55,066 nucleotides of DNA from a virus. The position numbers were made by a program, and so were the translations under genes. The stretch is taken from the IMG/VR virus record IMGVR_UViG_3300046170_000069, positions 1-55,066 of that record; one strand, written 5' to 3'. Shown here in pieces: positions 1 through 55,066 of the stretch (positions within the stretch are counted from its first letter, which is position 1; each line of letters starts with the position of its first letter). Below the pieces are notes generated by a model. It saw only the letters and a program-made list of their open reading frames with translations. It did not search any database and was not told where the DNA came from.

Positions 1-189
1 ATACATAGTATATGACGGTAGCATTACGATACTGAAACGCAAAAATCAAACCCCGTACCCCAATATTAGACGCATTTTGCGCATACTTTTTAGCTTTTTG
101 GTAACTGCTTGTAGTTCAGCAGCTTAGGTACGTTAACTTATAGTCGAGCATTAACTGAATCTTGTAACGTGTTATATCTCAAGTAGTGA
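1..189. repeat. Direct terminal repeat, left copy
   Basis: These 189 bases recur exactly at the right end of the window (54878-55066). Either the phage has a direct terminal repeat or a circular contig was left with overlapping ends. The unique genome length is then 54,877 bases. The repeat lies in the non-coding region between the two divergent gene arms, where packaging or replication signals are expected. It is T/A-rich and contains no gene. Confidence 0.95.
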
Positions 190-266
190 CAATACCACAC
201 CTATAATACATACATGCCGAAGAATACCCTCATACGGGCTTACACTTTATTAGACTAACCTTATTA

Positions 267-292
267 CAATTGTTAGGCAAGACTAACAATTG
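267..292. repeat. Perfect 10-bp inverted repeat
   Basis: The arms are CAATTGTTAG and CTAACAATTG around a 6-base spacer GCAAGA. It could be an operator for a dimeric regulator, or a hairpin used in replication. It is the strongest palindrome in the control region. Confidence 0.8.
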
Positions 293-461
293 CTCATACA
301 ACATAAACGGCAAAACTCCAAATCTATTTTAATCTTTTAACATATTTTAACACCGACGCATTTTAAGCCGTTTTAAGCGACTTTATACCCTCGCTAGTAC
401 CTTACCCTTACTTTTCTGAGAAGTGCTAACTAACTGAAAATCAACGAGTTACCTTGTTAAC

Positions 462-494
462 GAATGTTAATTTTATGCTAAGTAGCTAACATTC
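462..494. repeat. Perfect 8-bp inverted repeat
   Basis: The arms GAATGTTA (462-469) and TAACATTC (487-494) are exact reverse complements separated by 17 bases. It shares the GTTA core with the larger inverted repeat upstream, so both could bind the same protein. Confidence 0.65.
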
Positions 495-537
495 AATAAG
501 TTAAGGCTGTCTACCTCAACCATTAATTCAACCCTCT

Positions 538-563
538 CGTGTGCGTGTGTACGTACGTGCGCA
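538..563. other. 26-nt alternating purine-pyrimidine tract
   Basis: Every base alternates pyrimidine and purine for 26 positions, mixing CG, TG and TA steps, in otherwise AT-rich DNA. Such tracts can adopt left-handed Z-DNA under negative supercoiling. Its place just upstream of the first early gene suggests a topological or regulatory role, which is inference. Confidence 0.7.
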
Positions 564-600
564 GGATTCCATATAGCAGAAAATAGAGATAGGGCTAAAT

Positions 601-630
601 GTTAAAAAGTGTTAACAAATGTTAAAAGCC
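601..630 (+). repeat. Three tandem 10-bp repeats (GTTAA-type)
   Basis: Three consecutive 10-mers begin GTTAA: gttaaaaagt, gttaacaaat and gttaaaagcc. The near-helical 10-bp spacing is typical of protein-binding iterons. The third copy overlaps the first possible start codon of the first early gene, so the array may control that gene or initiate replication. Confidence 0.5.
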
Positions 631-906
631 TTGCATACAAGATTTAATTTTATGAATCTTTACACCAACAAACAAAACGAGATGAAAACACTAGGAACCA
701 TAAATGCTCACAACCCTAAACGAGCGCAACAAGATAAGCGATACCGCAGAGAATACTCAGGTAAGACTTTCAGCAGCACGAAAGGGCAACGAGTGAACCG
801 ATACAAGAAAAAAACCGATGAACTAGAGCATAAATACGGGTACTCAATAGACCGAAGCAGAAACCGCCACAACGAGCGGAAGCAAGCACGACTAAACAGA
901 GCCTAA
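619..906 (+). CDS. Small basic protein of unknown function
   Basis: First gene of the rightward early arm. The product is up to 95 residues, strongly basic and rich in Arg, Lys and Asn, with no cysteine or membrane segment. The start is uncertain: ATG at 619 lies inside a short tandem repeat, and ATG at 652 and 682 would give 84 and 74 residues. The 652 start has the AT-rich leader (TTTAATTTT) usual in Bacteroidota. Its position and charge suggest a DNA- or RNA-binding early protein, which is inference. A hairpin of the GTCCGCACT type follows the stop codon by four bases. Confidence 0.5.
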   Translation: MLKALHTRFNFMNLYTNKQNEMKTLGTINAHNPKRAQQDKRYRREYSGKTFSSTKGQRVNRYKKKTDELEHKYGYSIDRSRNRHNERKQARLNRA

Positions 907-910
907 AAAC

Positions 911-925
911 GTCCGCACTACGGAT
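911..925 (+). repeat. Dispersed hairpin repeat, copy 1 (imperfect)
   Basis: The sequence GTCCGCACTACGGAT is a near copy of the perfect 15-bp hairpin found at 1609 and 2948. It starts four bases after a stop codon. It may act as a transcript-end or RNA-processing signal in the early operon. Confidence 0.55.
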
Positions 926-936
926 CTAACATATGA

Positions 937-1007
937 GCGCACCGCAACACGTGCGCAGGTGGAGCCACACCTAAATCAATGAGCGGGTAAAGGCTAAAGC
1001 CGTGCCC
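937..1007 (+). promoter_or_regulatory. Structured leader with three successive hairpins
   Basis: Three stems lie in a row before the next gene: GCGCAC/GTGCGC (937-942 with 951-956), AGGTG/CACCT (957-961 with 968-972), and GGCT/AGCC (992-995 with 998-1001) closed further out by GGG/CCC. This is far more GC-rich and structured than its surroundings. It could be a 5' leader controlling the following gene or a small RNA. It matches no riboswitch class I recognise. Confidence 0.4.
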
Positions 1008-1051
1008 TAAATTTTGATAACTAAAAACAAACCTTTTAAATAAATATAATC

Positions 1052-1660
1052 ATGGATAAGATTCTAAAAACCAACGTAACAAAAGTAAAAGACCTCAATA
1101 AGAAAGCTGATAGAGGAAGCCTCGACAGCTTCAGGCTGATTCTAAAAGTAGCTGACCTTTGCAGTCAAGGTTATGACTACTGGAAGACTAACAAGAAAGA
1201 GTTAGGTATGAAACGCGAGGATCTGCTCAAGGCATACGGATACAAGAAAACGTACTTCAACCAACTTGTAAACGTGGCGCAAATCGACAAGGAGAAAGTA
1301 AAAGAGTACATCAAACAAGAAAAAGAAATGTACTCAGTGCCGAAGCTAATCAAGTTCGTAAAGCCTGAGAAAGAAGAAGAGAAAGTAAAAATACTTTATC
1401 AAGTGCAGGAACTCACAACTGGCGCAAAGATGACTATAGACGAGGGTTACAATATCGAACTCAAGAAGTGTGACAACGCCACAATGCTCGGAACATTAGA
1501 CTTTATCATAAGTCAACTAGAAGAGCAACGAGACAAGCTGTTACCTACTATCGAACTAAGCGAAGCGGTAGACGGCTTAACATATATTAACACACATCAC
1601 TACGAAATGTCCGCACTGCGGACGTTTCTTTGTGGTGTAATTCAAACCTATATACAATGA
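1052..1660 (+). CDS. Conserved early protein of unknown function
   Basis: A 202-residue soluble protein of unrecognised family. The first half is Lys-rich and helical; residues about 48-75 (ELGMKREDLLKAYGYKKTYF) read like a helix-turn-helix, so DNA binding is possible. The second half looks globular. The start follows the AT-rich leader AAATAAATATAATC without a Shine-Dalgarno. The last codons run through a perfect GTCCGC-ACT-GCGGAC hairpin that elsewhere lies after stop codons, so the C-terminal end may be a late extension. Its stop overlaps the next start as ATGA. Confidence 0.75.
   Translation: MDKILKTNVTKVKDLNKKADRGSLDSFRLILKVADLCSQGYDYWKTNKKELGMKREDLLKAYGYKKTYFNQLVNVAQIDKEKVKEYIKQEKEMYSVPKLIKFVKPEKEEEKVKILYQVQELTTGAKMTIDEGYNIELKKCDNATMLGTLDFIISQLEEQRDKLLPTIELSEAVDGLTYINTHHYEMSALRTFLCGVIQTYIQ
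1609..1623 (+). repeat. Dispersed hairpin repeat, copy 2 (perfect)
   Basis: GTCCGCACTGCGGAC forms a 6-bp stem with a 3-base loop and is followed by GTTTCTTTG. Identical to the copy at 2948. Unlike the other copies it lies inside the 3' end of a reading frame. Confidence 0.7.
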
Positions 1661-1839
1661 AACAATTCGAAGAACTTTACGACTATCTAGTAGACTACGG
1701 AGTAGCTACTGAAGACGAAATCAGCCTAGTATGCTCTATCAATGGGAGTAGTGTTGACACACTAAATAGCATCCTTTACTCTAGAGTAGGGTATAGAAGC
1801 CTTGAGCAATGGATGGAAATGGAACTAAACGAAGTTTAA
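1657..1839 (+). CDS. Small acidic phage protein of unknown function
   Basis: A 60-residue acidic protein. The start is set at the ATG that overlaps the preceding stop (ATGA); a longer frame opens upstream at 1630 but has no suitable start context. The pattern of an N-terminal acidic helix followed by LNSILYSRVGYRSLEQW resembles small proteins I recall from other Bacteroidota phages, all without known function. Its position in a run of translationally coupled mini-genes suggests a host-takeover factor. Confidence 0.75.
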   Translation: MKQFEELYDYLVDYGVATEDEISLVCSINGSSVDTLNSILYSRVGYRSLEQWMEMELNEV

Positions 1840-1850
1840 AACAAAGCAAC

Positions 1851-1997
1851 ATGCCTATAATTCAACACGACTACATGACTGCAATAAGTCAAATCAGAGT
1901 GGTAGAAACTATGCTCAACGAGCTAGGTGCCGACGAGCACGAGAAGCGCAAAGAACTAGAAGACACGCTTCGCTACTGGAAAAATATCGCTAAATAA
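1851..1997 (+). CDS. Small helical protein of unknown function
   Basis: A 48-residue protein predicted as two amphipathic helices (AISQIRVVETMLNELG, then an acidic/basic helix around EKRKELEDTLRYW). The start is placed at 1851 after AAAGCAAC; the frame is open from 1809 but that would overlap the previous gene by 31 bases. No family is recognised. It fits the surrounding cluster of tiny early genes. Confidence 0.65.
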   Translation: MPIIQHDYMTAISQIRVVETMLNELGADEHEKRKELEDTLRYWKNIAK

Positions 1998-2003
1998 TAC
2001 ACA

Positions 2004-2207
2004 ATGAATATATATGAGAAAGCTGTCCTACAGCTACACAATGAGGGACTTAAATCTGCACACCTAGCAGGTGGAGAGGGTGACATCGGCGTATACGTTG
2101 ACGTATGGAACGCTGAAGAACTAGACTACCCTCTAGTCTTAAGACTACACGAAGAAGAAATAAACTACTACGCAAACCAATACGATAAAAACAATGAAAC
2201 TAAGTAA
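2004..2207 (+). CDS. Small acidic protein of unknown function
   Basis: A 67-residue protein, acidic overall, with a likely helix at the N-terminus and two beta-like strands (GDIGVYVDVW and YPLVLRLHEEE). It begins after TACACA-ATG, the start context common in this phage. Its 3' end overlaps the following lipoprotein gene by 14 bases, implying coupled translation. No family recognised. Confidence 0.7.
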   Translation: MNIYEKAVLQLHNEGLKSAHLAGGEGDIGVYVDVWNAEELDYPLVLRLHEEEINYYANQYDKNNETK

Positions 2208-2337
2208 CTACATACCTACAGCCTTCCTTCTTGGAATGGCAATCATGATGAGCATGATGCTTACATCTTGTGCAGTTTACGAATACGGAAATGCACCTAG
2301 TTGCGCTGCTTATGCAGAAATAGAAATCACTGAGTAA
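2194..2337 (+). CDS. Predicted 47-residue lipoprotein
   Basis: The product has a short charged N-terminus (MKLSNY), a hydrophobic methionine-rich stretch and a lipobox L23-T24-S25-C26, the signature for signal peptidase II cleavage and lipid attachment. The mature peptide would be only 22 residues (AVYEYGNAPS and onward). It would sit in the host inner or outer membrane. Small phage lipoproteins in other systems (T5 Llp, phage Cor-type proteins) block receptors against superinfection; that role here is inference. The stop TAA overlaps the next ATG as TAATG, so translation is coupled. Confidence 0.75.
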   Translation: MKLSNYIPTAFLLGMAIMMSMMLTSCAVYEYGNAPSCAAYAEIEITE

Positions 2338-2945
2338 TGACACAGCTAATAACACAAAACATTAAACTCAAAAGGACTTCACGAATCACAGGTCTACGAG
2401 TATTCAACTTCGGTATACCTGCCTTCGAGAATGCAGATGGAAAGCGTACCTGCCCATTTGCAGGAAGCTGTGCTAAGTTCTGCTATGCTCAGAAGGGTGC
2501 GTACTCATGGAGCAATGTCAAGCCTGCGTTCCAATTCAGATACCTAGCGACTAAGTCGGATGACTTCGTAGAAGATATGGTTGCTGAGTTGACTAAGAAA
2601 AAGGTAGATATCCTGAGAGTTCACGATAGCGGTGACTACTACTCAAAAGCATACATAGCTAAATGGATGGAGATAGCTAGGCGAATGCCTGACGTGAGAT
2701 TCTACTCGTACACAAAGTCCATCCCTCTATTCGTTGGTGTTGACATCCCTGAGAATTACGACATCATCTACAGTGAAGGCGGTACTCGTGACGACATGAT
2801 AGACTACGCCACAGATCGCCATGCACGAATCTTCGATAGCTATGAAGAACTAGAGAATGCTGGATATGTAAACGCTATGGAGAGCGACCTTAAAGCTACT
2901 AAGTGGTTCAACCGAACTAACAAAGTAGGATTAGTAATGCATTAA
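2337..2945 (+). CDS. GP88-like phage protein
   Basis: A 202-residue protein with the cysteine cluster TCPFAGSCAKFCYAQKGAY (C39, C45, C49) and the downstream LRVHDSGDYYS motif. These match the phage protein family named after mycobacteriophage L5 gene product 88, as I recall it. The family is widespread in phages but its function is not established; the clustered cysteines suggest a metal or Fe-S site. Starts by TAATG coupling to the lipoprotein gene. Three bases after its stop lies a perfect 15-bp hairpin repeat. Confidence 0.8.
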   Translation: MTQLITQNIKLKRTSRITGLRVFNFGIPAFENADGKRTCPFAGSCAKFCYAQKGAYSWSNVKPAFQFRYLATKSDDFVEDMVAELTKKKVDILRVHDSGDYYSKAYIAKWMEIARRMPDVRFYSYTKSIPLFVGVDIPENYDIIYSEGGTRDDMIDYATDRHARIFDSYEELENAGYVNAMESDLKATKWFNRTNKVGLVMH

Positions 2946-2947
2946 TC

Positions 2948-2962
2948 GTCCGCACTGCGGAC
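2948..2962 (+). repeat. Dispersed hairpin repeat, copy 3 (perfect)
   Basis: GTCCGCACTGCGGAC, identical to the copy at 1609, lies directly behind the stop codon of the GP88-like gene and is followed by ATAAAAAC rather than a T run. It may stabilise or process mRNA ends rather than terminate transcription. Confidence 0.7.
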
Positions 2963-2978
2963 ATAAAAACTAAACACA

Positions 2979-3140
2979 ATGAACTACACTGACGAACAAG
3001 CCGAAGCTATGTACCTTGATTGGTTTAATAACTTCCTTTCATCTGATGCATGGAGGCAGTACTACCAACTAGGTATGGCTGAAGGAGAAAACATTCTCGA
3101 TAGAGGCAGAGAATTAAACTACAAAAGAAAACTAAAATAA
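2979..3140 (+). CDS. Small protein of unknown function
   Basis: A 53-residue protein, aromatic-rich at the N-terminus (MYLDWFNNFL) and basic at the C-terminus (RELNYKRKLK). It starts after AAACACA-ATG, exactly the context used by the next gene, which supports it being translated. No family recognised. Confidence 0.65.
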   Translation: MNYTDEQAEAMYLDWFNNFLSSDAWRQYYQLGMAEGENILDRGRELNYKRKLK

Positions 3141-3153
3141 AATACTAAACACA

Positions 3154-3417
3154 ATGACACAATTCGAACAAGACTTACAACAGCCTTCAGGAATCGAAGG
3201 CATTACATACTCACTAGGGTACTTCAACCTCATGCTAGCGAAGCGTGACCTCGCCTTGTGGAAGGAAGGTCAGAAGCCTAACAAGAGCTGGAAGGTTAGA
3301 GAGGTGAAAGAATACTTCGGTATCAAAGGCGGTCGTGATAAACTCTATGCAGACATGGTAGAAATGGCATACGACTATCACCCAAACAATTACAAATCAC
3401 AATACTTATACTCATGA
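3154..3417 (+). CDS. Conserved small protein of unknown function
   Basis: An 87-residue protein with an aromatic/basic middle section (KSWKVREVKEYFGIKGGRDKL) that could bind nucleic acid. Starts after AAACACA-ATG. Its stop overlaps the next start (ATGA at 3414), so the two genes are coupled. No family recognised. Confidence 0.75.
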   Translation: MTQFEQDLQQPSGIEGITYSLGYFNLMLAKRDLALWKEGQKPNKSWKVREVKEYFGIKGGRDKLYADMVEMAYDYHPNNYKSQYLYS

Positions 3418-3824
3418 ACGATAACAAACTAATAGCAGAATTTATGGGTAGAGATGACGTATACCAAGGAATGTCTGAAGCAAGAGCCAAAAGAATATAC
3501 AACTACCACACATCATGGGATTGGTTGGTGCCCGTAATAATTAAGATTTCCTCCCTCACAGAAGATGGAGTTAAGATTGAAGATTACGAAACAATCCAAA
3601 GTGCGTATCACTTCGTGGTAGAATTTATTAAAGCAAACAAATACCCATTCAACGAAGGCGATGACTACTGGGTTGTCGAAGATGGCAACTTGATGTGGGG
3701 GGTTTGGGATGATGCATCAGAGGATATGCACGATGAGAATCCTAATAGGAAATACTTTACAGAAGAAGAAGCAATAGATTATGCAAGAGCATACGGAATT
3801 AAATACATTACAAACAATGAGTAA
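3414..3824 (+). CDS. Conserved acidic phage protein of unknown function
   Basis: A 136-residue acidic protein. The N-terminus NKLIAEFMG followed by YHTSWDWLVPVIIKI is a pattern I recall from many Bacteroidota phage and prophage proteins without known function. The C-terminus is strongly acidic and may mimic nucleic acid. It is coupled to its neighbours at both ends by overlapping start and stop codons. Confidence 0.8.
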   Translation: MNDNKLIAEFMGRDDVYQGMSEARAKRIYNYHTSWDWLVPVIIKISSLTEDGVKIEDYETIQSAYHFVVEFIKANKYPFNEGDDYWVVEDGNLMWGVWDDASEDMHDENPNRKYFTEEEAIDYARAYGIKYITNNE

Positions 3825-3966
3825 GAAACGTAAAACACAAATCGGATATGAGTCATTCCCATTCGATGACTTCGCTGATATGCTAACGATCAACCCAAGC
3901 GAATCACAGAAGCTGTTGCGTAAACTAGCAACGGAAAGTAAAACGAAAACAGAACAAGATGACTAG
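3817..3966 (+). CDS. Small basic protein of unknown function
   Basis: A 49-residue protein with a basic head (MSKKRKTQ) and a helical tail. The ATG at 3817 follows TACAAACA and overlaps the end of the previous gene by 8 bases; the frame is open further upstream but lies inside that gene. No family recognised. Confidence 0.65.
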   Translation: MSKKRKTQIGYESFPFDDFADMLTINPSESQKLLRKLATESKTKTEQDD

Positions 3967-4045
3967 CGTGTACGTAATAGTAGGTGTGATGGCGGTACTA
4001 GCCATATACTTACAGCACCAAGCAAACAAATTAGATGAGCAATAA
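3959..4045 (+). CDS. 28-residue membrane peptide
   Basis: A single hydrophobic helix (VYVIVGVMAVLAIYL) spans most of the peptide, followed by a polar tail QHQANKLDEQ. Start and stop overlap both neighbouring genes (8 and 11 bases), the arrangement seen throughout this operon, which is the main argument for its reality. It could be a membrane micro-protein altering host envelope function, but may be fortuitous. Confidence 0.45.
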   Translation: MTSVYVIVGVMAVLAIYLQHQANKLDEQ

Positions 4046-4235
4046 AGATAAGACTATCAAGAATCAAGCTGATGTCATACGAGATATATGGGGACAGCTT
4101 GACACACTAAGAAAAACATTAATACATAACTACCCACAAGTGTGGGCTGAAATAAAGAAACATGACAGAAGATTACAACCCACTAAAAGGATGGTCGAAA
4201 GAGCAGATCAAAGCTGCGCTGAAGTCGACAACTAA
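4035..4235 (+). CDS. Small basic protein of unknown function
   Basis: A 66-residue basic protein with a helical first half (KTIKNQADVIRDIWGQLDTL). The last 24 codons overlap the next gene in another frame for 74 bases, more than is usual here, so either this protein is naturally extended or one of the pair starts elsewhere. No family recognised. Confidence 0.6.
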   Translation: MSNKDKTIKNQADVIRDIWGQLDTLRKTLIHNYPQVWAEIKKHDRRLQPTKRMVERADQSCAEVDN

Positions 4236-4371
4236 AAGCGAACTACTCAAACAAGCAATTGCATGGCAGAACCTAGCCATGAATCTGATGCAACAGAGAG
4301 AAGCGCAGAAGAACAAAGCTGTTGATGGCTCTTACGACAATACGGAAGAGGGTACATCAGTAGAAGATTAA
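4162..4371 (+). CDS. Small helical protein of unknown function
   Basis: A 69-residue protein: residues 10-50 look like two helices (WSKEQIKAALKS, then LLKQAIAWQNLAMNLMQQRE) and the C-terminus is acidic. It ends seven bases before a tRNA-like RNA. No family recognised. An internal start would remove the large overlap with the previous gene, but no good candidate ATG is near. Confidence 0.6.
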   Translation: MTEDYNPLKGWSKEQIKAALKSTTKSELLKQAIAWQNLAMNLMQQREAQKNKAVDGSYDNTEEGTSVED

Positions 4372-4378
4372 AACATCA

Positions 4379-4493
4379 GTGAGCGTCTGGTAGTATGCAG
4401 AGGGGTGGTTCCCTCGGTTAGGTTTGATGCATACGACTACGTTTTTTTTTCATTGGTTCTCGTAGAGGGGTTCGATTCCCTTCGCTCACTCCA
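4379..4493 (+). ncRNA. tRNA-like RNA with encoded CCA
   Basis: The ends form a 7-bp acceptor stem (GTGAGCG at 4379-4385 with CGCTCAC at 4483-4489), followed by a discriminator T and CCA. Just inside lies a standard T arm (AGGGG-TTCGATT-CCCTT, 4466-4482), and U8 is present. The middle is not a normal tRNA: 80 bases hold a 7-bp stem (4393-4399 with 4428-4434) enclosing GAGGG/CCCTC, and a CTACG/CGTAG stem (4437-4441 with 4461-4465) around nine T's. No clear anticodon arm is found. It may be a tRNA with an inserted or replaced anticodon domain, or a tRNA mimic. Confidence 0.65.
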
Positions 4494-4519
4494 ATTGTTA
4501 AACCTTTAAAATTTATACT

Positions 4520-4954
4520 ATGAAAAACAATTCAATAACAAAAGCTGAAAGAAACACAGCAATCAGAAGACTCAGAAGCAGAGGTCTTAAGTATGTAGAG
4601 ATAGCAGATAGACTCAACATATCTCATGGCACAGTAAGCAATGTTCTTAATGAGAATGTCATGGATAACACATACAAAAATCTAGATCATCGAAACAGAA
4701 AAATCAGAAAGCTATCTAAGATGGGGTATGACCGAAACTACATAGCGGAAATGTTCGACTTAAATCCAAGTACTATTTCTCAGATCGTAAGAGGATCTCA
4801 TGGCTATTCTAAAAAATCTAAAGTCAGTAGAAGAAAAACTAATAAGACACAAACAAAAGCTATGAAGACTAAGACTAAAACAACTACTACTAAAAAGCAA
4901 GTGACTACATATTCTATTCTATGGGGTATGTTTACTTACACAAAGACAACATGA
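4520..4954 (+). CDS. DNA-binding protein with two helix-turn-helix domains
   Basis: A 144-residue basic protein. Residues about 12-42 (LRSRGLKYVEIADRLNISHG, then TVSNVL) and about 62-92 (KMGYDRNYIAEMFDLNPSTI, then SQIVRG) are two similar helix-turn-helix units of the sigma-region-4/resolvase type. They are followed by a Lys/Thr-rich tail. It probably regulates phage or host transcription. It sits just after the tRNA-like RNA and overlaps the next gene by ATGA. The tail (KTKTKTTTTKK) is low complexity. Confidence 0.8.
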   Translation: MKNNSITKAERNTAIRRLRSRGLKYVEIADRLNISHGTVSNVLNENVMDNTYKNLDHRNRKIRKLSKMGYDRNYIAEMFDLNPSTISQIVRGSHGYSKKSKVSRRKTNKTQTKAMKTKTKTTTTKKQVTTYSILWGMFTYTKTT

Positions 4955-5100
4955 AAAAGAATCCTTTCACAGACTGTAGCTTAGGTGAGCTTGCCGAAGC
5001 GTACTCTTACTTCGATGATATAAATGACAACGAAGCTATGGAGTGGGTGAGAGAAGTATGGGTGTCTAAACTAAAGCTTGATGTAAGCTTTGTTAACTAA
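4951..5100 (+). CDS. Small acidic protein of unknown function
   Basis: A 49-residue acidic helical protein (SLGELAEAYSYFDDINDNEA). Its start overlaps the stop of the helix-turn-helix gene (ATGA), so it is co-translated and might modulate that regulator, which is inference. No family recognised. Confidence 0.65.
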   Translation: MKKNPFTDCSLGELAEAYSYFDDINDNEAMEWVREVWVSKLKLDVSFVN

Positions 5101-5121
5101 CTAATAATCAATTAAATACAG

Positions 5122-5298
5122 ATGAGCAAAACAACAGAACACATGGTTCAGGAACAGACAGTAACTCCAGAACACACAAGCGCAGTATCGCTAATCAAAA
5201 GATTCATGGAGGTGTGTAGAGATGTTCATATGTCTCCAAAACAATTCGAGAATCATATGAAGACTATCTACTATGACGCTAAAAAACATGGCTTCTAG
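5122..5298 (+). CDS. Small protein of unknown function
   Basis: A 58-residue protein with a helical second half (SLIKRFMEVCRDVHMSPKQF). It starts after AAATACAG-ATG. It is the last gene before a clear promoter for the recombination genes. No family recognised. Confidence 0.65.
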   Translation: MSKTTEHMVQEQTVTPEHTSAVSLIKRFMEVCRDVHMSPKQFENHMKTIYYDAKKHGF

Positions 5299-5299
5299 C

Positions 5300-5330
5300 T
5301 TTGTTTTAAACAAGAAATAAAATACATTTG
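5300..5330 (+). promoter_or_regulatory. Bacteroidota-type promoter for the recombination operon
   Basis: TTTG (5300-5303) and TACATTTG (5323-5330) match the Bacteroidota -33 and -7 elements (TTTG and TAnnTTTG) with the normal 19-base spacing. Transcription would start near 5335, about 20 bases upstream of the annealing-protein gene. Confidence 0.75.
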
Positions 5331-5354
5331 TAACAGTTTAATATATAATGCATA

Positions 5355-5909
5355 ATGAGTAACTACAAATTCAAGACCACGAACATCCGTGGCAAACAGT
5401 ACGTCGAAGTAAACGAGCGTATCAAGTTCTTCCGTCAGGAGGACGAGTACAAGAACTGGACTATCTCAACTGAGTTCACAGTCCTTGACGCTGAGACATG
5501 CGTGTGTAAGTGTATCATTGCTGATCCTAATCAGCGTGTGATTGCAACAGGTCATGCACACGAAGAGCGTTCTTCATCACACATCAACAAGACTAGCTAC
5601 GTAGAGAACTGCGAGACATCAGCTATCGGTAGAGCTCTTGCTATGATGGGTATTGGTATCGACACATCTATCGCTTCAGCTAACGAAGTAAACGATGCTA
5701 TTGCTAAGCAAGAAGAAACTGCTCCTGCTAAGACTACTAAGAAGACTACTGCAAAGAAGACTACTAAGAAAGATCCTGAGCTTATGAGCAAGGCTATCTC
5801 TTACATCAAGGCTTCTACTGACAAGCAGAAAGCATTCGATTCTGTTGTGTCTAAGTATGGTGAAGAGCTTTCACAGAAGCAACTTGACGGCATCAAGAAG
5901 TTTGTGTAA
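5355..5909 (+). CDS. Single-strand DNA annealing (Rad52/ERF-like) recombinase
   Basis: A 184-residue protein. Residues 66-106 (GHAHEERSSS, then INKTSYVENCETSAIGRALA and MMGIGIDTS) match the signature of phage proteins I recall as Rad52/ERF-type annealing proteins. It would pair complementary single strands made by the exonuclease encoded next. Residues 121-139 are a Lys/Thr repeat linker, and 140-184 form a small helical C-terminal domain. The stop overlaps the exonuclease start by one base, the usual annealase-exonuclease pairing. A consensus promoter lies just upstream. The exact family assignment needs a profile search. Confidence 0.7.
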   Translation: MSNYKFKTTNIRGKQYVEVNERIKFFRQEDEYKNWTISTEFTVLDAETCVCKCIIADPNQRVIATGHAHEERSSSHINKTSYVENCETSAIGRALAMMGIGIDTSIASANEVNDAIAKQEETAPAKTTKKTTAKKTTKKDPELMSKAISYIKASTDKQKAFDSVVSKYGEELSQKQLDGIKKFV

Positions 5910-6691
5910 TGGATTTACGTCAACAACTTACGGATAGCGTAGGTAAAGGGCACCTATCTTATTCGTCTATCAAGTACGCTCTCGGAGACATGCGTCTCTG
6001 GGAGATGTACATGAGAGGGCAGTTAAGAAAAGAGTCTGATGCGCTTACGTTCGGTACGCTATACGACATGCTACTATTCGAGAGAGACAAAGCTATGGAT
6101 ACATACATTGTTCTTTCTGAAGAGAGAGTATTAGAGAAATGTTCTGACAAAACAAAAGCTTCTAAGCGACCTAAGATGACATCTGAATACAAGCTAGTCA
6201 AAGAAGACATGGCTAATCAGGCTAAAGCTAAAGGTAAAACGTTATGTTCACCTGACGATTGGAAGCAGGCTAACGACATGATCCAAAGACTGGATGATTG
6301 TGGGCTGCTTAACAGCTACCTCAAGGGTGAGTATCAGGTTGAGTTCAACGAAGACATTGATGGTATTCCAGTAAAGGGATTCCTCGACTGTCTTGGAGAT
6401 GGATTCATTACCGATAGCAAAAGCTCTCGTGGTGTCAGCAAGTTCCGTTACGATGTAAAGGGATGGAGCTATGACATTCAAGCATACATCTATACAACTG
6501 TGTTCGGAATCAAGGACTACTACTGGGTGGTTCAAGAGAAGACATACCCATATTACCCTGCTCTAGTGAAGTGTTCTGATGAGACTTTGTTTACAGGGGA
6601 GATGAAGTTCAACGAAGCTGTTGCGAACATCAAGAGGTGGTTACGTGAAGGCGTACCTACAACTACAGACTATGCGGAATTTACAGTATAA
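5909..6691 (+). CDS. RecE-like PD-(D/E)XK exonuclease
   Basis: A 260-residue nuclease of the RecE/exonuclease VIII type. LTFGTLYDMLLFE (47-59) corresponds to the family's G-x-H/L-x-H-like helix. E145, D160 (GFLD) and D169-x-K171 (ITDSKSS) form the metal-binding PD-(D/E)XK core, and Q191-A-Y follows as the Qx(8)Y-like motif. It degrades one strand of double-stranded DNA to give tails for the annealing protein encoded directly upstream. Together with the SSB-like gene downstream this makes a complete annealing-type recombination module. Confidence 0.8.
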   Translation: MDLRQQLTDSVGKGHLSYSSIKYALGDMRLWEMYMRGQLRKESDALTFGTLYDMLLFERDKAMDTYIVLSEERVLEKCSDKTKASKRPKMTSEYKLVKEDMANQAKAKGKTLCSPDDWKQANDMIQRLDDCGLLNSYLKGEYQVEFNEDIDGIPVKGFLDCLGDGFITDSKSSRGVSKFRYDVKGWSYDIQAYIYTTVFGIKDYYWVVQEKTYPYYPALVKCSDETLFTGEMKFNEAVANIKRWLREGVPTTTDYAEFTV

Positions 6692-6713
6692 ACAAAATTT
6701 AAAACACGCAATG

Positions 6714-6745
6714 ATTGTTATTAGCTTATATCTAATATATCTTTG
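6714..6745 (+). promoter_or_regulatory. Bacteroidota-type promoter
   Basis: ATTG (6714-6717) and TATCTTTG (6738-6745), spaced by 20 bases, match the host sigma consensus TTTG/TAnnTTTG with one mismatch in the upstream box. It lies in a 96-base gap and would drive the SSB-like gene with a leader of about 38 bases. Confidence 0.65.
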
Positions 6746-6787
6746 CTTTCAATTTACTTTTATTAATCTACTAAACTATATCTTAAA

Positions 6788-7090
6788 ATGAGTGAAGTAA
6801 AATATGACAGTGTCCTAGTTGGATACGCAGAAGAGCCACGTTTCAATGACGCTGGACAATTAATTAGCTGGAGTGTTCGATTCAAAGATCACGAGCTAAA
6901 GGAAATGATTGACAAGTACGCTACATCTCGTAACGAACAAGGTCAAGGTGGTAACATCTACATCACGCAGTTCATGTCTAAGAACGGCAAGCCATGCTGT
7001 AGAGTATACGATCCTAACAGCGCTGCTGCTAAGGAGAAGAGAGCTGCGAAAGCTGCTGCCACAGAACAGGCAGATGAAATGCCATTCTGA
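6788..7090 (+). CDS. SSB-like single-strand DNA-binding protein
   Basis: A 100-residue protein with a compact beta-rich first part and an Ala/Lys-rich linker. It ends in an acidic tip (EQADEMPF), the same kind of ending (DDDIPF) by which bacterial SSB recruits partner proteins. The body is shorter than a classic SSB fold and does not clearly match it. Its place after the annealase and exonuclease genes and before the primase-helicase supports a single-strand binding role. Alternative: a small replication accessory protein that has acquired an SSB-type tail. Confidence 0.55.
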   Translation: MSEVKYDSVLVGYAEEPRFNDAGQLISWSVRFKDHELKEMIDKYATSRNEQGQGGNIYITQFMSKNGKPCCRVYDPNSAAAKEKRAAKAAATEQADEMPF

Positions 7091-7097
7091 TAAGCCT

Positions 7098-7367
7098 ATG
7101 ATAAACTACATGCACGTTCGTTGCGCCTTCAAAAAAAACAAGAAGGTGCACGAGCGATGCGTGTGGATTGTAACTGTTTACAAAACTCCTGCGGATATAG
7201 TGAAGTATGATTGGAAGACAATGAATACATTGCGAAAGATGTTCTTCACTCCGAAAGCTAAGAATAAAGACATTATAATACGTGAGATACTAGAGGTCGT
7301 AGAGCTATCAAGGTCTAGTGTAACTCTAGAAGATCATAAAAAGATGTACGAAAGTAAAATTAAATAA
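7098..7367 (+). CDS. Conserved small protein of unknown function
   Basis: An 89-residue basic protein, beta strands first (MHVRCAFKKNKKVHERCVWI), then a helical half. A longer frame is open upstream to 6909, but that part lies inside the SSB-like gene; the ATG at 7098, eight bases after that stop, is the likely start. No family recognised. It sits among replication genes and is followed by a terminator-like hairpin. Confidence 0.6.
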   Translation: MINYMHVRCAFKKNKKVHERCVWIVTVYKTPADIVKYDWKTMNTLRKMFFTPKAKNKDIIIREILEVVELSRSSVTLEDHKKMYESKIK

Positions 7368-7397
7368 ACTCTTACATAGGAGCAGTTATATAAAGGT

Positions 7398-7436
7398 GCC
7401 TAAGAGGTTTCAGCAATGAACCTCTGGGCATTTTTT
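7398..7436 (+). terminator. Intrinsic terminator or attenuator
   Basis: AAGAGGTT and AACCTCT flank a 9-base loop, extended outward by GCC/GGC with small bulges, and are followed by six T's (7431-7436). It lies in the 83-base gap before the primase-helicase gene. It may partly stop transcription, attenuating replication genes. Confidence 0.65.
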
Positions 7437-7450
7437 ATCCCCAACACACA

Positions 7451-9253
7451 ATGAAAGTAACAATATTCAAAAACGTTTACGAGAAGGAGGATCCTCATCA
7501 CATACATATAAGCACAGCACTTAAGCGTGTTCAGGACGGTAAGTCATTAGACATTATCAATGAGGTTCGCAGCGGTGATAAAAAGAAGAAGCTGTCTCTT
7601 CCTGTAGTGTTGTTTAGTGGTGAGTTCTCTAGAAGATCTGATGACGCTCTGTTTGAACACAGTGGATTCATTGTTCTAGACTTTGACCACGTAGAAGTAG
7701 ACACAGTAAAGACAGCATTAAGTACTGACAACTACGTGTATGCCTGTTGGGTTTCTCCATCAGGTGACGGCATCAAAGCTTTAGTTAACATCACTAATCC
7801 TGAGAGACACAGAGATCACTTCCGTGCTTTACGTACTTACTTCCATAAGCAGTATGGTCTTGAGCTAGATGAGTCAGGCATCAACGAGTCTCGTGCTTGC
7901 TTCGAATCATACGATCCTGACATCGTAATCAAAGATGAGTACCAGAAGTTTGGTGCTTTCTCAAGTGAGTTTGCTGAAGCGCAGACTACAACAAACGAAG
8001 CTTACGAGTACACAGACTACATGAAGCTAAACCTAGCTGCACGTATGATCCGTAACGCAGACGACGGTGAGAAGCATCACATGTTAATCAAAGCATCAAA
8101 GCTTTGCGGTGGGTACATTGCAGCTGGACGTATGGAAGAAGACGAGGTTGTTAGAGTTTTATTCCGTGAGATATGCAAGCGTGATATTGACTCAGAAGAA
8201 TCAGCTAAGACTTCTATCCGTGACGGTATCGAGAAGGGAAAGGTTATGCCTATCCGTGAGGTTATCGAGAACGAGAAGGCGGCACAACGAGAAATACTAA
8301 TCAATGACGGTGATATGTCTTTTATCTCTTCTGATGACGAAGACTTCAGATGGATTGACGACTATGCCAACGGAGATATACAGGTAGGTTTAGATACTGG
8401 TGACCTAAATCTTGACGATTACTTTAGATACAAGAAAGAGTTCTTGATTATCAACGGACATAGTAACGTAGGTAAGACTACTACTGCTCTTTACCTGATC
8501 GTAAACGCAGCTATTAGGCACGACTGGAAGTGGGTGATATACTCATCAGAGAATAGAACTGCTTCCGTAAAGAAGAGCCTAATGGAGTTTGCTGTCAATA
8601 ACAAGGTTGGCAATATGACGTATGCTCAAAGAAAGAAAGCATACAAGTGGGTAGAGGATCACTTCACTGTGATCAGCAACAACCAAGTATACAGCTATGC
8701 TGACCTGCTCATCTTTATGGAAAAGATTATGAAGCAGAAACCTATTGATGCTGTCTTCATTGATCCTTACAACAGTCTAAGACTAGATATGGGCGGAAGT
8801 AACATCAGTACGCACGACTACCACTACGAAGCTGCTAGTGAGTTCCTTACTTTCAGTAATGCTAACAACGTTGCGGTGTGGTTAAACATGCATGCTGTTA
8901 CAGAAGCTCAACGTCGTAAAGGTCCTGATGGATTACCGATTGCACCTTATGCTGAGGACACAGAGGGTGGCGGAAAGTTCGTAAACAGAGCGGATTGCTT
9001 CCTTACTATTCATCGAAAGGTTCAATCACCAGACCCTAACGTCCGTAAGATGAGTGAGTTACACGTTCGTAAGGTTCGTGAGACTGAGACGGGTGGTATG
9101 CCAACGCCTCTTGACGACCCTTATCGACTGATTATGGGGATCGATCACACAGGGTTTACTTCATGGATCACTTCAAGATCACTGTTCGAACCTGTTGATA
9201 TTAAGGGAGATAAGGCTATGACAATGAATATTAATTTTTTACTTGACAAATAA
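7451..9253 (+). CDS. Primase-helicase fusion (VirE/BT4734-type N-terminus, RepA-type helicase)
   Basis: A 600-residue replication protein. The N-terminal third matches the BT4734/VirE N-terminal family common in Bacteroidota mobile elements, with SGFIVLDFDHV (71-81), CWVSPSGDGIKALV and ESRACFESYDPD, and is thought to be primase-like. The C-terminal half is a RecA-fold hexameric helicase: Walker A GHSNVGKTT near residue 336 and Walker B IDAVFIDPY near residue 433. One polypeptide could therefore prime and unwind at the fork. No DNA polymerase gene is present nearby, so it probably recruits the host replicase. Confidence 0.8.
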   Translation: MKVTIFKNVYEKEDPHHIHISTALKRVQDGKSLDIINEVRSGDKKKKLSLPVVLFSGEFSRRSDDALFEHSGFIVLDFDHVEVDTVKTALSTDNYVYACWVSPSGDGIKALVNITNPERHRDHFRALRTYFHKQYGLELDESGINESRACFESYDPDIVIKDEYQKFGAFSSEFAEAQTTTNEAYEYTDYMKLNLAARMIRNADDGEKHHMLIKASKLCGGYIAAGRMEEDEVVRVLFREICKRDIDSEESAKTSIRDGIEKGKVMPIREVIENEKAAQREILINDGDMSFISSDDEDFRWIDDYANGDIQVGLDTGDLNLDDYFRYKKEFLIINGHSNVGKTTTALYLIVNAAIRHDWKWVIYSSENRTASVKKSLMEFAVNNKVGNMTYAQRKKAYKWVEDHFTVISNNQVYSYADLLIFMEKIMKQKPIDAVFIDPYNSLRLDMGGSNISTHDYHYEAASEFLTFSNANNVAVWLNMHAVTEAQRRKGPDGLPIAPYAEDTEGGGKFVNRADCFLTIHRKVQSPDPNVRKMSELHVRKVRETETGGMPTPLDDPYRLIMGIDHTGFTSWITSRSLFEPVDIKGDKAMTMNINFLLDK

Positions 9254-9273
9254 AAATTCCTGTAGTAACTTCG
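9243..9273 (+). promoter_or_regulatory. Promoter with very short leader
   Basis: TTG (9243-9245) and TAACTTCG (9266-9273) are 20 bases apart and match the Bacteroidota consensus with one mismatch in the second box. The box ends four bases before the ATG at 9278, so the transcript would begin at or next to the start codon. Confidence 0.5.
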
Positions 9274-9277
9274 TTAT

Positions 9278-9730
9278 ATGAAGCGAAATAAGAGGAAGAG
9301 TCCTAGCAAAAGCAAAAAAAAATTAGGTAGGTATGCTAGTTCTATTGAAAAGTATTGTGCTGACCAGTTAAAAGAATCTGGGTTAGCTTTCGATTACGAG
9401 GAAACTACATTCGAACTGACTCCTAAGTTTATATTTCCACACAAGTACTTTAAGATGACAGCTAAAGGTAAAGACATGAAAGATAGAACAGGTTCTATGG
9501 TCTTGCCTATTACATACACTCCTGATTTTATGGGTAAGAAACACAATTGGATCATAGAAACCAAAGGTTATTTACCCTCTCATCACGACTTTCCAATGCG
9601 ATGGAAACTTTTTTTAAGACATTTACTTGGATTAGAAGAAGATTATATTGTATTTTTAGCAAAGAACAGAGGTCAGGTTGACCACTGCATCAAAGAAATA
9701 CAACAGTCTATCAAAGATGGAGAGATCTAA
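9278..9730 (+). CDS. PD-(D/E)XK endonuclease (T7 endonuclease I/DUF1064-like)
   Basis: A 150-residue nuclease with a Lys-rich N-terminus. The active site is visible as T-P-D83-F followed by I-I-E94-T-K96-G, the D...ExK pattern of phage Holliday-junction and structure-specific endonucleases. Length fits T7 endonuclease I (149 residues) and DUF1064 proteins. It would resolve recombination or replication branches before packaging. The predicted promoter ends four bases from its ATG. Confidence 0.75.
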   Translation: MKRNKRKSPSKSKKKLGRYASSIEKYCADQLKESGLAFDYEETTFELTPKFIFPHKYFKMTAKGKDMKDRTGSMVLPITYTPDFMGKKHNWIIETKGYLPSHHDFPMRWKLFLRHLLGLEEDYIVFLAKNRGQVDHCIKEIQQSIKDGEI

Positions 9731-9944
9731 TTTATCTTTTTACTACCATTTAGCGTGTGACAGAGCGCATACTATGCTTGATGAGCTGTACGAATCTCTG
9801 CATGACTCAGATGGAAACCCAATAATAGATCAAGAAATAGTTGACGCTTCAATCGAAGCTGTCTCTGACGTTATTCGAGAGGAACTAAACATCATTAAGT
9901 CTGCATTAGATGAGCACATTGAAAGTAAGGGAAAAGAAGCTTAA
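9717..9944 (+). CDS. Small acidic helical protein of unknown function
   Basis: A 75-residue acidic protein, likely all helical, with an N-terminal segment SFYYHLACDRAHTMLDELYE. The start at 9717 overlaps the nuclease gene by 14 bases; the frame is open to 9678 but that extension would be inside the nuclease. It overlaps the next gene by 35 bases. No family recognised. Confidence 0.6.
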   Translation: MERSNLSFYYHLACDRAHTMLDELYESLHDSDGNPIIDQEIVDASIEAVSDVIREELNIIKSALDEHIESKGKEA

Positions 9945-10488
9945 GGATTCTTGGTTCAACGGTCAAGTCTCTGAAGAGAGATGGTTACGCATTCATCCTG
10001 ATGCAATAAAGACAGACTATAAAACTGACAGGTACCGACACGTAGACTTCTGGCATGGACCAGACGAAACGTTAGGCGTAGATGTCAAAGGTAAGAAACT
10101 ACCTGAAGCTATTGCACTGGAATTCAAGAACGTAGCTGGAGAGGACGGATGGATGTGTGGGAGTGCTACTTGGATTGCAGTAGAGATTGAATCCCTTACT
10201 GGGTTCTTTAGATTCGACAGAGAAGAAGCTTTAGAGTGGTGTAAATCTAATGTAGATAACGAATATGTAAGCAGCTACAAGAAGGCATACAAGAAACTAT
10301 ACACTAGATCTAAGTGGGGTAAGAAAGATATTATTACTAGCGTAACAATACACGACCTTCAAGAGCTATCATCTTTGGTATACATTCCTTGGTCTGAGGA
10401 GGATATGGTAGAGGCAGGAGGCGCTAAGACCTCAGTAAAATATAAGCATCCAGTTACTGGAGAGTTTATGTTTTATGAACTATCTTAG
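9910..10488 (+). CDS. Putative PD-(D/E)XK-fold nuclease
   Basis: A 192-residue protein. HVDFW (D46) followed by LGVDVKGKK (D58-x-K60) and a nearby acidic ALEF (E71) resemble a restriction-nuclease-like core. The remaining motifs (GWMCGSATWIAVEI, FFRFDREEAL) fit a small alpha/beta fold. It is placed between another nuclease and the ribonucleotide reductase, so DNA metabolism is likely. It could equally be an inactive member of the fold. I recall similar uncharacterised proteins in marine phages. Confidence 0.55.
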   Translation: MSTLKVREKKLKDSWFNGQVSEERWLRIHPDAIKTDYKTDRYRHVDFWHGPDETLGVDVKGKKLPEAIALEFKNVAGEDGWMCGSATWIAVEIESLTGFFRFDREEALEWCKSNVDNEYVSSYKKAYKKLYTRSKWGKKDIITSVTIHDLQELSSLVYIPWSEEDMVEAGGAKTSVKYKHPVTGEFMFYELS

Positions 10489-10523
10489 CAACCCTTTTTT
10501 TTACAACGTATTAATTTTTAAAC

Positions 10524-12413
10524 ATGACAACACCTAAGGATATTCCTTGGGGCGAGGTCGGCTACGCTACTTATAAGCGTACCTATGCTCGTCCACTAAA
10601 GGGTCGCACAGAAGAGTGGCCTGAAACTATTGAGAGAGTAATCGAAGCGTGCAGTAAGCAGCTTGGATGTGGATTCTCTGACGCTGATAGAGACGACATC
10701 AGAGATATGATGATGGGTCTTAAAGGTACTGTTGCAGGAAGATTCCTGTGGCAACTAGGAACCAAGACAGTAGACAGACTCGGACTACCATCGCTACAGA
10801 ACTGTGCGTTTACGGTAGTAGATGAACCTGTTCGTCCGTTTACATGGGCATTCGAAATGCTTATGCTCGGAAGCGGTGTCGGTTTCAACATTCAAAGAGA
10901 GCACGTATACCAGCTACCTAAGATTAAAAGAAAGGTTAAGGTTGTACGTAGCGACGTAAACGATGCTGACTTTATTGTGCCTGACTCTAGAGAGGGATGG
11001 GTAGAGCTTCTTAAGAGGGTGCTAGAAGCGAGCTTCGTAACTGGTGAAGGGTTCACGTTCGCAACACACCTGATCCGCTCTAAGGGATCTCCTATTAAGG
11101 GGTTCGGTGGTACAGCTAGTGGACCTCAGGATCTAGTATGGGGTATGAATCAAATCAATATTGTTCTCAACTCACGCTCAGGAAAGAGGCTTCGCCCTAT
11201 CGACTGTCTAGATATTATGAACATCATTGGTAAGATTGTAGTTGCTGGTAACGTTAGACGTTCAGCTCAGATCGCACTAGGTGATCACGACGACATCGAA
11301 TACCTACGTGCTAAGCGCTGGGACTTAGGTGGTATCCCTAACTGGAGAGCTATGAGTAACAACTCTGTTATCTGCTCTGATGTAACTGAACTACCTGATG
11401 AGTTCTGGGAAGGGTACAATGGTAACGGCGAGCCTTACGGACTTATCAACCTAGACTCTTCTAGACGTATGGGTAGAACAGGTGAGGTGCAGTACCCTGA
11501 CGCTGACGTTATGGGATTCAACCCATGTGCTGAGCAGTCGCTTGCACCATACGAGACATGCTGTCTTGCTGAAATCTTTCTACCGAATATCGAAAGCTAT
11601 GACGAGCTAAAGAAAGTAGCTACACTTCTATACCGCATCAACAAGCACAGCCTTGCTATCCCTTGTTCGCTTAAGGAGACAGAGGACATCGTTCACAAAA
11701 ACATGCGCATGGGTATTGGTGTTACTGGATACCTTCAGGCTACCGAAGAGCAAAGACAATGGCTTTCAGAATGTTATACTTACCTTAGAGCTTATGATAA
11801 AGAGTACTCAGATATCTGTGGATTTCCCAGATCTATTAAACTTACGACAGTTAAGCCAAGTGGAACGCTGTCTCTTCTTGCTGGTGTTACATCAGGGGCA
11901 CATCCAGCATATGCACAACAATACATTAGACGAATTCGAATGGCAGCAGATAGTGAGCTGGTCGATGTATGCAGAAACAATGGGTATCACGTAGAATACG
12001 TTCGTAACTTCGACGGTACTGAGGATCACTCTACTGTAGTAGTGAGCTTCCCATGTAAGTTCCCTAAAGGAACGACGCTTGCAGATGACATGACAGCTGT
12101 TGATCAGCTAGAAGTAATCAAGAGACTACAAGCTGAGTGGTCAGACAATTCTGTCTCTGTAACTATCTATTACAGAAAGGAAGAACTAGACTCTATTAAA
12201 CAATGGCTTGAAGAGAACTACGTTAACGTAAAGAGTGTCAGCTTCTTACTGCATAACGATCACGGTTTTGATCAGGCCCCACTAGAGGCTATCGATAAGA
12301 AAACATACAACAAGATGTCTAAGGAGGTTACTCCCATCACATCACTGCAGTCACTGAATATGGATGACATCGAGATTCAAGACTGTGCTGGAGGTGCATG
12401 TCCTGTACGATGA
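10524..12413 (+). CDS. Adenosylcobalamin-dependent ribonucleoside-triphosphate reductase (class II)
   Basis: A 629-residue enzyme that makes dNTPs from NTPs for phage replication, using coenzyme B12 to generate the radical. Key residues are visible: C94 in LQNCAF (substrate-reducing pair), C335 and E337 in NPCAEQ (thiyl radical and catalytic acid), a conserved VKPSGTLSLLAGVTSGAHP loop, and the C-terminal redox pair C621/C626 (DCAGGACPVR). It resembles the monomeric Lactobacillus-type RTPR (about 740 residues) but is shorter. The host must supply B12. Separated by 35 bases from the preceding gene. Confidence 0.9.
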   Translation: MTTPKDIPWGEVGYATYKRTYARPLKGRTEEWPETIERVIEACSKQLGCGFSDADRDDIRDMMMGLKGTVAGRFLWQLGTKTVDRLGLPSLQNCAFTVVDEPVRPFTWAFEMLMLGSGVGFNIQREHVYQLPKIKRKVKVVRSDVNDADFIVPDSREGWVELLKRVLEASFVTGEGFTFATHLIRSKGSPIKGFGGTASGPQDLVWGMNQINIVLNSRSGKRLRPIDCLDIMNIIGKIVVAGNVRRSAQIALGDHDDIEYLRAKRWDLGGIPNWRAMSNNSVICSDVTELPDEFWEGYNGNGEPYGLINLDSSRRMGRTGEVQYPDADVMGFNPCAEQSLAPYETCCLAEIFLPNIESYDELKKVATLLYRINKHSLAIPCSLKETEDIVHKNMRMGIGVTGYLQATEEQRQWLSECYTYLRAYDKEYSDICGFPRSIKLTTVKPSGTLSLLAGVTSGAHPAYAQQYIRRIRMAADSELVDVCRNNGYHVEYVRNFDGTEDHSTVVVSFPCKFPKGTTLADDMTAVDQLEVIKRLQAEWSDNSVSVTIYYRKEELDSIKQWLEENYVNVKSVSFLLHNDHGFDQAPLEAIDKKTYNKMSKEVTPITSLQSLNMDDIEIQDCAGGACPVR

Positions 12414-12455
12414 AACCAGTTCATGACTGTTGGATAACACAATTATATTATTTAA

Positions 12456-12881
12456 ATGAAATACGTAGTAGACACACCACTAAAAGACAAACTGCTTGAA
12501 CGCAGTAAGAGAGTAGTGGACTTAACATACATCGCTCTGGATATACCAAAAGAAAACACACGTAAAGCTGGCCAAGTTCAAACGAGAGCAGCTATCGGTG
12601 TTGCATTGTTTGAGTATGTTTCTGATGTTGTGGCTGGTAAAGCCTTAGGTAGGGATCGCACAACGGTTCTCCATCATAATCAGAATCACGAGGCAAACCT
12701 TGAGCAATGGAATGGGTACAAGGAGAAGTACGATGTAGCAAAGTCTATAGCCGATCACGAGCTCAGTAACGTAGCGTTAGAGAGGCGTGTACAGATTATA
12801 GACAAGCACATAAAGATGCTGCAGGAAAAGATAGACTCCCTCGAAATTGAGAGAGCCGATCTATTTTCCAAAATGGATTAG
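12456..12881 (+). CDS. DnaA domain IV-like protein with coiled-coil tail
   Basis: A 141-residue protein. Residues 61-75 (GKALGRDRTTVLHHN) match the DnaA signature for recognising DnaA boxes, normally G-x-x-FGGRDHTTVLHA. The AAA+ ATPase part is missing. A Lys/Glu-rich coiled coil (about 105-141) follows. It may bind the phage origin, recruit the replication machinery or compete with host DnaA. It is the last early gene; the operon terminator begins four bases after its stop. Confidence 0.75.
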   Translation: MKYVVDTPLKDKLLERSKRVVDLTYIALDIPKENTRKAGQVQTRAAIGVALFEYVSDVVAGKALGRDRTTVLHHNQNHEANLEQWNGYKEKYDVAKSIADHELSNVALERRVQIIDKHIKMLQEKIDSLEIERADLFSKMD

Positions 12882-12884
12882 GAG

Positions 12885-12907
12885 AAAGGGGCTTAGGCCC
12901 CTTTTTT
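12885..12907 (+). terminator. Intrinsic terminator at the junction of the two arms
   Basis: AAAGGGGC (12885-12892) and GCCCCTTT (12897-12904) form an 8-bp stem with loop TTAG, followed by a T run (12902-12907). It ends early rightward transcription. The stop codon of the converging holin gene lies within the hairpin (12893-12895). A 28-base block around it (12884-12911) recurs exactly, in inverse orientation, at 31221-31248. Confidence 0.9.
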
Positions 12908-13336
12908 ATTCTTCTCTATTGTTCTACCAGCAAAGTATGCACCAAATGCAGTAAGCATAAGTAGCTCTAATAGAGATACATACGAGTCCTTTACATTGAA
13001 TGGTACGTTATCCATACTGTCGATGAACATAGTAATCATAAACATTGCCATAAGACAGATTAAAGTAACAGGACGAATAAGCTTAGCCAGCTTTACATCG
13101 CTACCCATATCAGCCTTCCAACGCTCAGTTACATTCTCTTGGAATCTAACCTCAGCATCAATCTGCTGTTGAGCATCCGCTGAGTCTACCTTAGGGTCCT
13201 TGTCAATTAGATTCTTAACTACACCTAGACCTCCGCTGTCAGGGAGTAAGTCCCCAACAACATCAAGTACCTGTGGTGCTTTGTTTGCTAACCAAGATCC
13301 TAGCTTGGTGTCTTTGATTTTTTTCTTTTCGCTCAT
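12893..13336 (-). CDS. Holin of the three-TM (GTA holin) type
   Basis: A 147-residue membrane protein. After a soluble N-terminal half comes RWKADMGSD...LAKLIRP, the motif before the first membrane helix in the GTA-type holin family. Two hydrophobic segments follow (about 87-107 and 119-138) and a Lys-rich C-terminus. Holins form inner-membrane holes that time lysis. It is the last gene of the late arm. Its stop lies inside the bidirectional hairpin at the arm junction, and its start overlaps the preceding gene by four bases. Confidence 0.8.
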   Translation of the reverse strand: MSEKKKIKDTKLGSWLANKAPQVLDVVGDLLPDSGGLGVVKNLIDKDPKVDSADAQQQIDAEVRFQENVTERWKADMGSDVKLAKLIRPVTLICLMAMFMITMFIDSMDNVPFNVKDSYVSLLELLMLTAFGAYFAGRTIEKNKKGA

Positions 13337-16300
13337 CGCTGTTGATTTTCATAAATTTCTTGTACCATATCTAGAAGCATTATGGTGTGATTCTTATACG
13401 TGCCCTTATCGCCAAACTCTCTAAATGAGTTGTAGTTTGAAGCAACTTTGTTAAGAGCTTTGATTCTGTCTTGATCTAGTAGCCTGTTGTATTCTCCAGA
13501 GTTGACTAACTCCATTGCTTCTTCGTATCTCTCTGCATTAGAGACTCTTAGTAGCTGGTTTATCTGTTCTGTATTCAAGAATATATCCTGCTTCATAAAA
13601 TCTTTATCGTTTAAAAAGCTGTATGTTTTTCCTGTAGATCTCTGTAATCTTCTCAGCGCCCTTGTATCTTTAGAGCTCTTAGATTTTAGATCTGGTATAC
13701 TTAGCTTTCTTTTCTGCGCATACGTAGGTGTAGCCATCATAGAAGAAACATCTTCTAGCTCATTGTATAACCTGTAGATCTCCATAGATACTGGATCTGC
13801 ATCTCCTTGTCTAGCTTTTGTTACGTCGAATAGATTGTAAGCAAAGCGATTAGAACCTTTCGGATTCTGTAGTATAGGCTCTCCCTTCCAGTTCGTTCTT
13901 ACAGGAATATCACCAACGTTAAATGTTTTTTCGTTTAGTATGTAAGACAGCTTAGTTAACTGCTGCTCTGTATAATCCATATCGTCTGTAATCCTGAAGT
14001 CAGGCATATACATTCTGTTCATTCTGCTAATACTAGACAAAGTATTAGGCATAACAGTAGCGCTAATAGATTGGAACATACTACTTAACCATCTGTTACT
14101 TTCTTTCTGGAATTTCTCTTCGTCGTCAGCCCCAAGAACAGAGAGTAATCCGTTCACTCCTTGAAGGAATCCCTGATCCATTATGTTTGCAATAGTACTA
14201 AAAGAACTTACACCGAAAGCATCTCTCATGACAGAGTTCACAGAGAAAGGATCGGCATCATCTTCAGTAACACCAACCTTTGCTTTAGATCCCATAATAG
14301 CTCCGATAATACCTAGCTTATCGTATCTTCTGAATACATCGCCTTCTTGAATCGATGGATCTCCACCAGCCAAATACCTTTGCAGTCCAGTAGCGTTAAT
14401 AGAGTTTGGAGGGAATTCACTGTACATCAAGTTCTTTTCCTCTTCGTCAGTCCAGTCAATAGGACCAGAAATGAGTCCTTGTCTAATAAGCTCAGCAGTT
14501 GCAGTACCAATCATACCACCTATTGTCAACTTGGCTAAATGCTGAGAAGCTTCTCTTGCATTGTTTTTCTTAAGGGCTCCAAATATTCTTCCGATAGCAA
14601 CTGGAGGTGAGAAGAATGTTAATGTTTCTAAAGTAATATTGGCTGGTGTTCTTCTGAAAGGAGCCACATACCTCAAGAGAACTTTTGCAGCTGGACTTTT
14701 ATTTTCAACAACTCTTAATAACTCTTCAAAAGTCTTAGACAGACCAGTCTCTTCTTGGAAAGTAAACTTTCTACCTTCTTTTTCTGCTTGTAGTTTCTGC
14801 TCTTTTGTAGGGAACTTTAGGAAGTTTTTCAATGCATCACCCTCAAGACCCATATTTATACCAGCTTGATAAAGCTCAATACCTTCTTTAAATCTTCTAA
14901 ATGGAGTATCACCTAAACCGAGAAGCCTAAGCATAACTTCTGCAGGAGCTCCAATAGTACCCTGAGCAAACAGCTTAATTCTTTGGCTAAGCTTCATTTT
15001 ACCATCTGGCCCTAGAGGTAGGCCTTCACCTCTCATTGCCGCAACAGTAGATCTAAACGGCATAAACCCTCTATACACACGCCACTCTACATTGTCTTTT
15101 TCTTGCCCAGTTGCAATTGTTTGCAAAGCTTCAGTAAATCCTTGACCAAATCTTTTTAGTCCATGTAGATAAGCATTCATGCTGTATCTTCTCTTGTTGT
15201 CTAGTGGGGAATCTATACCGAATATATTCACAAACTTCTCAATAGGAAGAGCTAGAACATTAACAGGAATATCAACTAAAAGGTTAGCCATGTTAGCAAC
15301 AACGTTTGTTGCTTGAGACAAAGGAGTCAGTAGATTACCAACAATAAGAGTTGACGCTATATCGCTCCACCCTCTTTCCACTACTGTGTTCGTAAAGGTT
15401 GATAGCTCTCGCTCAGCTTTCTTTAGTTCTTTTACTTTATTGTCAAACTCTTGACCTGCTTTGAGATCTCCCTCAACAGCCTTTCTTTGAAGCTGTTCTG
15501 CTTCTTTGCTTAGTTGGAACCAATTGTTGGTTAACTCAAGGAGTTTGTTTTGTTGTTTGTCTGATAGAGTATTTCCTGCTTTCTCCACTAAGCTATTGAT
15601 CATAGAGGTAAAGCCAATAGGTGTTGATGATTTTAGTTCAGCAAAGTGTCTTAAAATTCTACCAGCTGATGTACCGATCTTACCAAGTTCCTCAATAACA
15701 CCTGCAATCTGATCTACATCTCCCTTAGCAATTAATCTATTTATCTTCTCTATACCAGCCAACACGCTTATGTCGTCATTCCTTCTAGAAAAGTTATCCA
15801 AAGCATTATCATTCATGTTAGCTACCAGCTCTTCATTAGACATCTCACTGAGCTTGTCTTTTGTTTCTTGAATGTTTTGCTTTTTAATGTAGTTTTCTGG
15901 GTTGTTTAATATTTCAGCTCTGACACTTTCGAATGAATCCTTTCCTAAATTCATGAAAGACTTACCTAATCTCCTAGCATAGTTAAATGCACTTGCAACA
16001 CCTCGTCTAAGTCTTCCAGCTGAACCGCTTGGTGCTTCTGCAGAATCGTCTGGCACTACATCAGCAGGGGCTTCAGTATCAACATCCTCCTCAGTCTTCG
16101 TAACATCTTCCTCTACCTTCACCTTTTCGTTTACAGGCTTTTTAAGGTAGTCTAGAAGAGCGTTCTCCGCTCCTCTTACATCAGTAGCAGGCTCTGCTTC
16201 AGTTTCTACATCCTCGTCTGTAGTAGGCTCTGGTTTAGCTTCTGCTTCAGTGTCTATCTCCTCGTCAACAGTAACCTCAGCTGTATCTTCAGGCTTAGCA

Positions 16301-18393
16301 TCAGCTTGTTTTCTTCTTGCAGCTTCCACCTCACCCATAAGTCTTCTAGCCTCATCAAGATACTTCTTTACTTTATCTCGTTGAGCTATAGCATCTTCCA
16401 GCGCTTTACCTTCTACGCCTTTCTGAGTTAGTTCATCGACAGCTTCTTGAGCAATAGCAAGCTCTTCTTCTACTGCTTTTATTCTGTACTTAACTCTAGA
16501 GTTTACAAGAGACTGTGTTTCGTCTTCTGTTAAGTCTAAGCCTTCGTCAGCATGTTTGTTTAGTACCGCTTCTCTTTGAGCTACTAAGTCCTCAAGCTGT
16601 CTTTCTAATGCTTCTTTTACTTCCGTCTTGTTTTCTATATCAAGATCATTAATCTTTTCTACCTCCCTCGACTTCTTTTCTATTCTACCGTCTAAAGACT
16701 GAACCTCATTCATATCTTCAGGGTGACGCACAGACAGCATCTCAAAGAATCTTACTCTTTCTTTCTTCTGTTCTTTCTTCTTTCTGTCAGCATCCTTATA
16801 TGGCTCTGATAGTGCATCTTCGCTTTCAGGATTTTGAGCTATAGTTTCAGCTAACTCAACATCTGTGTTGTCTTGGTTTGCTTTTTCGCTTCTAGATTCA
16901 ACAGCTGTTCTAGCTCTACCTGAATGGTCGTCTGGTCTTGTTGAATTAAAAGCAACTTCACCTGCATAACCAAGTAGGCCAGCATCTATTATTCTGTTTT
17001 TATATTCTTCAGCAGTGTAATTAGCGTTACCAACAACAGACTCGTAACCCATAATAGTAGCTTCAGCAGCACCTTCTTCCACAGCTCCGACTACTGGCTC
17101 TACACCAAACCTTTTCATGACGCCTGTACTCCAGCTTTTAGGTAACTGTCTTGCTATCGTTCCAGTACCTTTAAGTCCAATCGCAGCATACAAAGCATCA
17201 GATCCACCACTTACAAAAGCCCCACCTAATCTTTCTCCAGTATTATCATAAAGAGGTGTCTCTCCATTTTCTATAGCTTCAATATCTTCTAACTCTGTTT
17301 GACCGTAGTAGTTTACACCACCGACAATACCAGTTCCAGTTATTGCGAGTGTAGTTCCCCCTGAGTAAGCAGCTGCAACAGTTGCCCCAACCTGAGGTAA
17401 AAGCCCACCAATGCCTTCAGTAAAGCGTCTAAACCCATTGTAGTAATCACCATTTGCTAAAGAGGCAGAGATGCCTGAATCTTCTGCTTTGTACTGAGTC
17501 ATACCTTCTCTAATACCTTCTGAAGTTTCGGCAAGCGATTTGTACATTTCTCTTCTTGTATCACCGTAAGCTTCAGACAAGGATTTACCCTGCGCCATCT
17601 GTAAGAGCAAAGTCTCAGGGTTGGCAGAACCAATTAGCGATATAGGACCAGCTGAAAAGTCAACAACTCCAGATCCAATTGATCTTACAAAATCTTCAGC
17701 TAACCATTGTTCGTTGTATCTACCGTTACCTTCTAAGTCAAGATCTAAACCATAGTCTAAAAAGAACTTATCTTCTAGCTTTCTTATGTAGTCTTGATCG
17801 TTTCTTTGTTCTTCTGTTAGAGAACTTAAAATCTTATCCTTGTATCCATCAAGAACAACTCTTTCATCTTTAGCATAGTAATTAGCCTTAGCGCTTTGAA
17901 CTGCTCTTTCTCTCTCTTCTTTTACTTGGTCCGATGTAAGAATCTCTGCAACAGCACTTGTCTCTCCTTCAGGTACTTGCGGAACATTATCCCAGTAACG
18001 ATTCAATTCATCTATCTCTGCCTGAAGTTCTTCTGTAATAGGAGCAGTTCTTATAGCTTGAGACTCTGGTTGAAATCTTTTCTGTAGATCTAAGGCTGTC
18101 TTGTTTACATCAAACCCAAAATCCAATCCATCTTCTCCTGCCACCAAAGCAGAATCCGATTCCATAGTATCTTTTTTTTTTAACCCTATTAGATTCTGGT
18201 AATCTTCTCTAGATCCATTGTATCCAGACCTCGTAAATAAAACATACGAGTCTTCAAACGCTTGTTCGTTTGTAGATATTAGATTGTCGAAATCTGACTG
18301 TGTACCATTATAACCTGCTTGTGTAAACAAACCGTAAGCATCGTTGAATGCATCCTGCTGCTCCTGCTGCTTTTGATAAAGTAGTATACTCAT
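13333..18393 (-). CDS. Giant internal virion (cargo/ejection) protein
   Basis: A 1686-residue protein. It opens with a tandem repeat of about 27 residues (AFNDAYGLFTQAGYNG and AFEDSYVLFTRSGYNG), a repeat known from phage virion proteins. Gly/Ala-rich hydrophobic stretches follow near residues 330-400, then long coiled coils (about 550-760), an acidic Glu/Asp/Thr-rich segment, and more hydrophobic stretches near 1000-1060. This composition is typical of proteins ejected with DNA to build a conduit through the envelope, as T7 gp16 and crAss-like cargo proteins do. No lysozyme motif was found. Coupled to its neighbours by four- and one-base overlaps. Confidence 0.7.
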   Translation of the reverse strand: MSILLYQKQQEQQDAFNDAYGLFTQAGYNGTQSDFDNLISTNEQAFEDSYVLFTRSGYNGSREDYQNLIGLKKKDTMESDSALVAGEDGLDFGFDVNKTALDLQKRFQPESQAIRTAPITEELQAEIDELNRYWDNVPQVPEGETSAVAEILTSDQVKEERERAVQSAKANYYAKDERVVLDGYKDKILSSLTEEQRNDQDYIRKLEDKFFLDYGLDLDLEGNGRYNEQWLAEDFVRSIGSGVVDFSAGPISLIGSANPETLLLQMAQGKSLSEAYGDTRREMYKSLAETSEGIREGMTQYKAEDSGISASLANGDYYNGFRRFTEGIGGLLPQVGATVAAAYSGGTTLAITGTGIVGGVNYYGQTELEDIEAIENGETPLYDNTGERLGGAFVSGGSDALYAAIGLKGTGTIARQLPKSWSTGVMKRFGVEPVVGAVEEGAAEATIMGYESVVGNANYTAEEYKNRIIDAGLLGYAGEVAFNSTRPDDHSGRARTAVESRSEKANQDNTDVELAETIAQNPESEDALSEPYKDADRKKKEQKKERVRFFEMLSVRHPEDMNEVQSLDGRIEKKSREVEKINDLDIENKTEVKEALERQLEDLVAQREAVLNKHADEGLDLTEDETQSLVNSRVKYRIKAVEEELAIAQEAVDELTQKGVEGKALEDAIAQRDKVKKYLDEARRLMGEVEAARRKQADAKPEDTAEVTVDEEIDTEAEAKPEPTTDEDVETEAEPATDVRGAENALLDYLKKPVNEKVKVEEDVTKTEEDVDTEAPADVVPDDSAEAPSGSAGRLRRGVASAFNYARRLGKSFMNLGKDSFESVRAEILNNPENYIKKQNIQETKDKLSEMSNEELVANMNDNALDNFSRRNDDISVLAGIEKINRLIAKGDVDQIAGVIEELGKIGTSAGRILRHFAELKSSTPIGFTSMINSLVEKAGNTLSDKQQNKLLELTNNWFQLSKEAEQLQRKAVEGDLKAGQEFDNKVKELKKAERELSTFTNTVVERGWSDIASTLIVGNLLTPLSQATNVVANMANLLVDIPVNVLALPIEKFVNIFGIDSPLDNKRRYSMNAYLHGLKRFGQGFTEALQTIATGQEKDNVEWRVYRGFMPFRSTVAAMRGEGLPLGPDGKMKLSQRIKLFAQGTIGAPAEVMLRLLGLGDTPFRRFKEGIELYQAGINMGLEGDALKNFLKFPTKEQKLQAEKEGRKFTFQEETGLSKTFEELLRVVENKSPAAKVLLRYVAPFRRTPANITLETLTFFSPPVAIGRIFGALKKNNAREASQHLAKLTIGGMIGTATAELIRQGLISGPIDWTDEEEKNLMYSEFPPNSINATGLQRYLAGGDPSIQEGDVFRRYDKLGIIGAIMGSKAKVGVTEDDADPFSVNSVMRDAFGVSSFSTIANIMDQGFLQGVNGLLSVLGADDEEKFQKESNRWLSSMFQSISATVMPNTLSSISRMNRMYMPDFRITDDMDYTEQQLTKLSYILNEKTFNVGDIPVRTNWKGEPILQNPKGSNRFAYNLFDVTKARQGDADPVSMEIYRLYNELEDVSSMMATPTYAQKRKLSIPDLKSKSSKDTRALRRLQRSTGKTYSFLNDKDFMKQDIFLNTEQINQLLRVSNAERYEEAMELVNSGEYNRLLDQDRIKALNKVASNYNSFREFGDKGTYKNHTIMLLDMVQEIYENQQR

Positions 18394-19931
18394 TATTTAT
18401 TGTTATATACAGATGCGTCTATAGGTCCTTGTTGAGTTGACTGTTCAGTAGTTGACTCACTCCCAGCCACTACAGAATCAGTCGCTTTGTCTAAATCAAA
18501 TTCCTTTAGTCTATCGAGTGCTTCTTGTGAAGATAGGAAATCAACAGTATATCCTTCACCAAACGTAGACTGTAAAGCCTGATCTAAAGACACAGAGGCA
18601 TCTATGTATTCTTGAGTTCCATTTTCAAACTCTCGTTCGTAGTCCGTGTATTCCAGCTCTCCACTACCTGCGGCTCTTGACGCAACAGACCCCTTTACAA
18701 CAATGTCTCCATTAGGCTTTATAGTCACCACAGATGGAACTACTACCTCACCACCAACTTGAACAGCTTTAACATCTGATATAGGGTAGGTAGCTTGTAC
18801 TAAGTTAGTGTCTGCTACATCATAACCAGACCTTTCTAGGCCTTCCATGTATTCGTTCAGCAAGAAAGATTTACCTCCGCTAAACAATCTATCAACTGCG
18901 TCCACTTTAAGACCTCTTTCTTTTCTGTTTTTTTCTTCTTGAGCAGTCATTGTTTTAGAGAATCTACTTAAATCAATAAATCTATTTCTGCCCCAGTCTT
19001 CCATTCTAACAAACTTCTTGTCAGCTGGGTTTGTTGAATCGTAGTCGCCATTCATAAACCTCACTCTATCTTCTTCTGTTGTAAGAAGGTTCTGATTTAA
19101 AGCGTCACCATCATTAATAACCTTTAGTCTAAACTCAATCGCATCTGATTGATTGTCTGTTTCTACTAGGTTCATAGAGTTGTTGTAGATATCAGCAGCC
19201 TCGTCTTTATTCCAGTATCCATTATGGCTCCATCCAATATACTGTTTAGTATCCGTACTTTGAGCCTCTTCTCTTAGCCCACCTACATCTCTTGTTGTAA
19301 CCTTAGGGTCAAACATAGTAAAGTCTGTAGCTAATGGAGAAGCCTGCCAAGGTGTTCTGTTTCCGTCCTTGTCTCTAACGTAGGCGTTACCTTTTGTGTC
19401 GTACTCAACGTTGCTAAAGACATTATCTCTAGCGTTCTGTGCTTGAATCTGTTCTTGCACTGTGCTTCTCTCGAACTTCTGTCCAGACGGTAAAGACTTA
19501 TTGTATGAAGTAAGATCTGAAGCTTTATTTATTGCGTCGTACTGCTGGATAATAGGCTGACCTACTTCTGCAGTATTCTTAAATTGTCTGTAGTAATCTC
19601 TAAACTCTGAGATAATCTCAGCAGCTTTTACAGGATCGTTAGCCTCTTTAATAGATTGACGAGCCCAATCAGCTTTCTTGCTTAACATCTCAGCCCATTG
19701 ACCTCCGCCAGCTACAGTAACATCAAAGCCTGCAACTGTGTTGAGGTCATTCCTCATGTACTGTTGAGCTAACTCAAACTGTCGTTGCGCTTCTTTTTTC
19801 TTACTATCTATTAATCTTGCTGACTGAAGTATAGTATTAGGTACATCTGATGCAGACGCTATAGTTTGTGCTGCTGGCTTACCACCCTGTACTGGAGATA
19901 CTCCTTCTGTAAATACGAATCCGTTAGACAT
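18393..19931 (-). CDS. Internal virion protein candidate
   Basis: A 512-residue soluble, largely helical and polar protein rich in Gln, Asn and Asp, with no clear enzyme motif. It ends in a Ser/Thr/Gln-rich tail (STTEQSTQQGP). It lies between two other cargo-type proteins with one-base overlaps on both sides, so it is probably translated and packaged with them. The family is not recognised by sequence. Confidence 0.6.
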   Translation of the reverse strand: MSNGFVFTEGVSPVQGGKPAAQTIASASDVPNTILQSARLIDSKKKEAQRQFELAQQYMRNDLNTVAGFDVTVAGGGQWAEMLSKKADWARQSIKEANDPVKAAEIISEFRDYYRQFKNTAEVGQPIIQQYDAINKASDLTSYNKSLPSGQKFERSTVQEQIQAQNARDNVFSNVEYDTKGNAYVRDKDGNRTPWQASPLATDFTMFDPKVTTRDVGGLREEAQSTDTKQYIGWSHNGYWNKDEAADIYNNSMNLVETDNQSDAIEFRLKVINDGDALNQNLLTTEEDRVRFMNGDYDSTNPADKKFVRMEDWGRNRFIDLSRFSKTMTAQEEKNRKERGLKVDAVDRLFSGGKSFLLNEYMEGLERSGYDVADTNLVQATYPISDVKAVQVGGEVVVPSVVTIKPNGDIVVKGSVASRAAGSGELEYTDYEREFENGTQEYIDASVSLDQALQSTFGEGYTVDFLSSQEALDRLKEFDLDKATDSVVAGSESTTEQSTQQGPIDASVYNNK

Positions 19932-21025
19932 TATGCTTGGAATTGTGGTTGAGCTAGAAGGTCCTTCATGAACTCAAGTAAACCTTTAGCATCACCTTTT
20001 TCTATTAAATCCTCCATTGTGTTAGATTGCTTTGGGTTAAAGATAAGCTCTCCACCTGTAACTTCACCTTCTTTTACGCCAGTATCTTCATCGACAATAG
20101 CCTTTGGGTTTGTATCGTGATCAAACTCACCGTTAGTTTTCATACCATCTTCACCAATCTGAAGTTTACCGCCTGCAGCAAACTCTTCATCTTCTTCTTC
20201 AATTTCTGTAAGCTCTGGCAATTCTATATTGTCAATATCAACAGGTGTTCCTTGACCGCTTGATGTTCCTGATAGTATTTCTTCCATTGTTGTAAACGAT
20301 CCAGCTACAGGGTCAACGTCTGTATTGTTGACGTCTGCTGGGTTCCTGTTTGCTAGATCACTAAAGTCTCTAAGTGCAGCGAGTAATGATGAAGTTGTCT
20401 TTATACCCTCTTGAGTTGCTGTTGGCCTTGCTGCTGCTTCCTGTAGCATAGCATTAAGAAGCATCTGTCTTCCAGCTTCTGCACCAGCTGCACCTCTCTG
20501 CATTTCTGATACATCAAGACCTCTCTTAAACTCTAACCCTTCTTGTTCAAGGTCAGCAACAGCTTCGTCAGCAGCAACCTTTTCTTTAAGTCCTTTTAAC
20601 TCTGCACCCTGTAGGTTCTGCTCTATGGCTCTCGCTTGTCTTGGTAGCAAATAAGCCATTCTAGGATCTTGCGTTAAAGCATCTATTGTTCCAGCGCTAG
20701 CCTCATCGCCTCTCCTTCTTGTTGATTCTATAAATTCTTCTGCTGCAACTTTTGTATCTGCAGATAAATCTCTTTGAGCCTGACTAACAAAGTCTCCTCT
20801 ACGGAGCTTGTCTAGCATAGACTCATATAGTTTCTTTCCTGATTCTGATTGTTTTCTTCCTTCTTCCTGAAGCTCAGCCTGACCAGCCTCTAGCCCTTTC
20901 TTAACTGCTTGTCTTTGAAGGAGTCCACCAACGACTGATTGGCCAAGATCAGATTTTAAAAAATCTGCTGTGTCCGTATATGCTTCACTTTCTTGAATCC
21001 TTGTGATTAAATCTTCTAATGCCAT
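19931..21025 (-). CDS. Internal virion (cargo-type) protein
   Basis: A 364-residue helical protein. Near residue 283 it carries EFAAGGKLQIG, an example of the short F/Y-x-x-GG-x-L motif that recurs in this phage. It then has GEFDHDTNP and TGGELIFNPKQ, sequences I associate with cargo proteins of crAss-like and related phages. Its middle is Ala/Glu-rich and could form coiled coils. A -7 promoter box TATTTTTG ends four bases from its ATG. Confidence 0.65.
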   Translation of the reverse strand: MALEDLITRIQESEAYTDTADFLKSDLGQSVVGGLLQRQAVKKGLEAGQAELQEEGRKQSESGKKLYESMLDKLRRGDFVSQAQRDLSADTKVAAEEFIESTRRRGDEASAGTIDALTQDPRMAYLLPRQARAIEQNLQGAELKGLKEKVAADEAVADLEQEGLEFKRGLDVSEMQRGAAGAEAGRQMLLNAMLQEAAARPTATQEGIKTTSSLLAALRDFSDLANRNPADVNNTDVDPVAGSFTTMEEILSGTSSGQGTPVDIDNIELPELTEIEEEDEEFAAGGKLQIGEDGMKTNGEFDHDTNPKAIVDEDTGVKEGEVTGGELIFNPKQSNTMEDLIEKGDAKGLLEFMKDLLAQPQFQA

Positions 21026-21029
21026 GATA

Positions 21030-21037
21030 CAAAAATA
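21030..21037 (-). promoter_or_regulatory. TAnnTTTG box, four bases from the start codon
   Basis: On the minus strand this reads TATTTTTG, a full match to TAnnTTTG. It ends exactly four bases before the ATG of the cargo gene, predicting a leaderless transcript. No good -33 box is seen. Confidence 0.5.
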
Positions 21038-21045
21038 CTAAATTA

Positions 21046-21903
21046 TTATTTACTATGATCTAAGTTTGTTGGTGAATACTCAACGTTTAGTGCGTATACC
21101 TCGAAGTCTTCCCTACCGAAGTCTACAATTACATCTGCAACCTGCCCCTTAGGAGCCTCTCCGTTCTGTTCTTTGTAACACAAGTATACTGGAGAGCCTA
21201 ACGTAAGAGTAACACCACCACCACTCGCTGATGGTAGCAATATACCACCCTTGTAAAACATAGGTATGCTTGGTGGGAATGTACCTAAGCCATGAAGAAT
21301 TGGATCTTCTTTGAATAACGCTGGATTATCTGTAACCTTAGGAGACTGAAAACTTCCTGCAGTATGCTCTTGCGCCTGAAGCTTAAGAAACACAGCGCTA
21401 GAAGGAATACCAAGCTCTTCAATCTCTTCCGCTGTAAATGCCAGACCAGCAGTCTTTTTGTCTTCAACTACCCCTACAAACTCTATGTTGGACATAGTGA
21501 TTCTGTTCTCTTGGCCGATGTGTCCGTATATAATACCACCACGCTCCGTAAGCTTACCGATAGTGGTTTCTTTAGGTACAACATTCTGACTTCCCTTGTT
21601 AGGTATAAAGAGATTAGATCCAGCTAAATTCGCTGGGTTAGCAGACTCAATTGAGAAAGCTTTGTATTGTTTGTTTACACTAGCAGCCTGACTAAAAGTA
21701 GCAGCAATAACAGAGTTGTAAAAAACTCCATAGAACTTGTTGTTGTCCTCCGATGATCCGTCATGCTTCCACACCACTTCTTTGGTTTCTGCTTCTGTTG
21801 GTGAGGTAACCATATGGTCTTTGATCCAGCCAATGCACGATGACACGAAGCTGTATCTTGTAGTCCAGTAGTTGCCTTTGTTGCTAAATGCTATTGTCTT
21901 CAT
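21046..21903 (-). CDS. Virion protein related to the tail hub region
   Basis: A 285-residue beta-rich protein. Its opening NKGNYWTTRYSFVSSCIGWI and WKHDGSSEDNNKFYG resemble the C-terminal part of crAss-like and P22 gp10-like tail hub (stabilisation) proteins, where such a segment is fused to the hub. Here it is a separate gene immediately downstream of the hub gene, overlapping by four bases. The hub function may be split between two polypeptides. Confidence 0.6.
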   Translation of the reverse strand: MKTIAFSNKGNYWTTRYSFVSSCIGWIKDHMVTSPTEAETKEVVWKHDGSSEDNNKFYGVFYNSVIAATFSQAASVNKQYKAFSIESANPANLAGSNLFIPNKGSQNVVPKETTIGKLTERGGIIYGHIGQENRITMSNIEFVGVVEDKKTAGLAFTAEEIEELGIPSSAVFLKLQAQEHTAGSFQSPKVTDNPALFKEDPILHGLGTFPPSIPMFYKGGILLPSASGGGVTLTLGSPVYLCYKEQNGEAPKGQVADVIVDFGREDFEVYALNVEYSPTNLDHSK

Positions 21904-24900
21904 TCTTCTGAATTAGTTCCAAATTGTGATAAAAATTCTAGTACATCTGAGATCCCAACCGAATCGTCACCGTCTATGTCTGCAACTGAATTGTTGCCTA
22001 CGTCACCAAACTCTTGGAGCAAGGTAAGTAAGTCTTGAGTTCCTACAGCGCCATCATTATTAATGTCCCCTGCAAGAGGCTGGCTGTTATCGGTAGGTAA
22101 TCCTTGAGGGCCAGCTGTCTCTGGGAATATCTCTGCGTTTATAGCCACTGTGTCAAAGAAGTAAGAGTTAGGTATCTCAAAACCTTCTGCATTAAATACT
22201 CTTGCTCTGGCTTCTGTGCTGTAAGCACGATCTTGAGGGCCACCACTTGTTGGAGGTAAAGCCTCTCTTTCGTTTCCAAGCATAAATAGGAAAGGTACAC
22301 CTCCTTGGAACTCAGCTGTAGGAGCATTAACTGGAGCGTCATTAGCGATACCAACAACATCAAAGAATACTGTCGAGTTAGGCTCTACTGGAACCATTTC
22401 ATCTATTGCAGGTGTTATGCTTTCAAACCAAGGATTTCTCTTCCATCCGTTACCAAACTGAGTCGGCCATTCAGCGAGAGGATCTAAGTCGTGATCATTA
22501 AATGGTTCGACTTTAACATACACAAGCTCATCGCTTACGTTAGAGAAAGGTATAGATACAGATGATGTAGATGTAGCTTCAGATCTTACCAGTCCAGTAA
22601 TTTCAACAGGTGCTCCAAATAAAGGCTCACCAATAGCACCCCAGTATTGCAGAGGAATGCCGCTGTCGTCTACTGGAATCTCTGATTCACCTTCGTTAAA
22701 GTCAATAACTTCACCTACATTGTACACGCTTAATAGGTATTCATCTTTGTCTGGATCGTAACCACCTACAACCTTAACCTTCTTGCCAGTATTCTCTACT
22801 TGTCTAAACAACTTTCTAAAGAAAGACTTCATGCCTGCTTCAGATATAACCTGAACACCGTTAGACGGATTAAACCTGTATACCTCTCTCGAACTCTTGT
22901 TGGCGAAGTAAACGTTGTTATCGATAGCGCAGACAGATTCAGGATTGTTGTCACATCCAGCATCTCCTGCATAGTACTTAATTGTACCTAAGACGTTTGA
23001 CGCAGCTACAAGTGACTGATCGTCTGATGCAGTAGTAATAATGTTTCTGCTTACTGGTACAGATGAAACCTTGTTCGACTGTATTACGAATGCAGAGTCC
23101 TGTTGATCCACAATGTAGTTAATACTACCATGCTCAACTGCCAAGTCTTTGAAGTGACCCTTAACAGGGTTGAACGAAGTAAGAACAAACACTGATGAAG
23201 CAGAGTTGTTTTTATCCGAGAAAGTTATTGAGGCTGTTCTTCTTACCTCTTGTGAGTCTGGAACAATTACCTTTACTTTACCCTTACCTGTTACATCAGC
23301 TCTTCTGACATTGTCGTTAAACGCTTGAGTTTCAAGCGAGTACGATTTAAAGTTAGACTCTGATTCATCACTTCCGATAAGACTGGTGAACACGCCATCA
23401 AACTTAGGCATGTTAACAGGAACCTTTCTCCACCATACGTCTCCGTCAGTCAGTGTGATTAACTCATTGTGCTGATCTATAGGGAATACGTTAGATGTTT
23501 CGTAGAAGAATAGTTCGTCTTCCTCAGCTACGTTCTTTGGAGAGAATATCTCTACAACTGTTCTCTTATTCCAGTTGTGACTCTGGGCGTTAACGTCGCC
23601 AGTACCAAGTAGTACATCCTCAAAGTTAAAACCATCTGCGTTCTTGTTGTTCTTGAGAACTATAAATGACCCCTGCTTAGCTTTGTGCGGAATAGAGTCA
23701 GTATCCTGCTCGTTATTCTCATCATACAATGGGTTGTCAGAAGTACCTCCAAGCTCTCTGTAATCTATAATCTCAAAGTCGTAACCTTCATTTAAGAACA
23801 CCCTACCTGACTGAGTATCTTCTCCAGTGTAGTAAGATATAACTCTTAGTATATCACCCTCTTTAAATGTGTACATGTCTCTTTCACCTTCTGGTGATCT
23901 GTTACCACCAGCGTCAGTGTAAGATATATTCTGATTACCCTGTAGGTGGTTAAGAGATACGTATATGTTACCGTTATCTTCGGCAGCATCTTCTGTTGCG
24001 ATGAACGCACCAGCAGTTGTGTACTGAACAAAGTCAGATATAGATGTGTTGCCTGAGTAAACGATCTGGAAAGACTCAGCAAAGTCTGGTGCTTGGTGAT
24101 TCATCTGAACCTCCATATTAATCTTTCCGTACTGGTTGTTAGATCTAGCGTAATACGGTGGAGCTAAGGCTGTTCCTAATGGGAATACATTACTTGCTCT
24201 ACCTCTTTGATCGTAGTACACTACACCGAAGGCGTGACTCGCACCGCTCTTGAACGATCTAAAACCTTCATCGTTCAGAAGTTCCATAAAGAAGGTAACA
24301 TTGTTAGCACCTGATGAAGAATGGTTAAGAGCTAATGAAGCATAACCAAAAATATCTGCCGTCTGATATGGCCCTAGCTGGAATGCGTTATCTCTAAGAA
24401 GAGGCATAGTCTCACTTGCATCGTTGTTGATGATGGTACCGCTTATGTTAGCTCCTAGTAAGTTACCATTCATCTTAGCTGAACCAAAGTTCGTTGCCCC
24501 AAAGAGTTGTGTGTTTTCGTTTACGAGGACTGGTAGAGTGTCGTAATCGCCTGATCCATCTTCCTTTCTTGGCCCACCAGCAGGACCGCCCTTACCATCC
24601 ATTAAAGAGAATCTAGACTTACCGTCAGCATTCTCTCCGCTGAAGAACAACCCTTGATGCTCTAACTGGCCTTGGAAAAACTGAAACACTTCTCCTGATT
24701 GGAAAGGCTCAGTCTTATCGAAACTGCTCAACACTGTTACTATTGGCTCAAACGGGCCTATAGGAATAACGTTTAGAGACGTCTGTAATGGAAGCTTCAT
24801 AACCTTCCAAGGACTGTTTGTAACCGCAGCTCTTAAGCATGTTGTTGCTGTAACGTTGTCTACACTCTTTATATATATACCTATTCTCCTCTTGTAAGCC

Positions 24901-27059
24901 TCGTTGTCATCATTATCCCAGCCTGAGCCTTCTCCGAAATATCTGTTTTCTCCTAGCTCTTGATTGTAAGCCTTGTCTTTAAAGAACCCAATCTCTACAT
25001 CTGCTTTCTCTACAATGAAACACCCTAGAAGTGAACCTTCATCTCCAGCCATAGTCTCTTTACCACACATCGTTATTAGCTTAGCTAATGGATCAGACAT
25101 GTTAAACTCTTGAAAGTTTTGTAGATTTAAATCGTAAGAGTATGTGTTGTTTATTTCATTTGTCAACACAGTGAAGGCTGTCTCTGGTGTACCTGCATCT
25201 AAGTCGTCACCAGTAATCAAATGAGCTATATAGTCTGTAATCTGATATCTCTGAAGTGGCTGGTTTGCTCGTATCTTAATTGATATAGTAACCTCTTCTC
25301 CCTTGAGTATCAGTGGGTTAGCAGCGCTTGTTCCGTAGATAGTGTCAGGGAATGACTGGCCTTGGACGGGCTTCCATTTAGCGTCTCCTACTCCATCATT
25401 GTCACAAACAGCAGGAAGAAATCCAGTGTTGTTACTAAACGTAGGAGCATCACTTGGGTTAGACCACCATCTGTTCTTATTGAAGTTTAATAATGGAACT
25501 TGAATTTCAAAATCCTCTAACTCACTATCTGCTGGACCAAAGAAGTCACCTAGTTGTTGGTGCTGGTGGTAAGAGTTCGATGAATCATACACATGCCAGT
25601 TTTGATCTGGAGTAATAGAGAATGACAAGTTAACTACATCGCCTGTAGAAATACCAACAGACGGTATGTCTGACGGATCTAAAACAAAAGCAGCGTTCTT
25701 GTTAAGTGTAGGATCTACTGGAGTTCCTTCACTAGGGTAACCATCAGATTCAAAGTCGCTAATCGTTTCATCACTCACGCAGGTTGCAGGAAGTATCTTG
25801 ATTTCATAGTTTGTGAAGTCTAGAGTTCTTTCCTGAGCAACAGGAGTAATGACAGCATCAGTAACAACCTCATCGAATCCTTCTACGTAGTTACCGTATA
25901 GCAGTCTGTTGTTGATAATAGACTGAGCCTCAGCACGTTTAGGAAGATTATCGAATTGTTTTGTCTGGTTGTCTGTTGATACAATCTTGTTTACCGTATC
26001 ATTTCTAAAATCAAACGTAAGCTCTGTAGCTATACCTAATCCCGACGGATTGCCTGCAAGGATATCTTGTGTCCCTTCTACAACGCCCAATAATGTAAGA
26101 GCTGCTGGATCTGTGCTGAGTTCTGTAATTTCAAAGAACTGACCGTCGTTACCTCTTCGAGCTAGTATCTTTACTTTTTCTACCTCAAACGACATATCTT
26201 CGATAGGTATCGTAAGCCTACATACGTTGTGCTGGTTTAGTTGAAGAGGCTGTTCGCTTGCTCCGTGTGTAATATATGTTGGTGGTACTGCTATATCAGA
26301 TATAGTAGACATAGCACTAACGTTTCTATCTCTGTAAACTAACTGATAGGCAAACTGAAAACCATTGATGTTTCTGAACTCACTGTATGGAAGTGATTCA
26401 TCAGCAACGAACTCAAACGCAATAGGGAATGCAGGCGCCTTAGGACACGCTGTAATGAAGTCTTTTAACGATTTGGTACCTAGCCCATACTGGTTTACTG
26501 TTTGGTCGTAATACGCTCTTAAAACGTTTAGTTTCCTAGGCTCATTCCTATTGTCCGTAAAGAACAACATAGGAGCGTCTTCGTATGTCTTATTTGTTGT
26601 CGGAACAAAAGGATCATTAGGGTCAGAGAACGTATACGTGCGCTTAGTTTGCACATACGTTAAGTCACCCTTAACAAATCCTTCTGGATCAAAGTTAAAC
26701 TCCTGAGTAGTGTATAGCTTTATAACCTCATCAAGAGGGTGACCTACAAAGTATCCGTTAGGGTCGTAAGCATAGACACCCATTGCGTTATCTGCAGTAC
26801 AATGCACAAACAGATATAGCACTTCGTTCTTTTCATCTGCGACCTTACCAATAACTGTTGAGCTACCAGCTCCTTCAAACGCAATACCTGATATATCTAC
26901 GTTACTCTTAATAGGTTTGAGAACGCCTTCGTTTCCATTATCGCCATCACGGTTATCATGGCTTATAGAAACATTAAGGGCATCAGACATTTCGTCTTTG
27001 CCCCTAACCTTTGAGTCCGAATTTGAACTTAGTCTTCTAGGGAGTATCTTATCAATCAT
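21900..27059 (-). CDS. Large tail hub/muzzle-type protein with C-terminal dockerin repeats
   Basis: A 1719-residue protein. Its start (DKILPRRLSSNSDSKVRGKD, then MSDALNVSISHDN) matches the tail hub or stabilisation (muzzle) proteins of crAss-like phages, which close the portal and hold tail fibres. The body is beta-rich. The last 55 residues hold two dockerin-type calcium loops: D1665-x-N-x-D (DINNDGAVGTQD) and D1694-x-D-x-D (DIDGDDSVGISD), each followed by a helix ending in EFG/QFG. Dockerins normally dock to cohesins. Here they could attach a tail fibre or bind a host surface protein. One-base and four-base overlaps link it to neighbouring tail genes. Confidence 0.75.
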   Translation of the reverse strand: MIDKILPRRLSSNSDSKVRGKDEMSDALNVSISHDNRDGDNGNEGVLKPIKSNVDISGIAFEGAGSSTVIGKVADEKNEVLYLFVHCTADNAMGVYAYDPNGYFVGHPLDEVIKLYTTQEFNFDPEGFVKGDLTYVQTKRTYTFSDPNDPFVPTTNKTYEDAPMLFFTDNRNEPRKLNVLRAYYDQTVNQYGLGTKSLKDFITACPKAPAFPIAFEFVADESLPYSEFRNINGFQFAYQLVYRDRNVSAMSTISDIAVPPTYITHGASEQPLQLNQHNVCRLTIPIEDMSFEVEKVKILARRGNDGQFFEITELSTDPAALTLLGVVEGTQDILAGNPSGLGIATELTFDFRNDTVNKIVSTDNQTKQFDNLPKRAEAQSIINNRLLYGNYVEGFDEVVTDAVITPVAQERTLDFTNYEIKILPATCVSDETISDFESDGYPSEGTPVDPTLNKNAAFVLDPSDIPSVGISTGDVVNLSFSITPDQNWHVYDSSNSYHQHQQLGDFFGPADSELEDFEIQVPLLNFNKNRWWSNPSDAPTFSNNTGFLPAVCDNDGVGDAKWKPVQGQSFPDTIYGTSAANPLILKGEEVTISIKIRANQPLQRYQITDYIAHLITGDDLDAGTPETAFTVLTNEINNTYSYDLNLQNFQEFNMSDPLAKLITMCGKETMAGDEGSLLGCFIVEKADVEIGFFKDKAYNQELGENRYFGEGSGWDNDDNEAYKRRIGIYIKSVDNVTATTCLRAAVTNSPWKVMKLPLQTSLNVIPIGPFEPIVTVLSSFDKTEPFQSGEVFQFFQGQLEHQGLFFSGENADGKSRFSLMDGKGGPAGGPRKEDGSGDYDTLPVLVNENTQLFGATNFGSAKMNGNLLGANISGTIINNDASETMPLLRDNAFQLGPYQTADIFGYASLALNHSSSGANNVTFFMELLNDEGFRSFKSGASHAFGVVYYDQRGRASNVFPLGTALAPPYYARSNNQYGKINMEVQMNHQAPDFAESFQIVYSGNTSISDFVQYTTAGAFIATEDAAEDNGNIYVSLNHLQGNQNISYTDAGGNRSPEGERDMYTFKEGDILRVISYYTGEDTQSGRVFLNEGYDFEIIDYRELGGTSDNPLYDENNEQDTDSIPHKAKQGSFIVLKNNKNADGFNFEDVLLGTGDVNAQSHNWNKRTVVEIFSPKNVAEEDELFFYETSNVFPIDQHNELITLTDGDVWWRKVPVNMPKFDGVFTSLIGSDESESNFKSYSLETQAFNDNVRRADVTGKGKVKVIVPDSQEVRRTASITFSDKNNSASSVFVLTSFNPVKGHFKDLAVEHGSINYIVDQQDSAFVIQSNKVSSVPVSRNIITTASDDQSLVAASNVLGTIKYYAGDAGCDNNPESVCAIDNNVYFANKSSREVYRFNPSNGVQVISEAGMKSFFRKLFRQVENTGKKVKVVGGYDPDKDEYLLSVYNVGEVIDFNEGESEIPVDDSGIPLQYWGAIGEPLFGAPVEITGLVRSEATSTSSVSIPFSNVSDELVYVKVEPFNDHDLDPLAEWPTQFGNGWKRNPWFESITPAIDEMVPVEPNSTVFFDVVGIANDAPVNAPTAEFQGGVPFLFMLGNEREALPPTSGGPQDRAYSTEARARVFNAEGFEIPNSYFFDTVAINAEIFPETAGPQGLPTDNSQPLAGDINNDGAVGTQDLLTLLQEFGDVGNNSVADIDGDDSVGISDVLEFLSQFGTNSEE

Positions 27060-27925
27060 TAATACTTAGGTGCTAGTTTGTAGTTCTTACGAATAGTTCT
27101 AAGAGCTTCATCCTTAGTGAAGTTGCTCAGTCTTGCCTTAGCTTTTCTTCTCTCGTTGTAGTATTCGGCTCTTGCTCTCGCTTTCTCATTAGCAGGCACA
27201 GTAGACTTTCTTTCACAAATCTTGTAGTATATGTAGCAGCGTAACGCTTCTTCAGCGTATACGTGGATAACAGGATTAGTAGACCTTGCTTCATCAGCAA
27301 CGTACTCAATAACAACCTGTGAAGTAGTATTATTAGTATCTATTTCAATTCTGTTCTGATCTAAATTTAGTCTGTAATCACCTACCCTTGCTCCACCTCC
27401 AATACCGTATAGCCTACCTAAACCACCTTGAAATAAATAGTTCTCAAAAATATAGTAGTCGTAGTTTTCGTTACCACCATCTGTAGTTGTAGTCTTATCG
27501 TCTTGTCTATCTTTAACTGAGTTAGACTCAATGTTTAACGGCCCTTCTTCACTATCGAATGTTTCATTCGTAGCAGTTCCGTTCGAGTCTACTTCGTACT
27601 TCCTACTCTGGTTAAGATGTTTGTTCTGTCCTAACGTCTTTACATAACCATCACCAGTTATAATACCAACTTTAATTATATCAACAAAGTCGTCAGGCAA
27701 AGCAACAGTATTATTAGTTGTGTCTATATCTAGTTTAATAGACTTGACTCTGCTAGTAACATCAAATCCAAACTCTCTGATACCTCTTAGTGCGAAGTTT
27801 CTTAGAGCAACGTCAGATGCATTAGCAGCATAGTCATCACTATCTATAGTAATCTTGTAATCTCCTAAAAGCTGTTCTAGGGTTACAAAGTTCATTGAGT
27901 CTGATGATACGTCTTGATATGCCAT
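27059..27925 (-). CDS. Ring/adaptor protein of the portal-tail connector (crAss-like)
   Basis: A 288-residue protein. The C-terminal stretch HVYAEEALRCYIYYKICERK ... EYYNERRKAKARLSNFTKDE is a hallmark I recall from crAss-like ring (adaptor) proteins that sit under the portal. The N-terminal helical bundle (ALRNFALRGIREFGFDV) also fits a head-tail connector. It overlaps the hub gene by one base and the other ring gene by one base. Confidence 0.75.
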   Translation of the reverse strand: MAYQDVSSDSMNFVTLEQLLGDYKITIDSDDYAANASDVALRNFALRGIREFGFDVTSRVKSIKLDIDTTNNTVALPDDFVDIIKVGIITGDGYVKTLGQNKHLNQSRKYEVDSNGTATNETFDSEEGPLNIESNSVKDRQDDKTTTTDGGNENYDYYIFENYLFQGGLGRLYGIGGGARVGDYRLNLDQNRIEIDTNNTTSQVVIEYVADEARSTNPVIHVYAEEALRCYIYYKICERKSTVPANEKARARAEYYNERRKAKARLSNFTKDEALRTIRKNYKLAPKY

Positions 27926-28692
27926 TACTGATTCGCTGTTTGAGTAGTGCCGTAACTAGAAAGGAATTGATCTCTCAGTCTGATTCCAATTAAGCTTGCT
28001 ATCTCTGATATTATTTCGTTCTTGTAGTGTTCAGGTAATTCGAAGTCTCTACACTCTAAAACGTTAGGTACAAAAAATCCGTCTGACTGCGTCTCATTTA
28101 TCTGTGCGATTCTAGGTCCAGAGTTTCTGTCTACATCACCTCTTATAAACTCACCTACGTTAGCAACAAACAAGCCTGCTGGCTGTCTGTAGTAGTTTAC
28201 AACTACGCTATCTATATCAGTAGGGAATACCTCTATTGACTTAGATACAAGCGCTACAGGGTAGCTAGTTGTTGGTGCAGAAAGATTGCTGCTAAGGATG
28301 TGTGTAATCTTATCAGAATCAAACAGTAGCTCTACTGGAGTTCTGTCTGAATTGTTCACGACAACAGATATAATTCTAGCTGTGTGATCTGGTCTTTTAA
28401 ATACATTAGAGTCTGCGAATGTACCACTAACTGCAGTAGCCTGCACAGCATCTTGCTCTACAAAGTTTGCAAGATCATCCTTTACTCCTCTGTAAGCAGA
28501 GTCCTTTCCAGCAGAATCAATGTTCCTTAGTCTTAACTGTTTCGTAGACGCAAGCTCTTTGAACATCTCCGAAAAGACATTCTGTTGGGCTACTTCTGCA
28601 AAAGAGTTAAACACCTTAGGTGTAACAAAACCCCTCTGGTCTTTGTTGCAGAGATCTCGAACAGTGTTGTATACTTCTATTACGCTGATCAT
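27925..28692 (-). CDS. Second ring/connector protein
   Basis: A 255-residue protein with the N-terminal pattern VYNTVRDLCNKDQRGFVTPK and FNSFAEVAQQNVF, and a C-terminal EHYKNEIISEIASLIGIRL. These are typical of connector/ring proteins encoded beside the adaptor in crAss-like phages. It follows a terminator and starts at a promoter box four bases from the ATG, so it heads a separate tail transcript. Confidence 0.7.
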   Translation of the reverse strand: MISVIEVYNTVRDLCNKDQRGFVTPKVFNSFAEVAQQNVFSEMFKELASTKQLRLRNIDSAGKDSAYRGVKDDLANFVEQDAVQATAVSGTFADSNVFKRPDHTARIISVVVNNSDRTPVELLFDSDKITHILSSNLSAPTTSYPVALVSKSIEVFPTDIDSVVVNYYRQPAGLFVANVGEFIRGDVDRNSGPRIAQINETQSDGFFVPNVLECRDFELPEHYKNEIISEIASLIGIRLRDQFLSSYGTTQTANQ

Positions 28693-28696
28693 GTCA

Positions 28697-28704
28697 CAAA
28701 TATA
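28697..28704 (-). promoter_or_regulatory. TAnnTTTG box, four bases from the start codon
   Basis: Reads TATATTTG on the minus strand, a perfect match, ending four bases before the ring-protein ATG. It lies directly after a terminator. The adjoining bases CGAAA are shared with the box at 31208. Confidence 0.65.
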
Positions 28705-28714
28705 CGAAAAGAAA

Positions 28715-28736
28715 AAAGGCCCCTTTCGGAGCCTTT
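28715..28736 (-). terminator. Intrinsic terminator between head and tail transcripts
   Basis: On the minus strand AAAGGCTCC pairs with GGGGCCTTT around a GAAA tetraloop, followed by more T's. One pair is a G-U wobble only in the minus-strand RNA, which fixes the direction. It separates the 28740 gene from the ring-protein gene. Confidence 0.85.
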
Positions 28737-28739
28737 CTT

Positions 28740-29588
28740 TTAAGATAGTTTCTCTACTCGTTCTTCGAGTAAGGATAGTGTGGATGCTCCTTTTTCTGTT
28801 AGACAGAATCGAACCATTGTGTCTAGCGAGTCCTGACCAGCTGGTACTGATATGATCAGTTTGTTACTGTCAGTCCAATACACTCCGTCAGAACGAAGGC
28901 TAATGATCTGATAATCAGCAGCTTGCTGAACAATAGATCTACAGGTAACTTGCGGAGAATCAAAGCTTTGTAGGAATTCTTGTGCTTTTGATTTTGCAAT
29001 ACGTAGAAGATTCCATCTAATCTCAGATACTGGAGCGTTAATGTTTATGCCAAAGTACATAGCAATAGGAAGCAGATCGTTAATCTCTCTGTCTCTTACA
29101 ATAGAAACAGCATCAGAAACTAAGAACTCACGCTCTAATTCAAGAGCTGCGTCTTTACGCTTGTCAATAACTTTAAACGTACTTCCACCATTAGCTTTGT
29201 TAGCTGGGTGAAGCTCCATAAACTTTCTTAGGTTTGGCTTTTCTTTAGGTACAAATAGTCTACCATCTCTAAAAGCAACTGACTGTTTTACAGCATTAGT
29301 AGACTGTTCGTCTACAAATATAGAAGGTTCATTAGGACAGTATCTAATCTCTCTAACTGTGTCGTGTTCTGAGTCATACACCGTCACTCCTTTTTGAGGT
29401 AACATAAATACAATACCACCACCCTTGATGATTTCATACTCTGTATGATACACTTCTTTTTCTACGTGCTTAATTAGCCTCTTCTTAGTTTTCTTAGGCG
29501 CTTCAACCGTTTCCTGAGCTGCTACAGGCTCTGAAGCCTTCGTAGCTGTAGGGCGCTTAGGAGCCCTTCTTGTTTTTGTTTCTTCCAT
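28740..29588 (-). CDS. Conserved phage protein, probably virion-associated
   Basis: A 282-residue protein. The basic Lys/Pro/Ala-rich N-terminus (1-45) is followed by IVFMLPQKGVTVYDSEHDTV and REIRYCPNEPSIFVDEQ. I recall that block from uncharacterised proteins near the capsid genes of many marine phages. The rest is mixed helix and strand and ends in a helical SLLEERVEKL. A structural or DNA-contacting role is inferred from position between fibre and ring genes. Confidence 0.6.
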   Translation of the reverse strand: MEETKTRRAPKRPTATKASEPVAAQETVEAPKKTKKRLIKHVEKEVYHTEYEIIKGGGIVFMLPQKGVTVYDSEHDTVREIRYCPNEPSIFVDEQSTNAVKQSVAFRDGRLFVPKEKPNLRKFMELHPANKANGGSTFKVIDKRKDAALELEREFLVSDAVSIVRDREINDLLPIAMYFGININAPVSEIRWNLLRIAKSKAQEFLQSFDSPQVTCRSIVQQAADYQIISLRSDGVYWTDSNKLIISVPAGQDSLDTMVRFCLTEKGASTLSLLEERVEKLS

Positions 29589-29599
29589 GTTAAAATGAA

Positions 29600-30880
29600 T
29601 TAAAAATTATATAAATTAAATAAATCCTGTGCTAGCTGTGAAGCTGCAGCAGATCCAATATCTTTTTTGATTACACCAAATCTAGCTAAAGATCCTTTAT
29701 ATGGTGCGTCAGTAACAACAGGCGAGCTGTTAGCCGTACCTATTCTTTCTATTAGTAGAGCACCGTCCGTCATATTATCTTCAGAAAGATTATAGTCTGT
29801 GTCTTTTTGAGTCTTCGCTGGTATTTGCGCTATAATCTCTCCATCAGTGTGATGTAAAAATATGTTTGACTTCTCGTCTCTTCTTATAACCACAACCTCA
29901 CACGACTCTTCGTTAGCGCTTATCCCAGCTTCTGTAGCTACAGGAAACGGCCTTGTTGTATTCGCAGAGGCTACAGCTCCAGTTCTACCACTATGCCTTA
30001 AGGTAATCTTATCCTCTGCTGGTCCGCTTTTAGAAACGCCTCCATCAGACGGAAGAAGAACAGGATTAAAACACAGCCCAACAGTCTCTCCTGCATCGTC
30101 ACCATAAAGTAATGCTGTAATTTTTCCTTTAGTTAATGCAGGGTTGAAAACAGCATAGAGTGTGTACGCTCCTTCTGCAGAGAAGCCGTTAGGAACATCC
30201 AATGATCTACCTCCTGCAAATAAATTTATTGATCTAGTTCTAAACCCAGCAGAGCTAGAAGAATCCTGAACAACAATAGGGTCTGAACTTGAGGCCGTAT
30301 GGGTAGACCCCAGTGTACCAAAGTTTCTCCAGCTTGTAACATTAGCTCCAATAGCATAGTCTGCTAAGCCTTCATGATTGAAGTCTAGTTCTGGCAGGTT
30401 ATCTAAACCAAAGAATATTTCACCGATTGTTCCTTGATATTCTGTTGCTGCATCACCTGTACTAAGCTCACCACTGATTATAGATACTGGTTTAGATCTA
30501 ACAACAGCAGATATATCTTCTGGAGAATCAACAACAGCTTTATTAAATGTAGACTCTCCTTTCGTTACGTCGAATCTCATTACGTTACCGCCTGATGCAG
30601 CTCCAATAAATGATAGTATGTTCTCTATTAGTGCAACCTCTTCACCAATATTACAAGACACCGTTACGTTTGTCTTCTCGACAGCCTCCCCTTCGAATAA
30701 GCTTTGCTCTTCGTATAGAGATGTATCAGTAAACGTTATATTGATAGAGCCTTCCGCTGCAGTGATGTAAGATAAGTTATCTACTGGTACAGCAAATGTA
30801 CTTAAATCAACACCTGTGTCTGATGATCTTCCGCTGCTTGGATTAGCAGCTTCTCTTACGAATAGAAAAAACTTCTTCAT
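29600..30880 (-). CDS. Fibre-like protein with concanavalin/LamG-type domain
   Basis: A 426-residue protein. Residues 1-105 resemble the small protein encoded just upstream (both begin MKKxxxF and share the strand pattern), suggesting a common virion-attachment domain. The C-terminal two thirds contain AYTLYAVFNP, FGLDNLPELDFN and a final RFGVIKKDIG...LAQDLFNLY, typical of jelly-roll lectin (LamG-like) folds. It probably decorates the head or tail and binds glycans on the host. Overlaps its neighbour by one base. Confidence 0.65.
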   Translation of the reverse strand: MKKFFLFVREAANPSSGRSSDTGVDLSTFAVPVDNLSYITAAEGSINITFTDTSLYEEQSLFEGEAVEKTNVTVSCNIGEEVALIENILSFIGAASGGNVMRFDVTKGESTFNKAVVDSPEDISAVVRSKPVSIISGELSTGDAATEYQGTIGEIFFGLDNLPELDFNHEGLADYAIGANVTSWRNFGTLGSTHTASSSDPIVVQDSSSSAGFRTRSINLFAGGRSLDVPNGFSAEGAYTLYAVFNPALTKGKITALLYGDDAGETVGLCFNPVLLPSDGGVSKSGPAEDKITLRHSGRTGAVASANTTRPFPVATEAGISANEESCEVVVIRRDEKSNIFLHHTDGEIIAQIPAKTQKDTDYNLSEDNMTDGALLIERIGTANSSPVVTDAPYKGSLARFGVIKKDIGSAAASQLAQDLFNLYNF

Positions 30881-31191
30881 TAAACGTCAGTGTTTATAAC
30901 ACAAGATAAAATATCTGGGTGAGAGAATGTGCTGTTTACATCGTCACAAACCACAATGACAGAATCCTTACCTAAGGATATTTCTTTTGCTAAGGCTGTC
31001 ATTACTGCTTGCTCAGTGTCTGCAGTTATAGTCAAGGTAACTAAATCTGTTAGGTGAGCAGTACCTTTTGTACTAGGATGAAATCTAAGCTTGAGTGTAG
31101 CGTTTGCATCGCATACCATCGACTGCAGGTATTCTGCAGGGAATGTGGCTGAGTCGTCAGCCGCATCAATAAACTGTAGGTACTTCTTCAT
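30880..31191 (-). CDS. Small virion protein sharing the fibre attachment domain
   Basis: A 103-residue protein starting MKKYLQFIDAAD; the frame is open to 31257, but that part covers a terminator and promoter, so 31191 is the start. The layout, with a short head strand and a DLVTLTITADT segment, parallels the N-terminal domain of the lectin-like gene downstream. Similar small proteins I recall in other marine phages are virion components. Confidence 0.6.
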   Translation of the reverse strand: MKKYLQFIDAADDSATFPAEYLQSMVCDANATLKLRFHPSTKGTAHLTDLVTLTITADTEQAVMTALAKEISLGKDSVIVVCDDVNSTFSHPDILSCVINTDV

Positions 31192-31207
31192 TCTAGTTAA
31201 ATAATGG

Positions 31208-31215
31208 CAAATATA
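31208..31215 (-). promoter_or_regulatory. TAnnTTTG promoter box
   Basis: Reads TATATTTG on the minus strand, 16 bases before the ATG of the small fibre protein and directly after a terminator. No -33 match is evident. Confidence 0.6.
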
Positions 31216-31227
31216 CGAAAGAATAAA

Positions 31228-31247
31228 AAAGGGGCCTAAGCCCCTTT
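31228..31247 (-). terminator. Intrinsic terminator, inverted copy of the arm-junction terminator
   Basis: An 8-bp stem AAAGGGGC/GCCCCTTT followed on the minus strand by six T's. The surrounding 28 bases (31221-31248) are the exact reverse complement of 12884-12911. It ends the transcript carrying the capsid-region genes. Confidence 0.9.
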
Positions 31248-31267
31248 CTTTTAGCATTGATTATTTA

Positions 31268-31750
31268 TTAATCAAGCATTAGGTAGTATAAAGAAACTTC
31301 ATATCTGCTATTACCATCAAGAGTAATAGCGTGGTCAGTTGTCTTAACGTTAACATATAAAGTTCTGTCAGTAGCAGTGTATCCAGCTGCAGCAGCAGGT
31401 GCTGCTTCATCTCCAGTACTAAAACTCGTGAAAGTAAGACCAGTACCGCCCTTCAAGTCTAAGAAGAAGTTTGCAGGTACGTCAGTAGCTCCACTGGCAG
31501 CGTCAATAATAGAATCGACAGCATCTGCGATAATCTGGTTACCAGAAGATGATGTTCCAACTTCGATACCAATTGAGCCTCCAGAAGCAATAGTTACTTT
31601 GTCGATAGTTCTAAAGTGAGCCCCAACAACAATGCTGTTCGCAGGTTGATCAAGTTCACTAATAACTTCAGCGTTTTGAACGTATCCACTGTCGACCAAT
31701 ACTCTAGCTCTTTGTATGTTTCCTCCTTGTAAGTGTTTGTATTCAGCCAT
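31268..31750 (-). CDS. Head-associated protein of unknown function
   Basis: A 160-residue beta-rich protein, Ala/Gly/Ser-rich, with no charged clusters. It lies directly downstream of the major capsid gene and between two terminators, so its dose can be set separately. Composition and place suggest a capsid decoration or head fibre base. Confidence 0.6.
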   Translation of the reverse strand: MAEYKHLQGGNIQRARVLVDSGYVQNAEVISELDQPANSIVVGAHFRTIDKVTIASGGSIGIEVGTSSSGNQIIADAVDSIIDAASGATDVPANFFLDLKGGTGLTFTSFSTGDEAAPAAAAGYTATDRTLYVNVKTTDHAITLDGNSRYEVSLYYLMLD

Positions 31751-31778
31751 AATTATGTAATATTATGAAGCTAAGAAC

Positions 31779-31796
31779 GAGAGCCCGAAGGCTCTC
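31779..31796 (-). terminator. Stem-loop behind the major capsid gene
   Basis: GAGAGCC and GGCTCTC form a perfect 7-bp stem. The minus-strand RNA carries the very stable UUCG tetraloop. The T run after it is weak (GTTCTT), so it may be a partial terminator or an mRNA-stabilising end for the capsid message. Confidence 0.75.
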
Positions 31797-31815
31797 ATTC
31801 ATAGTCTCAGATTAA

Positions 31816-33234
31816 TTATCCCTTGATGATAACGTGCTGGTTAGCAGCACGAGTTACAAGACAGCATTCAGAACGGTAGTGGAAAGTCGCTACGTCACGA
31901 CCAGCATCACCGTTGTTGTTGTGTCCAAGAACTCCACCACCAGTTACCCAGTGCTCCATCTCACGAGAGTATCCGTTAGCCTCTTTGTAGTACATAGCTA
32001 GAGCAGGAGACTTAACACCTGTACGAGCATCAGCTACTTGAGACATTGGAACCATAGCACCTTGTAAGAAGTTAGTAGCACCAAGAAGACTAGGATCGTT
32101 TAGAAGCTTCCAGTCATGCTTATGGAAAGTATATCCACCACGAGTGAATGACTTAAATCCAAGCTTCACAGCCATATCAGCGTCGTTGTTAAACGCACCG
32201 AACTGACCAGCTAAACCAGCAGTAGTTGCAGTAGCAACACCTGAAGCAAGCATATCATCAATAGCAAGATCCTGCTTTCTGTTTACGTACATAGCGTACT
32301 CAGAAGGAGCACCGTTCTTATCCAACTCAAGAATGATATCGTCAAACTCAGCAAATGAATCAAGAGGGTTAGCGTTAGCGTTAGACACTACGATACCTCT
32401 GCCTTCCACAGCTGAAATGTAACCTTCTGAACCAAGACCTGCGTCCTGTGCGTTAGCTAAACCTTGTCCAGCTCCGTCAGTCCAGTCGTTATCGTTTCCT
32501 GATTCAGAGAACAGCATCATCATTTCACGACGGTCTTCAAAGCGCTTACGTGCTTCTTGCTCACCGTACATGAACCATCTGTATTCACCGCCACCGATGT
32601 TTACCCATCCGATGTTAGTTGCTTGTGATCCATTTACTTGGAAACGATCCTTTACAATCATGAATGGATTCTGACGCTTAACCATATCAGCATCAGTGAA
32701 GTGATTTGGTTGCTCAGTTCCCTGACCGTAAAGATTACCAAGATGAATGAAAGCACCTGTATTAGCACCAGAGTAGTTGTCTGTAGCTGTAGCTCCGTCT
32801 AGTGAAGCAACTGTAGCAGTAGTAGAAGTTGTTGGATCAGCTGCCGAAGTAGCGATTACAACATATCTACGGCCATCAGTAGTATCCATAATAACGTCGT
32901 TAACACCGATAGCGTTAGATCCAGCATCGTAGTTAAGAGTCGCTTGATCGCCTGAAACTCCAGAAACACCTGAAGAGTTTACCGCAACTAAACGGTGACG
33001 ACGACCTACCTCGTGGTAACGTACTTCATCAGATGTACCTCCAGCTTGAATAGCTCCTGTCATTTTTAGGAATCCAGTGATGCCTTGCTCACCGTAAGTT
33101 TCTACTAATTCTGGGATTACGAAATCCTTGTTATGGTCTAGTAGAGTACCAATTGTTGTGTAAGTTTCTGGCGTTAATCGCAGGTCTGCTGGAGCTCCGT
33201 CCACACCACCTGCCGCCGCAGCAATAGTAGCCAT
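31816..33234 (-). CDS. Major capsid protein
   Basis: A 472-residue protein, the likely HK97-fold capsid subunit. Support comes from context (acidic scaffold-type gene immediately upstream, stable hairpin immediately downstream) and content: MVKRQNPFMIVKDRFQVNGS, RKRFEDRREMMMLFSESG and a C-terminal VATFHYRSECCLVTRAANQH resemble capsid proteins of marine Bacteroidota phages. Unlike most neighbours it has a leader of its own (TTAAGAAATA-ATG). Confidence 0.75.
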   Translation of the reverse strand: MATIAAAAGGVDGAPADLRLTPETYTTIGTLLDHNKDFVIPELVETYGEQGITGFLKMTGAIQAGGTSDEVRYHEVGRRHRLVAVNSSGVSGVSGDQATLNYDAGSNAIGVNDVIMDTTDGRRYVVIATSAADPTTSTTATVASLDGATATDNYSGANTGAFIHLGNLYGQGTEQPNHFTDADMVKRQNPFMIVKDRFQVNGSQATNIGWVNIGGGEYRWFMYGEQEARKRFEDRREMMMLFSESGNDNDWTDGAGQGLANAQDAGLGSEGYISAVEGRGIVVSNANANPLDSFAEFDDIILELDKNGAPSEYAMYVNRKQDLAIDDMLASGVATATTAGLAGQFGAFNNDADMAVKLGFKSFTRGGYTFHKHDWKLLNDPSLLGATNFLQGAMVPMSQVADARTGVKSPALAMYYKEANGYSREMEHWVTGGGVLGHNNNGDAGRDVATFHYRSECCLVTRAANQHVIIKG

Positions 33235-33248
33235 TATTTCTTAATGTT

Positions 33249-34358
33249 TTAGATTTTAAAAGTAAGTTTGTTTGAGTTATTACTCATTAGATTTTTCAAC
33301 TGAGAAGCCAAAGGATTTTCCGTTTGAGGAGTTTCCTGTGGCGCTCCAGAAGAGATGTTAGCTGCATTGTTCACGATACCTCTTTGACCATCACTCATGC
33401 CTTGTCTGTAAGCAGACGAAACAATTTTGTCGATGTTGTCAACCACAGTACGGTGAGAAGACAGCGTTTCATAATCCCAACTACCGTCTTGACGGATGTA
33501 GGGATCAAAGTAATTTTCTAACTGAGAGTTCTTCTCAATTAGTTGTGATCTGTAATCGTCATCAATACCGAAAGAAAAGTTGTTGCCATTACCGAGGTCG
33601 AATTCTAATCCCTCCATCTGGCCAACTTCAGCTTCCATGTCTGAAATCCAATTAGCATCAATCACACTCTCAGCTTGCGGTTGAGAACTAACTTCAGGAG
33701 CCATGTAGGACTGTCTCAGTCCTTCAATACTTTGTTTAGCTTTCTGAGCGTCAATCTTCATTTGAAGTTGAGAAAGCTTAATCTCTTCATCCGTGTGGAT
33801 GTCGGCATCAAGCTTGTATTTGCTTCCGATGAGTAAGTCTAGTTCGGATCTAGAAAGATCAGGGTATTGTCCAGCCATGTCTACACGAATAGCAGTCATA
33901 TCATCCATCTCGGATGTACTTAACTGCTGGTATGCAAACCAGTCTTGTGGAGTTCTACCAGTTTCTTCTACGAACTTAGCAATAGCTTCAACTCTCTCAT
34001 CAAGAGCATTTTGTTGAGGAGTAGACAAAGCGTCTAAAGAAGTAATGTCTCTACCAAGCCTCTCGCTTAAGTAACTAAAGACAGCTTCTTCTACGTCTGA
34101 ATCAGACCACTCAACTGTTTCTTCCTGAGTAGGAGCTACCTGCTCAGAAATATTTTCTTGAGGCTGTTCCTCTGATACTACTGACTCTGGTTGAGCTTCA
34201 ATAGTTGGTTCAGGAGTTACAGTCTCTTCAACAGCTTGAGGCTCCGTTGTTGGAGCCTCTTCTGTAGTTGTCGTTTCTGTTGCTGACCCCATAGAGCCAG
34301 CAAGATCTTGTGGGTTGTCGAATACTTCGAATCCACCGATTGTGTTTTTCTCTTCCAT
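33249..34358 (-). CDS. Scaffolding-type protein
   Basis: A 369-residue protein. Residues 15-90 are Glu/Thr/Pro/Gln-rich and disordered (TETTTTEEAPTTEPQAVEE), the middle is helical, and the C-terminus is short and basic (LMSNNSNKLTFKI). This layout, directly before the capsid gene, is typical of internal scaffolds whose C-terminus touches the capsid lattice. Confidence 0.7.
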   Translation of the reverse strand: MEEKNTIGGFEVFDNPQDLAGSMGSATETTTTEEAPTTEPQAVEETVTPEPTIEAQPESVVSEEQPQENISEQVAPTQEETVEWSDSDVEEAVFSYLSERLGRDITSLDALSTPQQNALDERVEAIAKFVEETGRTPQDWFAYQQLSTSEMDDMTAIRVDMAGQYPDLSRSELDLLIGSKYKLDADIHTDEEIKLSQLQMKIDAQKAKQSIEGLRQSYMAPEVSSQPQAESVIDANWISDMEAEVGQMEGLEFDLGNGNNFSFGIDDDYRSQLIEKNSQLENYFDPYIRQDGSWDYETLSSHRTVVDNIDKIVSSAYRQGMSDGQRGIVNNAANISSGAPQETPQTENPLASQLKNLMSNNSNKLTFKI

Positions 34359-34379
34359 TATATTTTAATTGTTTTTTTA

Positions 34380-34724
34380 TTATGCAGCTGGACCCCAGTA
34401 GGCAAGAATCTTACCACTAGCGATATCTATCGTATCCCACTCACCGTAAATAGTAAGTCCTTTAGGGAAGGTAGTACCAGTAGTAACGTAGTTACCTTTA
34501 CCGTCGTAGTCATTGTCAGTACCATCAGTACCGAAAGAACCTCCAGTAGTACTGTTATCGACAGCCTCCAACTGAGTGAAGGTTGTGTCTTCTAACATTG
34601 TTACCGCAATGAACACGAATCCAGTAGGACAAGTTAAGTCTTGACCAGTAGTGTCTAGATGCGCTGATCCGAACTGTCCGAACGTTGCTTTGTTCTGAGC
34701 TGCTGGGTTTGTTATCTTAGCCAT
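34380..34724 (-). CDS. Small head protein of unknown function
   Basis: A 114-residue Thr/Gly/Asp-rich protein, predicted all-beta, with FGQFGSAHLDTTGQDLTCP at the N-terminus and GLTIYGEWDTI near the C-terminus. I recall similar small proteins beside scaffold and capsid genes in other phages. A decoration role is inferred. Confidence 0.6.
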   Translation of the reverse strand: MAKITNPAAQNKATFGQFGSAHLDTTGQDLTCPTGFVFIAVTMLEDTTFTQLEAVDNSTTGGSFGTDGTDNDYDGKGNYVTTGTTFPKGLTIYGEWDTIDIASGKILAYWGPAA

Positions 34725-34735
34725 ATCCTAATTAT

Positions 34736-35155
34736 TTATGATCCTGAACCTCCGAAGATTACTGATGAGTTATCGTTACCAAATACTCCGTATTCAACCA
34801 TACTGTCAACTTTCGTTGCGTAAACAGCGTAAGTCTTATCTGGTGATAAAGGAATAAATGCAAACTCACCACCTCCAATCTTTGCAGATAAAGCAGTGTC
34901 GCTTTCAGTTTCGTTACGTAAGTAGATGTAGTTCTCTAAAGACTCATCTAAGTTCTTGATGTAAAGGTATGCTCTGTCGCTTTTGTCGTTTGCTAGATAC
35001 ACGATCATATCGTTTGTATCAGCAGCCGTACCCTTTACTTTAGCTCTCAGCAAGCTGCCACTATCTACAGATAATGCTGATTGCGTAGTTAGATCTAGAG
35101 CGCTACTAAGAACGTCTAGAGAACTGACTCTTAGATTTACTGTTAATGTAGCCAT
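34736..35155 (-). CDS. Small beta-sandwich head protein, paralogue A
   Basis: A 139-residue protein starting MATLTVNLRVSS. It shares with the genes at 35155 and 52319 the start MATxT/MATLN, a central aromatic strand before N-L-D (YLYIKNLDES) and a final strand containing EYGVF. It may decorate the capsid. Its start overlaps the upstream gene by one base. Confidence 0.6.
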   Translation of the reverse strand: MATLTVNLRVSSLDVLSSALDLTTQSALSVDSGSLLRAKVKGTAADTNDMIVYLANDKSDRAYLYIKNLDESLENYIYLRNETESDTALSAKIGGGEFAFIPLSPDKTYAVYATKVDSMVEYGVFGNDNSSVIFGGSGS

Positions 35156-35556
35156 TAGTCTTCAAAGAATAGTGCGTACTCAATAGTCATATTAGACGCA
35201 GATGTATCAATGTCGATGTCGTTAGTTCCGTCCCAAGGGAAGAACGCCCAGTCTCCAGCGTATAACCTACCAAGCGGTAAGTTTCCAGATCCAAGCTCTA
35301 GATTTATATATTCACTAGGAGTAGTAGAAAGATTTCTAACGTAAACTTTGTGAGCAGTATTATCAGAGTATGAAGCCGCAGCAAATAAAAGAGTTGCTGT
35401 TTGAGCCGAAGAATAAAACTTACGAGCTACACCCGTAGTTTGAGACACTCCTGTGTTAGTTCCTGCATTCGTAAGAGTAGCAGTAACAGACAGATTCAAC
35501 ACATCACCTGTTAGGTCAGCACTTGATAGTGTAAGTTGTGCAGTTGTTGTTGCCAT
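35155..35556 (-). CDS. Small beta-sandwich head protein, paralogue B
   Basis: A 133-residue protein, probably an ancient duplicate of its downstream neighbour: HKVYVRNLSTTPSEYINLEL parallels RAYLYIKNLDESLENYIYLR, and both end in a strand EYALF/EYGVF. A TAnnTTTG box lies 18 bases before the ATG, so this pair and the following head genes have their own promoter. Confidence 0.65.
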   Translation of the reverse strand: MATTTAQLTLSSADLTGDVLNLSVTATLTNAGTNTGVSQTTGVARKFYSSAQTATLLFAAASYSDNTAHKVYVRNLSTTPSEYINLELGSGNLPLGRLYAGDWAFFPWDGTNDIDIDTSASNMTIEYALFFED

Positions 35557-35574
35557 GATTTATAGTTGTTTTTG

Positions 35575-35582
35575 CAAATATA
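35575..35582 (-). promoter_or_regulatory. TAnnTTTG promoter box for head genes
   Basis: Reads TATATTTG on the minus strand, 18 bases before the ATG at 35556, in a 30-base gap. No clear -33 box. Confidence 0.6.
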
Positions 35583-35586
35583 AGGA

Positions 35587-35793
35587 TTATTTCTTTTTGC
35601 CTTTTTTAGCTCGTATCTTAGCAGCTTCACGTTTTCCAAAAGCGCTCTTAACACGACCCATAGCCCAAGCATGTTGAGACGTCTTAGGTCTGTTACCAGA
35701 ACTCATATACGCAGCAAGGCCTCTACGGTACACTTCTTTCTGTGCAGCGTCAAGGCCAGCCATTCCGCCTTTCTTGAACTTCTTGACTTTCAT
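35587..35793 (-). CDS. Highly basic mini-protein with GG motif
   Basis: A 68-residue protein opening MKVKKFKKGGMAGL and ending KIRAKKGKKK. The middle (GLAAYMSSGNRPKTSQHAWA) is like small proteins I recall from cyanophages and giant viruses. It could condense DNA in the capsid. It is coupled to its neighbour by TAATG, part of a run of five such mini-genes. Confidence 0.65.
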   Translation of the reverse strand: MKVKKFKKGGMAGLDAAQKEVYRRGLAAYMSSGNRPKTSQHAWAMGRVKSAFGKREAAKIRAKKGKKK

Positions 35794-35957
35794 TACTTAT
35801 TCTTTGCTAGAGCAGCTTCCATCTTTTTACGTTGAGCTGGATCTTTTGCAAGGGCGTCAACTAAGCTTCCACCATCCTTAAAAATTTTACCTCCGTAAGC
35901 GAACATAGGCATGTCTTTCTTTCCACCACCCATGTATTTTTTCATCTTCATTTTCAT
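35793..35957 (-). CDS. Basic mini-protein with repeated GG motifs
   Basis: A 54-residue protein with three glycine-pair motifs in its first 32 residues (KKYMGGGKK, FAYGGKIF and KDGGSL), followed by a helix. Start and stop couple it to the flanking mini-genes (TAATG at the 3' end). Function unknown; probably virion-associated by context. Confidence 0.65.
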   Translation of the reverse strand: MKMKMKKYMGGGKKDMPMFAYGGKIFKDGGSLVDALAKDPAQRKKMEAALAKNK

Positions 35958-35969
35958 AGTTGTAAGTTT

Positions 35970-36155
35970 TTAGATTTTATCGCGTTGTTTCATAAGCTCT
36001 TTTAGTCTGGCAGCTACAGCAGGAGGGAAGCCTTTCTTCTTTCGTTTAGCTTTTGTACCTCTATGCTTTTTGTAGATATCACTAATCTGCTTCATTAGCT
36101 TCTTACGTTTCTCTACATTAGAACTACCACTTGTATATTTCTTATTGAACTTCAT
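35970..36155 (-). CDS. Highly basic mini-protein
   Basis: A 61-residue protein with about 40 percent Lys and Arg (KKHRGTKAKRKKKG), helical and probably nucleic-acid binding. Its N-terminus MKFNKKYTSGSS looks like a degraded form of the GG motif of its neighbours. Overlaps the next gene by one base. Confidence 0.6.
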   Translation of the reverse strand: MKFNKKYTSGSSNVEKRKKLMKQISDIYKKHRGTKAKRKKKGFPPAVAARLKELMKQRDKI

Positions 36156-36346
36156 TACTTCTTTGGGTGTGAAGCTGTCTTGAATTTAGCTTTAGCTACT
36201 GCTCCTGCGTGAGGAACGTAGTCACCTTCCATAAGGTAGTATCTACCAGACTCTTCCATCCAGTGGTAACCCTTTGGTGGATTTACAGAAATCTTCTTGT
36301 TAGAGATCTTAAGCTTACCTCCTTTCTTGTACTTCTTTACTTTCAT
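36155..36346 (-). CDS. Basic mini-protein with GG motif and PPKGY module
   Basis: A 63-residue protein: MKVKKYKKGGKLKI, then PPKGYHWMEESGRYYLMEGD, then a basic tail. The PPKGY-aromatic block is shared with the transglycosylase-like gene at 53716. The start is set at 36346 because it overlaps the preceding stop (TAATG). Confidence 0.65.
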   Translation of the reverse strand: MKVKKYKKGGKLKISNKKISVNPPKGYHWMEESGRYYLMEGDYVPHAGAVAKAKFKTASHPKK

Positions 36347-36657
36347 TACCACTTAACTTTATCAGCCCACCATGCAGCAGACATTTTACCTCTCTTTATA
36401 TTCTTAGCGTGTCTAGCCTTGAAGCTTTTGCGTTTTGCTTTCATACGTGCAGACTCTCCAGCTTTAGGCTTCCCAGCCGTGCCTTTTACAGTACCGACCT
36501 TTTTACCTTGCTGTCCGAATCTAATCAGTTTAATCTTATCGCCTTCCTTAGCTACAACTACGTGTGACTTCGTTGGGTGATTAGGTGTACGTTTGGCTCT
36601 GTTGTAACCGCTTACTCCAGCTCTAGCTAATCTAGGATCTTTTTTCTTTGCTTTCAT
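36346..36657 (-). CDS. Conserved basic phage protein
   Basis: A 103-residue very basic protein. Its parts KKKDPRLARAGVSGYNRAKR, SHVVVAKEG and FKARHAKNIKRGKMSAAWWA are a strong pattern that I recall in many phages including cyanophages and crAss relatives. Its function is unknown; charge and location suggest a packaged DNA-binding protein. Coupled by one-base overlaps on both sides. Confidence 0.75.
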   Translation of the reverse strand: MKAKKKDPRLARAGVSGYNRAKRTPNHPTKSHVVVAKEGDKIKLIRFGQQGKKVGTVKGTAGKPKAGESARMKAKRKSFKARHAKNIKRGKMSAAWWADKVKW

Positions 36658-36995
36658 TAGAACCAGCTTATAAGTATTTCATCCACAGCGCTTTGTACCT
36701 CTTCCCGTGAAGTTTCTAACTGCATCATAATATTCCCCTGAAATCTTTCTACCTCCTCTCCGTCGTTAAAGATTATGACAGTAGGCACTACAACAATCTT
36801 ATGTTCTTGCTGAAGATCAGGGCTTGCAAGTATGTCTACTCTTTTACCTTTGCAATCAGACAACTCCTCAATCCAGTCTACACTATTAACTTTATTAAAT
36901 GGTGCGTTGAACTCAACAACACAGATGCCATTTTGCGGTATAGAACCAGCAAAAGACAGCATAGAAAATAAAGATATATAGAGTGCTGCCTTCAT
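36657..36995 (-). CDS. Secreted thioredoxin-fold protein lacking the CxxC
   Basis: A 112-residue protein. Residues 1-17 form a Sec signal peptide (ALYISLFSMLSFAG). The rest follows a thioredoxin fold: CVVEFNAPFN (25-34) matches the strand before the active site, and VVVPTVIIFNDGEEVERFQG (68-87) holds the cis-proline P71. The CGPC is replaced by FNKV, so it cannot act as a redox enzyme. It may be a periplasmic chaperone or binding protein. It is the first element of the envelope-directed block upstream of the mini-protein cluster. Confidence 0.7.
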   Translation of the reverse strand: MKAALYISLFSMLSFAGSIPQNGICVVEFNAPFNKVNSVDWIEELSDCKGKRVDILASPDLQQEHKIVVVPTVIIFNDGEEVERFQGNIMMQLETSREEVQSAVDEILISWF

Positions 36996-37279
36996 TACTT
37001 TAGTTTATCTATTTTTTCCTCAATACGAGTAAGATCACTCTTTAGTTCTGAAACATCCTCTTGCGTCGTCATAATAGTTTGACGAATCAATTGGTCTTTC
37101 ATATCAAACTCCATGCGAGTTACATCTGGCGGTAATGGCTCTGGTAATTCTTTAGCTAAAGCTATGTCTGCTTGAAGAGCAAACCACATCCCAATAAGGG
37201 CTGCTAGCCCTGCTGCACCCAGCCCTATTGTTTTAAGGTCTAGGGTTACTTTAGTATCTTCTCCAATTTGTTGAGCCAT
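36995..37279 (-). CDS. Membrane-anchored coiled-coil protein
   Basis: A 94-residue protein with one hydrophobic segment (about 18-41, LGAAGLAALIGMWFALQADI), a short Pro-rich hinge, and a C-terminal coiled coil (about 60-94, DVSELKSDLTRIEEKIDKLK). It resembles small inner-membrane or spanin-like proteins in outline only. One-base overlaps join it to the thioredoxin-like and barrel genes. Confidence 0.65.
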   Translation of the reverse strand: MAQQIGEDTKVTLDLKTIGLGAAGLAALIGMWFALQADIALAKELPEPLPPDVTRMEFDMKDQLIRQTIMTTQEDVSELKSDLTRIEEKIDKLK

Positions 37280-38349
37280 CAGTATAATTGATAATTTAGT
37301 CCTACAGAAAAGTCATGCCATTCACGGTTCCAGTATCTGTTATACTTTCCCTCTAAGAAAACGCCAAGACTCTTGTTTAATCTCCAGCCAAAGATAAGGC
37401 CAAATCCATAATCGATCCATTGCTCGTCACCAGTCGTCTGGAAGTACGAGTACTCACCGCCTGTGTTCAAGTGGTAGGGCATAACACTAGCCCAGCTGTG
37501 TGTCCAGAAATCCTTAGTGTAATGGTAGAAATCATACCCCACGACCAAAGAGTAGTTCCACTGATCTGGCAGTTCGTTTCTCTTTTTATTTGTGTAGTCT
37601 CTCAGAACCTCTGGTATCACCACCTGCTCCCATACATCGATGCTGTTCGCTACTAAGGTACCGTCTGGAGCAAAGTACTCACCCTGCTGTACATCTATAG
37701 TGTACCCTTCTTCAATAGCTAGATTAGTGTAGTGTAGATTACCGTTAAACAATAGCCAATCCTCAAGAGGATCGTAACCGTAAGGCTCTGATATTCTTTC
37801 AGCCACACCGATGTTCAAGCTAAACTTCTTGTTGATGTTTAGTCTGTATCTCTGTGAAGCCTCGAAGTATCTTACGTCTGCGAAACCATCCTGTAAGTAT
37901 TCAGTCTTTACAATCCAGTGCTTCGCTACGTATCTAAGAAAGTAGTCTTGATCTAAGAACTCTCTACCTTGTTGTCTTCTCCAATCAGCTTCGAATAAAA
38001 ACTCAAAACCATTAATTCTACCTATAGTTGCTGCGTCACTGTAAGATCTTTCTGTACCGTCGTAGAATACGTTTGCACGGTTTTCATATCCGAATCTAGC
38101 TATCTTTCGTACACCAGCAGTTATAGAGTAGTCGAATGGAGTCTCCATTATGTCGGTTTGTAACCCGCCGATAACAGAATAAATCTTATCATCAGCTACA
38201 GAGTTACCACCACTGACAGCAGTGTAGAATGTAGCACCTCTGAAAACTTTCTTTAATGATTGACCTTTAGCTTGAGTTGACCCTAGCAGAAAAACTACCA
38301 GCATCAATAGAGCATACACAACTGCAGTTAAGTCCTTCTTCTCTGTCAT
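37279..38349 (-). CDS. Outer-membrane beta-barrel-type protein
   Basis: A 356-residue protein. Residues 1-29 look like a signal peptide (VVYALLMLVVFLLGSTQAKG). The rest alternates aromatic and polar strands (YSITAGVRKIARF, FLFEADWRR, WNYSLVVGYDFYHY). The last strand ends aromatic (FSVGLNYQLY), as in outer-membrane barrels recognised by the BAM machine. A phage-made barrel in the host outer membrane could replace or mask a receptor. Alternative: a beta-rich structural protein with an uncleaved anchor. Confidence 0.65.
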   Translation of the reverse strand: MTEKKDLTAVVYALLMLVVFLLGSTQAKGQSLKKVFRGATFYTAVSGGNSVADDKIYSVIGGLQTDIMETPFDYSITAGVRKIARFGYENRANVFYDGTERSYSDAATIGRINGFEFLFEADWRRQQGREFLDQDYFLRYVAKHWIVKTEYLQDGFADVRYFEASQRYRLNINKKFSLNIGVAERISEPYGYDPLEDWLLFNGNLHYTNLAIEEGYTIDVQQGEYFAPDGTLVANSIDVWEQVVIPEVLRDYTNKKRNELPDQWNYSLVVGYDFYHYTKDFWTHSWASVMPYHLNTGGEYSYFQTTGDEQWIDYGFGLIFGWRLNKSLGVFLEGKYNRYWNREWHDFSVGLNYQLY

Positions 38350-38522
38350 TAGATTTCAAATCCGAAGTTGAAGACCATAAGTCTAAACTTCTTATTAGTA
38401 CATCCTTCTTCGCAGAATAGGCAAGCCTTAACTTCAAGTACAGTAACAGTACCTAGTCTAAGGTTAAGTTCGTACTTGCTCTTTTTGTTTGTAGCCTTCC
38501 AGCTGTTTATCCAATTAATCAT
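38349..38522 (-). CDS. Small protein of unknown function
   Basis: A 57-residue protein, basic and beta-rich, with a pair of cysteines in ACLFCEEGC. Start and stop overlap both neighbours (ATGA and TAATG), so it is a genuine member of the coupled envelope block. No family recognised. Confidence 0.6.
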   Translation of the reverse strand: MINWINSWKATNKKSKYELNLRLGTVTVLEVKACLFCEEGCTNKKFRLMVFNFGFEI

Positions 38523-40747
38523 GATTTGATAATTTTTTGGTTGATAATAATTCCGTTATATAATACAATAACCTCGTACACTCCGTTAGGGAGCTCTCTG
38601 AGGTCGATAATAGTTTCTCTAGTGTCAGCTACTACAAGTTGACCAAATGCGTTGTAAACTCTTGTAATAGACCCCTGTGGCGCCTGTATGTTTAAGAAGC
38701 TGTTTGTTGGGTTAGGGTAGATAGCAAAGTCTCTAACGTTGTCAGTAGGTATTCCTAATGGCCATCCTTGATTGCAGTAGTCATATAAACTAACACACGA
38801 ACCATCCCATTCAACCTCACAGCAGTAAGCGTCTATTTCGATAACCCAAGCAAAGCAAGAGTCGTTTAACCAGTAACCGTCTCCGTATGGTTCTCCTAGT
38901 CCAGTAACACAGTCCTCAGCTTCGTACAAACAATTCTCGTTATCTGCTACATTAGCTAGTGGATCAAAGTTGTATGCATCTAAGTCCATACATCCTGCTA
39001 CTGGATCAATGCAATTTCCGTTATCGGTATTAGCGTTCTCATCGTAGTTAAGTGCTAGTGGATCCATACATCCGTAGATGTATTCAATACAGCTACCGTT
39101 GTCTGTATTGGCGCTAGGATCGTAGTTAAACATCGTAGGATCAGTACACCCAAACGCTACTTCAATACACTCACCTGCATCAGTAGCAGTAGCGTCGTAG
39201 TTGAAAGCGGTCGGGTCTTGACAGCCTACTACCTCTAGCTCATCACAGATACCGTCACCATCAGTATCGTTGATACAATGATTCATACAGTCATAGTATT
39301 GTACAGGGTATGTACACTCAGTATTCGTGTTAGCTTCTTCGTCGTAATCACAAGCTACTGGATCAGTACATCCGTAGATGTGAGGAATACACCCATCTCC
39401 ACAGAATGGAGTGAAGTGGTATATCGTCCACTCTGGAGTAGAGAATGGTTGTAGTGCGCTTTGTCCGTTGTTAATGAATGGATTATCACCTTCCGTTAGA
39501 AGCGTGTCACCGTTTTCATTCAGGACAAGTATAGAGTTGTGAAGAGTCTGGAAAGCAAGCTCCTGTGGAGACTGCTGCTGAGTACCAGCTTGGAAGTAGT
39601 ATACGTCAACCTCTTCATCAGAGTCTAGCGTTAGCTCCCACGTATGAGAGAACTCATTAGGGCTTACACTGAATAACCACTGCTGATCGCCTTGCACCAT
39701 GCCGATAGTAGATGCTCCCCATCCGTCACCAGCGTCATCCTCAAGTATAATCTCAAGAGTACAAGGACTGTCGTAGTCAGCTATAGTAGCAAGACTATCG
39801 TAGTTCAAGGCTGTTGGATCTACACATCCCCAAGTATGCAATGTCATACAAGTGTCTTGAATAGTAGCAAGTGGGTTATAATCTACGTAGTCGTCATCCA
39901 TACAGCCAACCACATCTGGATCTGGCTCACATGGTTCAGTGAAGATAGGACCAGAGTACATAACGATACCATCCCATTCCTCAAACGCTAAGTCCTCAAG
40001 CTCCCATAGAATGCTATCGCATGAAGTAATTACACATGCTCCATCCTGACCGCCTGACGCAGAACCATTTAGTCCATCACCGAATAAGTCGTATAGGATT
40101 AACTCAAAGCCTAGCTCCACACAAAAATCATAAGTGTATGTCAGCATCTGATCGCCGAAGTTGTACTCGTTAACAAGCACCTCGTGATAAGGCTGTCCAG
40201 TTGATAGGTTTACTAGCGTGAATCCAGTTTCGTTAGGCCATGTATCAAGAGTAAGCTCCATAGTTACTAGAGCCTGATCCTCATTACACGATACAACATT
40301 ACAACTTCCGTTATCTATGTTAGCCCATGGATTGAAGTTGTTAGCTAAATCATTCGTACATCCGAACACAGGGACTTCGCAAGGCTCAAGAGTAAAGTCA
40401 ACTGTATCTGCAGCTGTGTTAAACTCAAAGTTTGCTTCGTACAATCCGCAGAAGTTCTTCAGCTCGTAGTTACCCTCACCGAACTCACAACATATACCGT
40501 CACCAAAAACATCACTAATGATGAAAGTGTAATCACCTGCTGGTAAGAAGACTGGTGTAGTTAGATATTGATTAGGCTGATACTGTGGGCTTGTTACAAG
40601 AACACTATCGTCTTGCATAATGACCCAAGAAGTTTCATTTGGATATTGATCAGCCTGTACAGCTACATCTAGCCAGCTACCTTGACCTAAAGCTGAGGTT
40701 AATGTAAATAAAGATAAAAGGTTGGTAATAAGTAATTTACGAATCAT
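38519..40747 (-). CDS. Secreted repeat protein with type IX secretion (T9SS) sorting domain
   Basis: A 742-residue exported protein. A signal peptide (1-21, LLSLFTLTSALG) is followed by repeated beta domains containing VFGDGICC and DDAGDGWG. About eight cysteine repeats of the type GC-x-DP-x-A-x-NYD-x-x-AN-x-DNG-x-C lie near residues 127, 281, 306, 457, 506, 531, 556 and 584. One DTDGDGICDE calcium loop is present. The C-terminal 70 residues (FAIYPNPTNSFLNI ... NAFGQLV ... ELPNGVYEVIV ... KIIKS) are a type A T9SS sorting domain. The host would export it through Sec and T9SS to the cell surface. Probably captured from a marine Bacteroidota genome. Confidence 0.9.
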   Translation of the reverse strand: MIRKLLITNLLSLFTLTSALGQGSWLDVAVQADQYPNETSWVIMQDDSVLVTSPQYQPNQYLTTPVFLPAGDYTFIISDVFGDGICCEFGEGNYELKNFCGLYEANFEFNTAADTVDFTLEPCEVPVFGCTNDLANNFNPWANIDNGSCNVVSCNEDQALVTMELTLDTWPNETGFTLVNLSTGQPYHEVLVNEYNFGDQMLTYTYDFCVELGFELILYDLFGDGLNGSASGGQDGACVITSCDSILWELEDLAFEEWDGIVMYSGPIFTEPCEPDPDVVGCMDDDYVDYNPLATIQDTCMTLHTWGCVDPTALNYDSLATIADYDSPCTLEIILEDDAGDGWGASTIGMVQGDQQWLFSVSPNEFSHTWELTLDSDEEVDVYYFQAGTQQQSPQELAFQTLHNSILVLNENGDTLLTEGDNPFINNGQSALQPFSTPEWTIYHFTPFCGDGCIPHIYGCTDPVACDYDEEANTNTECTYPVQYYDCMNHCINDTDGDGICDELEVVGCQDPTAFNYDATATDAGECIEVAFGCTDPTMFNYDPSANTDNGSCIEYIYGCMDPLALNYDENANTDNGNCIDPVAGCMDLDAYNFDPLANVADNENCLYEAEDCVTGLGEPYGDGYWLNDSCFAWVIEIDAYCCEVEWDGSCVSLYDYCNQGWPLGIPTDNVRDFAIYPNPTNSFLNIQAPQGSITRVYNAFGQLVVADTRETIIDLRELPNGVYEVIVLYNGIIINQKIIKS

Positions 40748-40899
40748 CTTAAAGAGTTTACAGAGTGAGTCACCTCTACTTGTATTGTCGATCTACTAGG
40801 TGTTGCTGTTATAGCTGAAGGTAAAGATGCGGTTGCGTTTACTACGGTTGCTTCAGACACACCGATAGATCCTGAAGATATAGAAAGTGTTACATCCAT
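40744..40899 (-). CDS. Small protein of unknown function
   Basis: A 51-residue Ser/Thr/Ala/Val-rich, probably beta-stranded protein (VTLSISSGSIGVSEATVV). The start lies just after the stop of the upstream gene, and its stop overlaps the T9SS gene start as ATGA. Possibly a small structural protein. Confidence 0.55.
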   Translation of the reverse strand: MDVTLSISSGSIGVSEATVVNATASLPSAITATPSRSTIQVEVTHSVNSLR

Positions 40900-40901
40900 G
40901 A

Positions 40902-41351
40902 TTAAACGTTACTAGCGTCGCTATTAATTACAAAGCTTCCAGTAAGTATAGTTGTTGCTTTGTTAGCAGAGTCTACATTGTTAGCAGCGTTTGTATCAAC
41001 GTACTGAATATCATACTTGTATCTACCGCTATCTACAGCTTTCATATCTGCAGCAGAAGCTTCAAACTTTACGATACCAGTAGCATCACTTGATGTAGTA
41101 TCTGATGTGTCAGTTATAGAAACTGATATCTCAGCCAGTCTATCTGCAGACTCTTCGAGCCCATCAGTAGCTAGTGCAACTACAGCTGGGTTAGCTTTTG
41201 TTACCAGCATAAAGAATGTAGCTTCATTACCACCGTGAAGATTAATAGCGCTACCGCTTGAATCCTTCAATGTTAATGTTAAGCTAAAAGAATCACCTCG
41301 TCTGCATGTGATGTCAAGATTCTTTGATATGTCTAAGTTTACTCTAGCCAT
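40902..41351 (-). CDS. Virion protein resembling BppU-type N-terminal domains
   Basis: A 149-residue beta protein. CRRGDSFSLTLTLKDSSGSA followed by strands containing FFMLV and SGRYKYDIQYVD resembles the baseplate/upper-fibre (BppU-like) domains of phages. It overlaps the portal gene by one base, suggesting a head-tail structural role. Confidence 0.55.
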   Translation of the reverse strand: MARVNLDISKNLDITCRRGDSFSLTLTLKDSSGSAINLHGGNEATFFMLVTKANPAVVALATDGLEESADRLAEISVSITDTSDTTSSDATGIVKFEASAADMKAVDSGRYKYDIQYVDTNAANNVDSANKATTILTGSFVINSDASNV

Positions 41352-43804
41352 TATTGTTCTAATATATCTTCGATTATTTTTTCAGCGGTTTCGTTAGACT
41401 CATTCTCTAACTCACCTCTTTTTCCCTGTCTTTGAGATATTAGCTTGCTTTGTTCTTTAGCTTGCTTTTTAACTCTATTGTCTTTTCTATCCTCTTTTAG
41501 CACCTCAATCTTTTCTTTGAACTCTTGATCATCAGTCTTAAATCCTAATGTAGCCTGCGCTCTGATCATTTCAATCTCCTTTTGTAACTGATGACGAGCC
41601 TGAGCAACCTGAATATCTAGCTGAGCTTTCATCTGTAGCTTTTGAGCTTCTATCTGAGCCTCCATTTGCATCTCTTGCTGTCTAGCTTGAGAGGCCGCCT
41701 GAGAAGCTTGTTGAGCTTGCTGCGATTGAACTTGAGAGTTTTGCATAGCTTGATCCTGCATTCTCTTTATTCTCTTCTTACGTCTTACCACAAGAAGTCT
41801 TTCAGCTTGATTTATATCCTTAAGGTTTCTGATGGCAATAGCATCTTCAATATCTAGCTCTTTCTGTTGCAAGGCTATTTGAATATTCTGCTCCAGATAC
41901 GCCTTCTCTTTATCTTCCATCTCCTTCTGTACAGTGACACCGAAGTTAAACATTGGTAGGTCACTGAAAGAACTTAGAACATTCATATTAGATTCACCAA
42001 TAGCGTTTTGGTAGATCTTCATTAGTACTGAGTTAGGTGGTATAATCTGCAAACACTTAACGATGTCAGAGCAAACCTTCTTGAACAGAATCATAGATGC
42101 ATTTGTAATATCATATATAGCATTGTTACCTGCAGCAATAGCCTGTTCTCTAACACCAACAAGTGCATCACCCTTAGGAGTAGATGCATCCATCGCTTCG
42201 TTAATTCCTGTAGTATCTCTGATAAGTCTCAGGTAGTGATTGTAGATACCAATAAGCTCATTGATATTACGGATGCTGTTTCCTATTTCACGTACAGGTG
42301 GGTTTTGGAAACCTCCTTCTGGGTTCTTACTTCTGTAGTAGAATACACCTGTCTGCTCGTAGATGTCGTGTAACTCTAACGGTTGTAACTCACCACCCTT
42401 ACCGAGCTGGACATTCTCTAGTCCTTCAATGTCAATGATAAGTCCATCAGGCTTTGCTTTAGCGATTGCTTGCTGAAGCTTCAGGTGTGTGATCTGCAGC
42501 ATATCTGCAAAACCTATACAGCTATCTACCATAGACTTAGGCATCATGTTTCTGAAGTTCGTTGCGACTACAGAATACCCTAATCTAGTTCTACCTATGT
42601 CGTGCATATTTCTAGGCACATTAGTCTTAAGGCCGTAGTTAAACAGCTTCTTAGCACCTAGCACATACATGCCTCCGTACACAGTTTCAATATCCATGCG
42701 GTGAGGCTTTCTTTCGAACACGCCTCCAGTCTTCTCCTTGTAATTAAACCCCTCATAAAAGAAGTTTACATTACCGTATCTATTTTCTTTTTCTTCAAAG
42801 TGCATACAGTCAACAGAGATAAACTCGAAGTCTAGTACTTCAATTCTATACTCATCATAACCATATGAACTTCTATTGTTTACAGAGTCGTGATGAGTTC
42901 TATAAAAATTAGACGTATCCTGAGACTTACTTCTTGCTGCTTCTATTGCAATACTCTTGTACTCCTCTTCTGTAAACTTATCTCCTGCAATACGCTTAAG
43001 TTCAAGAATAGTCATATTTTTAATATGACCTGCATATACCAAATCCCCAAAGCTTGGATCTTCTGTGTAGCTATGAACGAATGTAGCTGGATCAACGTAG
43101 TCTGTCTTGATTCCGTAGCTAGGATCGTTTGTTCTTCTAGTAACACATATACCAATATCTACTAAGTCCTTTACGTTTCTTCTGTAGATGCTATCAGTAA
43201 AGTTGTTCCAAGATAGAGTTAAGTTTGTACCAATCTGAGCTGCAATCTCAGCGTCAGTTTTAATGTTGGTGTCTAAAAAGATATCCGCTTCCTCTAATGT
43301 ATCGGGCAACTTGTCTGGATCTTCATCTAGTACAAGGCCTCCAGTCTCCTGCTTTAGATCCATAAGATCTTCTTTTACAGCAACTTGAGTTTTAATTCGC
43401 TGCTTCTCTTTGTTCTTTTCAGAAGATGAAAGAGGATCGATAGCCTCAAGGTTTGGATATGGGTTGCGAGACAAGATCTTGTTTGTAACGACTCGAGCAA
43501 ACTTAGGAAGGATAGGTACTGGAGTGAAATCCAAATTAACTAAACTACCGTCTGCGTTGTTCGCATCAAGGTTCGTTAAGATCTGCTTATAGATGTTTGT
43601 ATCTTGAGTTCCGTTAGCGTAATCTCTATTCCTATCGAATATCTTATTACGCTTACTAATCATAGAACTAGCATTATGTCTTGTACCCCACTGTGACTCA
43701 ATGGCTTTTGCATATTGCAGTCCGTAAGCTTCTTGAGACTTGGCTTGCTGTGGTGCAAGCGCATCAGGGAAGCCTGACTTTTTCTTATTACTATTATACA
43801 TCAA
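41351..43804 (-). CDS. Portal protein (crAss-like)
   Basis: An 817-residue protein. It is large for a portal, with a long Gln/Ala/Lys-rich coiled coil (about 660-780, QMEAQIEAQKLQMKAQLDIQ) and an acidic tail. Sequences such as YGLKTNVPRNMHDIGRTRLG and the LRLIRDTTGINEAMDASTPK region are typical of portals from crAss-like and marine Bacteroidota phages. It forms the ring at one capsid vertex through which DNA is packaged. It follows the terminase gene by 38 bases and has its own promoter box. Confidence 0.8.
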   Translation of the reverse strand: MMYNSNKKKSGFPDALAPQQAKSQEAYGLQYAKAIESQWGTRHNASSMISKRNKIFDRNRDYANGTQDTNIYKQILTNLDANNADGSLVNLDFTPVPILPKFARVVTNKILSRNPYPNLEAIDPLSSSEKNKEKQRIKTQVAVKEDLMDLKQETGGLVLDEDPDKLPDTLEEADIFLDTNIKTDAEIAAQIGTNLTLSWNNFTDSIYRRNVKDLVDIGICVTRRTNDPSYGIKTDYVDPATFVHSYTEDPSFGDLVYAGHIKNMTILELKRIAGDKFTEEEYKSIAIEAARSKSQDTSNFYRTHHDSVNNRSSYGYDEYRIEVLDFEFISVDCMHFEEKENRYGNVNFFYEGFNYKEKTGGVFERKPHRMDIETVYGGMYVLGAKKLFNYGLKTNVPRNMHDIGRTRLGYSVVATNFRNMMPKSMVDSCIGFADMLQITHLKLQQAIAKAKPDGLIIDIEGLENVQLGKGGELQPLELHDIYEQTGVFYYRSKNPEGGFQNPPVREIGNSIRNINELIGIYNHYLRLIRDTTGINEAMDASTPKGDALVGVREQAIAAGNNAIYDITNASMILFKKVCSDIVKCLQIIPPNSVLMKIYQNAIGESNMNVLSSFSDLPMFNFGVTVQKEMEDKEKAYLEQNIQIALQQKELDIEDAIAIRNLKDINQAERLLVVRRKKRIKRMQDQAMQNSQVQSQQAQQASQAASQARQQEMQMEAQIEAQKLQMKAQLDIQVAQARHQLQKEIEMIRAQATLGFKTDDQEFKEKIEVLKEDRKDNRVKKQAKEQSKLISQRQGKRGELENESNETAEKIIEDILEQ

Positions 43805-43819
43805 GGGATTCTATTTTTG

Positions 43820-43827
43820 CAAATATA
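43820..43827 (-). promoter_or_regulatory. TAnnTTTG promoter box for the portal transcript
   Basis: Reads TATATTTG on the minus strand in the 38-base terminase-portal gap, 15 bases before the portal ATG. A TTG lies 16 bases further upstream, shorter than normal spacing. Confidence 0.6.
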
Positions 43828-43842
43828 CTAAATCTGCTGTTT

Positions 43843-45966
43843 TCAAGAGATTGGCTTATATCTCCTAAAGAACTTCTTCTCATTGAAGTTGCTTGGCTTT
43901 TTCTTTTGCTTGACTTTTTGCGCACCAAGTAGGGCCAAACCTGCACTGATAGTCAAGTCAAACTTTGTTCTGTTTGTGATGTTAAATCCAATCCAGTCTT
44001 CTAAAGTTCTGTTAAAATACATTCTACCCATCTCACCAGTTTCTCTGTTGAATCCTACGTGATTGTGTATGTATGCTTCTATGGCGTGAGCATGAGCTTG
44101 TATTACATCGTTAGAGTTAGAAGGTATACCTTTTGTCTTTACGTTAACCTTAGAGTTAGGTGAAGATAAGTGCGCAGGCCTACCAAGTAAGTAACCGTCG
44201 TAACCCCTTGATTCAAAGTGTCTTGCGATACCGTACTTATTGTTCTCGATTAATATTGGGTAACCGTAAAATACAGAAGCCATCAATACATCTTCGTAGA
44301 AGATTTTAGCTAGAGGTGGACGAGACGCATACTCCAATACAAACATATTTGCTGGATGCTCCATATGAAATTTGTTGTAAAGGTGTAACGCTCCCTTTGA
44401 CCCTCGTCCGTCGACGGTGGCGTCAAGGTCGTAGGAGTCGACGCCTCCCACTCCTAGCTCTGCATTCGGTGGTACAAGCTTTCCTCGCTCATACTTCTTT
44501 ATGTTTCTTAATTCTTGTGGTGGCATCCAAGCTACTCTAAACCTGCCTTGCGGATCTGGTTTAAATACTACCTCGGTATCAGCCACACCATTCTTCCAAA
44601 CAAAGTTTCCTACTACTACAGGGTTTGGAAATAGTTCATCATTATGTTGTATCTGTTCGTATATCTGACCGATGTTAAATAGGCTACCATCAATACTATC
44701 TCTGAATGCTTCATCCTCTGTGAAAGGAAACTGTCGAGTAACCTCGTTAAGCTCTGATGGATCGTCTTTGAGGCTGTCTCTTTCATTCTTCAGGAAAGTC
44801 TTTGATCCGAATATAATGTCTTCACCATCTAGCCCTTCTATGACTGAAGTAGGATCTTCTGCAACAGGATGTCCATACTTATCGAAAAAACCCTCAAGCG
44901 AATCATACGCAGGAATAAACAGCCTGTACAAACCAGATCTAGTTCTTCCGTTAGAATTTCTTTCGTCTGGATTAGAGTCTTCCCAAAGATCTTTGTACTC
45001 CTTACCTCCCTTATCCATAGGGTTTACGGTACTGCCTACCAGCGCTTTACCAATAATCTTTCTACCTACAATCAAGCAGGTTCTCTGTATCCTCCAAGCA
45101 TCTCTTATATCTGTAGGCTTCTCCCACTTACCTGCCTCATCGAGGTACATGATATGGAGTTTTTCACCATCGTATGCGTTATTGGTTGTGTTCTTCCAAT
45201 TGATTACGGTATTGAGTGCTTCACCTATCTGAGATGTTTTATTGTTTTTAGTTATGCGCTTCGATGGTTCACGGAACGCTAACTCCATACGTGGGTTAGT
45301 CGTACCATCCTGAATAGGTTTGAAAAAGAATGGGTAGTTACGGAACATATACACCACCTTTTTCATGAAGATATTCTCCTGAGCATCCTTACCAGTTTTC
45401 GACTGTATGCCAAGAAGCTTATCTTTGACTTGCGTCGCTTCATCAACAAGTACAGAAGAGCAGATATTAGTATAACCAGAACGACGGCACTTAGTGTAAA
45501 GCTGACCAATACAACGTGGATCAGCTTCGCACGCAGCCATATGTAAAAAGATCTCACGTTGAAAGTTTAAGAAGTTAGGATATCCGATGTCTAGCTTGGT
45601 CCACTGAAGCATCATGTAGTGCCTCCCCGTAATATATGTAGGTGTACCGTTGTTATAAAACCAAAAGCCCTCACGCCTACGCCTAAACTCTTCTTCGATA
45701 TATGGACGAAACTTCTCTCTGAACTCCCTTGGCATTTCAGCCCACTCATCCATAGAACGAACACGAGACAGTTCCTTCGGCATAGATATCCTCTCCCACA
45801 TTTGCAGAAGCTTTGATTTGCTATGTCCTTGAATTTGTTTCTTAGGCGGCCTTTTCGGAAGACAAATGAGTAGCCCACCGAGTTCGATAACTTCACCCTC
45901 CGTACCACTGGGACAAATCTTAACAGCAGGTTCTTCATAATCTTTAAGTTCAAGTAGGGCCGACAT
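43843..45966 (-). CDS. Terminase large subunit (crAss-like)
   Basis: A 707-residue packaging ATPase-nuclease. The opening GTPTYITGRHYMMLQWTKLD, the degenerate Walker A region YTKCRRSGYTN (about 160), Walker B HIMYLDEAGKW (about 270-280) and the GSTVNPMDKGGKEY coupling segment match the terminases of crAss-like phages. The nuclease half starts near residue 510 (VGGVDSYDLDA). It cuts concatemers and drives DNA into the prohead through the portal encoded next. Starts three bases after the GroEL gene. Confidence 0.9.
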   Translation of the reverse strand: MSALLELKDYEEPAVKICPSGTEGEVIELGGLLICLPKRPPKKQIQGHSKSKLLQMWERISMPKELSRVRSMDEWAEMPREFREKFRPYIEEEFRRRREGFWFYNNGTPTYITGRHYMMLQWTKLDIGYPNFLNFQREIFLHMAACEADPRCIGQLYTKCRRSGYTNICSSVLVDEATQVKDKLLGIQSKTGKDAQENIFMKKVVYMFRNYPFFFKPIQDGTTNPRMELAFREPSKRITKNNKTSQIGEALNTVINWKNTTNNAYDGEKLHIMYLDEAGKWEKPTDIRDAWRIQRTCLIVGRKIIGKALVGSTVNPMDKGGKEYKDLWEDSNPDERNSNGRTRSGLYRLFIPAYDSLEGFFDKYGHPVAEDPTSVIEGLDGEDIIFGSKTFLKNERDSLKDDPSELNEVTRQFPFTEDEAFRDSIDGSLFNIGQIYEQIQHNDELFPNPVVVGNFVWKNGVADTEVVFKPDPQGRFRVAWMPPQELRNIKKYERGKLVPPNAELGVGGVDSYDLDATVDGRGSKGALHLYNKFHMEHPANMFVLEYASRPPLAKIFYEDVLMASVFYGYPILIENNKYGIARHFESRGYDGYLLGRPAHLSSPNSKVNVKTKGIPSNSNDVIQAHAHAIEAYIHNHVGFNRETGEMGRMYFNRTLEDWIGFNITNRTKFDLTISAGLALLGAQKVKQKKKPSNFNEKKFFRRYKPIS

Positions 45967-45969
45967 ATC

Positions 45970-47802
<1,833 letters not shown>

Positions 47803-47816
<14 letters not shown>

Positions 47817-48063
47817 CTAAATCGTAAACCCATATAGGTGTCTTTTCTCCTATGTAGCTGCCACCAATGTTGTATTCGAAGTGCTCAATAGCATCCTCTA
47901 TACTCATACCCTCTTCTACAAGGATATCAAGGACTTTACTTACACTGTATACAGCTGTAGCGTTTACACCAAATGTAATTCCGATAACAGCTTCGTTGAA
48001 GCCGTCAGCTAGTAAGCACTCGTTATCTGCGAGCTGCTCCCATAGTTCTTCTTTGTTCCACAT
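47803..48063 (-). CDS. Conserved phage protein of unknown function
   Basis: An 86-residue acidic protein. The patterns LADGFNEAVIGITFG, VSKVLDILVEEGMSIEDAIE and HFEYNIGGSYIGEKTPIWV are a family I recall in many phages, including cyanophages, with no known function. It overlaps the next gene by 14 bases. Confidence 0.7.
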
Positions 48064-48066
48064 ATT

Positions 48067-48654
48067 TTATTCAATTATATACATTAGGTCGACTGCACGA
48101 GTTCTGAAGTACTCCTTACCGTCTATTTTTATTCTGTAGTCTCTGTTCTGTTTGAAGCCTACGATATCTCCCTGCTTCACTCCCATCTCCTTAGCTTCTT
48201 CACAAAGGTAAGCTACTTTCGCTGTGGTTGGTAATTTTTCCTCAAGAGAAACAACTTCGATAATACCCTTCTCTTCTTCCTCTTCTTCTATAGCTTCTAG
48301 AAGGCACCATCCAGCTAGGCATCTGATCTTACCATCCTTCTTGCTTTTGTAGGCGATAGCTTGGTTGCTTAACGCTACGTCTGGATCGTAGCTTACAACG
48401 AAGTGCTTGTCGTTACCTGTAAGCTTCTGTCCTTCGTTTAGTACAACTAGGTGGTGGAAGTATAGCTCGTCACCAACCTCTACCCCAGTATTATATCTAT
48501 AAGGTGGGGATACCACAGGCCCTGATGTTACCCTGTTAGGGAACTGACCATTTTCGAATCTAGTGTCTATATATAGATTAAGACCTGAGTCAGTCTCTAT
48601 CGTGTCGTTGATCTGCTTTTCCAGTTCAACAACGAATACATGTAAAGCTTTCAT
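48067..48654 (-). CDS. GroES-like co-chaperonin
   Basis: A 195-residue protein that looks like a divergent GroES. VEVGDELYFHHLVV (58-71) resembles the beta-barrel core, and the C-terminal quarter has VKQGDIVGFKQNRDYRIKID and RTRAVDLMYIIE, like the final strands of GroES and T4 gp31. It is twice as long as GroES (about 95), so it may contain two linked barrel halves or an inserted domain; an acidic Glu run (EEEEEEK) lies between. It would cap the phage GroEL encoded downstream, as T4 gp31 replaces GroES. Confidence 0.7.
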   Translation of the reverse strand: MKALHVFVVELEKQINDTIETDSGLNLYIDTRFENGQFPNRVTSGPVVSPPYRYNTGVEVGDELYFHHLVVLNEGQKLTGNDKHFVVSYDPDVALSNQAIAYKSKKDGKIRCLAGWCLLEAIEEEEEEKGIIEVVSLEEKLPTTAKVAYLCEEAKEMGVKQGDIVGFKQNRDYRIKIDGKEYFRTRAVDLMYIIE

Positions 48655-48657
48655 GGC

Positions 48658-48897
48658 TTAGAAGTTACAATCGTATTCTACAATACACGGCATTTCGTCG
48701 ACAGCTTTCCATAAAACCTGTGCGTTGTCACTACCTTGTAGATATACTAGGAATCTTTTCTTACCATACTTGTGTAGATGTCTATCATCTAGCACTATAG
48801 TAGAGACTTTATTGTCTCCTGCTCTCATGCCTATGTAATATGCCATGGCATCCTTGGGATCTTTCCCAATGATAATCTTTCGTATTATGCCTTCCAT
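48658..48897 (-). CDS. Small protein of unknown function
   Basis: A 79-residue alpha/beta protein (IIRKIIIGKDPKDAMAYYIG ... STIVLDDRHL). I recall similar proteins in other Bacteroidota phages next to chaperonin or terminase genes. No function known. Three bases separate it from the GroES-like gene. Confidence 0.65.
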   Translation of the reverse strand: MEGIIRKIIIGKDPKDAMAYYIGMRAGDNKVSTIVLDDRHLHKYGKKRFLVYLQGSDNAQVLWKAVDEMPCIVEYDCNF

Positions 48898-48898
48898 T

Positions 48899-49189
48899 TT
48901 AATTAAGTGAGATACCAGTTCCGTCGAGAAGGTCGTCTAGCCCTTTATCGATATCGTTGTCTCTGTTAAATGTGTTATATATAAAATCAATTATTTGTTC
49001 TAGTTCTACCGCATCGTCTATTGAGTAGTGGTACAGTCCTTTAAACTCTTTGCTAAACTCGTCTCGGTCTCTCATTAGGCCACCTACCATGATACAAGCA
49101 AACTGTTCTTCTACCCCATGCTTTTCTACGAGGTCTTCAATCTGCTGATAAAGCTGCTGTAGCTCTAGGAAAAACTCTGTCTTATCCAT
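48899..49189 (-). CDS. Small acidic protein of unknown function
   Basis: A 96-residue acidic, helical protein (LQQLYQQIEDLVEKHGVEEQ ... LEQIIDFIYNTF). Its start lies only 10 bases from the divergent + strand gene, so the two share a control region. No family recognised. Confidence 0.65.
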   Translation of the reverse strand: MDKTEFFLELQQLYQQIEDLVEKHGVEEQFACIMVGGLMRDRDEFSKEFKGLYHYSIDDAVELEQIIDFIYNTFNRDNDIDKGLDDLLDGTGISLN

Positions 49190-49196
49190 ATATTTG
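49189..49196 (+). promoter_or_regulatory. TAnnTTTG box before the lone + strand gene
   Basis: TATATTTG is a perfect match and ends three bases before the ATG at 49200, so the transcript would be leaderless. It overlaps the start codon of the divergent gene at 49189, so one regulator could switch the two. No -33 box found. Confidence 0.55.
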
Positions 49197-49199
49197 TCT

Positions 49200-49622
49200 A
49201 TGCCTAAAAGTAAAGTTAAAAAGAAGAAACTCTTTCGAGACTTCTCGAAACTACCTCAAAGATACGTAAAAAGAAACTACTTAAAAAATCTTAGAACAAA
49301 GATACGTAGCTTCTGCAGAAAGAACGACATCTTCGAGAAGGAGCTTATGTTTATGCTATGGGCGTATGACCTAGAGTTCTGGACACTAGACTACGCTAGC
49401 AAAGACTACGACTACTCTAAGAACCATATAGGTGAAAGGCTGGTATTCCCTTTAGCTAATGAAGGGTACGTATATAAACACTTCGAAAAGCTAACTCCGT
49501 CTCAGACAATGGAGGATCACCTCTTCCGTGAAGAGACTAAGATGAATTACAGAGTAAGGTATGCGCTCACACAGAAGGCGAGATTGTTAGTGCAGTCTTT
49601 CTACAGAGATTTAGAAGCCTGA
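49200..49622 (+). CDS. Probable winged-helix regulator, only + strand gene in the late arm
   Basis: A 140-residue basic protein. After a Lys-rich start (PKSKVKKKKLFRDF) the order helix - YSKNHIGERLVFPLANEGYV - YKHFEKLT - RYALTQKARLLVQSF reads like a MarR-type winged helix, with the L-T-x-K-x-R-x-L motif near the end. It is transcribed against the whole late arm, diverging from one neighbour (10 bases) and converging on the other with a 12-base overlap. A late-gene switch is plausible. A TTG six bases upstream is in frame but less likely as start. Confidence 0.7.
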   Translation: MPKSKVKKKKLFRDFSKLPQRYVKRNYLKNLRTKIRSFCRKNDIFEKELMFMLWAYDLEFWTLDYASKDYDYSKNHIGERLVFPLANEGYVYKHFEKLTPSQTMEDHLFREETKMNYRVRYALTQKARLLVQSFYRDLEA

Positions 49623-49820
49623 GACGTAGTATACACTGAAGTCGTCTCTCATCATTGTCTCTACTTGCTCTCTGGTATAAGCTATCTTAGAGTTGTACTT
49701 AGCTGGGATGTTGTCATACCCTACTAAGCCTGTATCATTAGACCCAGCAATTGTGTTTCTATTAGGTAGGTCTGCAGCCTCTGCAAGTATTTCGTCTCTA
49801 TCTAGTATTACGTACTTCAT
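49611..49820 (-). CDS. Small protein of unknown function
   Basis: A 69-residue protein starting MKYVILDRDEILAEAADLPN. A short upstream extension to 49847 exists in frame but overlaps the LamG gene. The C-terminal half TREQVETMMRDDFSVYYVSG is acidic and aromatic. Its end overlaps the + strand regulator by 12 bases. Confidence 0.6.
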   Translation of the reverse strand: MKYVILDRDEILAEAADLPNRNTIAGSNDTGLVGYDNIPAKYNSKIAYTREQVETMMRDDFSVYYVSGF

Positions 49821-49821
49821 A

Positions 49822-50601
49822 TTAAGGTGTTGTTGAGCTGAATGCAACTGTTCCCTGAGCGCTTCCGTTACTTGTTCCAGCAGTATCTGTAAGATCGTCT
49901 TCGAATCTGTAGTATAACTCTAGTCCGTCATGGCCGCTTTCATCTTTCGGAGTACCGCTATTGTAGATGTCTGACACCTCACTAGCGGAAAGGGCTTTAG
50001 TGAAAGCAGCGAATTCATCAATTAAACCATCGAATCCACCAGAAAGACCCCAAGTTCCAGTGTTTAGAGAGGTACCATCAATACCCATCTCTATTCCACT
50101 AGAGGCAAACTGATTTGCGTTAGCTACACTCACCTTAAAGCCTGCTAAATAGGTGTGAGCAGCAGCAGATCCGTTTACGTAGAAGGTGATCTCTACGTTA
50201 GACCCACTGTAGTCTTGCACTATAGCAATGTGCGTGAAGTCTGATTGAGCTCCATCAGAAAATACCGCACTGTTAGTGCTTGGTATTGATATGTTTCCAA
50301 TTCCAGTTCCGTTTGAGTACAACCACATCGTTAGTATCCCTGCGGTTGTTATGTTCAGGAAGGAAAAATCGGCAGATCCAGCATTAACACCAAATACTAT
50401 CTGTGCTTGGGAGGGTATTCCATCATCAGGCTTAAGCCACATGCTGAAACTGTGAGAGCCTCTAAGTAGAGTCTGTGGATCGTAGTTTGTGTTAACACCA
50501 TTAGAATTCGATAAATCACCATCTAAAGACTTCGTATTCGAATACGGTGCTGCGCTCTGTACGTATGGTAGTGTTGATATGCTGTTTCCTAATCCTAACA
50601 T
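49822..50601 (-). CDS. LamG/concanavalin-type lectin-like protein
   Basis: A 259-residue protein. HSFSMWLKPDDG, HIAIVQDYSG, FYVNGSAAA and GGFDGLIDEFAAFTKALSAS are the standard strand motifs of LamG jelly rolls, and the tail LELYYRFEDDLTDTAGTSN is likewise typical. It likely binds glycans, as a fibre tip or secreted factor. The start is placed at 50601; a 16-residue upstream extension lies inside the DUF5675-like gene. Second such domain in the phage after the one at 29600. Confidence 0.7.
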   Translation of the reverse strand: MLGLGNSISTLPYVQSAAPYSNTKSLDGDLSNSNGVNTNYDPQTLLRGSHSFSMWLKPDDGIPSQAQIVFGVNAGSADFSFLNITTAGILTMWLYSNGTGIGNISIPSTNSAVFSDGAQSDFTHIAIVQDYSGSNVEITFYVNGSAAAHTYLAGFKVSVANANQFASSGIEMGIDGTSLNTGTWGLSGGFDGLIDEFAAFTKALSASEVSDIYNSGTPKDESGHDGLELYYRFEDDLTDTAGTSNGSAQGTVAFSSTTP

Positions 50602-51116
50602 TCTCCTTGTATAAATTCTTTTAGTTGAATCGGTGATACAAGTAAACACTCAGCTAGATCTCTGTACTCTATCGTTACCTCCTCACCAGCTTCTAGTGCT
50701 GCGGCAATCGGTGGGTACACTCTCATATATGCTGCTGTGCTCTTCCCTATAAAACCGTTTTTTTTGATGTTGTTGTTTTCTTGCGTGTCACCCAGTAGTA
50801 AGCACCCTGCAGTGTCCTCATCAGTATTACCGCAGTGAAGAAGAATATATTCAAAGTTTGGCACATCCAAGACATGAAGCATGCCTTTATGTATGTCAGC
50901 AAATCTCTTACTGTATTTGGCGTGATATCCACCCACAGTTCGAAAGCCGATACGATACTCTCCTTCAGGTATGCAAGTTTCTCCGTAAACTTTTTCCTTG
51001 CGACTTTCGTCTTCCAAGGTGTAGCAAAGAAATCTTCTTTCATCATTAGTTATGTCGAAGAGTATTCCGTTAGTGGAATCCTTTCCTTTGTTGATTCTTA
51101 TTACTTCGAGTTTCAT
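50595..51116 (-). CDS. DUF5675-like protein (YkuD-related fold)
   Basis: A 173-residue protein with the family pattern CYTLEDESRKEKVYGETCIP-EGEY, then GMLHVLDVPNFEYILLHCGN-TDEDTAGC. That layout (H-x-G-N ... T-x-G-C) is close to L,D-transpeptidase (YkuD) active sites and is common in Bacteroidota phages and prophages. It may act on peptidoglycan during lysis or entry. Family function is not established. It overlaps the LamG gene by seven bases. Confidence 0.7.
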   Translation of the reverse strand: MKLEVIRINKGKDSTNGILFDITNDERRFLCYTLEDESRKEKVYGETCIPEGEYRIGFRTVGGYHAKYSKRFADIHKGMLHVLDVPNFEYILLHCGNTDEDTAGCLLLGDTQENNNIKKNGFIGKSTAAYMRVYPPIAAALEAGEEVTIEYRDLAECLLVSPIQLKEFIQGEC

Positions 51117-51221
51117 TCTTTAATTTATTTAATCTTATTAGCTCTGCTTCTTTCGAATGATCTTTTCTTTTTTTCTTTGTGTTAAAGTAGTTTTTTTTCA
51201 ATTGGTGTACTTAGTTAGTTT

Positions 51222-51860
51222 TTATCTAGCCCCTGCCATTATTTTACATCCCTCCTCTTCGGTGCACCAGTACTTCACTCCGTTAATTATTTTCATAATA
51301 CCTTCGCCTTCAGGTTTGCCGCCTGTAGTTCCAGCACCTATATTTTGACTTTTTCTACCCACATTTTTGGCTACGTTAACGCTTCTAAAGCTTCTTCCCT
51401 TTGGTTCTGTTTCTTGTATACCTATAAAGTAGTCTAGGAAAGCAGGCTCCATCATAAGTTTTCTAAATCTTCCAGCTTCTTTTTCTGATAAATCACGACC
51501 TGAAAGCTTATCTAGAAAATCTTTTTTAAGACCTGATACACTAACAGCTGGTTCGTATTTAGATTCAGCGTCTTCACGGTACGTGACTTTATAGTTACCT
51601 TGCTTATCTTTATAAGCTATAGGCTTTACTGATTGCTCTGCAGCTATTCGAGCCTCTTTTTCTTCTGGAAGCTCAAACATTGGAGCAGACTTAGTCTGTG
51701 AATTACTGAAATTTAGTATACTTAAAAGAGTATTTACATCATACTTCTTATCGCCACGACGATCACCAGTATAAGCAATAGTATCTTTTACAGTTTCTAG
51801 TTTCTTCTTTTTAGGAAGATCTACCTCGCCACCAGAATTATATCTCCTTAGAAACCTCAT
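51222..51860 (-). CDS. Virion-type protein with N-terminal GG motif
   Basis: A 212-residue basic protein beginning MRFLRRYNSGGEVDL, a member of the recurrent F/Y-x-x-GG-x-L motif set. The middle contains YKDKQGNYKVTYREDAESKY and the C-terminus NGVKYWCTEEEGCKI. No enzyme motif. Overlaps the next gene by one base. Its resemblance in layout to neighbours at 52750 and 53716 suggests packaging into the virion. Confidence 0.55.
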   Translation of the reverse strand: MRFLRRYNSGGEVDLPKKKKLETVKDTIAYTGDRRGDKKYDVNTLLSILNFSNSQTKSAPMFELPEEKEARIAAEQSVKPIAYKDKQGNYKVTYREDAESKYEPAVSVSGLKKDFLDKLSGRDLSEKEAGRFRKLMMEPAFLDYFIGIQETEPKGRSFRSVNVAKNVGRKSQNIGAGTTGGKPEGEGIMKIINGVKYWCTEEEGCKIMAGAR

Positions 51861-52309
51861 TAGTCTCTACCTAGCAGTTCTCTTAGTCTCTCTAGAGTAG
51901 TTGGACGAAATGGATTGTCTGGTTGCAATCTATCACGAGCTATCTGCTCAGCTGCCATGCCTAAACCAACTATACCTAAACCACCACCAATAGCTTTACC
52001 TACATCTTTGCCAGTGAGTTTAGAACCACTGCCGTCAGACATCTTATTAGCCTTGTTGTCTCCGTACATATCATCAAGGTATGTATCCATTTGGTTTACA
52101 AAGTCAGCCTGTTCAGGAGTCCAGCTATCAGGTCCAGCATCGTGAAGCTGATTGTAGATATCCATGCTTTCTCTAAACTGCTTGTTCTGCTCTCTGTTAA
52201 ACTGTCGTCTATCCCTGTTCTCTAGTCTAGCAAGCTTTCCAGCTTTACCTTCTGCTAGAGCTTGAAGTAATTCGTTTACGTCTGGTTTTTTTCTTCTTTT
52301 AATATCCAT
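51860..52309 (-). CDS. Basic protein with Gly-rich hydrophobic segment
   Basis: A 149-residue protein: basic helical first half (LARLENRDRRQFNREQNKQF) and a hydrophobic Gly-rich stretch (AIGGGLGIVGLGMAAEQIA, about 105-125) that could insert into membranes. Such a layout is typical of small ejection or internal virion proteins. No family recognised. Confidence 0.55.
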   Translation of the reverse strand: MDIKRRKKPDVNELLQALAEGKAGKLARLENRDRRQFNREQNKQFRESMDIYNQLHDAGPDSWTPEQADFVNQMDTYLDDMYGDNKANKMSDGSGSKLTGKDVGKAIGGGLGIVGLGMAAEQIARDRLQPDNPFRPTTLERLRELLGRD

Positions 52310-52318
52310 GTTGTTATG

Positions 52319-52750
52319 TTATGAAGGGTCTGAAGCTGCATACATCTCTACATCGCAAGTAGCTGTGTCTGCATCTATAGAGATCTCATCTATGTTAGCT
52401 AGTGATACTGTTTCTCCGCCTGTTGCATTAGCATCCATCTGTCCGTCAGACAGTACGAAGCTCGCTCCAGCAGGAACCTTTACAAAGTACTCTTCGTTAT
52501 TACCCTTTACTCTTACAATCACGAAGTTCGTAGAGTCTAAGTTTGTAAAGCGTAGGTACTTAAGAGTAGCATCCTTTACTGTACCAGCAGCATCAGCGCT
52601 GTTAAATAGTAGAACAGTTTGTTCTGTAGTGGTACACTTAATAATTCTGTGATCGATAGAAGTAACAGTATATGATGCACTGTTCTTGCTTACTATCGTT
52701 TGTCCATTAAGGACTAGATCTTCTGATATAGTTACGTTTAATGTAGCCAT
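52319..52750 (-). CDS. Small beta-sandwich protein, paralogue C
   Basis: A 143-residue all-beta protein beginning MATLNVTISEDLVL. KYLRFTNLDSTNFVIVRVKG parallels the central strand of the two head proteins at 34736 and 35155, implying common ancestry with head decoration proteins. Starts by a one-base overlap with the upstream gene. Confidence 0.55.
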   Translation of the reverse strand: MATLNVTISEDLVLNGQTIVSKNSASYTVTSIDHRIIKCTTTEQTVLLFNSADAAGTVKDATLKYLRFTNLDSTNFVIVRVKGNNEEYFVKVPAGASFVLSDGQMDANATGGETVSLANIDEISIDADTATCDVEMYAASDPS

Positions 52751-53598
52751 TACTTTTTCTTCTTATATTTCTTTACTCTACCTCCTGTTGCGAATACTTC
52801 ACCAAGTCCAGCTAAACCTCTCTCTGGTTTGAGAGCACCAAGTCTCTCCATTTGTGAATTCATCATTTCTTGAACTCTAGGGTTAGAGCTTGTAAGTCTG
52901 TCTTGTAATCCTATTGGACCAGCAGTAATGCTTTCAAGTAGTTCAGGAGCGCCTTCAGGTGCGACAGGAGAACTTTGAGCGCCATCAAGAGCACTTAATA
53001 GCCTTTGTACATCATCCCCACCAGCTGGCAATGCATAGTCACCCACCTGTGTAGATCCAAAATCAGCAAACTTTTTGTCGCCACCAATAACATCCATAGT
53101 ATTCATAAGGCTTTCTGGTTGTTCAGCCTGTTGTAAAGACTTAGGTACAAACTTAACAGCTGTATCAGCTGTATTCTTAGCTTGATTGATTACATCTGCA
53201 ACTTTACTTCCTTTCTCTATTAAAGAAGCTCCTTTTGCTAGCAGTCCTCCTCCAGTTCCTGCCGCTGTAGTAGCCGCAGCTCCAGTCCCAGCCGCACCAG
53301 CACCACCTCCAAGAGCTCCGATAACTGCAGGGGCCGCTAAAGCCGCTGCACCAATAGCACCTGCTGCAATAGCACCTCTCTTAACATCCTGTCCTACGTT
53401 TTCTCTACGTCTTCTCTCTAGTCTTTGCTTTTCTACTGCTTCAGCAGATGTCAGCCCTGTTGCACTCTTTCTTTTAAACCCTTGAGCCCTTTGTTCTCTT
53501 CTAAGCTGTCTTAATCGTCTACGTTCCTGCGAAGAAAGTCTTCCTGACTTAGCAGGTAGCGAACCACCGTTTTGATATTTCTTATACTTTGTGCGCAT
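52750..53598 (-). CDS. Internal virion-type protein with GG motifs at both ends
   Basis: A 282-residue protein. It opens MRTKYKKYQNGGSL and closes FATGGRVKKYKKKK, carrying the GG motif at both termini. Between them lie a very basic helix (SSQERRRLRQLRREQRAQ), a Gly/Ala-rich hydrophobic region (about 72-115, AIAAGAIGAAALAAPAVIGA) able to enter membranes, and a Pro/Glu-rich second half. Likely an ejection or capsid-internal protein. A TAnnTTTG box ends four bases from its ATG. Confidence 0.6.
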   Translation of the reverse strand: MRTKYKKYQNGGSLPAKSGRLSSQERRRLRQLRREQRAQGFKRKSATGLTSAEAVEKQRLERRRRENVGQDVKRGAIAAGAIGAAALAAPAVIGALGGGAGAAGTGAAATTAAGTGGGLLAKGASLIEKGSKVADVINQAKNTADTAVKFVPKSLQQAEQPESLMNTMDVIGGDKKFADFGSTQVGDYALPAGGDDVQRLLSALDGAQSSPVAPEGAPELLESITAGPIGLQDRLTSSNPRVQEMMNSQMERLGALKPERGLAGLGEVFATGGRVKKYKKKK

Positions 53599-53602
53599 GA
53601 CG

Positions 53603-53610
53603 CAAAGATA
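53603..53610 (-). promoter_or_regulatory. TAnnTTTG box, four bases from the start codon
   Basis: Reads TATCTTTG on the minus strand and ends exactly four bases before the ATG at 53598, again predicting a leaderless message. No -33 box recognised. Confidence 0.5.
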
Positions 53611-53612
53611 AG

Positions 53613-53735
53613 CTATTTATTTTTACGTCTCTCCCACATACTAAGAGCAATAGCAACAGCCTGCTTCATAGGTTTACCCTCCTCCATAATCTTGCGCACC
53701 TTATCAGCTACGAACTTATTCTTCTTGACTCGCAT
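53613..53735 (-). CDS. 40-residue basic mini-protein
   Basis: Sequence starts MRVKKNKFVADKVRKIMEEG; the second half has KPMKQAVAIALSMWERRK, a short motif I recall from many phage mini-proteins (KPxKQAxAIALS). It overlaps the preceding gene by 20 bases. Function unknown. Confidence 0.6.
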   Translation of the reverse strand: MRVKKNKFVADKVRKIMEEGKPMKQAVAIALSMWERRKNK

Positions 53736-54306
53736 CTCTACCCTGTCTGTATATATCTAGGTATTCCATCACAGGCTTGTTTACACCTTGAGGTTTATAA
53801 TCTCTACCATCTCTAAGTGCAGCAAAGAACTGCCTCACACCTTGACGGCCTAAGAAGTTACTTAGTGCAGCCACCTCATCTAACGTAAAGTCGAACTTAT
53901 CACCAAGCTGTTCCGCATATTCCTCTGTCAGATCATACGCATTCTTCTCCAATGACGGTATATTAGGTAGCTCACCTTCATATCTCATCATAAATACTTT
54001 GTTCTGCAGGTCCTTATCCTTAGAGAACTGATCTCTACTCACCCCCTGCATAAACGGTAGGTCCTTTATCTCATTATATAGCTGACCATACAACCCAGTT
54101 GCCGAACTATATGGGTTCACCATAAGCGCTCCACCAGCACTCTCCACATTGGCCACCCCTCGCATTAGATCACCAAGGTCTATAACACCCTCTTCGTGAA
54201 ACTCTTCGAAGTCTATAGGTACTAGCTCACCTGCTTCATTGTACTTATACCCTTTCGGTGGATCTTTCTGTAAGCTACCACCATTACTAAATCTATTTAC
54301 TATCAC
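53716..54306 (-). CDS. Lytic transglycosylase-like protein with GG motif
   Basis: A 196-residue protein. The N-terminus MIVNRFSNGGSLQKDPPKGY carries the GG motif and the PPKGY block seen at 36155. VANVESAGGALMVNPYSSAT-GLYGQLY (E55 as catalytic Glu) matches the SLT lysozyme-like motif E-S-x-G ... N-x-x-S-x-x-x-G-L-x-Q. It would cut glycan strands of peptidoglycan, either carried in the virion for entry or used for lysis. The motif near the N-terminus also occurs in internal-protein genes, favouring a packaged enzyme. Confidence 0.65.
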   Translation of the reverse strand: MIVNRFSNGGSLQKDPPKGYKYNEAGELVPIDFEEFHEEGVIDLGDLMRGVANVESAGGALMVNPYSSATGLYGQLYNEIKDLPFMQGVSRDQFSKDKDLQNKVFMMRYEGELPNIPSLEKNAYDLTEEYAEQLGDKFDFTLDEVAALSNFLGRQGVRQFFAALRDGRDYKPQGVNKPVMEYLDIYRQGRDASQEE

Positions 54307-54324
54307 GACGAATGGATTCTTTTT

Positions 54325-54588
54325 TTACTTTCTGTTCCACAATCCTTGGTATTGTCCGCCAGAAGCAGAGTCAAATGCTTTTTTATCTAATTTCCTAAAC
54401 TTACCATCTTCTCCTTGTACACCTACCTCACCTGTTCTTTGATTAAACGAGTAGTTGCTTTTTCTATTACCAGCATTGTTGGCAAAATTCTGGATCTCAC
54501 CATAGCTAGCACCATCTTGCATCATCATATATATGATAGCCATATTATCGTTCTCTACTTTTGGAGGATCTTTCTTTTTTACTCGCAT
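54325..54588 (-). CDS. Small basic protein, first gene of the late arm
   Basis: An 87-residue protein starting MRVKKKDPPKVENDN, then AIIYMMMQDGASYGEIQNFA. The basic start with PP resembles other late mini-proteins. The following 289 bases upstream hold no gene, so this is the first reading frame of the leftward arm. No recognised family. Confidence 0.6.
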   Translation of the reverse strand: MRVKKKDPPKVENDNMAIIYMMMQDGASYGEIQNFANNAGNRKSNYSFNQRTGEVGVQGEDGKFRKLDKKAFDSASGGQYQGLWNRK

Positions 54589-54877
54589 ACAACTATTCTT
54601 GCGTTTAAACTATAAATGAATCTTCAGTACATACAACAAAACCATCTGAACAGCTTATCGCTATACTGTCGATGCCGTAAAGGTATAAACTATTTTTTAA
54701 AAAGTCAAGTCTCTAGTAAAGCTTTAAGAGACAGCCTCTAATTTGCTAACAATCACAGCGTTATGGGTTATAAAGTAAAAATAGCGTGATGAATACATAG
54801 GCTTAGAACCATCGGATTTCTGCGAAAATGACGTAGTAGACTGTAAAAAACGATCAGAAATACATATGGTGGGGATT
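54589..54877. other. Non-coding part of the divergent control region
   Basis: No gene is seen between the first late gene and the right terminal repeat. The late promoter should lie here or beyond the repeat, but no full TAnnTTTG match in the leftward direction is present in this piece; the nearest (TAGATTTG on the minus strand) is at 319-326 once the ends are joined. Confidence 0.5.
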
Positions 54878-55066
54878 ATACATAGTATATGACGGTAGCA
54901 TTACGATACTGAAACGCAAAAATCAAACCCCGTACCCCAATATTAGACGCATTTTGCGCATACTTTTTAGCTTTTTGGTAACTGCTTGTAGTTCAGCAGC
55001 TTAGGTACGTTAACTTATAGTCGAGCATTAACTGAATCTTGTAACGTGTTATATCTCAAGTAGTGA
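54878..55066. repeat. Direct terminal repeat, right copy
   Basis: Identical over 189 bases to 1-189. See the left copy. Confidence 0.95.

What the first reader, a model, noticed from the sequence alone, without database searches (positions are those of the whole stretch)
38519..40747. Phage gene encoding a type IX secretion system cargo
A 742-residue late-operon protein has a Sec signal peptide, about eight cysteine repeats of the GC-x-DP-x-A-x-NYD type, and a C-terminal T9SS type A sorting domain (YPNPTNSFLNI ... LPNGVYEVIV). A phage that sends one of its own proteins to the host cell surface through T9SS would be an unusual strategy, for example receptor masking, superinfection exclusion or holding infected cells together. 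It might alternatively be a recently captured host gene.
Basis: partly seen in the sequence, partly recalled or inferred. Interest (0 to 1): 0.92.

Follow-up and report, generated by a model that had tools for sequence, protein, structure and literature searches.

The report
Phage module using host surface secretion
A widespread but uncultured group of apparently marine bacterial viruses carries a conserved four-gene set whose largest protein bears the address tag of the host's own type IX secretion system, so the virus probably decorates the infected cell's surface, perhaps to shut out rival viruses.

Summary
The predicted fold of that domain matches T9SS cargo domains solved inside the translocon. 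It is not a recent capture. IMG/VR gave 121 distinct complete relatives, 119 with the sorting domain. The only full-length relatives in GTDB genomes lie on phage-like contigs binned into MAGs.

The larger finding is that the cargo is one part of a four-gene phage module: cargo (C), a predicted 12-stranded outer-membrane barrel (O), a one-TM protein (M) and an exported thioredoxin whose CxxC is always NxxN (T). Of 86 distinct barrel loci found without using the cargo, 83 have C and 86 have M and T. The module occurs in phages with different backbones.

The sorting domain co-varies with the barrel, not with the cargo body, and cargo-less phages have a sharply different barrel. I infer that host T9SS exports the cargo and the phage barrel receives or anchors it. 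Receptor shielding is the likeliest purpose, but untested. A 2020 paper is precedent for phage T9SS cargo, not for this module.

The parts
38519..40747 (-). CARGO: 742-aa exported Cys-rich protein with T9SS type A sorting domain
40685..40747 (-). signal peptide of the cargo (aa 1-21), Gln at mature +1 (Bacteroidetes Q-rule)
   Evidence: Q22 invariant in 27 aligned relatives; Q-rule described in PMC5837995 and PMC10653852
40382..40681 (-). predicted beta-sandwich domain 1 of cargo (aa 23-122)
   Evidence: AlphaFold secondary structure
39938..40276 (-). predicted beta-sandwich domain 2 of cargo (aa 158-270)
39398..39763 (-). predicted beta-sandwich domain 3 of cargo (aa 329-450), partly low confidence
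38918..39385 (-). chain of five of the eight Cys repeats (aa 455-610); the other three start near aa 129, 281 and 307
38768..38917 (-). terminal Cys-rich helical segment (aa 611-660, ..DPYCCEV.WD..C..Y.YC)
   Evidence: invariant Cys/Trp; low-confidence fold
38525..38722 (-). T9SS type A sorting domain (CTD, aa 676-741)
37279..38349 (-). OMP356: exported protein predicted to be a 12-stranded outer-membrane beta-barrel, cognate partner gene of the cargo
36995..37279 (-). TM94: small one-TM protein with a conserved predicted coiled-coil C-terminal part
36657..36995 (-). TrxL: exported thioredoxin-fold protein with NxxN in place of CxxC
41351..43804 (-). portal gene, upstream neighbour; shows that this is a tailed phage
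   Evidence: phrog_6547, 668.7 bits
43843..45966 (-). terminase large subunit gene
   Evidence: phrog_6681, 689.8 bits
31816..33234 (-). capsid-cluster gene (phrog_13704, putative major capsid protein) on the far side of the module; in elemo phages it follows portal and the phrog_16786 gene directly

Best explanation
This is the cargo gene of a mobile phage module that acts in the host cell envelope. Step 1 (strong inference): the 742-aa protein is made from the late/structural gene cluster, exported by Sec, cleaved before Gln22, and carried across the outer membrane by the host's T9SS through its type A sorting domain. Step 2 (moderate inference): the adjacent phage barrel OMP356 inserts into the outer membrane and is the dedicated acceptor or anchor of that sorting domain, in the way SprF/PorP-like barrels hold their cognate type B cargo. 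Step 3 (weak inference): TM94 in the inner membrane and the NxxN thioredoxin in the periplasm complete an envelope-spanning set, perhaps as chaperone or coupling parts. Step 4 (weak inference, about 0.4): the displayed Cys-repeat/beta-sandwich protein shields or remodels the surface during late infection, so that superinfecting phages and released progeny do not adsorb to the infected cell. My confidence is about 0.85 that it is a genuine T9SS cargo, 0.65 for a functional cargo-barrel pair, and 0.4 for the shielding role.
For: Sorting domain. Signal peptide with invariant Gln. Retention: 119 of 121 distinct complete relatives keep the sorting domain. It is swapped for another one rather than lost: 143 pairs have body >75% and CTD <50% identical, 54 pairs have body <50% and CTD >70% identical. 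Module: of 86 distinct barrel loci found without using the cargo, 83 have the cargo and all 86 have TM94 and TrxL; gene orders are cyclic rotations of one order. Cargo-barrel link: CTD identity follows barrel identity (r=0.77), not body identity (r=0.38); partial correlation 0.73, 0 of 500 permutations; also in the order where the CTD end does not touch the barrel gene (r=0.86, n=14). Cargo-less phages form one OMP clade with OMPs only about 39% identical to the others, while their TM94 and TrxL are as similar as usual. Different backbones: podo-like portal phrog_6547 and one contig with a contractile-tail sheath gene, which argues against a fitted virion part. Low dN/dS for body, barrel and TM94 (0.06-0.09). 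Receptor context: sprA, gldK, gldM and gldN mutants of Flavobacterium columnare are phage-resistant (PMC9233685); T9SS-exported SprB and RemA may be phage receptors in Cellulophaga (PMC13288928).
Against: No experiment shows secretion. The barrel does not match PorP/SprF or PorV families, it is modelled with 12 rather than 14 strands, and the model is of medium confidence (pLDDT 68.6). Type A CTDs normally use the host's PorV (PMC12618676), so a phage shuttle is not strictly needed. In most genomes CTD and barrel genes touch, so linkage explains part of their co-variation, and the separated set is small and related (n=14). Three complete loci lack the cargo but keep the rest, so the core module does not need it. 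Nothing directly links the module to superinfection exclusion. The CTD dN/dS is high (0.44), though unreliable because of swapping and short length.
Confidence: 0.6

Rival explanations
1. Outer-envelope lysis or release module: TM94, the periplasmic thioredoxin and the barrel breach the outer membrane at the end of infection (in place of spanins), and the cargo loosens the surface.
For: The set spans inner membrane, periplasm, outer membrane and surface; it lies among late structural genes in the window; the core OMP+TM94+TrxL persists when the cargo is lost.
Against: Cultured relatives with the same portal family lack T9SS cargo and TrxL, so lysis in this group does not need it. In the large contig L063/G045 the module follows helicase and ribonucleotide reductase genes. 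A T9SS tag is not obviously useful for lysis.
Confidence: 0.18
2. T9SS jamming: the cargo and barrel occupy the SprA translocon or the attachment site, so that host T9SS adhesins that serve as phage receptors are no longer renewed.
For: T9SS mutants of flavobacteria are phage-resistant. The CTD resembles cargo domains trapped in the translocon. The exported dead thioredoxin could interfere with disulfide-linked T9SS parts, since SprF and PorG are disulfide-bonded to GldK (PMC12635249).
Against: The CTD looks ordinary and is exchanged with other ordinary CTDs, not frozen as an inhibitor would be; the large conserved body would be unnecessary.
Confidence: 0.15
3. Auxiliary nutrition: surface binding protein plus porin supply the infected cell with a glycan or other nutrient.
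For: The barrel's best PDB fold matches are the oligosaccharide porins NanC and KdgM; weak matches of the cargo to surface glycan-binding proteins.
Against: No enzyme or known binding domain in the cargo. NanC/KdgM are simply 12-stranded barrels, and the cargo matches are below any useful TM-score. TM94 and the dead thioredoxin have no role in this.
Confidence: 0.1
4. Virion component: the cargo is a fibre or decoration protein picked up at the cell surface.
For: Lies in the structural gene cluster in the window; beta-sandwich and repeat architecture resembles fibres.
Against: A Sec signal peptide removes it from the cytoplasm where virions assemble; the same module serves phages with different morphogenesis genes.
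Confidence: 0.07
5. Recently captured host gene with no phage function.
For: The domain types (Cys repeats, Q-rule signal peptide, T9SS CTD) are of Bacteroidota style.
Against: 121 distinct complete phage homologues; in GTDB genomes only two full-length relatives, both on contigs that carry the whole phage module; OMP absent from 394 of 395 Bacteroidia genomes sampled, the exception being that phage contig; purifying selection.
Confidence: 0.03

Closest known systems
Cryophage T9SS-tagged cargo genes (PMC7468147, 2020)
   Same: Phage genome encoding proteins with T9SS type A sorting domains, proposed to use the host system; the authors also suggest superinfection exclusion.
   Different: Those are variable single genes (endoglucanase, GH39, PA14 protein) in one phage population. 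No conserved partner genes are described in the passages read. The present family is different and is part of a fixed four-gene set in many phages.
SprB-SprF / PG1035-PorP pairs: T9SS cargo with a cognate outer-membrane barrel encoded downstream (PMC9143113, PMC12618676)
   Same: Cargo gene directly followed by the gene of an outer-membrane barrel; each cargo relies on its own barrel (compare here).
   Different: Those are bacterial, use type B CTDs (TIGR04131) and 14-stranded FadL-like barrels. Here the CTD is type A, the barrel is modelled with 12 strands and has no PorP/SprF match, and the genes belong to phages.
PorV-dependent type A T9SS cargo such as NucA and FspA (8glk, 8glj), gingipains
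   Same: Sorting-domain sequence and predicted fold.
   Different: Bacterial cargo; to my knowledge without a private barrel gene.
T5 Llp-type superinfection exclusion (phage surface protein blocking its receptor; from general knowledge)
   Same: Proposed outcome: a phage protein at the outer membrane prevents adsorption.
   Different: Llp is a small lipoprotein that needs no secretion system; no homology.
Small T9SS-tagged ORF in the 634-kb huge phage LR745206
   Same: Signal peptide with Gln and a TIGR04183 domain (42.1 bits).
   Different: 199 aa, unrelated body, no module recognised beside it.

Membership tests
T9SS type A cargo (TIGR04183 / PF18962) | C-terminal sorting domain above curated cut-off at the extreme C-terminus | tested here: met
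   33 vs 23 bits, aa 676-741 of 742; PF18962 32.3 vs 27
T9SS type A cargo (TIGR04183 / PF18962) | Seven-stranded Ig-like CTD fold | tested here: met
   Seven strands at aa 675-741, pLDDT about 80; Foldseek to 8glk_D and 8glj_D, probability 1.00, TM 0.75, rmsd 2.3-2.4
[quoted passage not shown]
   Hydrophobic N-terminus with invariant Q22; 113 of 121 relatives pass a simple hydrophobicity/Q test; no dedicated signal-peptide predictor was available
T9SS type A cargo (TIGR04183 / PF18962) | Secretion depends on SprA/PorV of the host | not testable with these tools
   needs an experiment
Type B CTD cargo (TIGR04131) | Match to TIGR04131 | tested here: not met
   no match at E<=1
PorP/SprF-like shuttle (for OMP356) | Match to a PorP/SprF family model | tested here: not met
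   26 members scanned against Pfam and NCBIfam, no such match
PorP/SprF-like shuttle (for OMP356) | Outer-membrane barrel gene directly beside its cargo gene | tested here: met
PorP/SprF-like shuttle (for OMP356) | 14-stranded FadL-like barrel | tested here: not met
   12 strands in the model; best fold matches NanC/KdgM; medium-confidence model
Catalytic thioredoxin (for TrxL) | CxxC active site | tested here: not met
   NxxN in 152 of 152 distinct proteins, CxxC in none; fold relation to thioredoxins E 1.7e-7
Superinfection exclusion system | Blocks adsorption or entry of a second phage | not testable with these tools
   no functional data

The most novel reading that the evidence does not exclude
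Hundreds of uncultured phages of T9SS-bearing Bacteroidota carry a mobile four-part envelope machine (surface cargo, private outer-membrane barrel, inactive periplasmic thioredoxin, inner-membrane protein) that reroutes the host's T9SS to rebuild the surface of the infected cell: the first phage system built on T9SS with its own cargo receptor, and a new route to superinfection exclusion.
Probability: 0.4. Interest if true: 0.92.

Novelty: new variant of a known kind. Interest (0 to 1): 0.8.

Why it matters
T9SS-dependent surface proteins are candidate phage receptors and resistance targets in flavobacteria. A conserved phage module that feeds its own cargo into that system, together with a private barrel, would be a new way for phages to control the surface of the infected cell and would give a natural probe of T9SS sorting rules. 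It also gives testable partners to four unknown genes, three of which (barrel, TrxL, TM94) have more than 500 relatives each in IMG/VR; no member of the module was detected in cultured phages by the searches here.

Tried and rejected
Recent host capture: rejected. PorP/SprF membership of the barrel: no match. Catalytic thioredoxin for cargo disulfides: rejected, both active-site Cys are replaced by Asn in every copy. Homologues in cultured phages: none for cargo, barrel or TM94; TrxL found only ordinary thioredoxins at weak E-values. Cultured portal relatives (elemo, phi38:1, phi18:3, Gundel_1) and the metagenome-derived ctfjg026 have no TIGR04183 match. A viral-structure match for the barrel (A0A516LKJ4, E 4.7e-23) could not be traced to a record. 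Whole-chain fold matches of the cargo body (otoferlin, laminin and others) have TM-scores near 0.1 and were discarded. The CTD dN/dS is reported but not relied on. A first TIGR04183 batch failed for exceeding 50 loci and was rerun. No complex prediction of cargo CTD with barrel could be run.

Full report
What is there. The window is the whole of a 55,066-base IMG/VR virus record. The ORF of the finding lies on the minus strand (40747..38519, 742 aa). The same contig carries a terminase large subunit, portal and capsid-cluster genes. Its closest cultured relatives by portal are Flavobacterium elemo phages and Cellulophaga phages at about 30% identity. The protein has a signal peptide ending ..LGQ, eight GC-x-D..NYD..C repeats, 37 cysteines and a C-terminal sorting domain that passes TIGR04183 (33 vs 23 bits) and PF18962 (32.3 vs 27 bits) and no type B profile. 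AlphaFold gives three beta-sandwich domains, the repeat chain, a Cys-rich helical segment and a seven-stranded C-terminal domain (mean pLDDT 70, pTM 0.30, so the arrangement of domains is unknown). The C-terminal domain superposes on the CTDs of NucA and FspA solved in the T9SS translocon (8glk_D, 8glj_D; probability 1.00, TM 0.75), and the family profile also reaches these and, weakly, gingipain CTDs by sequence.

It is a phage family, not a captured gene. A scan of IMG/VR found 84 stretches encoding relatives, most of them full length, at 32-99% identity. After further scans there were 121 distinct complete cargo proteins, 119 with the sorting domain; the two exceptions end in a shorter, degenerate version. 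The Gln at the predicted mature N-terminus is invariant in the alignment, as the Bacteroidetes Q-rule for signal peptidase I substrates predicts (PMC5837995, PMC10653852). The GTDB genome collection gave only two full-length relatives. Both lie on contigs that carry the entire module; one has a phage-family DNA polymerase, DnaB helicase and ribonucleotide reductase and is 43 kb long, the other has the window's small structural-cluster genes (b133). The barrel was absent from 394 of 395 Bacteroidia genomes sampled, the exception being that same phage contig. These two MAGs have 42 and 15 TIGR04183 matches, so the putative host groups own a T9SS; the host link through binning is weak.

Four genes travel together. 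Downstream of the cargo lie OMP356, TM94 and TrxL (37279-38349, 36995-37279 and 36657-36995, all minus). Among 86 distinct barrel loci with enough flank, found by scans that did not use the cargo, 83 have the cargo and all 86 have TM94 and TrxL. Over all 100 such loci the orders are COMT (82, including four with a second T9SS-tagged gene), OMTC (12), MTCO (3) and OMT (3): cyclic rotations of one order. These scans keep only the best 80 hits each, so rarer arrangements among distant relatives may have been missed. The module occurs in phages with the portal family of the window and in a 122-kb contig with a contractile-tail sheath gene, where it follows helicase and ribonucleotide reductase genes. 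In elemo phages the portal gene is followed directly by the phrog_16786 and phrog_13704 genes; in the window the module lies between the portal gene and those two genes. Whether the module was gained in one lineage or lost in the other is not shown.

The parts. OMP356 has a signal sequence and is modelled as a 12-stranded barrel; the top PDB fold matches are outer-membrane barrels, best NanC (E 1.1e-6), and neither Pfam nor NCBIfam gives a PorP/SprF match for any of 26 members. TrxL is thioredoxin-like by profile (E 1.7e-7), keeps the cis-proline motif, and has Asn at both active-site cysteine positions in all 152 distinct copies, so it should not be a disulfide catalyst of the usual kind. TM94 has one hydrophobic segment and a very conserved C-terminal stretch. 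Median dN/dS is 0.08 for the cargo body, 0.06 for the barrel, 0.09 for TM94 and 0.16 for TrxL, so these genes are under purifying selection.

Why I link cargo and barrel. First, phages without the cargo form a single barrel clade with full support and a very long branch; their barrels are about 39% identical to the others, which are at least 55% identical among themselves, while their TM94 and TrxL are as similar as within the main group. Only three complete loci support this. Second, the sorting domain has a history apart from the body of its own protein: 143 pairs have bodies over 75% and CTDs under 50% identical, 54 pairs have bodies under 50% and CTDs over 70% identical, one of them with 47% body and 100% CTD identity. 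Third, CTD identity follows barrel identity (r 0.77; partial 0.73 given body; 0 of 500 permutations), including in the OMTC order where the CTD end is not next to the barrel gene (r 0.86 against 0.64 for body-barrel; n=14, related sequences). Linkage explains part of this in the COMT order. The simplest reading is a variable payload (the body) exchanged between a fixed signal peptide and a CTD matched to the barrel, as in bacterial type B cargo with SprF/PorP-like barrels (PMC9143113, PMC12618676).

Function. Shown here by computation: module structure, phage confinement, sorting domain, barrel fold class, loss of the thioredoxin active site. Inferred: export by the host T9SS, anchoring by the barrel, and the purpose. 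T9SS and gliding mutants of F. columnare arise under phage attack and are resistant (PMC9233685), and the T9SS-exported adhesins SprB and RemA may be receptors in Cellulophaga (PMC13288928). A phage that adds its own T9SS cargo late in infection could shield or replace these receptors. Lysis, T9SS jamming, nutrition and a virion role are weighed as rivals.

Novelty. Phage-encoded T9SS cargo was proposed in 2020 for Cryophage (PMC7468147), and a 634-kb huge phage has an unrelated small one. I found no description of the four-gene module, of a phage barrel paired with a T9SS cargo, or of the NxxN thioredoxin in the papers searched; the library holds open-licence papers only.

Noticed in passing
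L041, L043, L046, L055, L067 (between cargo and OMP genes): A second, shorter T9SS-tagged exported protein (411-521 aa) sits directly after the cargo in one lineage.
   Followed up: partly
L187:2614-3213 (LR745206, 634-kb huge phage): A 199-aa ORF with signal peptide, Gln at the cleavage site and a TIGR04183 domain at 42.1 bits: an independent phage T9SS cargo.
   Followed up: partly
window 21900-27059 (-): The 1719-aa virion structural protein ends in two dockerin-like calcium-loop repeats (Dockerin_1 14.9 bits, below cut-off).
   Followed up: no
window 45970-47517 and 48067-48654 (-): Phage-encoded GroEL-like chaperonin next to the terminase gene and a Cpn10-like (GroES) protein; elemo phages also carry GroEL/GroES genes.
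   Followed up: partly
window 49822-50649 and 50595-51116 (-): A Laminin_G_3 (ConA-like lectin) protein gene overlaps the end of a DUF5675 gene.
   Followed up: no
all module loci, e.g. L004, L083, window: Gene orders COMT, OMTC and MTCO are cyclic rotations of one order, as expected from tandem duplication and deletion or circular intermediates.
   Followed up: partly
OMP356 (window 37279-38349), model m7c0a808f579a: BFVD entry A0A516LKJ4 (342 aa) matches the whole barrel fold (E 4.7e-23, 22% identity) although tblastn finds nothing in INPHARED; its phage is unidentified.
   Followed up: partly
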